DNA of 45,425 nt, taken from the NCBI GenBank assembly GCA_017882465.1, contig JADGPN010000002.1, positions 1 through 45,425 on the forward strand, read 5' to 3'. The notes beneath the pieces were generated by a model. It did not search any database. It saw only the letters and a program-made list of their open reading frames with translations, and was not told where the DNA came from. The translations under genes were made by a program, and so were the position numbers. Positions 1-45,425 of the stretch are shown here, piece after piece; the stretch's first letter is position 1; each line of letters starts with the position of its first letter. Origin of the DNA: Solirubrobacteraceae bacterium. Lineage in GTDB: Bacteria > Actinomycetota > Thermoleophilia > Solirubrobacterales > Solirubrobacteraceae.

Positions 1-139
1 GGGGTCAGCCGGAGCCCATCTCCGGCCCGTCGAACCCCCGCACATTGCGATTGAGGTCCCGCCTTCAACGTTCCGGCTCAGCATCCTCAGTAGGGTCTAC
101 CCGGCGGGCGGTGCGAGGTCGCCGGGGCCGGGGGCTCCC

Positions 140-152
140 TACACTCGGCAGC
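140..152 (+). promoter_or_regulatory. Leaderless-type promoter (-10 TACACT)
   Basis: A TACACT hexamer at 140-145 lies seven bases before the ATG at 153. This TANNNT-N7-ATG spacing is typical of leaderless transcripts in actinobacteria, and no Shine-Dalgarno sequence is visible. Bases 1-139 hold nothing else I can name. Confidence 0.45.
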
Positions 153-527
153 ATGCAGAGAGGCCTGTTGACCATCGCGATCAGCAAGACCGCCGGCCAC
201 GTTCCCGGGCTGAAGCGGATCCCGGTCCTGAAGCTGCTCGCCTTTGCCGAGGTGGCGCTGCTGGCCCGGGAGCACTTCACCAAGCTCGAGCCGTCCGAGC
301 GCCGGCGGCTGATCCAGCTGGTGCGGCGCGGCAGAGGACGCAGCAGCAATCTCACCGAGTCCGAGCGCGACGAGCTGGCCACGCTCGTGGCCAAGGCCGA
401 GCCGCGCCTGTTCGCCGGTACGGCGGCCGACAAGTTCTCGCCGATCCCGCTACCGGGCCTGGTGGTTCGCGGCCGGGCCAAGCCCAAGTCTCCGAAACGA
501 TCATCGCCCACGTCTGACCGCGGCTGA
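153..527 (+). CDS. Small conserved hypothetical protein
   Basis: A 124-residue basic protein of unknown function. The frame stays open to an ATG at 45, but that extension is Arg/Ser-rich and looks like GC-driven read-through. The ATG at 153 follows a good -10 box, so I start there. The body contains amphipathic helical segments (roughly residues 20-45 and 60-80) with alternating Arg/Glu/Leu, and a basic C-terminal tail. There is no signal peptide or clear membrane span. It is convergent with the glutathione S-transferase and shares no operon. I recognise no named domain; the real-gene call rests on frame quality and the promoter. Confidence 0.6.
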   Translation: MQRGLLTIAISKTAGHVPGLKRIPVLKLLAFAEVALLAREHFTKLEPSERRRLIQLVRRGRGRSSNLTESERDELATLVAKAEPRLFAGTAADKFSPIPLPGLVVRGRAKPKSPKRSSPTSDRG

Positions 528-578
528 CCCGGCCCTTGACTCTCACGTGACGAGCGGGCCCCGGGGCTCGCTGGTTTC

Positions 579-603
579 GTCCGCGCCGCCATTCATCGCG
601 GAC
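579..603. terminator. Hairpin between convergent genes
   Basis: GTCCGCG (579-585) and CGCGGAC (597-603) form a perfect 7-bp stem around an 11-base loop, between the ends of two convergent genes (527 and 628). There is no T-tract, so it is only a candidate bidirectional terminator. Confidence 0.35.
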
Positions 604-627
604 GCGGACGCGCACGCATCGCACCGG

Positions 628-1221
628 TCAGGCGGTGATCGGGATGTGTCCCGGCTGCCGCCTGACCCGCTCGACCCACTCCCGCACCGCCTCGTAGGGA
701 GCGAGGTCGAAGCCTCCCTCGGCGGCCACATGGGTGTAGGCGTAGAGCGCGATATCGGCGATGCAGTAGCGCTCGCCGACAAAGAAGGTCCGCCGCGCGA
801 GATGCGCGTTCATCGCTGCCAGCGCGGCGACGCCGCCGCGGCGCTTGGCCTCGGCCTCGGCCGGCGCGGGCGTGATCCCGGCGTGGGCCCAGAAGCGGGC
901 GACCGCGATGTTGGGCTCGTGGCTGTACTGCTCGAAGAACATCCACTGCAGCACCTGCGCCCGCTCGAAGCGCTCGCTGGGCAGGTAGGGGGTGCCCTCG
1001 GCGAAGTAGTGCAGGATCGCGCCCGACTCGGCCAGCGCGCGGCCATCGCCGAGGACCAGCGTCGGCACACGCTGGGCGGGGTTCAGCGCGCCGAGGATGG
1101 CAGCGCGGTCCGAGCGGTCGAACACGTCGACCTCGCGGCGCTCGTAGGCCACGCCGAGGTGGGCGAACAGCAGCCTGACCTTGTAGCAGTTGCCCGAGAT
1201 CCCCGACTCGTACAGGAGCAC
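628..1221 (-). CDS. Glutathione S-transferase family protein
   Basis: A 197-residue cytosolic GST-fold protein, about the usual length. The N-terminal thioredoxin-like domain (residues 1-78) has the start motif SGNCYKVRLLFAHLG, where Ser9/Cys12 lie at the usual catalytic position, then the cis-Pro segment RVPTLVL and the glutathione-binding LAESGAIL. The C-terminal helical domain ends with the conserved FVGERYCIADIALYAY N-capping region. It probably conjugates or reduces small electrophiles; the substrate cannot be told from sequence. The start is GTG at 1221. The divergent gene begins only 22 bases away at 1244, so the two promoters must overlap or lie inside the opposite gene. Confidence 0.88.
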   Translation of the reverse strand: MLLYESGISGNCYKVRLLFAHLGVAYERREVDVFDRSDRAAILGALNPAQRVPTLVLGDGRALAESGAILHYFAEGTPYLPSERFERAQVLQWMFFEQYSHEPNIAVARFWAHAGITPAPAEAEAKRRGGVAALAAMNAHLARRTFFVGERYCIADIALYAYTHVAAEGGFDLAPYEAVREWVERVRRQPGHIPITA

Positions 1222-1243
1222 GGGCAGACCCTACCCTTCGGCA

Positions 1244-2770
1244 ATGCAGGCCACCGAAACCACGGTGCAGGTCGTGCCGGTCGCTGTGATCCGCACGATC
1301 GCATTCGTGGTCGGCGCGGCGTCGTTGGGAGCCGAGATCTCGGCGGCCCGGCTGCTGGCGCCGTACTTCGGTGCCTCGACGATCATCTGGGCGAACACGA
1401 TCGCGACTGTGCTGGTGGCGCTCTCGGCCGGTTATGCGATCGGGGGAAGGCTGGCCGACCGCCGTGCCGACCTCCAGGGCCTGTGCGCGATCGTGCTCGT
1501 CGCCGCGGCGCTGCTGGCCCTGGTCCCGTTCGTCTCCGGACCGTTTCTGAGCTTCTCGGTCAGGGCGCTGGGGTCGCTGTCGGTCGGCGGTTTCGTCGGG
1601 TCGCTGGCGGCGGTGCTGGTGCTGGTCGCGGTTCCGGTGATGCTGCTCGGCACGGTCGCGCCGTATGCCAACCGCCTGTCGCTCGATCGTGTCGCCGATG
1701 CGGGAACGGTGACCGGTCGCCTGTACGCGATCTCGACCGCCGGATCCCTGCTCGGCACCTTTCTGGCCGCGCTGCTCCTGATTCCGCTGATCGGGACGCA
1801 CAGGACATTTCTGGTGTTCGCGCTGTCGCTGGCTCTCGTCGCTGCGCCGTGGGTCGGCTCACGTCGCTTCCTGCTCGTGCCGGCGGCCATGGCCTGCCTG
1901 CTCGTCGTGCCGCCGGCCGCCGTGGGCGCCGGCGTGGCGGGTGCCCGCGTGATCTATGAGAACGAGACCCCGTACCAGTACGCGCGAGTGCTGCAGTTCG
2001 CCGATGGAGAGCGCTGGCTCCAGCTCAATGAGGGCGTCGCCATCCATTCGCTGTACCGGCCCTGGACCTACCTGACCGGCGGTTATTGGGACGACCTGCT
2101 CGTGCTGCCGCGGGCCGCGGCCGTCGGCCGGCTGCGGCGGATCGCGATCCTCGGCGACGCGGCCGGCACGGTCGCCCGCGCCTACGGCCACTACTTCCCC
2201 GCCACCCGGATCGACGCCGTGGAGCTCGACGGGGAGCTGAGCACGATCGGCAAGCGCTACTTCGGCCTGCGCGGCCCGAACCTCCATCTGTACACCGCGG
2301 ATGCGCGCCCCTGGCTGGCCGCCTCGGGCGCCCGCTACGACGCGATCGTCCTCGATGCCTACCGGCAGCCCTACATCCCCTTCTACCTGATCACCAGGGA
2401 GTTCTTCGCCGACATCCGCGCCCACCTGCGCCCGGGAGCCGTGGTGATCGTGAACGTGGGGCACCTGCCCGCCTCGGACAGCCTGGAGAAGGTGGTCTCG
2501 GCGACGCTGCGGTCGGACTTCGGCTTCGTCCGGCGCGACCCGGTCAGCCAGACGAACACGCTGGTCGCGGCCAGCGACGCGCCGTTGTCGCCGGCGCGTC
2601 TGGTGGCGGCGGGGCGTTCGCTTCCGTCGAGCCTGGCGGCGCTCTCGCCTCAGGTCGCCGGCCGGCTCGGGCCGGCGCTCTCCGGGGGGTCGGTCTACAC
2701 CGATGACCGAGCCCCGGTGGAGTGGCTCACCGACCTCTCCATCCTGCGCTACGCGGCGGGACAGCGGTAG
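1244..2770 (+). CDS. Membrane-fused spermidine synthase-like protein
   Basis: A 508-residue two-part protein. Residues about 10-230 carry six to seven hydrophobic segments like those of MFS-fused SpeE homologues, beginning AFVVGAASLGAEISAARLL. Residues about 240-470 form a SAM-methyltransferase/aminopropyltransferase fold, with a GDAAGTVAR glycine loop, the acidic residue in DAVELDGEL, and IVLDAYRQPYIPFYL where polyamine synthases have their catalytic acid loop. The loop lacks the canonical DSSDP-type motif, so true spermidine synthase activity is uncertain. Start: the ATG at 1244; an upstream ATG at 1190 would overlap the divergent GST gene. The family is common in actinobacteria and usually unassigned. 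Confidence 0.82.
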   Translation: MQATETTVQVVPVAVIRTIAFVVGAASLGAEISAARLLAPYFGASTIIWANTIATVLVALSAGYAIGGRLADRRADLQGLCAIVLVAAALLALVPFVSGPFLSFSVRALGSLSVGGFVGSLAAVLVLVAVPVMLLGTVAPYANRLSLDRVADAGTVTGRLYAISTAGSLLGTFLAALLLIPLIGTHRTFLVFALSLALVAAPWVGSRRFLLVPAAMACLLVVPPAAVGAGVAGARVIYENETPYQYARVLQFADGERWLQLNEGVAIHSLYRPWTYLTGGYWDDLLVLPRAAAVGRLRRIAILGDAAGTVARAYGHYFPATRIDAVELDGELSTIGKRYFGLRGPNLHLYTADARPWLAASGARYDAIVLDAYRQPYIPFYLITREFFADIRAHLRPGAVVIVNVGHLPASDSLEKVVSATLRSDFGFVRRDPVSQTNTLVAASDAPLSPARLVAAGRSLPSSLAALSPQVAGRLGPALSGGSVYTDDRAPVEWLTDLSILRYAAGQR

Positions 2771-2822
2771 CGGCCCGGCCGCGGCGGGGCCGCCCCGCGC
2801 GTCGGAGCGGCTCAGACGCTGG

Positions 2823-2855
2823 CGAGCCCCGCGTCCTCCGAGGGCGCGGGGCTCG
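2823..2855. terminator. Strong hairpin between convergent genes
   Basis: CGAGCCCCGCG (2823-2833) pairs perfectly with CGCGGGGCTCG (2845-2855), an 11-bp GC stem with an 11-base loop. It sits between the spermidine-synthase-like gene (ends 2770) and the minus-strand gene ending at 2881, as expected for a bidirectional terminator. There is no T-run. Confidence 0.6.
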
Positions 2856-2880
2856 AGATTCGCCGGCGAGCGGCGGCGGG

Positions 2881-3267
2881 TCAGACGTGGACGACGGCGC
2901 TCAGCAGCAGGTGAAGCTGCGGGGTGACCTGGTTCGGCCTGCCGGTCGTGCCGTCTGACAGGGTGCTGCTGAAGTGGCGGACGTATTGGCTGGCCGGGGC
3001 GCTCTGCATATAGAGGCCGCTCGAGTCGTTGCTCAGCGCGAGCACGTCACCGCGCTTGACCTTGATGTGCGCGGAGAAGGTGTTCAGTCCGGCCACGGTC
3101 ACGGTCTCCAGGGCGCTGGAGTGGACTGCCTTGAGCTTCCCGTGACCGACCGGGCGCAGGATTCGGAGCTGGACCTGACCGCCGACGCTGCCGGCGTTCA
3201 GCGACCAGTCGACGAGGGTCCCGGAGCGCTTGACGACGTCGGTCGCCTTGCCGTGCTCGAAGGGCAT
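2881..3267 (-). CDS. Beta-sandwich protein, probably truncated
   Basis: The C-terminal about 110 residues read GTLVDWSLNAG, VQLRILRPVG, VAGLNTFSAHIKVKRGDVLAL. This alternating pattern resembles a secreted beta-sandwich domain frequent in Solirubrobacterales (GxIxxWxxxxG..VxLRVxR....F..xIPVxxGDxIGL). No signal peptide is present in frame. The frame runs upstream into the end of the P450 gene without a convincing start, so I place the start tentatively at the ATG 3267 (128 residues). It may be a real short protein, or the tail of a secreted protein whose N-terminus was lost. Function unknown. Confidence 0.42.
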   Translation of the reverse strand: MPFEHGKATDVVKRSGTLVDWSLNAGSVGGQVQLRILRPVGHGKLKAVHSSALETVTVAGLNTFSAHIKVKRGDVLALSNDSSGLYMQSAPASQYVRHFSSTLSDGTTGRPNQVTPQLHLLLSAVVHV

Positions 3268-3382
3268 CTGAGCCTCGATTCGGTCGCCGTTCGTGCGTTG
3301 TCTGCACTGTGATCGAGAACCCGACCCGTTCCCAGGGACCCAAGGTGTGGACCGCGCCACACCCACGATGTGAGCCGGTGCG

Positions 3383-4732
3383 TCAGGCGGGTACGGGCTC
3401 GGCGACGGCCGCGGACGGCGGCCGGTCCTGGAGCACGCGCACGCCCCGGCGCGGCGCCAGCGTGATGGCGCGGAACTGCACCTTCTCGGGCGTCGCATCG
3501 GCGGGGCGCAGTCGCACCCGCTCGAGCACCCGGCGGAGGACCACGCGCATCTCCATCAGCGCGAAGCTGGCGCCGAGGCACCGGCGGGTGCCGCCGCCGA
3601 ACGGGAGCCAGGTGTAGGTGTCAGGAGCGCCGGGGCCGAGGAAGCGCTCCGGGCGGAAAGCCCTGGGATCGGGATACAGGTCGGTGCGCCGGTGGATCGT
3701 CCGGATCGACGGGTTGATCTCCACCCCGGGCGGAATCACATAGCCGCCGAAGTGGAAATCGCCGCCGCTGACCACGCGCCCGACGCCGGGAATCACCGGA
3801 CGGATTCGCAGCGCCTCCTTGACGACCGCGTCCAGATAGTCGTCGTTGCCGGCCTCGATCGCGTCGTGCGTCCGCCGCAGGACCGACGCGTTGTGCAGCA
3901 GCAGGTCGAACGTCCATGCCAGTCCGGTGGCGGTGGTCTCGTGGCCGGCCAGCAGGAGCGTCACGAGCTCGTCGCGGACCTCCTTGTCGGTCAGGCGATC
4001 GCCCCGCTCGTCCTCGGCCAGCAGCAGCGCCGAGAACACATCGTCGCGCTGTTCGAGGTCGGGCTCGCCTCGGCGCCGCGCGATCTCGGCGTAGAGGATC
4101 TCGTCCACGGCGCGCCGCTGGGCCTCGAACCGCAGCACCGCGCCACGATCCCGGGACCTGACCGCGGACAGCAGCAGCAACCGGCGCGGCCGGGCCAGCG
4201 GCTCCACCATCGCTCGCAGCCGGCGCCGAAGCTCGGCCTCGGCGGGACCGGTCGCGTAGCCGAAGACCGCGCGCAGGATCGCGCGCAGCGTGAGTGACTG
4301 CATCGTCGGCAGCAGCGCGAACTGCTCGCCCACGGGCCAGGAGTCGATCTCGGTGTCGGTCGCGGCACGGATCACCTGCTCGTAGGCCTGCATCCGGCGA
4401 CCGTGAAACGGCGGCAGCATCAGGCGCCGGTGCCGGAGATGCTCGTCCTCGTCGAGCAGCAGGACCGAGCGCTCGCCGAGCACCGGGCCGAGCAGCGCGT
4501 TGGCCTCACCGGCATGAAGCTGGGCGCTGGATCCCTGGAAGACCTCCTTGACGAGGCCCGGGTCGAACACCATGACGAAGCTCGAGTCGAATACGGTGCT
4601 GAACGTGACCGCATTGCCGTACCGGCGCCGGCAGGCCTCGAGGAAGCGAGGACCGGCGAGCACGAAGCCGGCGGTCTGGACGAGCCGCGGAAGGCGAGGA
4701 CCGGGGGGAAGGCGGGCGGCCGAGACGCTCAT
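3383..4732 (-). CDS. Cytochrome P450
   Basis: A 449-residue soluble P450 of normal bacterial length. It shows the proline-rich N-terminus (LPPGPRLPRL), the I-helix oxygen-activation motif AGHETTA, the K-helix ExxR in KEALRIRP, the PERF-like FRPERFLG, and the heme-thiolate loop FGGGTRRCLGASFA, whose Cys is the axial heme ligand. The class performs NAD(P)H-dependent monooxygenation through separate redox partners. No reductase is adjacent; the only ferredoxin in the window is at 14072, in another operon. The ATG at 4732 is chosen because the family start motif follows directly; the frame stays open far upstream only as a GC-driven shadow. Substrate unknown, though the surroundings suggest lipids or terpenoids. 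Confidence 0.95.
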   Translation of the reverse strand: MSVSAARLPPGPRLPRLVQTAGFVLAGPRFLEACRRRYGNAVTFSTVFDSSFVMVFDPGLVKEVFQGSSAQLHAGEANALLGPVLGERSVLLLDEDEHLRHRRLMLPPFHGRRMQAYEQVIRAATDTEIDSWPVGEQFALLPTMQSLTLRAILRAVFGYATGPAEAELRRRLRAMVEPLARPRRLLLLSAVRSRDRGAVLRFEAQRRAVDEILYAEIARRRGEPDLEQRDDVFSALLLAEDERGDRLTDKEVRDELVTLLLAGHETTATGLAWTFDLLLHNASVLRRTHDAIEAGNDDYLDAVVKEALRIRPVIPGVGRVVSGGDFHFGGYVIPPGVEINPSIRTIHRRTDLYPDPRAFRPERFLGPGAPDTYTWLPFGGGTRRCLGASFALMEMRVVLRRVLERVRLRPADATPEKVQFRAITLAPRRGVRVLQDRPPSAAVAEPVPA

Positions 4733-4794
4733 GCTCGTGTTCGATGGTTGCACACGCCGGCCCCGCCACACGCCGAGCCCACAAGCCCCATCTG

Positions 4795-4825
4795 TCAGAG
4801 TTGTTTCAGGGTTCTCGCCTATCTT
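4795..4825 (+). promoter_or_regulatory. Promoter with tandem 11-bp repeats
   Basis: TCAGAGTTGTT (4795-4805) is followed directly by TCAGGGTTCTC (4806-4816), two 11-mers identical at 7 positions. A -10-like TATCTT lies at 4820-4825. Head-to-tail half-sites with 11-bp period are typical of OmpR/PhoB regulators, and the operon it would drive ends with such a regulator (7863-8531), suggesting autoregulation. Confidence 0.4.
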
Positions 4826-4855
4826 GGTCGCAGTTCCTGAGAAAGGCGGAGTCGT

Positions 4856-6091
4856 ATGAAACACCTGCGCACAGTCTCCACTCGCCGTCTGCTGGCCCTG
4901 ATCGCGGCATCGCTCGTGATCGTCGGCGGCGGGACGGCGATCGCGGTCGCAGCGTCCGGGAACGCTCCGACGCCCAAACCCGAGCCGCTGGCGCAGGCGA
5001 TCCACAACGGTCTCGGGGCTCCCGCGATCACCGGGATCACCGCTCGGGTGACGTTCGCCAACCACCTGATCGACTCCTCGAGCATCCAGGGCTCTGACCC
5101 GATCATCTCCGGTGCCTCGGGGCGCCTGTGGCTCGACCCGGTCAACCATCGTCTCCGCCTCGAGCTGCAGTCCGACCACGGCGATGCGCAGGTCGTGGTC
5201 AACAACGGCTCGTTCTGGGTCTACGACCCGATGGCGAACACCGTCTACCGGGGCAAGGTCCCGGCTGACGGCGCCAAGATGGGCACCGGCGCGAGGTCCA
5301 AGCCCGCCGACCACGCACTGCCCACGGTGGCGGCGATCGAGTCGGACCTGAACCGCCTGATGGGGCACGCCAACGTCTCCGGGGCGATCCCCAGCGATGT
5401 CGCCGGGGAGCCCGCGTACACCGTCCGGATCTCGCCCAAGCACGACGGCGGTCTGCTCGCCGCCGGCGAGCTCGCCTGGGACGCCACGCACGGCGTCCCG
5501 CTCCGGTTTGCCATCTACGCGCGGGGCAGCACCACGCCGGTGATCGAGTTGAAGGTGACCGACATCTCCTTCGGCGCCGTGCTCGCCTCTGACTTGGTGG
5601 TCAAACCGCTTAGCGGCGCGAAGGTCGTGAACATCTCGGTGCCGGCCGGGGCCGACAGCGCCAATTCGAAGGCGAAGCAGGCGGCCTCGCCCGCCCACCG
5701 CAAGTACGCCGGCGTGACCGGCGTGGCGGCCGTGTCCCAGCACCTGCACTTCGCGCTCGTCGCCCCGAGCACGCTGGTCGGCCTGCCCCGCCAGTCGGTG
5801 CGCCTGCTCGACTGGAGCGGGAGCCCGGCGGCGCTCGTCACCTACGGCCAGAACCTGGGTGGCATCGCGGTCATCGAGCAGCCGGCCGGCTCGGCCAAGG
5901 CTTCCATCCCGGCCGCGAAGGGCGACCATGCCGGCCTCAACCTGCCGACCGTGTCGATCAACCGCGCCACCGGTCAGGAGCTTGATACCGCGCTCGGGAC
6001 CGTGGTCCGGTTCACGCGCGGAGGCGTCGCCTACACGGTGCTCGGCTCGGTGCCGCCGCCGGCCGCAGAAGCAGCGGCGCGGGAGTTGTAG
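4856..6091 (+). CDS. Secreted LolA-like protein
   Basis: A 411-residue exported protein. Residues 1-33 form a signal peptide or anchor (KHLRTVSTRR, then a hydrophobic run ending AVAASG). Residues about 45-260 follow the LolA/RseB-like pattern: ASGRLWLDPVNHRLRLELQ, VVVNNGSFWVYDPMANTVYRG, YTVRISPKHDGGLLAAGELAWD, VPLRFAIYARGS. The C-terminal about 130 residues are a second extracellular domain without a clear name. Start: the ATG at 4856, preceded by GAAAGGCGGAG. It is three bases upstream of an ABC ATPase, so it is probably the extracellular or lipid-handling partner of that exporter. In Gram-positives this fold is thought to bind lipids or sense the envelope. Confidence 0.75.
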   Translation: MKHLRTVSTRRLLALIAASLVIVGGGTAIAVAASGNAPTPKPEPLAQAIHNGLGAPAITGITARVTFANHLIDSSSIQGSDPIISGASGRLWLDPVNHRLRLELQSDHGDAQVVVNNGSFWVYDPMANTVYRGKVPADGAKMGTGARSKPADHALPTVAAIESDLNRLMGHANVSGAIPSDVAGEPAYTVRISPKHDGGLLAAGELAWDATHGVPLRFAIYARGSTTPVIELKVTDISFGAVLASDLVVKPLSGAKVVNISVPAGADSANSKAKQAASPAHRKYAGVTGVAAVSQHLHFALVAPSTLVGLPRQSVRLLDWSGSPAALVTYGQNLGGIAVIEQPAGSAKASIPAAKGDHAGLNLPTVSINRATGQELDTALGTVVRFTRGGVAYTVLGSVPPPAAEAAAREL

Positions 6092-6094
6092 CGC

Positions 6095-7051
6095 TTGAGC
6101 CCTCCGGGTGCTGTTCCCGTTGAGGTCCGCGGACTGGTCAAGGAGTACGGCCAGCTGCGGGCCGTTGACGGCGTCGACATCACGATCAACGAGGGCGACG
6201 TCTACGGCTACCTTGGGCCCAACGGGGCGGGCAAGACGACCTCGCTGCGGATGATGCTCGGCCTGATCACGCCGACCGCGGGGACCGTGAGGCTGTTCGG
6301 CCGCAATCCGATCGAGACCGTGCATGCGCTGGAGGGCGTGGCCGGGTTCGTCGAGGCGCCGACGTTCTACCCCTACATGACGGGGAGACGCAACCTCGAG
6401 CTGCTGGCCGCATTCGACGGCGCCGGCGCGAGCGAGCGGATCGATGAGGCGCTGCACACCGTCGAGCTGGCCGACCGGGCCGGGGACCGCGTGGGCGGCT
6501 ATTCCCACGGTATGCGCCAGCGCCTCGGCATCGCCGGCGCGCTGCTGCGCTCGCCCAAGCTGCTGCTGCTCGACGAGCCGGCGACCGGGCTCGATCCCGC
6601 CGGCATGCGCGACATGCGGCTGCTGATCCGCCGGCTCGCCGACCACGGCATGACGGTCGTGCTCTCGAGCCACCTGCTGGCCGAGGTGGAGGAGCTGTGC
6701 AACCGGGTGGCGATCGTGCGCTCGGGGCGGATCGTGTACGAGGGGCTGATCTCGGAGCTCAAGCGCGGCGCCGGCGCGGTCTACCGCCTTGCCACCACCG
6801 ACGACGAGCGCGCGATCGCGATCTGCCGGGCGCAACCGGGGATCTCCGAGGTGCGCATCGAGCACGGGCACATCTGCTTCACCGCCGACGAGCCCGCGGT
6901 GGCGGAGCTCTCGCAGGCGCTGGTCGAGGCGGGCGCTCTGATTCATGCGTTGGCGCCGCAGACGGTGACGCTCGAGGATCTGTTCTTCTCGCTCACCGAG
7001 GGCACCGCCGCCGTGACGCCCGACGGCCCCCTGGCCGAGGTCGCACAGTGA
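6095..7051 (+). CDS. ABC exporter ATP-binding protein
   Basis: A 318-residue ABC ATPase of the NatA/DrrA type. Walker A GPNGAGKTT (about residue 43), signature SHGMRQRLGIAGALL, Walker B LLLLDEPATGLDP and the switch His in SSHLL are intact. A regulatory tail of about 90 residues follows, as in ABC-2 exporters. TTG at 6095, three bases after the previous stop, is the likely start; an internal GTG in VPVEVRGLVKEYG is an alternative. The stop overlaps the GTG of the permease at 7048 (GTGA), so the two are translationally coupled. It energises the permease to export an unknown substrate, perhaps a lipid or peptide handled by the LolA-like protein. Confidence 0.92.
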   Translation: MSPPGAVPVEVRGLVKEYGQLRAVDGVDITINEGDVYGYLGPNGAGKTTSLRMMLGLITPTAGTVRLFGRNPIETVHALEGVAGFVEAPTFYPYMTGRRNLELLAAFDGAGASERIDEALHTVELADRAGDRVGGYSHGMRQRLGIAGALLRSPKLLLLDEPATGLDPAGMRDMRLLIRRLADHGMTVVLSSHLLAEVEELCNRVAIVRSGRIVYEGLISELKRGAGAVYRLATTDDERAIAICRAQPGISEVRIEHGHICFTADEPAVAELSQALVEAGALIHALAPQTVTLEDLFFSLTEGTAAVTPDGPLAEVAQ

Positions 7052-7866
7052 GCCCGGGGGTCCTGACTGTCTACCGGTGGGAGCTGCGAAAGCTCCGCTA
7101 TCAGAAGCGAACCTACCTCGGCCTCGGCGCCGCGGTGATCGTGCCGATCCTGTTCGTGATCGCCACCCATTTCCGTCATCGCGGACCCGAGGACGTCCCC
7201 TTCGGGAGCTACATCAGCCGCAGCGGGCTGGCGATCCCGCTGGTTATCCTGCTGTTCGGCGCGATCTGGATGTTCCCGCTGATCACGGCCCTGGTGGCCG
7301 GTGACATCTTCGCCTCCGAGGACCACAACGGCACCCTGAAGACGATCCTGACCCGCTCGCTGGAGCGCTGGCAGATCTTCGCCGGCAAGGCGCTCACCGC
7401 GGCCACGTACGGGATCGCCGCGATCCTCCTCAGCGGGACCGTGGCGGTGATCGCCGGCTGCATCCAGTCCGGGTTCAATCCGCTCCAGAGCCTCTCGGGA
7501 ACCGTCGTCTCGGCCCCCAAGGCGCTCGGGCTCGTCTACACGAGCCTGCTCGTGTACCTGATCCCGATCCTCTCGATCGTCTGCATCGGGCTGCTGCTCT
7601 CCACGATCACCCGCAACAGTGCCGCGGCGGTGGTGGGCACGCTGATGTTCTCGCTGCTGATTCAGCTGATCGGCATCCTGCCGGGGCTGACCGGTCTGCA
7701 GCCCTACCTGCTGAGCACCCAGTTCAACGCCTGGCAGGGCCTGCTCCGCACGCCGATCGACTGGGCGCCGATCATCCGCGCGGCCTGGGTCTGCGCGCTC
7801 TACGGGGTGCCGGCTCTGGCCGCCGCCTGTCTCGTCTTCCTGCGCCGCGACGTCGCCGGTGGATGA
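7048..7866 (+). CDS. ABC-2 type exporter permease
   Basis: A 272-residue integral membrane protein with about six hydrophobic spans: around residues 20-40, 58-85 (including GAIWMFPLITALVAGDIF), 115-140, 160-185, 192-215 and 245-265. The cytosolic segment SEDHNGTLKTILTRSLERWQ matches the conserved SxExExGTLxxxLxxPxxR element of ABC-2 permeases. GTG at 7048 overlaps the ATPase stop. Its own stop overlaps the ATG of the response regulator (ATGA at 7863-7866). This overlap ties the exporter to a two-component regulator, as in bacitracin/lantibiotic detoxification modules, although the substrate is unknown. Confidence 0.88.
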   Translation: MSPGVLTVYRWELRKLRYQKRTYLGLGAAVIVPILFVIATHFRHRGPEDVPFGSYISRSGLAIPLVILLFGAIWMFPLITALVAGDIFASEDHNGTLKTILTRSLERWQIFAGKALTAATYGIAAILLSGTVAVIAGCIQSGFNPLQSLSGTVVSAPKALGLVYTSLLVYLIPILSIVCIGLLLSTITRNSAAAVVGTLMFSLLIQLIGILPGLTGLQPYLLSTQFNAWQGLLRTPIDWAPIIRAAWVCALYGVPALAAACLVFLRRDVAGG

Positions 7867-8531
7867 CGCGCGCTCCCGGAGAGCGCGTGCTGGTGGTCGA
7901 CGACGACCCGCCGCTGCGGCGGATGCTCGAACGGACGCTCAGCGCCGAGGGGTTTCGCGTCAGCGTCGCCGGCGACGGCGGCGCGGCGCTGGTGGCGGCG
8001 GAGCGCTCGGCCCCGGACGTGATCGTGCTCGACGTGGCGATGCCGCTGCTCGACGGGCTCGCGGTCTGTCGCCGGCTGCGCGCCAAGGGCCTGGCCACGC
8101 CGATCCTGATGCTGACCGCGCGCGACGCCGTGCCCGACCGTGTGGCGGGTCTGGAGGCGGGCGCCGACGACTATCTGGTCAAGCCGTTCGCGGTCGAGGA
8201 GCTGATCGCGCGGGTGCGGGCCCTGACCAGGCGCGGGACGGATTCCTCGGCGCTGCTGTCCTACTCGGATCTGGTGCTCGACGCTGAGCGACGGACGGCC
8301 ACCCGCTCGGGGCGCACGATCGGGCTGACGGGCCGGGAGGTCACGCTGCTCGAGCTGCTGCTGCGCGAGTCCGGCCGCACGGTCACGCGCGAGCGTGCGA
8401 TCGACGAGATCTGGGGCGGTGCCGCGGAGCCGAACGTGGTCGATCGGTACGTCACCCGGCTGCGGAGAAAGCTGGGTAACCCGCCGCTGATCCGCACGGT
8501 CAGAGGAGCAGGGTTCGCGCTGCGGGCGTGA
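7863..8531 (+). CDS. OmpR-family response regulator
   Basis: A 222-residue response regulator. The receiver domain (about residues 7-120) has the acidic pair VVDDDPP, phosphoacceptor Asp57 in VIVLDVAMP, the TAR switch Thr and conserved Lys in DDYLVKPF. The winged-helix DNA-binding domain (about 130-222) has LTGREVTLLELLLRESG and the recognition-helix region VVDRYVTRLRRKLG. It is coupled to the exporter permease by an ATGA overlap. The likely kinase partner begins 217 bases downstream at 8749 rather than in direct overlap. Probable DNA sites are the direct repeats at 4795-4816 and 10209-10240. Confidence 0.93.
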   Translation: MTRAPGERVLVVDDDPPLRRMLERTLSAEGFRVSVAGDGGAALVAAERSAPDVIVLDVAMPLLDGLAVCRRLRAKGLATPILMLTARDAVPDRVAGLEAGADDYLVKPFAVEELIARVRALTRRGTDSSALLSYSDLVLDAERRTATRSGRTIGLTGREVTLLELLLRESGRTVTRERAIDEIWGGAAEPNVVDRYVTRLRRKLGNPPLIRTVRGAGFALRA

Positions 8532-8748
8532 GCACCGGACTCCTCAGCGGGTTCTCAGCAGCGCTTCGGCCTCCTCGTCAGCTGACGAAGCTTTGGTGGA
8601 TCGGTCATCCTCGACCAGCAGCACCCGCGTTTGGGATGGCTCACACAATGTGGTGTATTGGCTCGAGTTGGCATGTCCCGGCGGCCGTTGATGGCCATAA
8701 CAGCCAACCGCGGCAAATGACCCGGCGTCCAAACGGGCCGATGACCCC
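8532..8748. other. Spacer between regulator and kinase genes
   Basis: 217 bases, visibly less GC-rich than the neighbours, separating two genes that usually overlap. It holds GGTTCTCAG near 8548 (similar to the repeats at 4806 and 10209) and two direct GTTGGC/TTGGCT copies near 8658-8675. No convincing gene is seen on either strand. It may contain a separate promoter for the kinase. Confidence 0.4.
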
Positions 8749-10146
8749 GTGGCCATGGGTCGAGGGCTGATCCCGATCCCCCGTACGCTCCGTGCCCGGC
8801 TCGTGGCCGCAGCGGCGATCTCGATCCTGGCTGCGGTCGTCCTGCTCGGCATCGCGGCCGTGACGCTGGTCAACCATGAACTGCGGGCCTCCCTGGACCG
8901 GGCGCTGCGCCAGCGGGCAGAGGAAGTGGCCCAGCTGGCCGTCTCGGCGCCTGCCGTGCTGACCGGGCCGGGTGCGCTCGAGAGCCCGGTCTCCGGACGG
9001 CAGATCGCGGTCGAGGTGATCGACGCGCGTGGGCGCATCCTGGCTCGATCGGAGACGCTCGGAGCGCGTCTGCTCCCGGAGGACTCGCTGGCCCGCCAGG
9101 CGCGCGTCGCCGGACGGACCGGCTTCGAGGACATCCGTAGCGGCGGACGGCCGTTCCGCGTGTATGCCGCGCCGATCGCCGATGCCGGTGGCCCGGCCGC
9201 CGGCGGGGCGGTGCTGGTCGCGTCGGATACCTCTGACATCCCCGACACGATCGGGCGGCTGGGGTTCGTGCTCGTGCTCAGCGGTGCCGTGGTGGCGCTG
9301 CTGGCGGCGCTCGCCGCTGCCGTGCTCACTCGACGCAGCCTGCGGCCGCTGAGCCGGCTCGTCGACGCCGCCGGAGAGATCGAGCGCACGGCGGACCCGA
9401 CCCGGCGCCTGCCGGCGGCCGGCGCCGACGACGAGGTCGGTGAGCTGACCGGGGTGCTGAACCGCATGCTCGCGTCACTCGAGCAGGCCCGCGCCGGAGA
9501 GCGGCGGTTCCTCGCCGACGCCTCGCACGAGCTGCGCACGCCGGTGACGACGCTGCTGGGCAACGTGGAGTACGCCGCTCGTCACGGCGCCGACGCCGAG
9601 GTGCTCGCCGACCTGCGCCGGGATGCGAGCCGGCTCGCGCGCCTGGTCGACGACCTGCTGGTGCTCGAGCGCGCCGCCGTCCCGGCCCAGGAGCAGAACG
9701 TGGTGGACCTGGCCGCCCTGGTCGGGGACGTCGTCGCGGCTGAGGCGACCGTCGGAGCCGGGACCGGCCACGGGGACCGCGACCGTGACCGGGTCAGCCT
9801 CGCCGAGACCGTCCCGGTCCGCGTGCGAGGCGACGAGGACGAGCTTCGCCGTGCGGTCACGAACCTGATCGAGAATGCGCTCGTGCACGGTCCGCCGGAG
9901 GGCGAGGTGACGGTCGCGCTGCGTGCTGCCGAGGGCCAGGCGCTGCTCACCGTCCGTGATCAGGGCAGTGGCCCGGACCCGGCCGGACGGGAGCGCCTGT
10001 TCGAACGGTTCTGGCGGGGCCCCGACACCTCCGGGCGGCCGGGATCCGGCCTGGGTCTGTCGATCGCGGCGGCGATCGCAGAGCGCCACGGCGGTCGCAT
10101 CGAGGTCGACGGGCCGGCGTTCACCATCGTTCTACCGGAGGCTTGA
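8749..10146 (+). CDS. Sensor histidine kinase
   Basis: A 465-residue membrane kinase. TM1 is at about residues 13-40, an extracytoplasmic sensor domain of about 130 residues follows, TM2 is at about 172-195, and then a HAMP linker. The HisKA box FLADASHELRTPVTTLLGN has His260. The ATP-binding domain has the N box NLIENALVHG, DQGSGPDPAGRERLFERFWRG and the G box GSGLGLSIAAAIAERHGG. GTG 8749 and ATG 8755 are both possible starts. It probably phosphorylates the regulator at 7863. It also lies just upstream of the electron-transfer operon at 10264, so that operon is a candidate target. Confidence 0.92.
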   Translation: MAMGRGLIPIPRTLRARLVAAAAISILAAVVLLGIAAVTLVNHELRASLDRALRQRAEEVAQLAVSAPAVLTGPGALESPVSGRQIAVEVIDARGRILARSETLGARLLPEDSLARQARVAGRTGFEDIRSGGRPFRVYAAPIADAGGPAAGGAVLVASDTSDIPDTIGRLGFVLVLSGAVVALLAALAAAVLTRRSLRPLSRLVDAAGEIERTADPTRRLPAAGADDEVGELTGVLNRMLASLEQARAGERRFLADASHELRTPVTTLLGNVEYAARHGADAEVLADLRRDASRLARLVDDLLVLERAAVPAQEQNVVDLAALVGDVVAAEATVGAGTGHGDRDRDRVSLAETVPVRVRGDEDELRRAVTNLIENALVHGPPEGEVTVALRAAEGQALLTVRDQGSGPDPAGRERLFERFWRGPDTSGRPGSGLGLSIAAAIAERHGGRIEVDGPAFTIVLPEA

Positions 10147-10157
10147 CCACTTCCCAA

Positions 10158-10193
10158 GCGGGCTCGGAGGCAGTCGGAGAGAGACAAGCCCGC
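10158..10193 (+). terminator. Possible terminator after kinase gene
   Basis: GCGGGCT (10158-10164) and AGCCCGC (10187-10193) form a 7-bp stem with a 22-base loop just after the kinase stop at 10146. The loop is long and there is no T-run, so support is weak. Confidence 0.25.
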
Positions 10194-10208
10194 CGTCCCA
10201 CATAGGCG

Positions 10209-10258
10209 GATTCTCATCCGGATTCTCACTCTGCTCTTACCCTCGAGCCGCATACTCT
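10209..10258 (+). promoter_or_regulatory. Direct-repeat operator and near-leaderless promoter
   Basis: GATTCTCA occurs at 10209-10216 and exactly again at 10221-10228, and a weaker GCTCTTAC copy starts at 10233. A -10 TACTCT at 10253-10258 ends five bases before the ATG at 10264. Tandem half-sites just upstream of a -10 box suggest activation by an OmpR-type regulator, presumably the one at 7863. Confidence 0.5.
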
Positions 10259-10263
10259 GGGTC

Positions 10264-10713
10264 ATGATCGGCGACAAACGCCCAGGCCTCGGACGGCGCG
10301 ACCCAGCCCTGGCCAAGCTCCACCGCGACGCTGCCATCTCGAGAGTCGGGAACACGCGCAAGCTGGTAGCCGTGGGCGCCGCCGGCCTGACCGCCGGCCT
10401 CGCGTGGCTGGCGGCATCCGCTGCTCCCGGGCGCACGATCGGGACCACCGGGCAGGCCAGGAGCAGCGGCGTCACGCCCGCGCCGAGCTCGAGCTCGAGC
10501 GTATCGAGCCAGCAGCTGCCGCCCCTGGCCAGCCCCGGCGATCTCGGCCTGCAGAGCCCCGGCCAGGCTCCGAGTGCGCCCACCGGTCAATCACAGGCGC
10601 CGGCCGATCAATCGCAGGCCGCGCCAGTCACGCCCGACCCGTCGCAGGCCGCGCCTGCCCAATCGGCGCCGCAGGCTGCCGCGCCGGCGCCGGTGGTGTC
10701 CGGAGGCTCGTGA
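10264..10713 (+). CDS. Membrane-anchored low-complexity protein
   Basis: A 149-residue protein of unknown function. Residues 1-30 are a basic cytosolic stretch. Residues about 33-54 (LVAVGAAGLTAGLAWLAASA) form one membrane anchor. The remaining about 95 residues are a disordered tail of Ser, Pro, Gln and Ala, with repeats such as PSQAAP and DQSQAAP. There is no cysteine and no flavinylation motif of the [S/T]GAT type. It is the first gene of the electron-transfer operon, 19 bases before apbE. At this position related clusters often carry an FMN-binding domain protein, which is absent here. It may act as a spacer or wall-spanning tether. Confidence 0.7.
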   Translation: MIGDKRPGLGRRDPALAKLHRDAAISRVGNTRKLVAVGAAGLTAGLAWLAASAAPGRTIGTTGQARSSGVTPAPSSSSSVSSQQLPPLASPGDLGLQSPGQAPSAPTGQSQAPADQSQAAPVTPDPSQAAPAQSAPQAAAPAPVVSGGS

Positions 10714-10732
10714 TGCCATCGGCACCGTCCGC

Positions 10733-11683
10733 ATGAGCGGGTCGGTCGCCACGGACCGGTTTGCCGCATTCGGGGGAACGGCAGTGATCGCGGCCGCTGA
10801 GTCCGCGGCCCTGCCCGGCGCCCGCGCGCAGGTGCAGCGCACGGTGTCCGAATTCGACCGGACCTGCAGCCGCTTCCGCGAGGACTCGGAGCTGATGGAG
10901 CTGAACGCGGCCGCCGGGTCGACGGTGGCGGCCAGCCCGTTGCTGCTCGATGCCGTCGATGCTGCCCTGCGCGCTGCCCGCTTGACCGACGGCGACGTCG
11001 ATCCGACCATCGGCGAGGCACTGATCGCGCTCGGCTACGACCGGGACTTCGCGTCGGTCGGCGCCCGCTCACCCGGCACCGTGGCGCCGAGCCGGGTCTC
11101 GTTCGCCGCCGTCCCCGGCTGGCGCACCGTGCACCTGGATCGCGAGGCCGGCACGATCCGGATCGGACGCGGCGTCCGCCTCGACCTCGGCGCGACCGCG
11201 AAGGCGCTCGCCGCGGACCGTGCCGCTGCGGCAGCCCACGCCGCAGTCGGATCCGGCGTGCTGGTCTCGTTCGGGGGCGACATGGCCGTCGCCGGCGATC
11301 CGCCCGCCGAGGGCTGGAGCGTGCGGGTCACCGACGACCACCGCTCGCCGATCGAGGCGCCGGGCCAGTCGATCACGCTGCGCACCGGCGGGCTGGCGAC
11401 ATCCAGCACGACCGTCAGGCGCTGGCCGACGGTTGAGCCGGGCGGCGCACACCATCTGCTCGATCCCTCCACCGGCCGGCCGGCTCCGGTCGTGTGGCGA
11501 ACTGTCAGCGTCGCCGCCGGGTCATGCCTGGACGCCAACATCGCGAGCACGGCGTCGATCGTGCGCGGCGAGCGAGCGGTCGAGTGGCTCACCTCGCTCG
11601 GGTTGCCCAGCCGCCTCGTCGCGGTGGACGGGACCGCCCGCCACCTGGCGGGCTGGCCGTCAGAGGGAGACGACCTGCCATGA
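10733..11683 (+). CDS. apbE: FAD:protein FMN transferase (ApbE family)
   Basis: A 316-residue ApbE-fold protein. Enzymes of this family use FAD to attach FMN covalently to a Thr/Ser in exported redox proteins, with Mg2+. Visible motifs are FDRTCSRFREDSELMELN, GDVDPTIGEAL, the core LDLGATAKALAADRA, LVSFGGDMAVAG, TTVRRW and HHLLDPSTGRPAP near the C-terminus. No signal peptide is seen, so it may act on the cytosolic side or before export. Its stop overlaps the next ATG (ATGA at 11680). No target carrying the classic [S/T]GAT motif is encoded in this operon, so its substrate must lie elsewhere or use a different motif. Confidence 0.88.
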   Translation: MSGSVATDRFAAFGGTAVIAAAESAALPGARAQVQRTVSEFDRTCSRFREDSELMELNAAAGSTVAASPLLLDAVDAALRAARLTDGDVDPTIGEALIALGYDRDFASVGARSPGTVAPSRVSFAAVPGWRTVHLDREAGTIRIGRGVRLDLGATAKALAADRAAAAAHAAVGSGVLVSFGGDMAVAGDPPAEGWSVRVTDDHRSPIEAPGQSITLRTGGLATSSTTVRRWPTVEPGGAHHLLDPSTGRPAPVVWRTVSVAAGSCLDANIASTASIVRGERAVEWLTSLGLPSRLVAVDGTARHLAGWPSEGDDLP

Positions 11684-12801
11684 CGCCGCTCGGGGCAGTC
11701 GGGCCGAGCGCCTACTGGTACCTCGCCCGCGGCACGGGCGCGGTGGCGCTGGTGCTGCTCACGGCCAGTGTGGTGCTCGGCGTGCTGGGATCGATCCGCT
11801 TCTCGGTCGCGCCTCGGTGGCCGCGGTTCGCGATCGACACCCTGCATCGGGACGTGTCCCTCCTGGTGCTGGTGCTGCTGGTGGCGCACATCATCACCAG
11901 CGTGCTCGACAGCTTCGCCCCGATCCGGCTGACCGACTCGATCATCCCGTTCGCCGGCGTCTACCGGCCGCTGTGGATGGGGCTGGGGGCGCTCTCGTTC
12001 GATCTGCTGGTCGCGCTCGTGGCCACCAGCCTGCTGCGGCGCCGCCTCGGCTACAAGACGTGGCGCGCGGTGCACTGGCTGGCCTACGCGAGCTGGCCGG
12101 TCGCCGTTCTGCACGGTCTCGGCACGGGCACTGACGTCAAGGTCTGGTGGATGCTCGGGCTCACGGTGGCCTGCGCCGCGGCCGTCGTGATCGCGGTGGT
12201 GATCCGCATCGGTCAGGGATCACCATCGCTCGAGCGCGTCCGCGTTCCGGCCGTGGCCGCGGCGCTCGTGGCTCCGCTGGCGATCGCCGTGTTCGCGCTC
12301 CAGGGCCCGCTCCAGCGCGGCTGGGCTCGGCGTGCGGGCACGCCGGCCTCGCTGCTGGTCAAGTCGTCCTTCACGCCGGCCTCGGCGAGGGCGCCGGCCG
12401 CGGCCGCAAGGACTGCTCCGGCTCCGGCCGCCCGCCGCGGCCCGTTCTCAGCCGCGCTCGCGGGGACGATCACGCAGACGGCCGAGCCCGGGGGCGCGAT
12501 CGTCGACCTCGTCCTCAGCCTCACCGGCGGCGCCCACGGGAAGCTTCGCGTGCGGATCGCCGGCGCTCCGATCGACGGCGGGGGGCTGTCGATGACCGGC
12601 AGCCAAGTGGTGCTGGCCGCGACCGGGCTGCCGTCGGTGATGCAGGGGCGCATCCTCTCCCTCCAGGGCCAGCAGTTCCTCGCCCGGGTGGCCGGGGCAT
12701 CCGGCTCGGCGTTCGACCTGCGCGCGAACCTCACCATCACCGGGCAGGGCAGTGCGGTCACCGGCACCCTGTCGGCGACACCGGCCGGAGGTGGCGGATG
12801 A
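11680..12801 (+). CDS. Ferric-reductase-like bis-heme membrane protein
   Basis: A 373-residue protein. The N-terminal about 220 residues form a ferric-reductase-like transmembrane domain with about six to seven spans. Four histidines sit as two stacked pairs, His56/His70 (LHRDVS, VAHIITS) and His132/His145 (RAVHWLAYASWPVAVLHG), as expected for two b-type hemes. A further span (VPAVAAALVAPLAIAVFAL) is followed by an Ala/Pro linker and a Ser/Gly-rich extracytoplasmic beta domain (about residues 255-373) that lacks FAD or NAD sites. It probably moves electrons across the membrane from the NuoF-like and ferredoxin partners. Start and stop overlap both neighbours (ATGA). Confidence 0.85.
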   Translation: MTPLGAVGPSAYWYLARGTGAVALVLLTASVVLGVLGSIRFSVAPRWPRFAIDTLHRDVSLLVLVLLVAHIITSVLDSFAPIRLTDSIIPFAGVYRPLWMGLGALSFDLLVALVATSLLRRRLGYKTWRAVHWLAYASWPVAVLHGLGTGTDVKVWWMLGLTVACAAAVVIAVVIRIGQGSPSLERVRVPAVAAALVAPLAIAVFALQGPLQRGWARRAGTPASLLVKSSFTPASARAPAAAARTAPAPAARRGPFSAALAGTITQTAEPGGAIVDLVLSLTGGAHGKLRVRIAGAPIDGGGLSMTGSQVVLAATGLPSVMQGRILSLQGQQFLARVAGASGSAFDLRANLTITGQGSAVTGTLSATPAGGGG

Positions 12802-14072
12802 CCGGACCGCAGGGACTTCCGCGCCTGCTCGCCGGCCTGCATGCTGACGGCAGCCCGATGACGCTGGCCGACCATCGGCGCGTTCACGGCGACCTGCGCC
12901 GCACCCAGCCCGCAGAGTTGATCCAGGCGATCGATCTCGCCGGCCTTCGCGGCCGTGGCGGCGCCGACTTCCCGACCGCCCGCAAGCTGCGCGCGGTGGC
13001 CGAGCGGCGCCGGGCAGCAGTGGTCGTCAACGCCAGCGAGACCGAGCCGGCGAGCGGCAAGGACAAGCTGCTGCTCTCCCGGATGCCGCATCTGGTCCTC
13101 GACGGGGCGGTGCTGGCGGCCGGAGCCGTGGGCGCACGTGAGGTGATCATCAAGCTCGGGGAGGGGGCACACGAGTCTCTGGCCGGCATCGAGGGCGCCC
13201 TGGCCGTGCGCGACGGCGACCCGGTGTCATTCAAGTTCGCGCTCGGTCCGGATCGCTACGTGGCCGGCGAGGAGAGCGCGGTCATTCACTTCCTCAACGG
13301 CGGGCAGGCAAAGCCCACCCTGGTGCCGCCGCGCCCGTACGAGCGCGGCTACCAGGGCCGCCCGACGCTGGTCCAGAATCCCGAGACGCTGGCGCAGGCA
13401 GCGCTGATCGCGCGCTATGGAGCCAACTGGTTCCGCGAGATCGGGACCGACGCCGATCCCGGTTCGGCGCTGGTCACGATCACCGGCGCGGTCCGGGCTC
13501 CGGGCGTCTACGAGCTGGCCTTCGGGACCCCCATAAGCGATCTGCTGGCCGCGGCCGGAGGGTCGACCGAACCGCTGCAGGCGCTGCTGGTCGGCGGCTA
13601 CTTCGGGACCTGGGTCGAGGCCACGCGAGCGCTGGGCCTGCGCCTGTCACGCGAGGACCTGCGATCGGTCGGCTGCTCGCTGGGCTCAGGGGTGCTGATC
13701 GCGCTCGGCGAGAGCGCCTGCGGACTGCACGAGAGCGCCCGCGTGATTCGCTACCTCGCCGACGAGTCCGCCGGTCAATGCGGCCCCTGCGTGTTCGGGC
13801 TGCGGGCGATCGCCGACGCCACCGCGGGACTGGCCGAGGGGGTGGCCCACGCCCGCGAGCGTGACCGGTTGCTGCGGTGGACCTCCGAAGTCCGGGGCCG
13901 TGGCGCCTGTCATCACCCCAACGGCGCCGCGCGCTTCATCGAGAGCGCGCTCGAGGTGTTCTCCGCGGACATCGACTGGCACCAGAGCCAGCGCTGCACC
14001 GCGCGCCCGGTGGGGCTGCCGCTCGGGGGGCCGGCGCCCGACGTCCGCCACGCCCTGATGGAGGCCGGCTGA
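12798..14072 (+). CDS. NuoF/SLBB-like flavin iron-sulfur protein
   Basis: A 424-residue homologue of the 51-kDa NADH dehydrogenase subunit. The FMN/NADH segment has LRGRGGADFPTARK (residues 50-63) and YVAGEESAVIHFLNGG. An SLBB-type domain (VTITGAVRAPGVYEL) follows. The C-terminal iron-sulfur region reads DESAGQCGPCVFG with Cys328 and Cys331 and a later Cys371. The first cysteine of the usual CxxCxxC motif is Ala325, so a normal 4Fe-4S ligand set is incomplete. It is likely the cytosolic electron-input module of this operon, taking electrons from NAD(P)H or ferredoxin to the bis-heme membrane protein. It overlaps both neighbouring genes. Confidence 0.85.
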   Translation: MTGPQGLPRLLAGLHADGSPMTLADHRRVHGDLRRTQPAELIQAIDLAGLRGRGGADFPTARKLRAVAERRRAAVVVNASETEPASGKDKLLLSRMPHLVLDGAVLAAGAVGAREVIIKLGEGAHESLAGIEGALAVRDGDPVSFKFALGPDRYVAGEESAVIHFLNGGQAKPTLVPPRPYERGYQGRPTLVQNPETLAQAALIARYGANWFREIGTDADPGSALVTITGAVRAPGVYELAFGTPISDLLAAAGGSTEPLQALLVGGYFGTWVEATRALGLRLSREDLRSVGCSLGSGVLIALGESACGLHESARVIRYLADESAGQCGPCVFGLRAIADATAGLAEGVAHARERDRLLRWTSEVRGRGACHHPNGAARFIESALEVFSADIDWHQSQRCTARPVGLPLGGPAPDVRHALMEAG

Positions 14073-14275
14073 TGGCCTCGCGGCTGCGGGTGAACCCGAT
14101 CATGTGCGAAGCGCATGGCCTGTGCGCGGAGCTCCTGCCGGAGCTGATCCGCCTCGACGACTGGGGGTACCCGATCATCGACGAGGCCGAGATCCCGCGC
14201 GAGCTGCTGGGCCTGGCCCGCAAGGCTGCGGACGCGTGCCCGACCCTGGCGTTGCTGGTCGACGAGGATCGCTAG
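14072..14275 (+). CDS. Single-cluster 3Fe-4S type ferredoxin
   Basis: A 67-residue ferredoxin. Cys12 and Cys18 (IMCEAHGLC) and Cys56 followed by Pro (DACPTLAL) give a C-x5-C...CP pattern with three cysteines. This is typical of the 3Fe-4S ferredoxins that often serve actinobacterial P450s; the usual second cysteine is replaced within EAHGL. The ATG at 14072 shares one base with the NuoF-like stop (TGATG), so it belongs to that operon and probably shuttles electrons to or from the NuoF-like subunit. The P450 at 3383 is another conceivable partner. Confidence 0.9.
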   Translation: MASRLRVNPIMCEAHGLCAELLPELIRLDDWGYPIIDEAEIPRELLGLARKAADACPTLALLVDEDR

Positions 14276-14325
14276 CGACGTCGGTCAGGGCAGCAGCTCG
14301 CCCGAGGCTCCATTCGCGCGCCTTA

Positions 14326-14340
14326 TTGGCACAATGCCAA
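14326..14340. promoter_or_regulatory. TetR-type operator before acyl-CoA dehydrogenase
   Basis: TTGGCA-CAA-TGCCAA is a perfect 6-3-6 palindrome, 30 bases before the acyl-CoA dehydrogenase ATG. It matches the palindromes over the tetR promoter (18768-18782) and upstream of the SDR gene (19864-19878). It is preceded by TTA, as in the tetR copy (TTATTGGC in both). Confidence 0.7.
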
Positions 14341-14370
14341 GTGCTGAGACGACGACAGACTGGGAGAGCC

Positions 14371-15516
14371 ATGATCACCGAGGACCTCACCGACGAGCAG
14401 CGCGCGTTCGTCGAGTCGATCCGCGATTTCGCCAAGCGCGAGTGCGGCACGCGTGAGCAACGCGACGCGCTCACCGAGAATGGGAACGAGCCGCACAACC
14501 AGGAGCTGTACGAGCGCATCGCCGACCTCGGCTGGCTCGGAGTCGCGATCCCCGAGGCCTATGGCGGCACCGGGGGCGGCGCAGTCGACATGTGCCTGCT
14601 GTGCGAGGAGTTCGCCCGCGGGATGATCCCGATGGGATTCTTCTCCGTGAGCATGATCACGGCCGGCGCCTTCGGGCGCTTCGGCACCGAGGAGCAGAAG
14701 CAGGAGATCATGGGCGGCGTCGCACGCGGCCGGGTCGAGGCGATCGCGATGTCCGAACCGGAGGCGGGCTCGGACGTGGGCAACCTGTCCTGCAAGGCGG
14801 AGCGCTCCAACGGCGGCTTCGTGATCAACGGCCAGAAGACCTGGATCACCGCGGCACACGCGGCCGACCACATCCTGCTCGTCTGCCGCACCGACCGCAC
14901 GGGCAACAAGCACGAGGGCATGTCGATGATCTCGGTGCCCACCGGTTCCGAGGGGCTCGAGGTCCGCGGCATCGACACGATGGGCGGTCGCGAGGTCAAC
15001 GACGTGTTCTTCACCGACTGCTACGTGCCCCAGGAGCGCGTGCTGGGGCAGGTCGACCAGGCCTGGATGCAGCTGATGGCGGGGCTCAACAACGAGCGTC
15101 TGATCATCGCCGCCCAGGCGCTGGGAATGGCGCAGCGCGCGTTCGACGACGTGCTCGCGTACGTCAAGGAGCGCAAGCAGTTCGGTCGCCCGATCGGCAG
15201 CTTCCAGGTGCTGAGGCATCGGCTGGCCGATCTCGCCACGGAGATCGAATGCGCCCGCGAGCTCGTCTACGGTGTGGCCCAGAAGGTGGACGTGGATCCC
15301 GGGCGCCTGCTCCCGCGTGAGGCGTCGATGGCGAAGCTGAAGGCGACCGAGATCGCCAAGCAGGCGACGCTCGAGGGGATGCAGATGATGGGCGGCTACG
15401 GGTACGCCTGCGAGTACGACATGGAGCGCCAGGTCCGCATCGCCGTCGTCACCACCATCTACGGCGGGACGAGCGAGGTCCAGCGCGAGATCATCTCGAA
15501 GACGCTCGGGCTATGA
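14371..15516 (+). CDS. Acyl-CoA dehydrogenase
   Basis: A 381-residue flavoenzyme of standard length that introduces the alpha-beta double bond in acyl-CoAs. Signatures are EAIAMSEPEAGSDVGNL (flavin/substrate loop), GFVINGQKTWITAAHAADHI, RKQFGRPIGSFQVLRHRLADL, MQMMGGYGY and the C-terminal TTIYGGTSEVQREII. The usual C-terminal base Glu (YEG in medium-chain enzymes) is Gly here. Glu242 in LNNERLIIAAQALG sits where isovaleryl- and long-chain-type enzymes hold theirs. Start: ATG 14371 after GGGAGA. The upstream palindrome suggests TetR control. The stop overlaps a vestigial SDR start (ATGA at 15513). Confidence 0.95.
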   Translation: MITEDLTDEQRAFVESIRDFAKRECGTREQRDALTENGNEPHNQELYERIADLGWLGVAIPEAYGGTGGGAVDMCLLCEEFARGMIPMGFFSVSMITAGAFGRFGTEEQKQEIMGGVARGRVEAIAMSEPEAGSDVGNLSCKAERSNGGFVINGQKTWITAAHAADHILLVCRTDRTGNKHEGMSMISVPTGSEGLEVRGIDTMGGREVNDVFFTDCYVPQERVLGQVDQAWMQLMAGLNNERLIIAAQALGMAQRAFDDVLAYVKERKQFGRPIGSFQVLRHRLADLATEIECARELVYGVAQKVDVDPGRLLPREASMAKLKATEIAKQATLEGMQMMGGYGYACEYDMERQVRIAVVTTIYGGTSEVQREIISKTLGL

Positions 15517-15579
15517 GCGGCCCGCTGGAGGGCAAGACGCTGTTCATCTCCGGCGGCAGCCCTCTACGTGGAGGTCTGA
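15513..15579 (+). pseudogene. SDR gene reduced to its two ends
   Basis: ATG at 15513 overlaps the acyl-CoA dehydrogenase stop. It starts a typical SDR N-terminus (MSGPLEGKTLFISGGS), which stops resembling the family exactly where RGIG is expected. About 15 bases later another frame reads LYVEV and then TGA (15577-15579), resembling the acidic hydrophobic end of such SDRs. The simplest explanation is an internal deletion that left about 16 first and 5 last codons. The N-terminal match is clear; the C-terminal match is an inference from very few residues. Confidence 0.5.
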
Positions 15580-15650
15580 GCGGGCGGCCGGCTCCTCAGC
15601 AGATCGAGGCAGAAGTAGCGCACGGCCTGGTTGAGCACGTCCGCGGCCTC
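15564..15650 (-). other. Lost C-terminal tail of alpha/beta hydrolase
   Basis: Reading on from the TGA at 15651-15653 in the hydrolase frame gives EAADVLNQAVRYFCLDLL and nine further codons before a TAG at 15564-15566. The family normally has HFLQW followed by this kind of helix, so the tail appears to be former coding sequence cut off by a TGG-to-TGA change. Confidence 0.6.
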
Positions 15651-16511
15651 TCACTGCAGGAAGTGGCCGGCGCCGGGGATCGTGAACGGGCCGACGCGCT
15701 CGGGGAAGACGGCCTCCATCCGGGAGGGGTAATCGCGTGGGATGACGTGGTCCTCGGGGCCGTAGAGGATCAGCGTGGGCGTGGGGTTGCGCTCGATCAG
15801 GCGCGGCGGCTCAGCGGCGGTCCTGGGGCCGCCGTAGTACTCGTAGTTGGCGATCGAGGCGCGGAACGAGTCGGCATCGGCGAACGGTTCGGTCATGAAG
15901 TAGACCGACTCGGGGTCGAAGGTCCCGGGAGCGGCCCAGTAGCGCGGGCCGTACATCTGGGCGACGTAGCCTCGGCGCTTGGCCGCTGTGTCGAGCTCGG
16001 CGGCGAGACCGTCGGCCTCGCGGGACTGGCGCTTGAAATAGTCGCCCGCCATGCGCACCTCGGGTGAGAGCGGCGACGGGGAGCCGGGCAGCATCGGAGC
16101 AATGGTGTTGAACAGGACCAGGCGCTCGATGAAGCCCTCGAAGCGCAGCGACAGATCCTGCGCGACCACGCCACCGAGGTCGCCGGCGCAGACCGCACAG
16201 CCGTCGTGTCCGAGCACCTCGCGCGCGAGAGCCTCGACGTCGCGGGCGTGCGTGACCGCGTCGTACTCTCCGCCGGGGGCAAGCGCCGAGTCGCCGAAGC
16301 CGCGGAGGTCCGGGGCCAGGACGTCGAACCCGGCCGCAGCCAGCGGAACGATGTTGCGCCACCAGATCCGCTTCGTCTCGGGCCAGCCGTGGAGCAGCAG
16401 CAGCGGATAGCCCCCGGCACCCTCGCGGAAGTACGCGAGCTCGACGCCGCGAGCCTCCGCGCGGTGCACGCGGAGGCTCGCGGGCCCGGGCCCGGCGCAG
16501 ATGTCGCTCAC
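15651..16511 (-). CDS. Alpha/beta hydrolase, epoxide-hydrolase type, truncated
   Basis: 286 residues as it stands. HGWPE (residues 41-45) is the oxyanion-hole motif of epoxide hydrolases and haloalkane dehalogenases. Asp111 in CAGDLGGVVAQ is the nucleophile position, the acid is probably in LILYGPEDHVIP, and the catalytic His283 is in IPGAGHFLQ. Translation then ends at TGA where relatives have Trp, and the expected final helix is encoded just beyond (15564-15650). The catalytic residues are complete, but the last about 28 residues are missing, so the product may be unstable. GTG at 16511 begins six bases after the aldehyde dehydrogenase stop, so it is third in the tetR-aldehyde dehydrogenase operon. 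Confidence 0.82.
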   Translation of the reverse strand: MSDICAGPGPASLRVHRAEARGVELAYFREGAGGYPLLLLHGWPETKRIWWRNIVPLAAAGFDVLAPDLRGFGDSALAPGGEYDAVTHARDVEALAREVLGHDGCAVCAGDLGGVVAQDLSLRFEGFIERLVLFNTIAPMLPGSPSPLSPEVRMAGDYFKRQSREADGLAAELDTAAKRRGYVAQMYGPRYWAAPGTFDPESVYFMTEPFADADSFRASIANYEYYGGPRTAAEPPRLIERNPTPTLILYGPEDHVIPRDYPSRMEAVFPERVGPFTIPGAGHFLQ

Positions 16512-16517
16512 GTCACC

Positions 16518-18059
16518 TCAGGACCGGTCGCCGCGGCCGTAGAGCAGCTTGACGAACTTGACCAGCAGCTCGCTGCGGAACGCGGCGTAGGGGAACTGAT
16601 ACAGCTCCTTGTTGAGGGCGAAGCGCGTGAGCAGAATCGTCTGGCGCTTGGCGTACTTACGGATCCCGTCGGCACCGTGGCGGACGCCGACGCCGGAGGT
16701 CTTCCAGCCGCCCATGGGTACCTCGAGCGCGCTGTAGTTGGCGACCGTGTCGTTGACCGTGACCGTGCCGGCGTGAAGCCGCCGAGCCACCGCCTCACCC
16801 TTCTCGAGGTCCCGGGTGTAGACCGACGCCTGGAGGCCGTAGGGGCTGTCGTTGGCGAGCGTGATCGCCTCCTCGACGTCGGCGACCTTCATGACCGGGA
16901 GCGTGGGGCCGAAGGTCTCCTCGGTCATGCACTCCATGGAGTGGTCGACGCCGGTGAGCACGGTGGGCTGGAAGAAGGCGCCGTCGGCCTCCAGGCGCTT
17001 TCCGCCGGTCGTGACCCGGGCGCCCTTCTTGACCGCGTCCTCCACGTGAGCCTCAACGATGTCGGCCTGGGGAGGGTTGATGAACGAGCCGACCTCGACG
17101 CTGCCGAACCCTCCGGGAACGCCCTGCCGCAGGCTGCGCACGCGGTCGGTGACGAGCGAGACGAACTGGTCGTAGACCGGCTCCTCGACGTACACGCGCT
17201 CGACCGAGATGCAGGTCTGACCCGCGTTCTGCATCGACCAGTACACGGCCGAGTTGGCCGCGCGCTCGAGGTTGGCGTCGGCGAGCACGATCAGCGGGTC
17301 CTTGCCGCCGAGCTCGAGTGAGACGGGCGTGAGTGTCTTGGCGGCGCGCTCCATCACCGTCTTGCCGGTCTCCGTCGAGCCGGTGAACATGACGAAGTCG
17401 ACCTCGTCGATCAGCGTCAGCCCGATCGGTCCACGGCCGACGAGGACCTGGAACACCCCGTCCGGGATGCCGCATTCGCGCAGTCCCTCCTCCATCAGCA
17501 GGGAGCTGAGCGGGGTCACGCTCGATGGCTTGACGATCACCGAGTTGCCGGCCGCGAGCGCCGGGATCGCGTCGCCGACGCTGTTGGACAGCGGGTAGTT
17601 CCACGGCCCGATGATCCCGGCGACCCCCACGGGCTCGTAGCGGACCATCAGCTTGCGGCCGATCAGGAACGGAGAACTCGACCGGAGCTTCTCCTCGGCG
17701 AGGTATTTCGGCGCCTTCTTGGCCCAGAACCCGAACGCCGCGCACATGTAGCCGAGCTCGGCGACCGCCACGTCCTCCCGCGTCTTGCCCGTCTCGGAGA
17801 CCACCGTGTCGAGTACTCGGTCGCTGTTATCGAGCAGCCACTTCTGCGCGCGCCGCAGGATCTTCCCGCGACCCTCGAACCCGAGCTCGTGCCAGGCGAC
17901 CTGCGCGCGGCGGGCGCGGGCAACCATCTCCACGACCTGCTCGGGACTGCAGGCCGGAAGCGTGGTTACCAGCTTGCCGGTGGCCGGGTTGAAGACCTCG
18001 ATCTCCTCGGCCGAGCCGGCCGAGCCGCCGTTCTGTTTCTCTGTGATCGTCGTTGCCAT
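16518..18059 (-). CDS. NAD(P)-dependent aldehyde dehydrogenase
   Basis: A 513-residue ALDH-superfamily enzyme oxidising an aldehyde to an acid. It has the cofactor-binding GIIGPWNYPLSN and VIVKPSSVTPLSS, the FTGSTETGK loop, the catalytic Glu in LELGGKDPLIV and the nucleophile Cys in NAGQTCISVERVY. The tail is hydrophobic/basic (FRSELLVKFVKLLYGRG), as in ALDHs that act on long-chain or membrane-derived aldehydes. ATG at 18059 shares one base with the tetR stop (TGATG); a GTG one codon earlier is the alternative. It is co-transcribed with tetR and the hydrolase, so probably induced by the TetR ligand. Confidence 0.94.
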   Translation of the reverse strand: MATTITEKQNGGSAGSAEEIEVFNPATGKLVTTLPACSPEQVVEMVARARRAQVAWHELGFEGRGKILRRAQKWLLDNSDRVLDTVVSETGKTREDVAVAELGYMCAAFGFWAKKAPKYLAEEKLRSSSPFLIGRKLMVRYEPVGVAGIIGPWNYPLSNSVGDAIPALAAGNSVIVKPSSVTPLSSLLMEEGLRECGIPDGVFQVLVGRGPIGLTLIDEVDFVMFTGSTETGKTVMERAAKTLTPVSLELGGKDPLIVLADANLERAANSAVYWSMQNAGQTCISVERVYVEEPVYDQFVSLVTDRVRSLRQGVPGGFGSVEVGSFINPPQADIVEAHVEDAVKKGARVTTGGKRLEADGAFFQPTVLTGVDHSMECMTEETFGPTLPVMKVADVEEAITLANDSPYGLQASVYTRDLEKGEAVARRLHAGTVTVNDTVANYSALEVPMGGWKTSGVGVRHGADGIRKYAKRQTILLTRFALNKELYQFPYAAFRSELLVKFVKLLYGRGDRS

Positions 18060-18748
18060 CACTGGACCGCCTTTCTCACGTGGTTGATCTTTCGATTGCC
18101 ATTCGATGCGCGACCGGGTTGGGGAGCAAGCCGCTCCACCGCGGGCAGCGCGTCACGGACGATGCTGAAGAAGCCCTGGACGACGAGCGCGTGCGCCTGC
18201 TCGCGGGTGAGCCGGCGGCGCTCGAGCCACTCGAGGCTGGCGGCCTCGGCGAACCCGGAGTAGGCGCGGAGCACCGCGCGCAGCTCCGGCGGCGCGGTGG
18301 CGGGGTCGCCGGGGCGGATGGCCACGATCAGGCTGTCGATCGCGTGCTCGCGCGCCTGCTCGAGGATCGCCTCGACCTCGGGATCGCGACCGAGGCCCTG
18401 AGCGCCGTTGGCCGCGAGCCAGGTGCCACGGTTGCGCCTCAGCGTCTCGAGCCAGCGGCCGACGCTGTCCTCGATCTGCTCCTCGACCGTGCGGCCGTCG
18501 TCGGCCTCCGGGACCGGATGCGAGGGAACCCTCACGAGCGCGCGCACGACCTCAAGATAGAGCTCGCGCTTGGTGCGGAAGTAGTGATGCAACAGCCCAC
18601 GGGCGACCCCGGCCTCCCGCGCGATCTCCGAGGTCGAGACTGCGGCGTAGTGGCGCTCGGAAAAGAGGCGCCGGGCACACGCGAGGATCTGGCGGCGCCG
18701 CTCGTCGTGGTCGAGGCGCTGCCACCGGGGGGCCGGGGTGGTGGCCAT
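18059..18748 (-). CDS. TetR-family transcriptional repressor
   Basis: A 229-residue regulator. The N-terminal helix-turn-helix (about residues 18-65) reads RRRQILACARRLFSERHY, then STSEIAREAGVARGLLHHYF and RTKRELYLEVV, a textbook TetR pattern. The C-terminal ligand domain is divergent and ends in a basic tail. The ATG at 18748 lies seven bases after a -10 TACGTT, so the transcript is probably leaderless. Palindromes at 18748-18757 and 18768-18782 cover the start and promoter, which indicates autorepression. Matching sites at 14326 and 19864 suggest it also controls the acyl-CoA dehydrogenase and the SDR/DUF6457 pair. The ligand is probably an acyl-CoA or other lipid intermediate, by context only. 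Confidence 0.93.
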   Translation of the reverse strand: MATTPAPRWQRLDHDERRRQILACARRLFSERHYAAVSTSEIAREAGVARGLLHHYFRTKRELYLEVVRALVRVPSHPVPEADDGRTVEEQIEDSVGRWLETLRRNRGTWLAANGAQGLGRDPEVEAILEQAREHAIDSLIVAIRPGDPATAPPELRAVLRAYSGFAEAASLEWLERRRLTREQAHALVVQGFFSIVRDALPAVERLAPQPGRASNGNRKINHVRKAVQ

Positions 18749-18785
18749 TGGCGCCAACGTACCACAGTTGGCGTAGCGCCAATAA
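18748..18785 (-). promoter_or_regulatory. tetR promoter with two operators
   Basis: On the minus strand, -35 TTATTG (18785-18780) and -10 TACGTT (18761-18756) are 18 bases apart, and the ATG starts seven bases after the -10. TTGGCGCCAA (18748-18757) is a perfect palindrome over the start codon and -10. TTGGCG-TAG-CGCCAA (18768-18782) is a perfect 6-3-6 palindrome in the spacer and -35. Repressor binding at either would block polymerase. Confidence 0.7.
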
Positions 18786-18896
18786 CGCGCGCGGGGACGT
18801 TCGAGGTCACGCTGCGGCTGTACGGACCGCTGCCCTCGGCGCTGAACCGAACCTACGCCTACCCGGCCATCTCCCGGACCGCTGAGCCTCCGGACC

Positions 18897-18930
18897 GGCT
18901 GAGCCCGGCGCGCGCCCGGATCGCTCAGCC
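18897..18930 (-). terminator. Hairpin after SDR gene
   Basis: GGCTGAGC (18897-18904) pairs perfectly with GCTCAGCC (18923-18930), and the loop itself contains the palindrome GGCGCGCGCC. It lies 25 bases beyond the SDR stop and upstream of the tetR promoter, so it plausibly separates the two transcripts. Confidence 0.45.
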
Positions 18931-18954
18931 CGCCCGGCCGGCCGGCCGGCCCGC

Positions 18955-19782
18955 TCAGCTGGTCATCCCGCCGAACGAGCCGCCGGTGATGTTCAGGACC
19001 TGTCCGGTCACGTAGTTCGACCACGGGGAGCAGAGGAAGAAGATGCCGCCGGCAGCTTCTTCGGGCGTGCCCGAGCGCCCGAGCGGGATCATCATCCGAG
19101 CCAGGCTGCGGAGCTGCTCGGGGATGCCCAGCTGCACGACCTCGCCGCTGATCTCGCTGACGTTCGACTCATCCTTGGCGGCCGTCAGCCGCGTCTCGAT
19201 GAACCCGAACGCCACCGCGTTGACGTTGATCTTGAACTGCCCCCACTCCTTGGCCAGCGTCTTGGTCAGGCCGATCACGGCCGCCTTGGCGGCCGAGTAG
19301 TTGGCCTGGCCGGCGTTGCCCTTCGCGCCTGAGACCGACGAGACGTTGACGATCTTGCGGAACACCTCCACGCCCTCGTCGCGCTCGCGCTTGGCCGGCT
19401 CGCGCATGTACGGAGCGACGGCCCGGCAGAGGCGAAAGGGCACGACGGCGTGGATGTCAAGCATCCGCTGGTACCACTCGTCGCTCATCTTGTGCAGCGG
19501 CGCGTCGAGCGTGTAGCCGGCGTTGTTGACCAGAATGTCGACCTTGCCCCACTCACCGATCACCGTCTCGACGAGTCGGTCACAGACTCCTTCCCTGGTC
19601 AGATCGCCGGCGAACACCAGCGTCTCGCCCGCGATCTCACCCGCGGTCTGCTCGGCGACCTCGCCGTCGAGGTCGTTGATCAGCACCCGCGCACCGTGCT
19701 CGGAGAGCAGCTCGGCCGTGGCTCGGCCGATTCCCCGGGCCGAGCCGGTGACGATCGCGACCTTGCCGTCGAGAACCTTCAT
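18955..19782 (-). CDS. SDR oxidoreductase (FabG-like)
   Basis: A 275-residue classical short-chain dehydrogenase. It has the cofactor loop TGSARGIGRA (about residues 11-20), NNAG in DILVNNAGYTLDAP, the catalytic Ser in VNVSSVSG, and Tyr/Lys in YSAAKAA. The length and the insert around MREPAKRERDEGVEVF are typical of lipid or steroid 3-hydroxyacyl dehydrogenases of actinobacteria. The start is ATG 19782, preceded by GGAGGAA seven bases away; an ATG five codons upstream overlaps that ribosome site and is less likely. The TetR-type palindrome at 19864-19878 lies 82 bases upstream. Likely role: NAD(P)-dependent 3-hydroxy/3-keto step of beta-oxidation. Confidence 0.93.
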   Translation of the reverse strand: MKVLDGKVAIVTGSARGIGRATAELLSEHGARVLINDLDGEVAEQTAGEIAGETLVFAGDLTREGVCDRLVETVIGEWGKVDILVNNAGYTLDAPLHKMSDEWYQRMLDIHAVVPFRLCRAVAPYMREPAKRERDEGVEVFRKIVNVSSVSGAKGNAGQANYSAAKAAVIGLTKTLAKEWGQFKINVNAVAFGFIETRLTAAKDESNVSEISGEVVQLGIPEQLRSLARMMIPLGRSGTPEEAAGGIFFLCSPWSNYVTGQVLNITGGSFGGMTS

Positions 19783-19863
19783 GCGGGTTTCCTCCATGGT
19801 CGTGGGTGCGGCGGTTGCGGCCGGGTTCGGCAGCGGGCGCCGGGGAAGCGTGCGGTGACTGAG

Positions 19864-19878
19864 TTGGCATTCTGTCAA
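19864..19878. promoter_or_regulatory. TetR-type operator between divergent genes
   Basis: TTGGCA-TTC-TGTCAA matches the 6-3-6 operators at 14326 and 18768 with one mismatch. On the minus strand the mismatch creates TTGACA, a consensus -35 for the SDR gene. It lies between the SDR gene (start 19782, minus) and the DUF6457 operon (start 19945, plus; candidate -10 TAGAGT near 19900), so it could control both. Confidence 0.6.
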
Positions 19879-19944
19879 CAAGCCGGATCTCGGTCGCGCT
19901 AGAGTCCCCCCGCGCGGCCGATAAATCCGGCCCGTCCCGCGCCC

Positions 19945-20154
19945 ATGAACGCCACCGACTGGATCTCGGCCTATGCCGCCAAGCTTGGCACCGAGCCGCC
20001 GACCGCGGACCAGTTCGACGCCGTGCTCGGGCTGGCCGGCGTCGCCGCCCACGCCTCCGAGCGGGTCGCCGCGCCTGTGGCCTGCTGGCTGGCGGCGAAG
20101 GCGGGCGTGACGCTGGAAGAGGCGATGGCGCTCGCCCGTGAGGTGCCGGACTGA
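19945..20154 (+). CDS. DUF6457 small protein
   Basis: A 69-residue soluble, mostly helical protein with the pattern DWISAYAAKLG, LGLAGVAAHASERVAAPVACWLAAKAG, LEEAMALAREV. This matches the small DUF6457-type proteins that in actinobacteria often accompany molybdenum-cofactor or oxidoreductase genes. The function is unknown. Its stop TGA shares a base with the ATG of the next gene (TGATG at 20152-20156), so the two are coupled. Confidence 0.8.
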   Translation: MNATDWISAYAAKLGTEPPTADQFDAVLGLAGVAAHASERVAAPVACWLAAKAGVTLEEAMALAREVPD

Positions 20155-21323
20155 TGACCGAGCGGGCATACGACATCGTCCTGTTCGGCGCCACCGGCTT
20201 TACCGGCGGCCTGACCGCGGAGTATCTGGCCGGCCATGCGCCGGAGCAGACGCGCTGGGCGCTGGCCGGCCGTAACCAGGCCAAGCTCGAACAGGTCCGG
20301 CGCGGGCTGGCCGAGATCAACCCCGGCTGCGCCGAGATGGAGCTGCTGCAGGCGGACATCGGTGACGGCGCCTCGATCCGGGCGATCGCCGACTGCACCC
20401 GGGTCGTGATCACCACGGTGGGTCCATACATCCACTATGGCGAGCCACTGGTGGCCGCCTGCGCCGCGGCCGGAACCGACTACGTCGATCTGACCGGCGA
20501 GCTCGAGTTCGTCGACCTGATGTGGCTGCGCCACCACGAGCAGGCGCAAGCCAGCGGCGCCCGGATCGTTCACTCCTGCGGCTTCGACTCGATTCCCTAC
20601 GACCTCGGCGTCCTTCACACCGTGGGGCAGCTGCCGGACGGGGTGCCGATCCGGATCGACGGGTTCGTGCGGGCCGGGGGAACGTTCTCGGGCGGCACCT
20701 ACCACTCGGCCATCAATGCCTTTGCCCGCCTGCGCCAGGCCGCGCGGTGCGCGTCCGAGCGGCGCAGGCTCGAGTCCAAGCCCGTCGGCCGCCGCGTGAA
20801 GGGCGTGACCGGGTCTCCGGGACGCAATCCCGACGCCGGCGGGTGGGTCGTCCCGTTCCCCTCGATCGACCCGCAGACCGTGCTCCGCTCGGCCCGGGCA
20901 CTGGAGTGCTACGGGCCCGACTTCACCTACGGCCACTACCTGGTGGTCAAGCGCGCGCCGCAGCTGGCCGGGCTGCTCGGCGGCGCGGCTGCGGCGATCG
21001 CGCTGGCGCAGCTGCCGCCCACGCGCGATCTGCTGCTGAAGCTGAAGAGCCCGGGCGAGGGCCCGACTCCCGAGCAGCGGCGCAAGGCATGGTTCAACGT
21101 CCGCTTCGTCGCCGATGCGGGCGGCCGGCACCTGGTCACCGAGGTGAGCGGCGGAGACCCTGGATACGGCGAGACGGCCAAGATGCTCTCGGAGTCGGCG
21201 CTGTGCCTGGCCCACGACGAGCTGCCCGACCGCGCGGGTCAGATCACGCCCGCGGTGGCCATGGGCCAGCCCCTGTTCGACCGCCTGCAGCGAGCCGGGA
21301 TCGACTTTCGCGTCACCGGATAA
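20154..21323 (+). CDS. Saccharopine dehydrogenase-like / trans-acting enoyl reductase
   Basis: A 389-residue NAD(P)-binding protein. The N-terminus DIVLFGATGFTGGLTAEYL is a Rossmann loop, followed by WALAGRNQAKLEQVR. Further motifs are VVITTVGPYIHYGEPLVAAC, GTDYVDLTGE and GARIVHSCGFDSIPYDLGV, all characteristic of the saccharopine-dehydrogenase-like family. That family includes the mycobacterial trans-acting enoyl reductases for complex lipids and eukaryotic SCCPDH. A hydrophobic segment near residues 265-285 may dock to the membrane. Probable role: reduction of a lipid intermediate. It is coupled to DUF6457 upstream and lies 12 bases before the mini-catalase gene. Confidence 0.88.
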   Translation: MTERAYDIVLFGATGFTGGLTAEYLAGHAPEQTRWALAGRNQAKLEQVRRGLAEINPGCAEMELLQADIGDGASIRAIADCTRVVITTVGPYIHYGEPLVAACAAAGTDYVDLTGELEFVDLMWLRHHEQAQASGARIVHSCGFDSIPYDLGVLHTVGQLPDGVPIRIDGFVRAGGTFSGGTYHSAINAFARLRQAARCASERRRLESKPVGRRVKGVTGSPGRNPDAGGWVVPFPSIDPQTVLRSARALECYGPDFTYGHYLVVKRAPQLAGLLGGAAAAIALAQLPPTRDLLLKLKSPGEGPTPEQRRKAWFNVRFVADAGGRHLVTEVSGGDPGYGETAKMLSESALCLAHDELPDRAGQITPAVAMGQPLFDRLQRAGIDFRVTG

Positions 21324-21335
21324 GGGTTCGCGTCC

Positions 21336-22250
21336 GTGACGATCACGCCCGGCCAGGCGGTCGACGCCGCAAACGAGGTCTTCGGCCGGCACCCGGGCTA
21401 CCGGGCGCTGCATGCCAAGGGCACCCTGTGCAGGGGCACCTTCACCGCCGCGCCGGCGGGCGCGGCGATGACCCGGGCCGCGCACCTGCGCGGGGAGCCG
21501 GTCCCGGCCACGATCCGGTTCTCCAACGGCGGCGGAGACCCGCAGGCGCCCGACTACGCTCCCGACGTCCGCGGGCTGGCCGTCAAGCTCTATCTGCCCG
21601 ACGGATCGCGCACCGACATCGTCGCGCAGACCGCCCCCCGGTTCCCGAGCCGGAGGCCGGAGGGGTTCGTCGAGCTGATGCACGCCAGTCACCCGGGCCT
21701 CGCCATGCCGTTCAAGTTCGCCCGCTTCCTGGCTCGCAATCCGGCTGCGATCCGCGGTCTCCCGGCCAACGCGGCGGCGCTCCGGCCGCCGGTCAGCTAC
21801 GCCGCGGTTCCCTACTACGCGATCCACGCCTTCCGCTGGATCGACGGCGACGGGGGTGCGCACTACGTGCGCTACACATGGGTGCCTCAGGCCCCGGCTC
21901 GCTCGCTGTCCCCGCTCGCGGCCAAGCGGCTCGGCCGCGACTACCTTCAACACGAGCTCCGCGAGCGGCTCGCCCGCGGTCCGGCGCAGTTCACGCTGGA
22001 GCTGCAGATCGCGGCCGACGGCGATCCGGTCGACGATCCGACGGCGCAATGGCCGGATCAACGCCCGCGGGTGATCGCCGGTACCCTCGAGGTCAGCGGC
22101 TTGGAGACCGAGCGCGAGACCGGCGGGGATGTGCTGATCTTCGATCCCACTCGCGTGACGGATGGAATCGAGCTCTCGGCGGACCCGATCCTCCAGTTCC
22201 GCTCCGGCGCGTACTCCGCTTCCCTCGAGCGCCGGGTGCCGAGCCGGTAG
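21336..22250 (+). CDS. Catalase-related heme peroxidase (mini-catalase)
   Basis: A 304-residue protein with the catalase core but not full catalase length (about 480-700). HAKG with distal His25, the Asn in RFSNGGGDPQAPDY, the RGLAVKLYLPDG strand and the C-terminal RSGAYSAS with the probable heme-ligand Tyr are visible. Mini-catalases of the SrpA type are usually peroxidases rather than efficient catalases, and some relatives act on lipid hydroperoxides. GTG at 21336 is the start. The gene sits among lipid oxidoreductases, which suggests hydroperoxide removal or oxidation of a lipid. No signal peptide. Confidence 0.88.
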   Translation: MTITPGQAVDAANEVFGRHPGYRALHAKGTLCRGTFTAAPAGAAMTRAAHLRGEPVPATIRFSNGGGDPQAPDYAPDVRGLAVKLYLPDGSRTDIVAQTAPRFPSRRPEGFVELMHASHPGLAMPFKFARFLARNPAAIRGLPANAAALRPPVSYAAVPYYAIHAFRWIDGDGGAHYVRYTWVPQAPARSLSPLAAKRLGRDYLQHELRERLARGPAQFTLELQIAADGDPVDDPTAQWPDQRPRVIAGTLEVSGLETERETGGDVLIFDPTRVTDGIELSADPILQFRSGAYSASLERRVPSR

Positions 22251-22304
22251 CACGATCCCCGTCGCTCGCGCAGCAACCGTCCGACTCCGAACAGGAGGGC
22301 CGTA

Positions 22305-23243
22305 ATGCCCAGGAAGTGGAACGCCGGCGACATCCCAGATCAGACTGGGCGGGTGGCGATCGTGACCGGCGCCAACAGCGGCCTCGGGCTGGTCACCGCC
22401 CGCGAGCTCGCCCGCGCCGGAGCCAAGGTGGTGATCGCCTGCCGGGACACCACCAAGGGCGATCGCGCGGAGGCCGAGATCCAGGCGCAGGTCCCGGGGG
22501 CCGATCTCGACGTGCGGGCCCTCGACCTTGCCGATCTCGCCTCGGTGCGGGGCTTCGTGGCCCGGCTGACCGGCGAGCACGATTCGATCGATCTGTTGAT
22601 CAACAACGCCGGCGTGATGGCGCCGCCGCGGCGCCTGACGGTCGACGGCTTCGAGTCGCAGTTCGGAACCAACCATCTCGGCCACTTCGCGCTCACCGGG
22701 TTGCTGCTGCCGACGCTGATGAGCGCCCCGAAGCCGCGCGTGGTCACGCTGTCCAGCAGCGCCCACCGGATCGGGAAGATGAACTTCGATGACCTCCAGG
22801 GCGAACGTCACTACAACAACTGGCGCGCCTACGGTCAGTCGAAGCTCTCGAATCTGCTCTTCTGCTTCGAGCTCGCCCGCCGCGCCACCGCCGCGGGCAC
22901 CGGACTCCTCAGCGTCGCCGCCCACCCGGGCTACGCCGCCACCAACCTCCAGTTCGCCGGGCCGAGCGCCTTCTACGAGAAGGCGATCATGGCCGTCACC
23001 AACCGTGTCCTGGCCCAGAGCGCCGACATGGGCGCGCTACCAACCCTGTACGGGGCGACCGTCGCCGATCTGCCCAGCGGCACCTTCGTGGGGCCGGAGG
23101 GCTTCCTGGAGCAGCGTGGCCACCCACACATCGTGACCGCGATCTCACGTGCGTACAACGAGAGCGATTGGCGGCGGCTGTGGGAGATCTCGGAGGAGAT
23201 GACCGGCGTCACCTACCAGTTCGGCGCGGCTGCGGTCGTGTGA
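22305..23243 (+). CDS. SDR oxidoreductase (retinol-dehydrogenase-like)
   Basis: A 312-residue SDR. It has cofactor loop TGANSGLGLVTARELA, CRDTTKGDRA, DLADLASVRGF, LLINNAGVMAPP, FGTNHLGHFALTG, the catalytic Ser in TLSSSAHRIG, and Tyr/Lys in YGQSKLSNLLF. This set is typical of the WW-oxidoreductase/retinol-dehydrogenase-like SDRs abundant in actinobacteria. The start is supported by a strong ribosome site, AGGAGG, about six bases before the ATG. The end overlaps the GTG of the PLP decarboxylase. Substrate unknown. Confidence 0.92.
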   Translation: MPRKWNAGDIPDQTGRVAIVTGANSGLGLVTARELARAGAKVVIACRDTTKGDRAEAEIQAQVPGADLDVRALDLADLASVRGFVARLTGEHDSIDLLINNAGVMAPPRRLTVDGFESQFGTNHLGHFALTGLLLPTLMSAPKPRVVTLSSSAHRIGKMNFDDLQGERHYNNWRAYGQSKLSNLLFCFELARRATAAGTGLLSVAAHPGYAATNLQFAGPSAFYEKAIMAVTNRVLAQSADMGALPTLYGATVADLPSGTFVGPEGFLEQRGHPHIVTAISRAYNESDWRRLWEISEEMTGVTYQFGAAAVV

Positions 23244-24565
23244 CCGGGCCCGCCGGCGACCTGCGGACCGACGGGCTCGCCGCGCTCGAGTGGGCGGCGA
23301 GCTACCTCGAGCGGGTCGGGGAGCTGCCGGTGCTGGCACAGGTTGCGCCGGGTGAGATCCGGGCGCGGCTGCCGAGCACCGCGCCTGAGGACGGCGAGCC
23401 GTTCGCGGCTGTGCTGCGCGACCTCGACGACGTGCTGCTCGACGGGGTCACTCATTGGCAGCACCCCCGGTACTTCGCGTACTTCGCCACCAGTGCGTCA
23501 GAGCCGGCGATCCTGGCCGAGCTCGTGGCCGCGACGCTCAACTCGGTCGCGATCCTGTGGCGGACGGCACCGGCGGCGACCGAGCTCGAGGGCGTGGTGC
23601 TGGAGTGGGTCGCAGACCTGCTGGGGCTGCCTGCCGGCTGGCACGGCCACATCGAGGACAGCGCATCGACCTCGACCCTGGCGGCGCTGATCGCCGCGCG
23701 CGAGGCCACCGGTCGCGATCTGGTGCTGTGCTCCGAGCAGGCGCACTCGTCGGTCGAGAAGGCCGCGCGGATGCTGAGGATGCGCCTGCACAAGGTGGAG
23801 TGCGACCAGGACTTCCGGCTCCGGCCCGAGGCCCTGCGTGACCTCGACCGGGCGGCGGTCGTGGTGGCGACCGTGGGCACCACGGCGACCACGTCGGTCG
23901 ACCCGGTGCCGGCGATCGCCGACGCCTGCGAGCGCTCCGGCGCCTGGATGCACGTGGACGCGGCCTACGCGGGCTCGGCGATGGTGTGCCCCGAGCATCG
24001 GTGGGCGTTCGCGGGCGTGGAGCGGGCCGATTCGCTGGTCGTCAACGCCCACAAGTGGATGCTCACTCCGATGGACTGCTCGCTGCTGTGGACCAGCCGG
24101 CCCAAGCAGCTCCGGGACGCCTTCAGCCTGATCCCGGAGTACCTGCGCACCCCGGACGCCGAGGACGCGCTGTCGCTGAGCGAGTACGGGCCGGCGCTGG
24201 GCCGGCGCTTTCGCGCGCTCAAGCTGTGGGCGGTGCTCCGCTGCCACGGCCGCTCGGGACTGCAGGCGCACATCCGCTCCGGGATCGAGCTGGCGTCGCT
24301 GTTCGAGGGCTGGATCCGCGACCAGGCGGGGTGGAAGCTGTGCGCCCCGCGAACGTTCTCGGTGGTCTGCTTCCGGCTCGAGGGATCCGACCAGCGCAGC
24401 CGCAGGCTGCTGGAGCGCGTCAACGCAGGCGGCGAGATCTTCATCTCTCACGCGGTGCTGAACGGCCGCTACGTGCTCCGGCTCGCGGTCGGCCAGATGC
24501 GCACCACCGAGGCCGATGTGCAGATCGCGTGGGACGTGCTCAAGCGCGAGGCCGCGCAGCTCTGA
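23240..24565 (+). CDS. PLP-dependent group II decarboxylase
   Basis: A 441-residue fold-type I PLP enzyme of the aromatic-L-amino-acid/glutamate decarboxylase group. It has THWQHPRYFAYFATSASEP near the N-terminus, IEDSASTSTLAALIAAREA (phosphate-binding region), CSEQAHSSVEKAARML with the ring-stacking His, HVDAAYAGSAMVCPEHRW with the pyridine-N Asp, and NAHKWMLTPMDCSLLW with the Schiff-base Lys. It probably decarboxylates an aromatic amino acid to an amine. GTG at 23240 overlaps the SDR stop, so the product is made from the same operon. The amine product does not fit lipid catabolism in an obvious way. Confidence 0.92.
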   Translation: MTGPAGDLRTDGLAALEWAASYLERVGELPVLAQVAPGEIRARLPSTAPEDGEPFAAVLRDLDDVLLDGVTHWQHPRYFAYFATSASEPAILAELVAATLNSVAILWRTAPAATELEGVVLEWVADLLGLPAGWHGHIEDSASTSTLAALIAAREATGRDLVLCSEQAHSSVEKAARMLRMRLHKVECDQDFRLRPEALRDLDRAAVVVATVGTTATTSVDPVPAIADACERSGAWMHVDAAYAGSAMVCPEHRWAFAGVERADSLVVNAHKWMLTPMDCSLLWTSRPKQLRDAFSLIPEYLRTPDAEDALSLSEYGPALGRRFRALKLWAVLRCHGRSGLQAHIRSGIELASLFEGWIRDQAGWKLCAPRTFSVVCFRLEGSDQRSRRLLERVNAGGEIFISHAVLNGRYVLRLAVGQMRTTEADVQIAWDVLKREAAQL

Positions 24566-24577
24566 GGGGGCGCCGGG

Positions 24578-24602
24578 GGTGGGCCCGTCGCGTCGGCCCA
24601 TC
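24578..24602. terminator. Hairpin between convergent genes
   Basis: GGTGGGCC (24578-24585) pairs with GGCCCATC (24595-24602), an 8-bp stem with one G-T wobble and a 9-base loop. It sits exactly between the decarboxylase stop (24565) and the mannosyltransferase stop (24609). Confidence 0.5.
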
Positions 24603-24608
24603 GCCCAC

Positions 24609-25976
24609 TCAGGGCAGTGGCATGAACGGGTACATGAGCACCACGGCGACGGCCACGGCGGCGATCCACAGGCCGACCAGCCACCGCGGCGCTCTGGGAT
24701 GGGCGACCAGCCGCGCCACCGCGATGTAGATGCCGGGCATCACGATCACCATGTAGTAGAGGTAGCTCGTGCGCTGCCCGATCAGGCTCGCGAGCTCGAA
24801 GGGCAGGAACGTGCCCCGCACCCAGGCCAGGGCCACGCGCCCGGAGATGTCCGCGCCGCCGGCTTGGCCGCCGGCGCCATGGCCGTCGGCGTCGGCGCCG
24901 GCGCCGGCGCGGCGCAGGCTCCAGGCGGCCAGGGCGAGTCCCGGCAGCGCCAGCAGCAGGATCGGCGGGCTGATCGCTCCCAGGAAGTGCGCCTCGGGGT
25001 GGATGCGCTCGAGTCCCGGCGCCGGGTGGCCGGGCACGATGTTGAGGTACACGATCGCCTTGTAGTCTCCGAACCACTGCCACGGATAGGAGGCGATTCC
25101 GCGCGGACCGTGGCGGCTGACCTGGGCTCCGGCGAAGGCGAGCATGTGGCTCACGTGCGCGAACGGGCCGCCGCCGACCCTGGCGCTCTTGGTCGGGTCA
25201 TACGGAGGGGCGATCCGATCGAGCAGCGCCAGCAGCCCCGCGAACACGCCCGCCGCCGTGACCGCGCAGGAGCCGAACCGAAGCAGGTGGGGGCCGACGG
25301 CGGCGCTGTCTCCGGCGGTCCCGGGCGGGGGCTGGGTCTCCGCCTCGAGGCCGCCCGCGCGGCGCCGCGCGCGACGCGCCATCCACAGGCGTGCCGCCTC
25401 GATGCCGGCGAGCACCAGCAGCAGGTCGGGGGCCACGAGCTTGACGCAGGAGCCGACTCCGAGCAGCGTCCCGGCGACGATCGGGTGGCCGCGCAGATAT
25501 GCCACGGCGGCCCACAGCATCAGCGCCAGCACATAGATGTCCAGCGTCCCGATCCGCCCGTGAACGAGCAGCAGGTTGTCGGCGGCCATCAGCGTCGCCG
25601 CCCCGAGCGCCAGCCACCGGCCGCCGCCGGCGGCGCGCACGAGCGCGAACAACCCCAGGATCGCCAGCGACCCGGCGATCAGGCTCCCGAGCCGCCACGC
25701 CAGCGGCCGGTCGCCGAACAGCTCGATCGACCCGGCGATGACCAGCTTGGCCAGCTGCGGGTGCTCAGCGTTGGGGTCCAGGCCAGCGGGCGCGCTGGAG
25801 TACGGCATGTCGGCCGGGACGGGCACGCCGGCGATCCTCCGCGCCGCATTGACGTAGTACACCTCGTCGAAGACGAGCTTGTGGTCGGAGGCCGAGCGGC
25901 ACGGGTCGTGGCAGGGGTCGCCGAGGAAGGCGAAGCGCGCCGCCAGCGAGAGCAGCGACACGATCGCCAGCAGCAC
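24609..25976 (-). CDS. GT39-type protein mannosyltransferase-like membrane protein
   Basis: A 455-residue polytopic protein with about ten hydrophobic spans. The first periplasmic loop has the Asp-Glu pair (residues 37-38, in VFDEVYYVNAARR) that is essential in dolichyl-phosphate-mannose:protein mannosyltransferases, followed by EHPQLAKLVIAGSIELFGDRPLAWRLGS and MAADNLLLVHGRIGTLDIYV. Actinobacterial homologues transfer mannose from polyprenyl phosphate to secreted proteins. The C-terminal four-span region is present. The start GTG 25976 leaves almost no cytosolic N-terminus. A leaderless start at 26059 lies upstream in another frame, so the true N-terminus is uncertain. Confidence 0.85.
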   Translation of the reverse strand: MLLAIVSLLSLAARFAFLGDPCHDPCRSASDHKLVFDEVYYVNAARRIAGVPVPADMPYSSAPAGLDPNAEHPQLAKLVIAGSIELFGDRPLAWRLGSLIAGSLAILGLFALVRAAGGGRWLALGAATLMAADNLLLVHGRIGTLDIYVLALMLWAAVAYLRGHPIVAGTLLGVGSCVKLVAPDLLLVLAGIEAARLWMARRARRRAGGLEAETQPPPGTAGDSAAVGPHLLRFGSCAVTAAGVFAGLLALLDRIAPPYDPTKSARVGGGPFAHVSHMLAFAGAQVSRHGPRGIASYPWQWFGDYKAIVYLNIVPGHPAPGLERIHPEAHFLGAISPPILLLALPGLALAAWSLRRAGAGADADGHGAGGQAGGADISGRVALAWVRGTFLPFELASLIGQRTSYLYYMVIVMPGIYIAVARLVAHPRAPRWLVGLWIAAVAVAVVLMYPFMPLP

Positions 25977-26005
25977 CAGCGGTCCCGGCCGGCCCCTCAG
26001 CGTCG

Positions 26006-26059
26006 TCAGACCTCGCCGTCGCGGCAGTGCAGGGCAGCGCTGAGCCGGGTGATCGCCAC
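26006..26059 (-). other. Leaderless 17-codon ORF before the mannosyltransferase
   Basis: GTG at 26059 is six bases after TATAGT and opens a 17-codon frame (AITRLSAALHCRDGEV) ending in TGA at 26006-26008. The mannosyltransferase frame is offset by two bases. It is either a leader peptide or the displaced beginning of the membrane protein, whose own frame just upstream of 25976 reads LPRRRGLTTLRGRPGPL, a plausible cytosolic N-terminus. Confidence 0.35.
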
Positions 26060-26071
26060 CGCGCGACTATA
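26060..26071 (-). promoter_or_regulatory. Leaderless promoter (-10 TATAGT)
   Basis: On the minus strand TATAGT (26071-26066) is followed by six bases and then GTG at 26059. This is the best leaderless context in the intergenic region and indicates that transcription toward the mannosyltransferase starts here. Confidence 0.5.
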
Positions 26072-26117
26072 TGCGCGCCGCCGGTGACAAGTCGGCTGGT
26101 CCGAGCCGGATTTCCGC

Positions 26118-26137
26118 TCTTACGCAGTTCTTATGGT
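26118..26137 (+). promoter_or_regulatory. Promoter of second two-component operon
   Basis: TCTTAC (26118-26123) and TCTTAT (26129-26134) are direct repeats with exactly 11-bp period. A -10-like TATGGT at 26132-26137 overlaps the second copy and lies nine bases before the ATG at 26147. Autoregulation by the downstream response regulator is likely. Confidence 0.4.
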
Positions 26138-26146
26138 GGCCTCGTC

Positions 26147-26815
26147 ATGCTGGCAAGGGTGCGTGTATTGGTTGCCGAAGACGAGCAGCGACTCGCTGAC
26201 GCGATCGCGCGCGGCCTTCGCCGAGAGGGGATGGCGGTTGACGTCGCACCCGATGGATCGGATGCCCTGATCAAGGCTCGAGTGGTCCGCTACGACGTTG
26301 TGGTGCTGGATCGCGACCTGCCGGGGATCCACGGCGATGAGGTCTGCCGAGCCGTGCGCGGTGAGCGCCCGGAGACGGGGATCCTGATGCTGACCGCCGC
26401 CGGGGCGCTCGAGGATCTGGTGGAGGGCCTGTCGCTCGGCGCCGACGACTACCTGCCCAAGCCGTTCCGGTTCGCGGAGCTGGTGGCCCGGATCCACGCC
26501 CTGGCGCGCCGGGCAGCACCGAGCCGGCCGCCGGTGCTGGCCCATGCCGACATCGTGCTCGACCCGGCTCGCCGCCACGTCGAGCGGGGCGGCCACACGC
26601 TCGAGCTGGCGCGCAAGGAGTTCGCGGTGCTGGAGGCGCTGATGTCCGCAGAGGGCGCCACCGTTTCGGCCGAGGAGCTGCTCGAGCGGGTGTGGGACGA
26701 GCAGATCGATCCGTTCACCAACGTCGTCCGGATGACGATCATGACGTTGCGGCGTAAGCTGGGAGACCCTGCGGTCGTCGAGACCGTGATCGGAGTCGGG
26801 TACAGGTTGGCGTGA
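26147..26815 (+). CDS. OmpR-family response regulator
   Basis: 222 residues. The receiver domain has AEDEQRLADAI, phosphoacceptor Asp55 in VVLDRDLPG, LTAAG (switch Thr) and the conserved Lys in DDYLPKPF. The winged-helix domain has LELARKEFAVLEALM and TNVVRMTIMTLRRKLGDP. ATG 26147 is chosen because the receiver start motif follows directly and a -10 box lies just upstream. It shares one base with the kinase start (TGATG at 26813-26817). With the kinase it probably controls the lipoprotein/MacB-like genes that follow. Confidence 0.94.
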   Translation: MLARVRVLVAEDEQRLADAIARGLRREGMAVDVAPDGSDALIKARVVRYDVVVLDRDLPGIHGDEVCRAVRGERPETGILMLTAAGALEDLVEGLSLGADDYLPKPFRFAELVARIHALARRAAPSRPPVLAHADIVLDPARRHVERGGHTLELARKEFAVLEALMSAEGATVSAEELLERVWDEQIDPFTNVVRMTIMTLRRKLGDPAVVETVIGVGYRLA

Positions 26816-28101
26816 TGGCTTTTCCAGGGTCGAAGAGGTCTCGAACACGCAGGCCGCCCGCTTCCCGTCGGCCGCAGGTGAACGTGGCGAGTCCCGCGCC
26901 CACGATCCGGCTGCGCCTCACCGCGACCTACGGAATCGTGTTCCTGATCACGGGAGCGGTCCTGCTGACGATCGGCTACGCACTGGTGCGCCACAACGTC
27001 AGCTCGCCGGGCCGCTTCCGCGCCGAGCTCAGGCGGCTCGGCCTGGCCCCGCCCTCCGGCGCACCGTTCTTCGGCCGCACGCTGGGGTTCACCCCCGGCG
27101 CTCCGGAGACCAGCGTCGCCGAGGCCGTCCGCGCGCAGTTGCTGAGCGACGCGCTGCACCGGCTCGTGGTCGAGTACCTGTTCGCGCTTGGGGTGATGAC
27201 GATGATCTCGGTGGGGGCGGGCTGGCTGCTGGCGGGGCGGGCACTGCGCCCGCTGCGCGACATCACCGCCACCGCACGCCGGGTCTCGGGACAGAACCTG
27301 GGCGAGCGGATCGCCCTGACCGGCCCGGCCGACGAGCTCAAGGAGCTGGCCGACACCTTCGACGGCATGCTCGGACGGCTCGACTCGGCCTTCGCCAGCC
27401 AGCGGCATTTCGTCGCCAACGCGTCGCACGAGCTGCGCACGCCGCTGGCGATCATGCGCACCGAGGTTGACGTGGCGCTGGCCGACCCGGGCGCGAGCAC
27501 CGATGATCTGAGAGCCATGGGCGGGGCGGTGCGCGAGACGGTCGACCGCTGCGAGCGGCTGATTGAGTCGCTGCTCACGCTGGCCCGCAGCGAGGGCGCC
27601 GTCGGCCGCGGTGAGCGCGTCGACCTGTCCGTGCTGGCGGGGGATTGCGTCACCGACATGCGCGCGCGAGCGCAGGCCGCCGAGGTGGACCTGAGGGCCG
27701 ACCTGGCGCCGGCTCCGACGATCGGCGACGAGCGCCTGTTCGAGCGCCTGATCGCCAATCTGCTCGACAACGGGATTCGCTACAACGAGCGGCACGGGTT
27801 CCTGGTCATCCACACCCGGGCGGAGCGCGGTCGCGTCCGCCTGACGGTGGCCAACGGCGGTCCGCCGATCGATCCCGACGAGGCGGTCAAGCTGCTGGAG
27901 CCCTTCCGGCGGCTCGACCGGTCGGTTGGCGGGTTCGGACTCGGGCTCTCGATCGTGCGCTCCGTGGCCGAGGCCAGCGGCGGCCACGCCGAGATCAAGG
28001 CCCGCCGCGCCGGCGGCCTGGAGGTGGTCGTGGATCTGCCGGCTGCTGTGTTGTCATCTCGTGAAGCCGGGCGCGCCGCCGCGGCGCTTACGAAGAGCTG
28101 A
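26815..28101 (+). CDS. Sensor histidine kinase
   Basis: A 428-residue kinase. TM1 is at about residues 35-60, an extracytoplasmic loop of about 60 residues follows, and TM2 is at about 120-145. HAMP comes next, then the H-box FVANASHELRTPLAIMRTE with His205, the N-box IANLLDNGIRYNER, and GGFGLGLSIVRSVAEASGG. The motif RTPLAIMRTEVDVAL is typical of the actinobacterial kinases that pair with MacB-like export operons. It is coupled to the response regulator by TGATG; a GTG one codon earlier is possible. The input signal is probably an envelope compound, inferred only from the neighbours. Confidence 0.94.
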   Translation: MAFPGSKRSRTRRPPASRRPQVNVASPAPTIRLRLTATYGIVFLITGAVLLTIGYALVRHNVSSPGRFRAELRRLGLAPPSGAPFFGRTLGFTPGAPETSVAEAVRAQLLSDALHRLVVEYLFALGVMTMISVGAGWLLAGRALRPLRDITATARRVSGQNLGERIALTGPADELKELADTFDGMLGRLDSAFASQRHFVANASHELRTPLAIMRTEVDVALADPGASTDDLRAMGGAVRETVDRCERLIESLLTLARSEGAVGRGERVDLSVLAGDCVTDMRARAQAAEVDLRADLAPAPTIGDERLFERLIANLLDNGIRYNERHGFLVIHTRAERGRVRLTVANGGPPIDPDEAVKLLEPFRRLDRSVGGFGLGLSIVRSVAEASGGHAEIKARRAGGLEVVVDLPAAVLSSREAGRAAAALTKS

Positions 28102-28111
28102 CATCCGGACC

Positions 28112-28130
28112 GCTACAACTCGGCTACTTT
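28112..28130 (+). promoter_or_regulatory. Direct repeat and -10 before lipoprotein operon
   Basis: GCTAC occurs at 28112-28116 (within CGCTAC) and again at 28123-28127 (within GGCTAC), 11 bases apart, and TACTTT at 28125-28130 can serve as -10. The spacing matches an OmpR-type site. The ribosome site AGGAG lies before the ATG at 28154. Confidence 0.35.
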
Positions 28131-28153
28131 CCCCTGTCTAGGAGTCACGCCCG

Positions 28154-28735
28154 ATGTCGTATATCGCCCATCGTCTTCTTGGTGCTCGCGCGCTCACAAC
28201 CATCCTGATCGCGGTTGGACTCGCGCTCGGGATCGCCGCCTGCGGATCCTCATCGGGGGCGTCCGCGACCACGGGCAGTGCCACCGGAGCCCAGTTCACG
28301 GCACGCCTGAACTTCGCCAAGTGCATGCGCACCCACGGCGTCAACGTGCCCGACCCATCCTCGAGTGGCGGGCCGGCGGGCGGCGGCGGCTTCTTCCGCG
28401 TGCTGCGCAACTATCCGCAGGCTCAGCGCACCGCTGCCCTGCAGGCCTGCCAGACGTATCTGCGCCAATCGTTCCCGACCCTGAGCCCCGCACAGCTGCA
28501 GCAGTTCCGCCAGCAGGCGGTGAAGTACGCCGAGTGCATGCGCAAGCACGGGGTCGACATCCCCGATCCGACGTTCAACGGTCCCGGCCCCGGCGGCTTC
28601 GGGCTCGGGCGAACGCTGCGCTCGATCGATCGCAACAGCCCGGCCTTCATTGCCGCCAACACGGCCTGCGGCAGCCTGCGGCCGAGGGTCGGCCGCGGTG
28701 GCGCTGGCGGTGGCGCCGGAGGGCCGGGTGCTTGA
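28154..28735 (+). CDS. Lipoprotein with two CMRxHGV..PDP repeats
   Basis: A 193-residue lipoprotein. The signal peptide ends in LGIAAC, with lipobox Cys30. The mature part has two matching units: FAKCMRTHGVNVPDP (Cys57) and YAECMRKHGVDIPDP (Cys128), each followed about 40 residues later by another cysteine (Cys99 and one near residue 172). Each unit therefore probably forms a disulfide. A Gly-rich tail ends the protein. This family is frequent in actinobacteria beside peptidoglycan-binding adaptors and MacB-like exporters; its role is unknown. The coding end overlaps the next start by 8 bases. Confidence 0.82.
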   Translation: MSYIAHRLLGARALTTILIAVGLALGIAACGSSSGASATTGSATGAQFTARLNFAKCMRTHGVNVPDPSSSGGPAGGGGFFRVLRNYPQAQRTAALQACQTYLRQSFPTLSPAQLQQFRQQAVKYAECMRKHGVDIPDPTFNGPGPGGFGLGRTLRSIDRNSPAFIAANTACGSLRPRVGRGGAGGGAGGPGA

Positions 28736-30539
28736 GCCCGCGCGCAGCGGCGCGCGCCGCCTGATCGAGGGGTCGCCCCGGCGCCGCGCCGGCGCCGCAA
28801 TCGCCGCGATCGGCGTGGTGGCCCTGGCCATCGGGGTGATCGTCGGCGCCGGCGCCCCGGGCTCGAGCAAGGGGGCGAGCGGCGCATCTTCGAACGGGAG
28901 CGGTGTGGCCACCGTGCAGCGGCGCGACCTCATCGCCACCGACACCGAGCCGGGAACGCTCGGCTACGCGAACCCGCAGCCGGTCTTCAACCGGATCAGC
29001 GGCACGCTCACCTACCTGCCCACCGTGGGGGCCACGATCAAGCCCGGCCAGGCGCTGTACGACGTCGATGGATCGCCGATCGTCCTGATGGACGGCGCGG
29101 TGCCCGCGTTCCGGGCCCTCACCTCGGGCGTGAGCAACGGCCCCGACGTCACCGAGCTGAACCGGAACCTGGTCACGCTGGGGTTCGATCCCAGCCATCA
29201 GATCACCGTCAACGATACCTGGCAGGCAGGCACCACGGCGGCCGTCGAGGCCTGGCAGGCGTCGCTCGGTCAGACCCAGACCGGAACCGTGACCCTGGGG
29301 CAGGTCGTGTTCCTGCCCGGCGTCCGGCGCATCGATTCGGTCACCGGCGTGCTCGGCTCGACGGGCGGTGGAGGTGCCGGTGCGGGTAGCTCGAGCGCGG
29401 GCACAACCACCGGCGCCTCGCTGACCGTGACACCGACCGCGAGCTCCGTCCCGGTGAGCGCATCGGCGCCGGGACAGGCGCGGGCCGAGTACGTGAGCTT
29501 CACCACCACGGCCGCCGCCCCCGCGTCGACACCTGCGACCACGACCACGGCCGCTGCCCGCGCGTCGACACCTGCGACCACGGCCGCGACCACGGTGCCG
29601 CCGCCGGCGATCCACGCCGCCCAGGCGCCCGCGTGCACCGAGCCCGGCACCACGACCGCTGCCACGACGACTCCGGCGACCCCGTGCCCAACCGCTACGA
29701 CCACCACGCCGGCGAGAACCACCACGACGCCGGCGACGCCCACCGGCAAGGGCTCGCCGACCGCGCAACAGCTGCTCGCCCAGCTGGTGGCCGAGCTCAA
29801 GAAGCTCGCCAGCGGGGGCTCGAGGACCGGGACGACCGGGACCTCGGGCAGCACCGGGAGCAGCGGCCGGACGTCCGCCGGGGCGACCGGTGGCGCCAGC
29901 CGCGGCGGAGGCAGCGGAGCAAGTGCGGCGGCGGCGTCAGCCGGATCGGCGTCGGGCGGGGGCGGCTCAGGGGGCGGGTCGTCGTCGAGTGCGGCCGGTA
30001 GCAGCGCCGCCGGGGGGACGGCGACCGAGGTGCTGGACACGACCTCGGCCGACCTCGTGGTGACCGTGCAGCTCGACGCGACCAAGCAGAGCGAGGCCGT
30101 GGTCGGGGAGCCGGTGACCGTTCAGCTCCCCGACGGGAGCACCCAGCCCGGCAAGATCACCGCCGTCAGTCCCGTCGCGCAGTCCACCTCGAGCAGCTCC
30201 TCGAGCACGGCCGCCGCTGGCGGCGGAGGCGGCGCTTCGAGCACCCCTTCGGCCACTGTCCCGGTGACGATCGCGCTGCTCGGGAACCATCACGTCGCCG
30301 GGCTCGACCAGGCTGCCGTGAGCGTGAACTTCCAGCAGCAGGTGGAGCGCGGAGTCCTGTCCGTTCCCGTCACGGCGCTGCTGGCCACGCCCGGCGGTGG
30401 CTACGCGGTTCAGACGGTCAACCAGGCCGGCGTCCACAAGCTGGTGCCGGTCAGTCCGGGCCTGTTCGCCGGGGGCTTCGTCCAGGTCTCGGGCTCGGAT
30501 CTGGTCGAGGGCATGCAGGTGACCGACTCCCAGGGATGA
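28728..30539 (+). CDS. Peptidoglycan-binding membrane-fusion adaptor
   Basis: 603 residues. A single membrane anchor lies at about residues 22-45. A lipoyl/barrel-sandwich hybrid half follows (YANPQPVFNRISGTLTYLPTVGATIKPGQALYDVDGSPI). A peptidoglycan-binding type 1 domain (VTELNRNLVTLGFDPS, TAAVEAWQASLG) comes next. A long low-complexity Thr/Ala/Pro/Ser/Gly stretch occupies about residues 215-430, where HlyD-type adaptors carry a coiled-coil hairpin. The second half of the sandwich and a beta-barrel (VGEPVTVQLPDGSTQPGKITAV, GVLSVPVTALLA) finish the protein. GTG at 28728 is preceded by GGAGGG. It links the MacB-like transporter to the cell wall. Stop overlaps the ATPase start (ATGA). Confidence 0.85.
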   Translation: MLEPARSGARRLIEGSPRRRAGAAIAAIGVVALAIGVIVGAGAPGSSKGASGASSNGSGVATVQRRDLIATDTEPGTLGYANPQPVFNRISGTLTYLPTVGATIKPGQALYDVDGSPIVLMDGAVPAFRALTSGVSNGPDVTELNRNLVTLGFDPSHQITVNDTWQAGTTAAVEAWQASLGQTQTGTVTLGQVVFLPGVRRIDSVTGVLGSTGGGGAGAGSSSAGTTTGASLTVTPTASSVPVSASAPGQARAEYVSFTTTAAAPASTPATTTTAAARASTPATTAATTVPPPAIHAAQAPACTEPGTTTAATTTPATPCPTATTTTPARTTTTPATPTGKGSPTAQQLLAQLVAELKKLASGGSRTGTTGTSGSTGSSGRTSAGATGGASRGGGSGASAAAASAGSASGGGGSGGGSSSSAAGSSAAGGTATEVLDTTSADLVVTVQLDATKQSEAVVGEPVTVQLPDGSTQPGKITAVSPVAQSTSSSSSSTAAAGGGGGASSTPSATVPVTIALLGNHHVAGLDQAAVSVNFQQQVERGVLSVPVTALLATPGGGYAVQTVNQAGVHKLVPVSPGLFAGGFVQVSGSDLVEGMQVTDSQG

Positions 30540-31234
30540 CCGGCGCCGGCATGGCCGACACTGGCGTCGCGCTCCGCCTGACCGATGTCGTCAAGGAGTA
30601 CACCGGCGGAGTGTTCGCGCTGCGCGGCGTGTCGATCGACCTCCGTCGCGGCGAGCAGGTCGCCGTGGTCGGTCCGTCGGGATCGGGCAAGACGACGATG
30701 CTGACCATCCTCGGGACGCTCGAGCGCCCGACGGCGGGTGGGGTCTTCGTCGCCGGGCACGATGCGGTCAAGGCCACCGACCGTGAGCTGGCCGGCGTTC
30801 GCGCGCACGAGATCGGCTTCGTGTTCCAGGGCTTCCACCTGCAGGAGGTGATGACCGCGCTTGACAACGTGGCCACCGGGATGCTCTATACGGGCGCGCC
30901 GGCGCATGAGCGGCGCGAGGCGGCCAAGATCGCGCTCGACCGGGTTGGCCTCGGGCACCGCCTCACGCACCGGCCCGGCGAGCTGTCGGGAGGCGAGCGT
31001 CAGCGGGTGGCGATCGCTCGGGCGCTGATCAAAGGGCCGAGCATCGTGCTCGCCGACGAGCCGACCGGCAACCTGGACTCGAAGTCGGGAGCCGGCGTGC
31101 TGGACCTGCTTCATGGCCTCGCCGCCGAGGGAGCCACCCTGGGCCTGATCACCCACGACTCGAACGTGGCCGAGTCGTTCCCGCGCCGAATCCAGATGCG
31201 CGACGGGGAGATCGTGGCGGACGAGCGGCAGTGA
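30536..31234 (+). CDS. MacB/LolD-type ABC ATPase
   Basis: A 232-residue ATPase. Walker A GPSGSGKTT, Q-loop in GFVFQGFHL, signature LSGGERQRVAIARAL, Walker B VLADEPTGNLDSKSG and His in ITHDSNVAE are all intact. This is the mechanotransmission type that works with FtsX-like permeases. ATG at 30536 overlaps the adaptor stop; an internal ATG at 30551 is also possible. GTGA overlap with the permease at 31231 indicates stoichiometric production. Confidence 0.95.
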   Translation: MTGAGMADTGVALRLTDVVKEYTGGVFALRGVSIDLRRGEQVAVVGPSGSGKTTMLTILGTLERPTAGGVFVAGHDAVKATDRELAGVRAHEIGFVFQGFHLQEVMTALDNVATGMLYTGAPAHERREAAKIALDRVGLGHRLTHRPGELSGGERQRVAIARALIKGPSIVLADEPTGNLDSKSGAGVLDLLHGLAAEGATLGLITHDSNVAESFPRRIQMRDGEIVADERQ

Positions 31235-32472
31235 GCGTCGCGGTGCCAAGGCCGGCCACGGCTCCGGACGAGCCGCGCGAGCGCGACGTCGCCCGGATCT
31301 CGCTGCGCGAACTGCTGGCGGTGGCTGCGCTGGGGCTGCGCAGCCGGCGGCTGCGGGCATCGCTGTCGGCGCTCGGGATCGCGATCGGGATCGGCGCCAT
31401 GGTGGCCGTGGTGGGCATCTCGGCCTCGAGCCAGGCGGACCTGTTGGCGACGATCGACCGGCTCGGCACGAACCTGCTCACCGTGGCGCCGGGCACCGCG
31501 TTCCTGGGACAGTCGGAGAGCCTCCCCAACACGGCCGTGCCGATGATCAAGCACATGGGTGCCGTGCAGCAGGCGGCGGCGGTGTACTCGGTGTCGGGCG
31601 CCACCGTGCGCCGAACCGCCTATGTCCCGGCGGAGCAGACCGGAGGCATCGGAGTCGATGCTGCCGACACCAACGTGCCCTCGGCGCTCGGCGGCGACAT
31701 GGCCTCGGGCCACTTCCTGAACGCGGCCACCGAGAACTACCCGACAGTGGTGCTCGGGGCCGGGGCGGCTCAGACCCTGCAGATACCGGCGGCGACGGGC
31801 CACATCCAGGTCTTCCTCGGGGGCACCTGGTTCACCGTCGTCGGGATCCTCAACCCGCTGATCCTGGCGCCCGACCTCGACCACACGGCGTTGATCGGGC
31901 TGCCCGTGGCGGAGCGCCTGTTCAAGGTCCAGAACAGCCCCTCGACGATCTTCGTGCGCGCCAATGTGGATCGGGTGCAGAACGTCAGCAATCTGCTGGC
32001 CCCCACGGCCGATCCGCAGACACCCGATGGCGTGCAGGTGAGCCGGCCGTCCGACTCGCTCGAGGCACGCGCGGCGGCCAAGACGCAGTTCACCACGTTG
32101 CTGCTCGCACTCGGGGCCGTGGCGCTGCTGGTGGGCGGGATCGGGATTGCCAACATCATGGTCATCTCGGTGCTCGAACGGCGGGGCGAGATCGGGCTGC
32201 GCCGCGCTCTGGGCGCGACCCGCCGCCACATCAGCTCGCAGTTCCTGATGGAGTCGGCGCTGCTCGCCACCCTCGGCGGGGTGGCCGGGCTGATCTTCGG
32301 AGCGGTGGCGACCTTCGTCTACTCGGTGGCCCAGAACCAGCCGATGGTGGTGCCTCTATATGCCGTGATCGCGGGCCCCGCCGCCGGGCTCCTGATCGGC
32401 GCGGTGGCGGGGCTCTACCCAGCGGCGAAGGCGGCTCGCCTGAGCCCCACCGAGGCGCTGCGGGCCTCCTAG
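31231..32472 (+). CDS. MacB/FtsX-type ABC permease
   Basis: A 413-residue permease of the MacB family. The N-terminal amphipathic region and TM1 (LRASLSALGIAIGIGAMVAVVGIS), a large extracytoplasmic MacB-like periplasmic domain (about residues 65-270) and three C-terminal spans (GAVALLVGGIGIANIMVISV, SALLATLGGVAGLIFGAVAT, AGPAAGLLIGAVAGLYPAAKAARL) are clear. RRGEIGLRRALGATRRHI is the conserved cytosolic coupling motif. It forms a tripartite unit with the ATPase and the wall-binding adaptor. Probable role: export or extraction of an envelope substrate such as an antibiotic, lipid or peptide. Confidence 0.95.
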   Translation: MSVAVPRPATAPDEPRERDVARISLRELLAVAALGLRSRRLRASLSALGIAIGIGAMVAVVGISASSQADLLATIDRLGTNLLTVAPGTAFLGQSESLPNTAVPMIKHMGAVQQAAAVYSVSGATVRRTAYVPAEQTGGIGVDAADTNVPSALGGDMASGHFLNAATENYPTVVLGAGAAQTLQIPAATGHIQVFLGGTWFTVVGILNPLILAPDLDHTALIGLPVAERLFKVQNSPSTIFVRANVDRVQNVSNLLAPTADPQTPDGVQVSRPSDSLEARAAAKTQFTTLLLALGAVALLVGGIGIANIMVISVLERRGEIGLRRALGATRRHISSQFLMESALLATLGGVAGLIFGAVATFVYSVAQNQPMVVPLYAVIAGPAAGLLIGAVAGLYPAAKAARLSPTEALRAS

Positions 32473-32812
32473 CAGCCCGAGCCCGCCGGCCTCGAAGAGA
32501 TCGGTGAGAGGTGCGCAAGAGACATTCCGACGCTTCCTTTACGGGGAGCTGACGGGGCGTTTCATAGGCTCGTCTCATGTCGAAACGGCGGATCGAAAAC
32601 GGAGGCGAGAGAGCTTGGGTGCATGGCATCCCCGCGCCCGTTCCCAGCTCTGGATGCAGCCGTGCCGCCGATCGACTGCGACGATGTGCGCCTCGTCGCG
32701 AGCGGGAGCATCCCCTCCCGGCCACCCGGAGGCTCGGCGTCGGCCCGGGCCATGACTCCCGTTCGGAGTCGCACGCCGGCTTCCGGGTTCGTCTTCAGAG
32801 CCGCAGGTTCGC
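32473..32812. other. 340 bases without a convincing gene
   Basis: Several short frames are open here on both strands, but none shows a recognisable domain, good start context or family-like composition. The AT-richer stretch near 32515-32615 could hold a promoter. This is where the missing DNA-binding half of the TetR fragment downstream would be expected; none is found in any frame. Confidence 0.5.
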
Positions 32813-33343
32813 GTGCGCACGGCCCTGACCCCCGGCGGGAGCTCGCTCGCGCGCGGCTTCGCCCTGCCGACGCGGTCGCGCCGGTCACGCGACGTGCCGG
32901 AGGTGCGGGCCACGGTCCCGGCCTACAACGCGGCGACCGACGACCTGGTGGACTACGTGAGCCATTCGTGCGCGGTCGCCGCTGAGGGCTCGCAGGATCA
33001 GGTCGCGGGCGGGGTGGAGGCGCTGCTGCGCTGGCTGCGAGCCCAGCCGGCGCGGGCCCGCCTGCTGCTCCTCGACGGTCCGGCGGGCGACGCGGACGTC
33101 ATGCGCGCTCGGGCGGTGGCCCATCGCCGCTTCGTTGATGAGATCGTGGCCGCAGTCCCCGGCTCCGAGCCGGCCATGGTCGCGGCCGGGGTCAGCGCGA
33201 TCGAGAACCTGCTCGCCTCCCACCTGCTCCGCGGTGGCGTGGGCACGCTCGGGGATCTGGCTCCGGTCGTGGCCCAGATCATGAGTGCCCTGTGCCCGCT
33301 GCCGGTGACCGGCGCCCGCCGGGCCCGTTCACGGCCACTCTGA
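32813..33343 (+). pseudogene. TetR-like protein lacking its DNA-binding domain
   Basis: A 176-residue frame. From about residue 36 onward (VPAYNAATDDLVDYVSH, VEALLRWLRAQPARARLLLLDG, RAVAHRRFVDEIVAAVPG, VAAGVSAIENLLASHLLRGG) it has the helical pattern of TetR ligand-binding domains of the type that follow the helix-turn-helix with an AYxAAxDxLV segment. The first about 35 residues are Arg/Ser-rich and do not resemble a helix-turn-helix, and the 340 bases upstream hold none either. It is most likely a remnant after loss of the first about 60 codons, although a start-shifted functional protein cannot be excluded. Confidence 0.5.
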
Positions 33344-33439
33344 ACGCAGGCGCCGTTCAAGTCATTCCCGTTGCTGCCGATTGGCGGGGTATGCATCTGA
33401 GTGTGACGTCTCGTAGTCGGAGAGGGGCGGCGTAGCGCG

Positions 33440-34297
33440 TCAGCTTTGCGGCCCGCTGCCCTGCGCCGGCGCGGGTGTGCCGACGCGAGCTGGGCGCCGG
33501 ACTCGCGTCAGCGACGCCAGCGCATAGGTCCCGGCGGCCAGCCCGATCACCGCTGTGCTGGCCGGCAGCGCGGGGATCGCGTAGCTGAGCGCGAGGCCTC
33601 CCCACATCGAGGCGACGGCGAACAGGGCCGACAGCGCGAGCCCTCGGTAGGGCGAGACGGTCAGGCGCTGGGCCGCGCCGGCCGGGGCGGCGAGCAGGCC
33701 GAGCAGCAGCAGCGCACCGATCGCCTGTGTGCTCTCGGCCGTCACGACCGCGATCAGAGCCAGGAATCCGGCCCCGAGCGCCCGAACCGGGAGACCGCGG
33801 ACCGAGGCCAGCTCCGGGTCGAGGGTCGAGAAGAGCAGCGGCCGGAAGCCGGCCAGCACAATGGCGGCGGACAGGAGACAGATGAGCGCAGCCCGCCGCG
33901 CCTCTGGACCGCTGAGCGAGAAGATCGATCCGAACAGCGTGTTCGCGGCGGCGATGCCGCTGCCGCCGGACCCGCTCGTCGACAGGAGCGTGATGAACAG
34001 CAGACCGAGACCGAGGATCCACGAGAACACGATCCCGATCACGACATCGTCCGCCCGGGCCCGGCCGCCGAGAGCGGCCATCCCGAGCGCGAGCGCGAGC
34101 GTGAGCACGAAGATGCCGACCACCTGGTCGAGTCCGATCACGGCCGCTGCGATCGCTCCGACGAAGGCGACGTGGCTGAGCGCGTCGCCGGCGAAGATTT
34201 GAGCGCGCAGGACCACGAACCAGCCGGCGGTTCCGCACGCGAGCGCGACGAACGTGCCGGCCAGATAGGCGTTGCGGACGAACTCGTGGGCGAACAT
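33440..34297 (-). CDS. Metal ABC transporter permease (ZnuB/MntB family)
   Basis: A 285-residue permease with about eight hydrophobic spans and the family motifs FAGDALSHVAFVGAIAA, DDVVIGIVFSWILGLGLL, LFGSIFSLSGPEARR and ALLLLGLLAAPAGAAQRL. It imports zinc or manganese together with the ATPase at 35185 and the binding protein at 36051. ATG at 34297 overlaps the stop of the paralogous permease (ATGA). Two different permeases in one operon suggest a heterodimeric channel rather than the usual homodimer. It is the last gene of the operon. Confidence 0.92.
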   Translation of the reverse strand: MFAHEFVRNAYLAGTFVALACGTAGWFVVLRAQIFAGDALSHVAFVGAIAAAVIGLDQVVGIFVLTLALALGMAALGGRARADDVVIGIVFSWILGLGLLFITLLSTSGSGGSGIAAANTLFGSIFSLSGPEARRAALICLLSAAIVLAGFRPLLFSTLDPELASVRGLPVRALGAGFLALIAVVTAESTQAIGALLLLGLLAAPAGAAQRLTVSPYRGLALSALFAVASMWGGLALSYAIPALPASTAVIGLAAGTYALASLTRVRRPARVGTPAPAQGSGPQS

Positions 34298-35166
34298 CAG
34301 GGTCGCCTCCGGCGCGCCAGCGCCCAGCGCCCGATCCGCACCGAGACATAGAGCCCGAACGCGAACATGGTGATCCAGAAGCCGACCGGATAGATCGAGA
34401 AGTACGCGACTCCCAGTCCGAGCCAGGCCACCGCCAGCGCGAAGGCGACGCTGAGCAGCAGCCCGGCGACCGGCTGCGCGGTGATCAGCTGCGCAGCCGC
34501 CGGCGGGGCGACGAGCAGCGTGAACACGAGCAGGACGCCGGTGATCTGGCTGGTGGCCGCGACCGCGAGCCCGAGGATCAGCAGGAAGCTCACGTCGAGC
34601 AGCGCCACCGGGACACCCCGGGCCAGGGCGACCTCCGGGTCCACGGAGGCAAACAGCAGCGGCCGGCCGATCGCCGCGACCGCGCCCAGCGCCAACACCG
34701 CCACCACCAGCAGGGTCAGCACCTGGTCGTGGCTGACGCCGAGAAAGGTCCCGAACAGGAATGTCTCCATGCCTCCGAGCACGGAGCGGTTGAGCGACAG
34801 GAACAGGAAACCGAGCGCGAGGCCAGTCGCCTGCACGGTGCCGATCGCCGCTGACTCGGTGGCAAACCGGCGCCTCCCCGAATGGCCGGTCCGGCCGATG
34901 GCCAGCGCGGCGAGGCCGCAGGCCAGGTAGTAGCCGACGGCGGTGGGCAGGCCCGCGAGCGCAGCTCCGGTCGCACCCGGGAATGCCATCACCGACAGCG
35001 TGTGGCCCGCGAAGCTCTGGCGGCGCAGCACCATGTACCACCCGACCACCGCAGCCAGCACGGCCACGATCGACGCGGCCTGGAGCGCGTTGACCATGAA
35101 CGGGAACGCGAGCAATTCGCGGACGTCGGAGACGAGGTCGAGGGAGAAAGTGGGACCGACCGACAT
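34297..35166 (-). CDS. Metal ABC transporter permease (ZnuB/MntB family)
   Basis: A 289-residue permease, paralogue of the gene at 33440. Motifs are SFAGHTLSVMAFPGATGAAL, ESAAIGTVQATGLALGFLFL, METFLFGTFLGVSHDQV and QITGVLLVFTLLVAPPAAAQLI, with about eight spans. The family position usually occupied by HAxxPG-type sequence reads MAFPGATG here. It starts 18 bases after the ATPase stop and overlaps the second permease. Located in the cytoplasmic membrane, probably forming the translocation path with its paralogue. Confidence 0.92.
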   Translation of the reverse strand: MSVGPTFSLDLVSDVRELLAFPFMVNALQAASIVAVLAAVVGWYMVLRRQSFAGHTLSVMAFPGATGAALAGLPTAVGYYLACGLAALAIGRTGHSGRRRFATESAAIGTVQATGLALGFLFLSLNRSVLGGMETFLFGTFLGVSHDQVLTLLVVAVLALGAVAAIGRPLLFASVDPEVALARGVPVALLDVSFLLILGLAVAATSQITGVLLVFTLLVAPPAAAQLITAQPVAGLLLSVAFALAVAWLGLGVAYFSIYPVGFWITMFAFGLYVSVRIGRWALARRRRP

Positions 35167-35184
35167 GGAGGCTCTCGTCGCCCC

Positions 35185-36054
35185 TCAATGACGGTGGCCG
35201 TGGTGGTGCGGGGCCTCGGGCGAGCCGACGACCACTAGCCGGCCGTCGCTGGTGCGGAGGACCTCGATTCTGGCTCCGTATAGCTCGCTCAGCTTGGGAC
35301 CCGTGATGACCTCCTGCACTGGACCCGCCAGCGCCTTGCCTCCGGCGAGGTAGATCACGCGGTCGAGATAGCCCAGCAGCGGGTTGACGTCATGCGCCAC
35401 CAGCAGCACGGCGACTCCCTGGACGGCACACACCCGCTGTACCAGCGCGGCGACGATGGCCTGGTTGGGGAGATCCAGGCTGTCCAGGGGCTCGTCGAGG
35501 ATCAGCACCGCCGGCCGGCGGACGAGCGCCTGCGCGATCAGCAGGCGCTGCTGCTCGCCTCCTGAGAGCTCGCCGATCGGCCGGGTGGCGTAGGCGGCCG
35601 CGCCGGCCAGGGAGATGACCTCCTCGACCCGCTCGCGCTCGATCCTCCGGCGCGCCCGAGCGCCGGCGGTGACGGCCAGGGGCAGGCCCCACCGCCCGCC
35701 TTCGAGGCCGAGCCGGACGAGGTCGACGCCGCGGATCCGGGTCTCGGAGTCGAAGCTCCGCCGCTGGGGCAGGTAGCCGATCTCGGAGCGCGTCTCCGAG
35801 GGCTCGTGCCCGAGCACCCGCACCGATCCGGCGCTGAGCGGCACGAGCCCGAGGATCGTTCTCATCAGGGTCGACTTTCCGGCGCCGTTGGGTCCCAGGA
35901 CGGCCACGAACTCGCCGCGCCGGACCTCCAGGTCGACGTTCGAGAAGACGGTCTGGCCGCCGAGCGTCACGGCGGCGCCGCGCAGCGCCACCGCGACGTC
36001 GCCGGACCTGCCGCCCGACTCCAGGGTGACGGCTGTGCCGGCCGGGACCGTCAC
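35185..36054 (-). CDS. Metal ABC transporter ATPase with His-rich tail
   Basis: A 289-residue ATPase. Walker A GPNGAGKSTLMR, Q-loop IGYLPQRR, signature LSGGEQQRLLIAQALV, Walker B VLILDEPLDSLDL and LLVAHDVN are intact. The C-terminus ends EAPHHHGHRH, a likely intracellular zinc-binding tail that could sense or buffer metal. GTG at 36054 overlaps the stop of the binding-protein gene (TGA at 36051-36053), which shows coupling. An earlier start at 36111 is open but would overlap more deeply. It powers the two permeases downstream. Confidence 0.93.
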   Translation of the reverse strand: MTVPAGTAVTLESGGRSGDVAVALRGAAVTLGGQTVFSNVDLEVRRGEFVAVLGPNGAGKSTLMRTILGLVPLSAGSVRVLGHEPSETRSEIGYLPQRRSFDSETRIRGVDLVRLGLEGGRWGLPLAVTAGARARRRIERERVEEVISLAGAAAYATRPIGELSGGEQQRLLIAQALVRRPAVLILDEPLDSLDLPNQAIVAALVQRVCAVQGVAVLLVAHDVNPLLGYLDRVIYLAGGKALAGPVQEVITGPKLSELYGARIEVLRTSDGRLVVVGSPEAPHHHGHRH

Positions 36055-37127
36055 CGGCCCGTGGCCCTGTGCAGCGCCTGCGCGAGCGCCTGGAGCTGGG
36101 ACGCCTGCCACTGCTCGAAGGTCGCGCCGGCGGGGGAGAGGGTCTCGGTCACGGTGACGACCGGAATCCCGCGCTGAGCGGCGAGGGCGTTGAGGGACTG
36201 AATCTGAGGAGTCGCGTTCTGCGAGTTGTAGATCCAGACCTCGAGCCGGTGCTGCGCGATCTGCTGCTGGGCGGTGACGGCGCCCTGGGCGCTCACCTCC
36301 GTGCCCTCGCTGACCGCCTTCATGAACGAGCTCGGCGTGATCAGCCGCAGCCCGAGCGCGGGTGAGAGCAGCGCGAAGATGCTCTCAGAGGCGCCGACGG
36401 GGACGCCGGAGAACCTGGTCCTGATGGCGGCGATCAGCTGGTGGTAGCGGGCCAGGCCCTGGGATTCGAAGTCCGCATGCCGGCCGTCGAAGTACGTCGC
36501 GTCGTGCGGATCGAGCCGCTTCAGACTCGCGGTGATGGCGGCTGCCACCGCATCGGCGTCAGCCGGGCTGTACCAGCGATGTGGGTTCTCGCCCTCTCTG
36601 AGTCCCAGCAGGCTGCCGACCGTGAGCACCTGCCGACCGAGGGTCGGGTTCGCCGCCAGCAACCTCGGCGCCCAGGGGTCGTAGCCGATCCCATTGACGA
36701 TCACGAGCTGAGCCGTCGCGAGCGTCCGTGCGTCGGCCGCGGTCGGCTCGTAGGAATGGGGGTCCGAGGCTGGGTTGACGATGATGCTCTGCACGCTCGC
36801 GTGGGTGCCGGCCAGCTGGCCGGCGATGCTGCCCCAGAAGTTCTCCGCCGCCACGACGCGGATCGGGCCGCCCAGCTCGGCCGCACCACCGCCGCAGCCG
36901 GACACCAGCAGCGCGAGGACGGGCAGCAGCGCGAGAACGCGGAACGGCTTGGTGACGCGGATGGGCGCGAGGGCGCGCGATGGCTTGCCTGGCGCGAGGG
37001 CGCGCGATGGCTTGCCTGGCGCGAGGGCGCGCGATGGCTTGCGTGGCGCGAGGGCGCGCGATGGCTTGCCTGGCGTGAGCGCGCGCCGGCGGGCGGTCGG
37101 GATGTGCTCACGGCGGCGCCGGCGCAT
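36051..37127 (-). CDS. Metal-binding lipoprotein, ZnuA-like, with N-terminal repeats
   Basis: A 358-residue cluster A-1 binding protein (ZnuA/AztC type). The metal site is suggested by SDPHSYEPTAAD and GENPHRWYSP histidines; the third usual His position reads GASESIFALLSPALGL (Glu/Ser), as in a subfamily with altered ligands. Lipobox LVSGC has Cys78. Before the hydrophobic signal segment lie about 60 basic residues containing four copies of PGKPSRALA. No in-frame ATG, GTG or TTG occurs between the repeats and the signal, and the ATG at 37127 lies seven bases after -10 TAGCTT, so the extension is probably translated. Confidence 0.9.
   Translation of the reverse strand: MRRRRREHIPTARRRALTPGKPSRALAPRKPSRALAPGKPSRALAPGKPSRALAPIRVTKPFRVLALLPVLALLVSGCGGGAAELGGPIRVVAAENFWGSIAGQLAGTHASVQSIIVNPASDPHSYEPTAADARTLATAQLVIVNGIGYDPWAPRLLAANPTLGRQVLTVGSLLGLREGENPHRWYSPADADAVAAAITASLKRLDPHDATYFDGRHADFESQGLARYHQLIAAIRTRFSGVPVGASESIFALLSPALGLRLITPSSFMKAVSEGTEVSAQGAVTAQQQIAQHRLEVWIYNSQNATPQIQSLNALAAQRGIPVVTVTETLSPAGATFEQWQASQLQALAQALHRATGR
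36965..37088. repeat. 27-bp tandem repeat, four copies plus part
   Basis: Units start at 36965, 36992, 37019 and 37046, each 27 bp (plus-strand core GAGGGCGCGCGATGGCTTG), nearly identical, with a degenerate fifth part to about 37088. The length is a multiple of three, so copy number changes keep frame. On the minus strand each unit encodes PGKPSRALA in the N-terminus of the metal-binding lipoprotein. Confidence 0.9.
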
Positions 37128-37134
37128 GCGAGAC

Positions 37135-37191
37135 AAGCTATCACGTATTTGGGATTGAGTCTCGTTCTGTGAATTCTGGGACTCAATCCCA
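37135..37191. promoter_or_regulatory. Operator between metal importer and Fur-type regulator
   Basis: TGGGATTGAGTC (37150-37161) and GACTCAATCCCA (37180-37191) are a perfect 12-bp inverted repeat with an 18-base spacer. On the minus strand, -10 TAGCTT (37140-37135) lies seven bases before the lipoprotein ATG, so the proximal arm covers its -35. The distal arm lies about 20 bases before the -10-like TACAGT (37210-37215) of the regulator. A Fur-family repressor is the natural candidate. Confidence 0.6.
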
Positions 37192-37226
37192 GACATGGGT
37201 GGCGTTGGCTACAGTTGGCGCCGGAG

Positions 37227-37670
37227 ATGTCTCACACCGAAGCCCCCACCTGGAGCGAACACGTCCACTCGGTGCTGGCCCGGGCCGGTCACCAGCGCGG
37301 CGGGGCGCGGGAGCGGGTGATCGAGCTGCTCGCGCGCCAGCCCTGCGCCCTGAGCGCGGTCGAGATCGAGGACGCGCTTCGCGCCGAGGGAACGCCGATC
37401 GGCCGAGCCAGCATCTACCGGGTGCTCGAGCTGCTGGTCGAGCACGGCCTCGCCGAGCGGGTCGCCGTCGGCCCGGGCCAGTCACGGTTCGAAGCCATCG
37501 ACCCCAGCGGAGCCCATCATCACCACCTGATCTGCCGCGAGTGCGGGCGCCTCGTGGCCTTCGACGACCCCGGCCTCGAACGGGCGATCGACAACCTCTC
37601 CCGGCGCCTCGGCGTTCGCGTCGAGCACCATGACGTGCTGCTGCGCGGCTCGTGCGAGAAGTGCGAGTAG
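37227..37670 (+). CDS. Fur-family metal-responsive repressor (probably Zur)
   Basis: 147 residues, the usual Fur length. The N-terminal winged helix has ERVIELLARQPCALSAVEIEDAL and GRASIYRVLELLVEHGLAERV. The dimer/metal domain has HHHHLICRECGRLVAF (His97-100, Cys103, Cys106) and a second CxxC, Cys143/Cys146, forming the structural zinc site. It is divergent from a zinc/manganese importer, so Zur or a manganese sensor is more likely than an iron Fur. The start ATG 37227 follows GGAG. A TTG four codons earlier is open but lacks support. Confidence 0.92.
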   Translation: MSHTEAPTWSEHVHSVLARAGHQRGGARERVIELLARQPCALSAVEIEDALRAEGTPIGRASIYRVLELLVEHGLAERVAVGPGQSRFEAIDPSGAHHHHLICRECGRLVAFDDPGLERAIDNLSRRLGVRVEHHDVLLRGSCEKCE

Positions 37671-38192
37671 GGGGCGGGTCGTCAGGTGCGGCGCGCGGGC
37701 TGTGGTACTGAGCCGGCGGTGGCGCGCGCGGCGGGACGTGGCGTGCGCGCTGTGAGCCAGTTTGCATGGGCGGCGGGGCGGGCGCTCGGGTGGTGTGGCC
37801 GGCTGTGGCGGGCGCGGCAGGGTGCGGGGTGCAACGGCGGCTGAGGAAGAGGGTTTCAGGCGGCCTGGATGCGCGGGCAGGGCTCCGGGGCGCCATAGGC
37901 CCTGATGCCCCGGAAATCAGGGTGCAGAACGTGCCAAATGCACCCGCCGGATCGCGAACGAGTGCACCTAAGCACGTGGGGAGTGCTTAGGTGGCCAAGC
38001 TCGCCACGGAGGACGTCATTTGGCACGTTAAGCACCCTGAATTTCGGTCGATCGAAAGCAGAACGGCGATAACGACTGCGAGCCCTCGCTCCCTCCCGTG
38101 CCGACATCCCCATCCCCAGCCGCCGTTTACCTCCCGCAGCACCACACCCCACGAGGCCGCCACGGAGCGGACCGCGCCCCCGCCACTCCTCC
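37671..38192. other. 522 bases without protein-coding genes
   Basis: The first about 200 bases are G-rich repetitive low-complexity sequence. A nested inverted-repeat element occupies 37910-38047 (listed separately). The rest (38048-38192) is C-rich filler up to the stop of the carboxylase gene. Open frames on both strands here run through the palindrome and show no family resemblance. Confidence 0.6.
37910..38047. repeat. Nested palindromic element (REP/MITE-like)
   Basis: The outer arms, 37910-37940 and 38017-38047, are inverted copies matching at 27 of 31 positions; both contain CAGGGTGC and AACGTGCCAAATG. Inside lies a perfect 11-bp hairpin, CACCTAAGCAC (37965-37975) with GTGCTTAGGTG (37983-37993), loop of seven bases. 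The whole is 138 bp, encodes no protein and is less GC-rich than its flanks. Confidence 0.8.
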
Positions 38193-40103
38193 TCACCACG
38201 CATCCACGTTCGGTCGCCGTTTCCCCTCGCGCCGCCACCATTCGCCCGACCCGTCCTCGAACAGCGTGGCGATCCAGCGGCGGGTGTCGGCGGGATCGAT
38301 GACGTCGTCGATCTCGCCGTACTCGGCCATGCTGATCCCCTTGCCGCGCTCGTAGGCGGCGGCCACCGTGGCGTCAAAGACGCGCTGGCGCTCCTGTTCG
38401 TCCTCGATCGCCTCGAGCTCCCGGCGCATGCCCAGCCGCACGGCTCCTTCGAGGCCCATGGCCCCGAACTCGGAGGTCGGCCACCCGATCGTGAACAGGG
38501 GCGCCTTGAAACCGCCGCCGGCCATCGCCTGGGCGCCGAGCCCGTACCCCTTGCGCAGCACGATGGTGCCCGTCGGCACCTGAAGGTTGGCTCCGATCAG
38601 GAACAGCCGCGAGAAGTGACGCACGGTCGCCGTGCGCTCGGCGGCCGGCCCGACCATGAAGCCGGGGGTGTCGCACAGGAACACGACCGGGAGGTCGAAG
38701 GCGTCGCAGAGCTGGAGGAATCGAGCCATCTTGTCGGCGCCGTGGGCGTCGATTGCTCCGCCGAGGTGCGAGGGGTCGTTGGCGACCACGCCAAGCGGTC
38801 GGCCGTCGACGCGGACCAGCGCGGTCACCGCGCCGAGCCCGAAGCCGCGTCGAAGCTCCAGCACCGACCCCTCGTCGAACAGGCTGTCGACGATGGCGCG
38901 CACGTCGTAGATGCGCTTGCGCTGATCGGGGATCAGGTGGCGCAGCGCGCGCTGGTCAGGCACCGAGAAGTCGCTCGCCGGGCCGCGGAAGTAGGACAGG
39001 TAGCGCCGGGCGGCCGCGACCGCCTCCGCGTCGTCCGGCACGCGGAGGTCGACCACGCCGTTGGCGTACTGGACGTCGACGGGGCCGACGTCGCCGGGCT
39101 CGTGCACGCCGAGGCCGCCGCCCTCGATCATCGCCGGGCCGCCCATCCCGATGCTCGAGTCCTCGGTGGCGATCACCACATCACAGCAGCCGAGCAGCGC
39201 AGCGTTCCCGGCGAAGCAGTAGCCGGAGGCGATCCCGATCAGCGGCACCAGCCCGCTCAGCTGGGCGAACAGCTGGAAGGCGCGGCAGTCGAGCCCGGCG
39301 ACGATCGGGAAGTCGATGTCGCCCGGCCGGCCGCCGCCGCCCTCGGCGAACAGCACCACCGGCAGGCGGCGCCGCTCGGCGAGCTCGAACAGCCGGTCCT
39401 TCTTGGCGTGGTTGCGCCACCCCTGGGTCCCGGCGAGGACCGTGTAGTCGTAGGACATGACCACGCACGGCCGGCCCTCGACATCGCCCACGCCGGCCAC
39501 CAGGCCGTCGGCGGGGGTCCGGGCGATCAGCTCCGCCCGCTCACGCCGGCGTTCCTGGGCGGCGAAGACGAGCGGGCCGTACTCGACGAACGTGCCCTCG
39601 TCGATGAGCTCCGAGAGGTTCTCGCGTGCCATTCGCCGACCGCGCTCGTGGCGGCGCTCCACGACCTCGGGACGGGCGGCGTCGAGCGTCAGCCCGTGGC
39701 GCTCCCGGACGGCGGCCAGATCGTCACGAATCGAGTTCAGGTCCGTGGTCTCCGCTTGCTGCCGGGTCCCGTCGGCGGCCTCGCCCGACCTCAGCACCGC
39801 CAGCAGCTGACCCTCGTCGACCGTGTCGCCGACCGCGACCTCGATCCGGTGCACGAAGCCGTCGGCGTCGGCGACGACCTCGTGCTCCATCTTCATGGCC
39901 TCCAGAACGACCACTGCCGCTCCGGCGCGCACCGGCTCGTCGGGGCCGTGGGCGACCGCGATCACGGTGGCCGAGAAGGGCGCCGTGATCCTCAGCTTGG
40001 CGTTGGGCATCGCGGGATCATCGCGCACCCGGTCTCCGACCGGGCGGCAGGCCCAGCCGGTGCGGGCGATGGTGGCGGTGCCCTTCGTCACGAGCTTGGG
40101 CAC
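38193..40103 (-). CDS. Biotinyl-domain / carboxyltransferase fusion (acyl-CoA carboxylase)
   Basis: 636 residues from GTG 40103. Residues about 36-95 form a biotinyl domain with the biotinylation motif EAMKMEH (Lys71). Residues about 125-630 form a carboxyltransferase of the propionyl/methylcrotonyl-CoA beta type, with FVEYGPLVFAAQ, PCVVMSYDYTVLAGTQG, LFAEGGGGRPGD, GIASGYCFAGNAALLGCCDV, LPVVFLCDTPGFMVGPAAE and LRKGYGLGAQAMAGGGF. These enzymes carboxylate acyl-CoAs using a biotin carboxylase that is not encoded in this window. The start is uncertain: GTG 40103 gives a plausible N-terminus (PKLVTKGTATIARTG), while ATG 40010 is the next option. It is divergent from acetoacetyl-CoA synthetase, 76 bases away. 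Confidence 0.87.
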   Translation of the reverse strand: MPKLVTKGTATIARTGWACRPVGDRVRDDPAMPNAKLRITAPFSATVIAVAHGPDEPVRAGAAVVVLEAMKMEHEVVADADGFVHRIEVAVGDTVDEGQLLAVLRSGEAADGTRQQAETTDLNSIRDDLAAVRERHGLTLDAARPEVVERRHERGRRMARENLSELIDEGTFVEYGPLVFAAQERRRERAELIARTPADGLVAGVGDVEGRPCVVMSYDYTVLAGTQGWRNHAKKDRLFELAERRRLPVVLFAEGGGGRPGDIDFPIVAGLDCRAFQLFAQLSGLVPLIGIASGYCFAGNAALLGCCDVVIATEDSSIGMGGPAMIEGGGLGVHEPGDVGPVDVQYANGVVDLRVPDDAEAVAAARRYLSYFRGPASDFSVPDQRALRHLIPDQRKRIYDVRAIVDSLFDEGSVLELRRGFGLGAVTALVRVDGRPLGVVANDPSHLGGAIDAHGADKMARFLQLCDAFDLPVVFLCDTPGFMVGPAAERTATVRHFSRLFLIGANLQVPTGTIVLRKGYGLGAQAMAGGGFKAPLFTIGWPTSEFGAMGLEGAVRLGMRRELEAIEDEQERQRVFDATVAAAYERGKGISMAEYGEIDDVIDPADTRRWIATLFEDGSGEWWRREGKRRPNVDAW

Positions 40104-40179
40104 GAGCAGTCCGCCAGGTTCCCCATCTTCGCGCCCGCGGCCCGCCACAGCGCGCCCGACTCGGCGATACTGCCTGTAC

Positions 40180-42114
40180 ATGACCGAACCCGAACTTCTG
40201 TGGACCCCGTCGGCCGAGCGGATCGAGCGAGCCACCATCACGCGGTACCAGGCCTGGCTCGAGCGGGAGCGCGGGCTGCGTTTTGACTCCTACGACGAGT
40301 TGTGGCAGTGGTCGGTCGACGACCTGGAGGGCTTCTGGTCCTCGATCTGCGAGTTCTTCTCGGTGCGCTTCGAGACGCCGACGTCATCGGTTCTGGGGCA
40401 TCGCGAGATGCCGGGCACCGAGTGGTTCCCGGGCGCGCGCGTGAGCTACGCGGAGCATATCTTCCGCGGCAAGCGCGATGACGCGGAGGCTCTGATCCAC
40501 GCCTCCGAGCTGCGGGAGCTGTCCTCCTGGACGTGGGGCGAGCTGCGCCGGCAGACGGCGGCGATTGCCGCCGGGCTGCGCGCGCGCGGGATCGGCGAGG
40601 GCGACCGCGTGGTGGCCTATCTGCCCAATATCCCTGAGACCATCGCCGCGTTCCTCGCCTGCGCCTCGATCGGTGCGACCTGGTCCTCCGCCGCCCCGGA
40701 GTTCGGCGCCCGGAGCGTGGTCGATCGCTTCGCGCAGATCGAGCCGAAGCTGTTGCTGACGGTCGACGGCTATCGCTACGGCGGCAAGGATTTCGACCGG
40801 CGCAAGATTGTGGCCGAGATCGCCGGCGAGATGCCCTCGCTCGAGCACGTGGTCACGCTCGGCTACCTCGACGGCTCGGGCTGGGAGAACGGCTTCCTGG
40901 GCGACGACTCGGACCTGGCGTTCGCGCAGCTGCCGTTCGATCACCCGCTGTGGGTGCTCTACAGCTCGGGCACGACCGGGCTGCCGAAGGCGATCGTCCA
41001 CGGCCAGGGCGGAATGCTGCTCGAGCACATGAAGAAGATGCACCTGCACATCGACGCTCAGCCGCGCGATCGCGTCTTCTGGTTCACCACCACGGGGTGG
41101 ATGATGTGGAACTTCCTCGTCGGGGTGCTGTTCACCGAAGCCTCGATCGTGCTCTTCGACGGCAACCCGGGGCACCCGGACCTGGGAACCCTGTGGGACC
41201 TCGCCGAGCAGACGGAGATGACCTGCTTCGGTACCAGCGCCGCCTTCATCGCCTCGTGCATGAAGACCGAGATCGAGCCCAAGCAGGGCCGCTCGCTGGC
41301 CGCGCTGCGCTCCGTGGGCTCGACCGGCTCGCCGCTCTCGCCCGAGGGCTTCCGCTGGATCTACGACCAGCTCGGTGCCGACACGTGGCTCTTCTCGACC
41401 TCCGGTGGTAGCGACGTCTGCACCGCGTTCGTGGGCGGCGTGCCGACGCTGCCGGTGTATCTCGGCGAACTCCAGGCGCGCGGGCTCGGAGCCGGCGTGC
41501 AGGCCTGGGATCCCGACGGGCGGCCGCTCGTGGGAGAGGTCGGAGAGCTGGTGATCACCGAGCCGATGCCGTCGATGCCGATCAAGCTGTGGGGCGATGA
41601 GGACGGCTCGCGCCTGCGCGAGAGCTACTTCGACTTCTACCCCGGGATCTGGCGCCACGGCGACTGGATCATGATCACCGAACGCGGCACCGCGGTGATC
41701 TACGGACGTTCCGACTCGACCATCAACCGGGGCGGAGTGCGGATGGGCACCAGCGAGATCTACCGGGCGGTGCTGGCGGCGCCCGAGGTCGTGGACGCGC
41801 TCGTCGTCGACGTGCCCAAGCAGGGAACCGACGGCTGGATGCCGCTGTTCGTGGTCCTGCGCGATGACGAGCAGCTGAGCGACGAGCTGGTGGCGCAGAT
41901 CAAGCGCCAGGTGCGCCAGGACTGCTCGCCACGCCACGTGCCCGACGAGATCCGCCAGATCGCCGCGGTACCGCGCACGCTCTCGGGCAAGGCGCTCGAG
42001 GTACCCGTCAAGCGGATCCTGATGGGGATGCCGGCCGACGAGGCCGCGAGCCGCGAGTCGCTGGCCAACCCGGCGGCGCTGGACTACTTCGTGGGGCTGG
42101 CGAAGTCGGAGTGA
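40180..42114 (+). CDS. Acetoacetyl-CoA synthetase
   Basis: A 644-residue acyl-adenylate-forming enzyme of the length and type of AacS, converting acetoacetate, ATP and CoA to acetoacetyl-CoA. Signals are the N-terminal WQWSVDDLEGFWSSICEFF, YAEHIFRG, ATP loop LYSSGTTGLPKAIVHGQGG, MMWNFLVGVLFTEASIVLFDGNPGHPD, FGTSAAFIASCMK, STSGGSDVCTAFVGG, GRSDSTINRGGVRMGTSEIY and LSGKALEVPVKRIL with the adenylation lysine. The ATG at 40180 follows a GATACT -10-like box. Together with the carboxylase and beta-oxidation genes it suggests use of ketone bodies or breakdown products of branched acids and lipids. Confidence 0.93.
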   Translation: MTEPELLWTPSAERIERATITRYQAWLERERGLRFDSYDELWQWSVDDLEGFWSSICEFFSVRFETPTSSVLGHREMPGTEWFPGARVSYAEHIFRGKRDDAEALIHASELRELSSWTWGELRRQTAAIAAGLRARGIGEGDRVVAYLPNIPETIAAFLACASIGATWSSAAPEFGARSVVDRFAQIEPKLLLTVDGYRYGGKDFDRRKIVAEIAGEMPSLEHVVTLGYLDGSGWENGFLGDDSDLAFAQLPFDHPLWVLYSSGTTGLPKAIVHGQGGMLLEHMKKMHLHIDAQPRDRVFWFTTTGWMMWNFLVGVLFTEASIVLFDGNPGHPDLGTLWDLAEQTEMTCFGTSAAFIASCMKTEIEPKQGRSLAALRSVGSTGSPLSPEGFRWIYDQLGADTWLFSTSGGSDVCTAFVGGVPTLPVYLGELQARGLGAGVQAWDPDGRPLVGEVGELVITEPMPSMPIKLWGDEDGSRLRESYFDFYPGIWRHGDWIMITERGTAVIYGRSDSTINRGGVRMGTSEIYRAVLAAPEVVDALVVDVPKQGTDGWMPLFVVLRDDEQLSDELVAQIKRQVRQDCSPRHVPDEIRQIAAVPRTLSGKALEVPVKRILMGMPADEAASRESLANPAALDYFVGLAKSE

Positions 42115-42127
42115 CCGAGGAGGAGCG

Positions 42128-42145
42128 GGCGGCCGACGAGCCGCC
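42128..42145. terminator. Short hairpin between convergent genes
   Basis: GGCGGC (42128-42133) and GCCGCC (42140-42145) form a 6-bp stem with a 6-base loop between the synthetase stop (42114) and the minus-strand gene ending at 42196. There is no T-run; weak candidate. Confidence 0.3.
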
Positions 42146-42195
42146 GCCTGCGGACGCCGGGCATCGACCGCGCGGGCGTGACCCCGCAGTCGCGG

Positions 42196-42708
42196 TCAGT
42201 CGTGGGACATCTCGTCGATGCACACCGTGACGGCGAGGATCAGCGCATCATCCTCGTCGGGGGCGATCTCGATCCCGTATGTGTCCCTGACCCGGAACCA
42301 GCGCTTGGATACCTCGGCCACCCGGTCACCGTCGCGCTCGATCTTGTACTCGTGGTCGACGACATTTCCCTTCGCCTCGAGGTCCTCGGCGCCTTCGAGC
42401 TCGATCTCGAAACGGTCGCGCAGGGGAGTGATGAGGGCCTTCTTGACCGTCGCCACGGTGTCGCCGTCGCGCTCGACCTTCATCGTGTCGTGGATGTGCA
42501 GCTTCTTCTCCTGGATCTTGAGCAGGTCGTCGCCCGAGGAGTCCTTGAGCACGAACGTGTCCCGGGCCCGCAGCGCCTTGCCGTCGACCTTGAACTGGCG
42601 CTCGCCGGCCTCGTTCTCGATCCAGAAGTCGTCGCCGATCGCGAACAGCTTCTCGCGCATCTTGTAGCGCGTGCCCCCGGGGTCGTCGTGGTGTCGAAAC
42701 AGCGGCAT
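42196..42708 (-). CDS. LURP-one-related (Tubby-like) protein
   Basis: A 170-residue soluble protein. The pattern YKMREKLFAIGDDFWIENEAGERQF, VDGKALRARDTFVLKDSSGDDLLKIQEKKL, DTVATVKKALITPLRDRFEIEL, HEYKIERDGDRVAEVSKRWF matches the LURP-one-related/DUF567 beta-barrel family, structurally related to Tubby C-terminal domains and scramblases. The bacterial function is unknown; lipid binding is often proposed. The start is ATG 42708 (PLFRHHDDPGG follows); GTG 42729 is open but adds only seven residues. Confidence 0.85.
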   Translation of the reverse strand: MPLFRHHDDPGGTRYKMREKLFAIGDDFWIENEAGERQFKVDGKALRARDTFVLKDSSGDDLLKIQEKKLHIHDTMKVERDGDTVATVKKALITPLRDRFEIELEGAEDLEAKGNVVDHEYKIERDGDRVAEVSKRWFRVRDTYGIEIAPDEDDALILAVTVCIDEMSHD

Positions 42709-42894
42709 CGCCGTGCACACTGATGCCACGCCGGCCCGGACGCATCACCCGGATGGGATGATCCCCGGGGCGCGGCCCGACCGGGCCTGCCGCCGGCGCC
42801 ATCACGGCGGTACGGTGGGCGCTCGCATGATGCCCTCATCAGCCGTAGCACTTGATGCTCCGACGGACACCGGCGCGCGCACGATACCAGGGCG

Positions 42895-43878
42895 TCAAGA
42901 GCGCAGCAGGCCCTCTCGGCGCGCCCATTCGACGGTCTTACGCAGAGTCTCGCGCGGGTCGGTGTAGCGCAAACCGAGCTCGCGCTCGGCGCGCGAACCG
43001 TCGTACCGGTGGCCGTGCAGCAGTGTCCGAACCATCTCGCGGCAGATCGGGGGGTGTCGCCCAGCGATCTTGAACGCTCGCTCGGCGATTGCCCCGGCCG
43101 CGGTTGCAACGGGGCCCGGCAACAGCCGCGGGTGCCGCTCTACCCCGGCGACTTCTCCCGCCAGCGCGAGCGCCTCGGTGATTGGTAGCGCCATACCGTT
43201 GAGCAGATAGCGCTCGCCCGCAGCGCCGCGCTCGGCTCCGAGAAGGTGGCCTTCGACGCAGTCATCGATGTCGACGAGGCTGACGGTCGTCGGCACGAAC
43301 ACCTTGAGACGGCCGTCGAGGAACGCCAGCAGGAATCGCGCGGTTCCGCCGGCTCGGCCGGGACCCTGCACCGAGGAGGGATTGACGCAGACGAGATCCT
43401 GCCCGAGCTCACGAGCAGCCGCCAGCGCCGCTCGTTCCCCCTCGGTCTTGGTGCGTTCGTACGTCGAGAGGTACCAGCCGCGGTGCTGCGAGGCCTCGCT
43501 GCCGATCGTCCCCGTCGGCTCGCCCATCGTTGCCGCCGAGGAGGTGTGTACCAGTCTGCTGACGCCCGCGCGCGCCGCGGCCCGCACGGCGGCCACCGGA
43601 CCACTCACGTTCAGACGCTCCATCGCGCGCGGATCCTCGACACAGAGCGAGTTGACGCCGGCGACGGTGAACGCCTGGGCGCAACCGTCCATCCCCCTGG
43701 CCAACACATCCTCGTCATATGCTTCGCCGCGCACGACCCGGGCGCCCCGCCCCTCGAGTACCTTCGCCGCAGCGTCCGATCGCGCCAGCGCGACGACCTC
43801 GTCGCCTCGATCGAACAGACGGGTAGCGAGCGCAGTGCCAATGACGCCCGTGCCGCCGGTGATGAATACGCGAGTCAC
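42895..43878 (-). CDS. NAD-dependent epimerase/3-beta-HSD-like SDR
   Basis: A 327-residue extended SDR. The N-terminal loop is VFITGGTGVIGTALATRL, followed by VVRGEAYDEDVLARGMDGC. VSRLVHTSSAATMGEP holds the Ser/Thr position and YERTKTEGERAAL holds the catalytic Tyr and Lys. VNPSSVQGPG and LVDIDDCVEGHLLGAERG are family signatures seen in dihydroflavonol reductase and 3-beta-hydroxysteroid dehydrogenase relatives. GTG at 43878 is the start, about 12 bases after a TAGTCT -10-like box. It is divergent from the patatin gene across 91 bases. The likely substrate is a sterol-like or lipid alcohol; unproven. Confidence 0.88.
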   Translation of the reverse strand: MTRVFITGGTGVIGTALATRLFDRGDEVVALARSDAAAKVLEGRGARVVRGEAYDEDVLARGMDGCAQAFTVAGVNSLCVEDPRAMERLNVSGPVAAVRAAARAGVSRLVHTSSAATMGEPTGTIGSEASQHRGWYLSTYERTKTEGERAALAAARELGQDLVCVNPSSVQGPGRAGGTARFLLAFLDGRLKVFVPTTVSLVDIDDCVEGHLLGAERGAAGERYLLNGMALPITEALALAGEVAGVERHPRLLPGPVATAAGAIAERAFKIAGRHPPICREMVRTLLHGHRYDGSRAERELGLRYTDPRETLRKTVEWARREGLLRS

Positions 43879-43925
43879 GTGGGCTTCGTGAGACTACACG
43901 CACCGAAAGTGGCCCGACGCTCTGC

Positions 43926-43960
43926 CGTGACGGGCGCGGTCACGCCCGCGGAACTACGAT
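43926..43960 (+). promoter_or_regulatory. Palindrome and -10 before patatin gene
   Basis: CGTGAC (43926-43931) and GTCACG (43939-43944) form a perfect 6-7-6 palindrome. It lies eleven bases upstream of a -10-like TACGAT (43955-43960), which is nine bases before the ATG at 43970. This could be an operator shared with the divergent epimerase gene. Confidence 0.35.
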
Positions 43961-43969
43961 TCACCGCCG

Positions 43970-45064
43970 ATGCTTCCGCGCGCCTTCCAGCCAGATCCCC
44001 TTCGACCCAGTTACCGGATGACCGACGATCTGCGCGGTCACCGCGTCGTCCAGACGGTCCTGCGTCGGCGCGACGAACGCTCTCGGCCGGGAGCGAGGAC
44101 CGACGGCCGCCGGATCGCGCTGGTGATCGAGGGCGGCGGCATGCGAGGCGTCGTGTCGGCCGGAATGACGGCGGCGATCGAGCAACTCGGCCTACGCGAT
44201 GCGTTCGACGAGGTGCACGGCGCATCGGCAGGCGCCTTCAACGCGGCCTTCCTGCTCGCTGGACAGGCGGCGTACCTGACGACCCTGTACCAGCATGGCT
44301 TCGGCGATCCCCGATTCGTGAGCGTGCTGCGCGCGTTACGAGGTGGGCCCGCCTTCGACATGGACTACGTGATCGATCATGTGTGGACACACCAGCGGCC
44401 GCTCCGATTCGAGGCGATTCGATCGTCTGGGATCACGCTGCACTGCACCGCGACCGACGCTGACAGCGCGGCGATCGTCGACCTCACCGACCTGCACACG
44501 GAGGAGGAGATCCGCGGTGCGCTGCGAGCCTCGGGCCGACTGCCGTGGCTCGCCGGCGGGCCCGTCAGCTTCCGCGGAATGCGGCTCCTCGACGCGACCC
44601 TGGCAGAGGCGATCCCGGTTCATGCCGCCGGCGCGAGCGCCACCGACATGCTCGTGCTTCAGACTCGACCGCACGGCGTGCCCCACGCACCGCTGTCATC
44701 GCTAATCGCGGGTCTGACGGATCGGTATCTCCGCGGTATCAATCCGGCGCTCGTCGAGCTCCGCCGGACTCGCTCGCCCCGGTACGACGCCCTGACCGCC
44801 GAGCTTGCCACGCACTCTGCCGACGCCGATCGGGTCCCCGCAGTGTGCGTGATCCGTCCGCCCGCTCATTCGGTGCTCGCAGGGCAGCTCGAGAATCGCG
44901 CGTCGGTACTGCGGAGGGCTGCGTCTGAGGGGATGCGCGCGGCATGGATGGCGCTTGCCGGTGAGGATCCGGAGGTGATCTCGACGTTGCGCGGGTATCC
45001 GCTCCGGCCGACCGAGGCCGGGAACGACACGGACCGCGACGCCGTGCGTCCGGCGAGCCGGTAG
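43970..45064 (+). CDS. Patatin-like phospholipase
   Basis: A 364-residue patatin-family hydrolase (acyl-ester hydrolysis by a Ser-Asp dyad). The oxyanion loop is IEGGGMRGVVSAGM, the nucleophile elbow is VHGASAGAFNAAFLLAG, and the dyad Asp is probably in RLLDATLAEAIPV, where the family usually has DGG/DGA. No signal peptide is seen. ATG 43970 is supported by the nearby -10 box; an internal ATG at 44018 (MTDDLRGHRVV) is an alternative. The closest known style is the YjjU/RssA-type bacterial patatins. Its likely role is membrane-lipid turnover. The aldo/keto reductase starts 36 bases downstream. Confidence 0.9.
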   Translation: MLPRAFQPDPLRPSYRMTDDLRGHRVVQTVLRRRDERSRPGARTDGRRIALVIEGGGMRGVVSAGMTAAIEQLGLRDAFDEVHGASAGAFNAAFLLAGQAAYLTTLYQHGFGDPRFVSVLRALRGGPAFDMDYVIDHVWTHQRPLRFEAIRSSGITLHCTATDADSAAIVDLTDLHTEEEIRGALRASGRLPWLAGGPVSFRGMRLLDATLAEAIPVHAAGASATDMLVLQTRPHGVPHAPLSSLIAGLTDRYLRGINPALVELRRTRSPRYDALTAELATHSADADRVPAVCVIRPPAHSVLAGQLENRASVLRRAASEGMRAAWMALAGEDPEVISTLRGYPLRPTEAGNDTDRDAVRPASR

Positions 45065-45100
45065 GGGACGGACGGCGCCGCGGACGGGTATAACCGCGGT

Positions 45101-45425
45101 GTGAACCGGGACGGCAACGGGATCGAGCTCCGAGCGTGGCTGCGGGATCTCGGCGCCAGCGGCATCGCCACGAGCGTACTCGCGCTTGGCCTCGCGGCGC
45201 TCGGCCGACCCGGATATCTGAATCTCGGACATGGCCAGGACTTCGACGACCGATCCGTGCGGGCGCTCGAAGACCGGACGCACGAGGTGCTCGACGCCGC
45301 CTTTGCCGCCGGTGTGCGGCACTTCGATGCCGCTCGTTCCTACGGTCGCGCCGAGGAGTTCCTCAGTTCCTGGTTGCGGTCACGAGCGATTGAGCCGGGT
45401 GCCGTCGCCGTCAGCTCGAAATGGG
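45101..45425 (+). CDS. Aldo/keto reductase, N-terminal part (cut by window end)
   Basis: 108 codons are visible before the window ends. After a divergent N-terminus the sequence reads LGLAALGRPGYLNLG, EVLDAAFAAGVRHFDAARSYGRAEEFLSSWL and VAVSSKW. This is the beta1-alpha2 part of an aldo/keto reductase barrel, with the catalytic Asp (FDAA) and Tyr (SYGRAE) and, at the very end, the Lys of SSKW. GTG at 45101 is six bases after a TATAAC -10-like element (45089-45094), so it may be leaderless. Probable NADPH-dependent carbonyl reduction; substrate unknown. Confidence 0.85.
   Translation, partial: MNRDGNGIELRAWLRDLGASGIATSVLALGLAALGRPGYLNLGHGQDFDDRSVRALEDRTHEVLDAAFAAGVRHFDAARSYGRAEEFLSSWLRSRAIEPGAVAVSSKW

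What the first reader, a model, noticed from the sequence alone, without database searches (positions are those of the whole stretch)
37910..38047. 138-bp nested inverted-repeat element
Two 31-bp arms (27/31 matches, sharing CAGGGTGC and AACGTGCCAAATG) face each other around a perfect 11-bp hairpin (37965-37993). The element is less GC-rich than its flanks and lies in the largest gene-free stretch. It could be a non-autonomous transposon-like repeat, a REP/BIME unit, or a structured RNA. I do not recognise it as a described family.
Basis: seen in the sequence. Interest (0 to 1): 0.68.

Follow-up and report, generated by a model that had tools for sequence, protein, structure and literature searches.

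The report
Scattered AbiEi-type four-box operator copies
The odd palindrome is one of about 14 scattered copies, in this soil actinobacterium, of a four-part protein-binding site that elsewhere sits in front of an antitoxin-like nuclease gene, and each related species writes the site in its own dialect matching its own gene, which points to a little-known kind of partnership between a protein and genomic repeats.

Summary
The inverted repeat is real and not chance. It is neither a REP/BIME nor a structured RNA. It is one of about 14 diverged copies in this genome of a fixed geometry: four 17-bp boxes, F-21-R-5-F-21-R, about 114 bp (37922-38035). Several congeners carry tens of copies, each species in its own box dialect. 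Dispersed copies lie between genes, mostly avoiding shared promoter gaps, and this one is in an insert: the same gap is 3-28 bp in three relatives and about 520 bp here. The same geometry stands directly in front of genes for AbiEi (type IV antitoxin-like, DNA-binding) fused to a DUF559/MTES_1575 nuclease-like domain. For six of six testable dialects, the best match among about 99 such genes was the host genome's own gene (one a tie with its ortholog). Here that gene is on contig C525. The M. tuberculosis AbiEi antitoxin Rv2827c has a proven four-inverted-repeat operator of the same order. I conclude that this is a stand-alone copy of an AbiEi-type operator, recognised in trans by the C525 protein. 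How copies spread (mobilisation by that protein, REPIN/RAYT-like, is my favoured guess) is not shown.

The parts
37910..38047 (.). inner nested inverted-repeat element as reported; CM-defined core 37922-38035
37922..37938 (+). box m1 (F) GTGCAGAACGTGCCAAA
37960..37976 (-). box m2 (R), reverse complement CGTGCTTAGGTGCACTC
37982..37998 (+). box m3 (F) AGTGCTTAGGTGGCCAA
38019..38035 (-). box m4 (R), reverse complement GTGCTTAACGTGCCAAA
37833..37847 (+). outer inverted repeat, left (AACGGCGGCTGAGGA); seen only around the dispersed copies of this genome
38113..38127 (-). outer inverted repeat, right (TCCCCAGCCGCCGTT)
37671..38192 (.). region between the two stop codons; 3-28 bp in relatives G009, G023, G006, so the element lies in an insert; exact ends not resolved

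Best explanation
The element is a stand-alone copy of a four-box AbiEi-type operator. Four 17-bp boxes alternate in orientation (F-21bp-R-5bp-F-21bp-R) and are read as duplex DNA, probably one protein per box, by an AbiEi-DUF559 protein encoded elsewhere in the genome (G000 contig C525). That protein's own gene carries the same four-box site directly in front of its start, most likely as an autoregulatory operator, as shown for the tubercle AbiEi antitoxin Rv2827c. Copies of the site have been inserted at about 13 other places, mostly intergenic gaps, and their boxes are kept in step with the protein's specificity. Shown here: box anatomy, copy number, dialects, match of dialect to own gene, insertion. 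Inferred: binding by the protein. Guessed: that copies spread as non-autonomous elements with help of the nuclease-like domain, in the manner of REPIN/RAYT.
For: About 14 full-length copies in the own genome (28 two-strand CM hits). Geometry is constant to +/-1 bp while spacers are unrelated. Same-dialect orthologous sites: boxes 82% identical, spacers 58%. AbiEi_4+DUF559 genes carry the geometry at the gene start: 12 of 88 upstream regions score >=65, against 0-1 for eight wrong geometries, all 12 lying 620-723 bp before the DUF559 domain. Dialect matrices from dispersed copies rank the own genome's gene first among about 99: G000 C525 83.0 (next 49.2), G006 90.7 (next its G023 ortholog 82.3), G019 82.0 (next 58.7), G018 second dialect 90.8 (next 64.6), G012 71.5 (next 29.8), G023 tied with its G006 ortholog. 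Protein: PADLOC AbiEi 1.4e-30 over residues 2-164, Pfam DUF559 2.4e-11. Rv2827c: four inverted repeats, 13 bp within and 4 bp between pairs, four bound species by EMSA (PMC7319586). Insertion at the window site.
Against: No binding was tested. For the main dialects of G018 and G022 no cognate gene was found; the orthologs of the relatives scored best, possibly because these MAGs are 73% and 86% complete. Most of the 88 genes do not score above controls. Of the AbiEi genes sampled from the phylum (30 loci), none shows this geometry above controls. G008 has one element away from any AbiEi gene. G014 has two mixed dialects and gave no clear match. The G012 matrix rests on two copies. The C-terminal domain is only nuclease-like by profile; the structure model was poor.
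Confidence: 0.72

Rival explanations
1. The dispersed sites form a regulon: the AbiEi-like protein binds them to control the neighbouring genes.
For: Boxes are conserved at orthologous positions. The authors of PMC7319586 suggest that Rv1044 may regulate genes elsewhere.
Against: Copies are enriched in convergent gaps (26 of 69, background 7 of 67) and depleted in divergent ones (7 of 69, background 19 of 67) (simple in-script gene caller). No gene family recurs beside copies.
Confidence: 0.12
2. A conventional MITE, moved by an unrelated transposase, which merely captured the operator as cargo in this genome; the outer inverted repeats are its ends.
For: An outer inverted repeat flanks many dispersed copies of this genome (12 of 27 arms outward, 0 inward) but was not found at the C525 copy.
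Against: Other species show no such outer repeat, yet carry as many or more copies; no target-site duplication was seen.
Confidence: 0.1
3. A structured non-coding RNA (outer and inner stem).
For: Across dialects the two sides covary strongly.
Against: Within a genome stem partners agree no better than boxes of different copies in most tests (exceptions: G018, which mixes two dialects, and a weak G000 outer pair, p=0.024); a half-switched copy (L140, one inner box GCGCC-type, the other GATGC) persists; no Rfam match above gathering.
Confidence: 0.03
4. REP/BIME/REPIN of the RAYT type.
For: Palindromic, intergenic, multi-copy, with a dedicated partner gene in one locus.
Against: No Y1_Tnp in G006, G018, G022, G023, G019; 114-bp four-box unit instead of 20-40 bp.
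Confidence: 0.02

Closest known systems
Operator of the M. tuberculosis AbiEi antitoxin Rv2827c (PMC7319586)
   Same: Four inverted repeats in alternating order, two pairs, short gap between pairs, in front of an AbiEi-family gene; proven binding of all four repeats.
   Different: There 23-bp repeats with 13 bp within and 4 bp between pairs, a single operator with a toxin gene behind it; here 17-bp boxes with 21 and 5 bp, the partner is an AbiEi-nuclease-like fusion followed by surE in G006 and G023, and the site is scattered over the genome.
REPIN/RAYT (TnpA-REP and REP) systems (PMC3116915, PMC8266576)
   Same: Logic: dispersed non-autonomous palindromic repeats paired with one dedicated protein gene carrying the same repeat.
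   Different: Partner is AbiEi+DUF559, not a Y1 transposase; unit length and box geometry differ; mobilisation not shown.
DNA uptake sequence dialects
   Same: Many dispersed sites in one genome follow a lineage-specific dialect (from general knowledge, not looked up).
   Different: Those are short single sites; here four-box arrays of about 114 bp.

Membership tests
AbiEi-type four-repeat operator | Four repeats in F-R-F-R order with fixed spacing | tested here: met
   order as in PMC7319586, spacings differ
AbiEi-type four-repeat operator | Lies directly in front of an AbiEi-family gene | tested here: not met
   Window copy lies between fur and a carboxylase gene; the same-dialect C525 copy does meet it
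AbiEi-type four-repeat operator | Bound by the cognate AbiEi protein | not testable with these tools
   Only dialect-to-gene matching
REP/BIME/REPIN | Cognate Y1 (RAYT) transposase gene | tested here: not met
   none in G006, G018, G022, G023, G019; three matches in G000, three in G011, which has no copies
REP/BIME/REPIN | 20-40 bp single palindrome unit | tested here: not met
   113-116 bp four-box unit
MITE | Terminal inverted repeats shared by copies | tested here: inconclusive
   Outer repeat only in this genome and not at all copies
MITE | Target-site duplication | tested here: not met
   no consistent repeat; ends uncertain
Structured RNA | Compensatory changes within a lineage | tested here: not met
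Integron attC site | RYYYAAC/GTTRRRY core boxes with close-set R and L boxes | tested here: not met
   Ends fit in some copies of this genome (GCTTAAC/GTTAAGC) but not in other species (GCAAAAC); boxes 21 bp apart; copies are single and scattered; attC features from general knowledge

The most novel reading that the evidence does not exclude
A new class of bacterial repeat-and-partner system: AbiEi-DUF559 proteins (antitoxin-type DNA binder joined to a nuclease-like domain) whose four-box operators have multiplied through the chromosome as non-autonomous elements, with protein specificity and all sites evolving together as species dialects.
Probability: 0.4. Interest if true: 0.88.

Novelty: new variant of a known kind. 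Interest (0 to 1): 0.72.

Why it matters
If right, it gives AbiEi-family DNA binders fused to a nuclease-like domain a natural set of cognate sites with built-in specificity data: many paralogs, several of them printed next to their own four-box site (61 of 119 sampled Actinomycetota genomes have an AbiEi_4 domain over its cut-off). That makes protein-DNA recognition in this family decodable from sequence alone, and it offers a second, unrelated example of the RAYT-REPIN logic. It also raises a clean question: why does a cell keep many chromosomal binding sites for a nuclease-like protein?

Tried and rejected
Rfam (only a sub-threshold miRNA hit). RNA covariation: (and model R2) used a mis-registered inner helix, corrected. 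Integron attC idea: rejected on box sequence and spacing. Autonomous transposon with half-elements at its ends: no isolated halves in this genome with R1 (one partial copy lies at a contig end). Recurrent neighbouring gene beside copies: none. Gene remnants beside dispersed copies: only in the young G023 copies. Viral contigs: no elements by pattern and no protein relatives. AlphaFold model of the partner: mean pLDDT 45, not used. AbiEi genes across the phylum: no operator of this geometry. Literature: no held paper names AbiEi and DUF559 together, and none matched Solirubrobacter plus palindromic intergenic repeats.

Full report
OBSERVATION. The nested inverted repeat at 37910-38047 is exactly as described: arms match 27/31 and the inner 11-bp hairpin is perfect. 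Nothing like it occurs elsewhere in the window, and shuffled windows lack it. The outer arms and the inner hairpin are built from one 17-bp box used four times in alternating orientation: m1 37922-37938 (F), m2 37960-37976 (R), m3 37982-37998 (F), m4 38019-38035 (R). A further inverted repeat, AACGGCGGCTGAGGA / TCCCCAGCCGCCGTT, lies outside at 37833-37847 and 38113-38127.

COPIES. A BLAST search of the own genome (G000, 5.5 Mb, 757 contigs) found diverged copies on other contigs. The outer repeat found more of them, and a covariance model gave about 14 full copies plus one cut by a contig end. Length is constant (113-116 bp) although most copies match the window copy at only about 68-81% where they can be aligned and the 20-21-bp spacers are unrelated.

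RELATIVES. The same element occurs in tens of copies in G006, G018, G022, G023 and G019, and fewer in G014, G012 and others of the same genus, but not in most other species of it, including two single-contig genomes (G011, G015). Counts in those calls are two-strand hits, so loci are about half. There were none in viral contigs. A multi-dialect model finds the same geometry with quite different boxes in a few other genera and families of the order.

DIALECTS. Within one genome boxes share a consensus; between genomes they differ. G006 and G023 have an inner GCGCTTATG, G018 and G022 an inner ATGCTTATG, G000 has CATGCTTAGGTGGCCAA; G019, and a second set in G018, have GTGCATAACGCGTCAC. Many copies sit at orthologous positions in different species and still carry the dialect of their host. 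By flank identity G006 pairs with G018 and G022 with G023, whereas dialects pair the other way (this is not a proper phylogeny). One G023 copy (L140) has one inner box of each type, as expected if boxes change singly. Same-dialect orthologous copies keep boxes at 82% identity and spacers at 58%.

DNA SITE, NOT RNA STEM. Across dialects the two sides of each stem covary. Inside a genome, however, m1-m4 and m2-m3 agree no better than boxes drawn from different copies, except in G018, where two dialects are mixed, and weakly for the outer pair in G000. This is what four independent sites for one protein give, and not what a base-paired stem gives.

INSERTION AND PLACE. In G009, G023 and G006 the stop codons of the same fur and carboxylase genes lie 3-28 bp apart; in the window they are about 520 bp apart. 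Dispersed copies are enriched in convergent and depleted in divergent gaps (with a gene caller written for the purpose). In three species a copy lies in frame inside an intein of a UvrD/PcrA helicase, where a homing endonuclease would be expected. No target-site duplication was seen.

PARTNER GENE. In copy-poor genomes I looked at what stands next to the element. In G012 and G374 one element stands at the start of an AbiEi_4 + DUF559/MTES_1575 gene. The same holds at the truA-surE locus of G006 and G023 and at its counterpart in G000 (contig C525). A geometric scan, blind to box sequence, of the 1.5 kb before 88 DUF559 genes of the genus found 12 with score 65 or more, against 0-1 for eight altered geometries; all 12 lie 620-723 bp before the DUF559 domain, that is, at the gene start, and the box sequence differs from gene to gene. 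Weight matrices from the dispersed copies of each genome (with gene-adjacent copies left out) were then scored on about 99 such loci. The best locus was the own genome's gene for G000, G006, G019, the second G018 dialect and G012, and tied with an ortholog for G023. For the main dialects of G018 and G022 the best loci were the truA-locus genes of relatives, their own ortholog not being found in these incomplete MAGs. G014 carries two mixed dialects and gave no clear answer. The C525 protein matches PADLOC AbiEi models at 1.4e-30 over its first half and DUF559 at 2.4e-11 in its second.

PRECEDENT. S. agalactiae AbiEi binds two 23-bp inverted repeats in its promoter. M. tuberculosis Rv2827c has four, 13 bp apart within pairs and 4 bp between pairs, within 131 bp of the start codon, and all four are bound in EMSA (PMC7319586). 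The element thus has the order, but not the exact spacing, of a known AbiEi operator.

MECHANISM. Most likely the C525 protein binds its own four-box operator to control itself and also binds the scattered copies. Selection by, or dependence on, that protein keeps the boxes readable and makes them follow its changes of specificity. How copies multiply is open. Young copies in G023 (L141, L142, L144, L148) carry a piece of the partner gene in permuted order, which shows that copies can arise from the gene locus and hints at a tandem or circular intermediate. The nuclease-like domain makes protein-assisted spreading plausible, but nothing here proves it. The outer repeat is a local feature of the dispersed copies of G000.

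LIMITS. All genomes used are assemblies or MAGs of varying completeness; names were visible only for some. Binding, nuclease activity and movement are untested. The structure model of the partner was too poor to use.

Noticed in passing
L086, L102, L124 (G006, G018, G022): A four-box element is read in frame inside an intein of a UvrD/PcrA helicase gene, at the place where a homing endonuclease domain would be expected.
   Followed up: partly
L141, L142, L144, L148 (G023): Young copies (92-96% alike over about 500 bp) carry a fragment of the partner AbiEi-DUF559 gene in permuted order relative to the source locus L155, suggesting a tandem or circular intermediate.
   Followed up: partly
window 37150-37191: Perfect 12-bp inverted repeat TGGGATTGAGTC / GACTCAATCCCA, 18 bp apart, between the metal-binding lipoprotein gene and the fur-type gene; looks like a Fur/Zur-type operator.
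   Followed up: no
window 36980-37086: Direct 27-bp tandem repeats in the N-terminal coding region of the metal-binding lipoprotein gene (PSRALAP repeats).
   Followed up: no
G000 C564:15525-15800: A Y1_Tnp (IS200-like) gene lies about 300 bp from the element at C564:16115-16256; five other copy-rich species checked have no Y1_Tnp.
   Followed up: no
L118 (G022): Local tandem array of extra m1-type boxes (ATGCATAACGCAGC, roughly every 50-65 bp) beside a four-box element.
   Followed up: no
L327, L330 (G298): G298 (another family) has several inner-hairpin-only matches TTCCTTATGCGCC...GGCGCATAAGGAA; may be an unrelated hairpin family.
   Followed up: no
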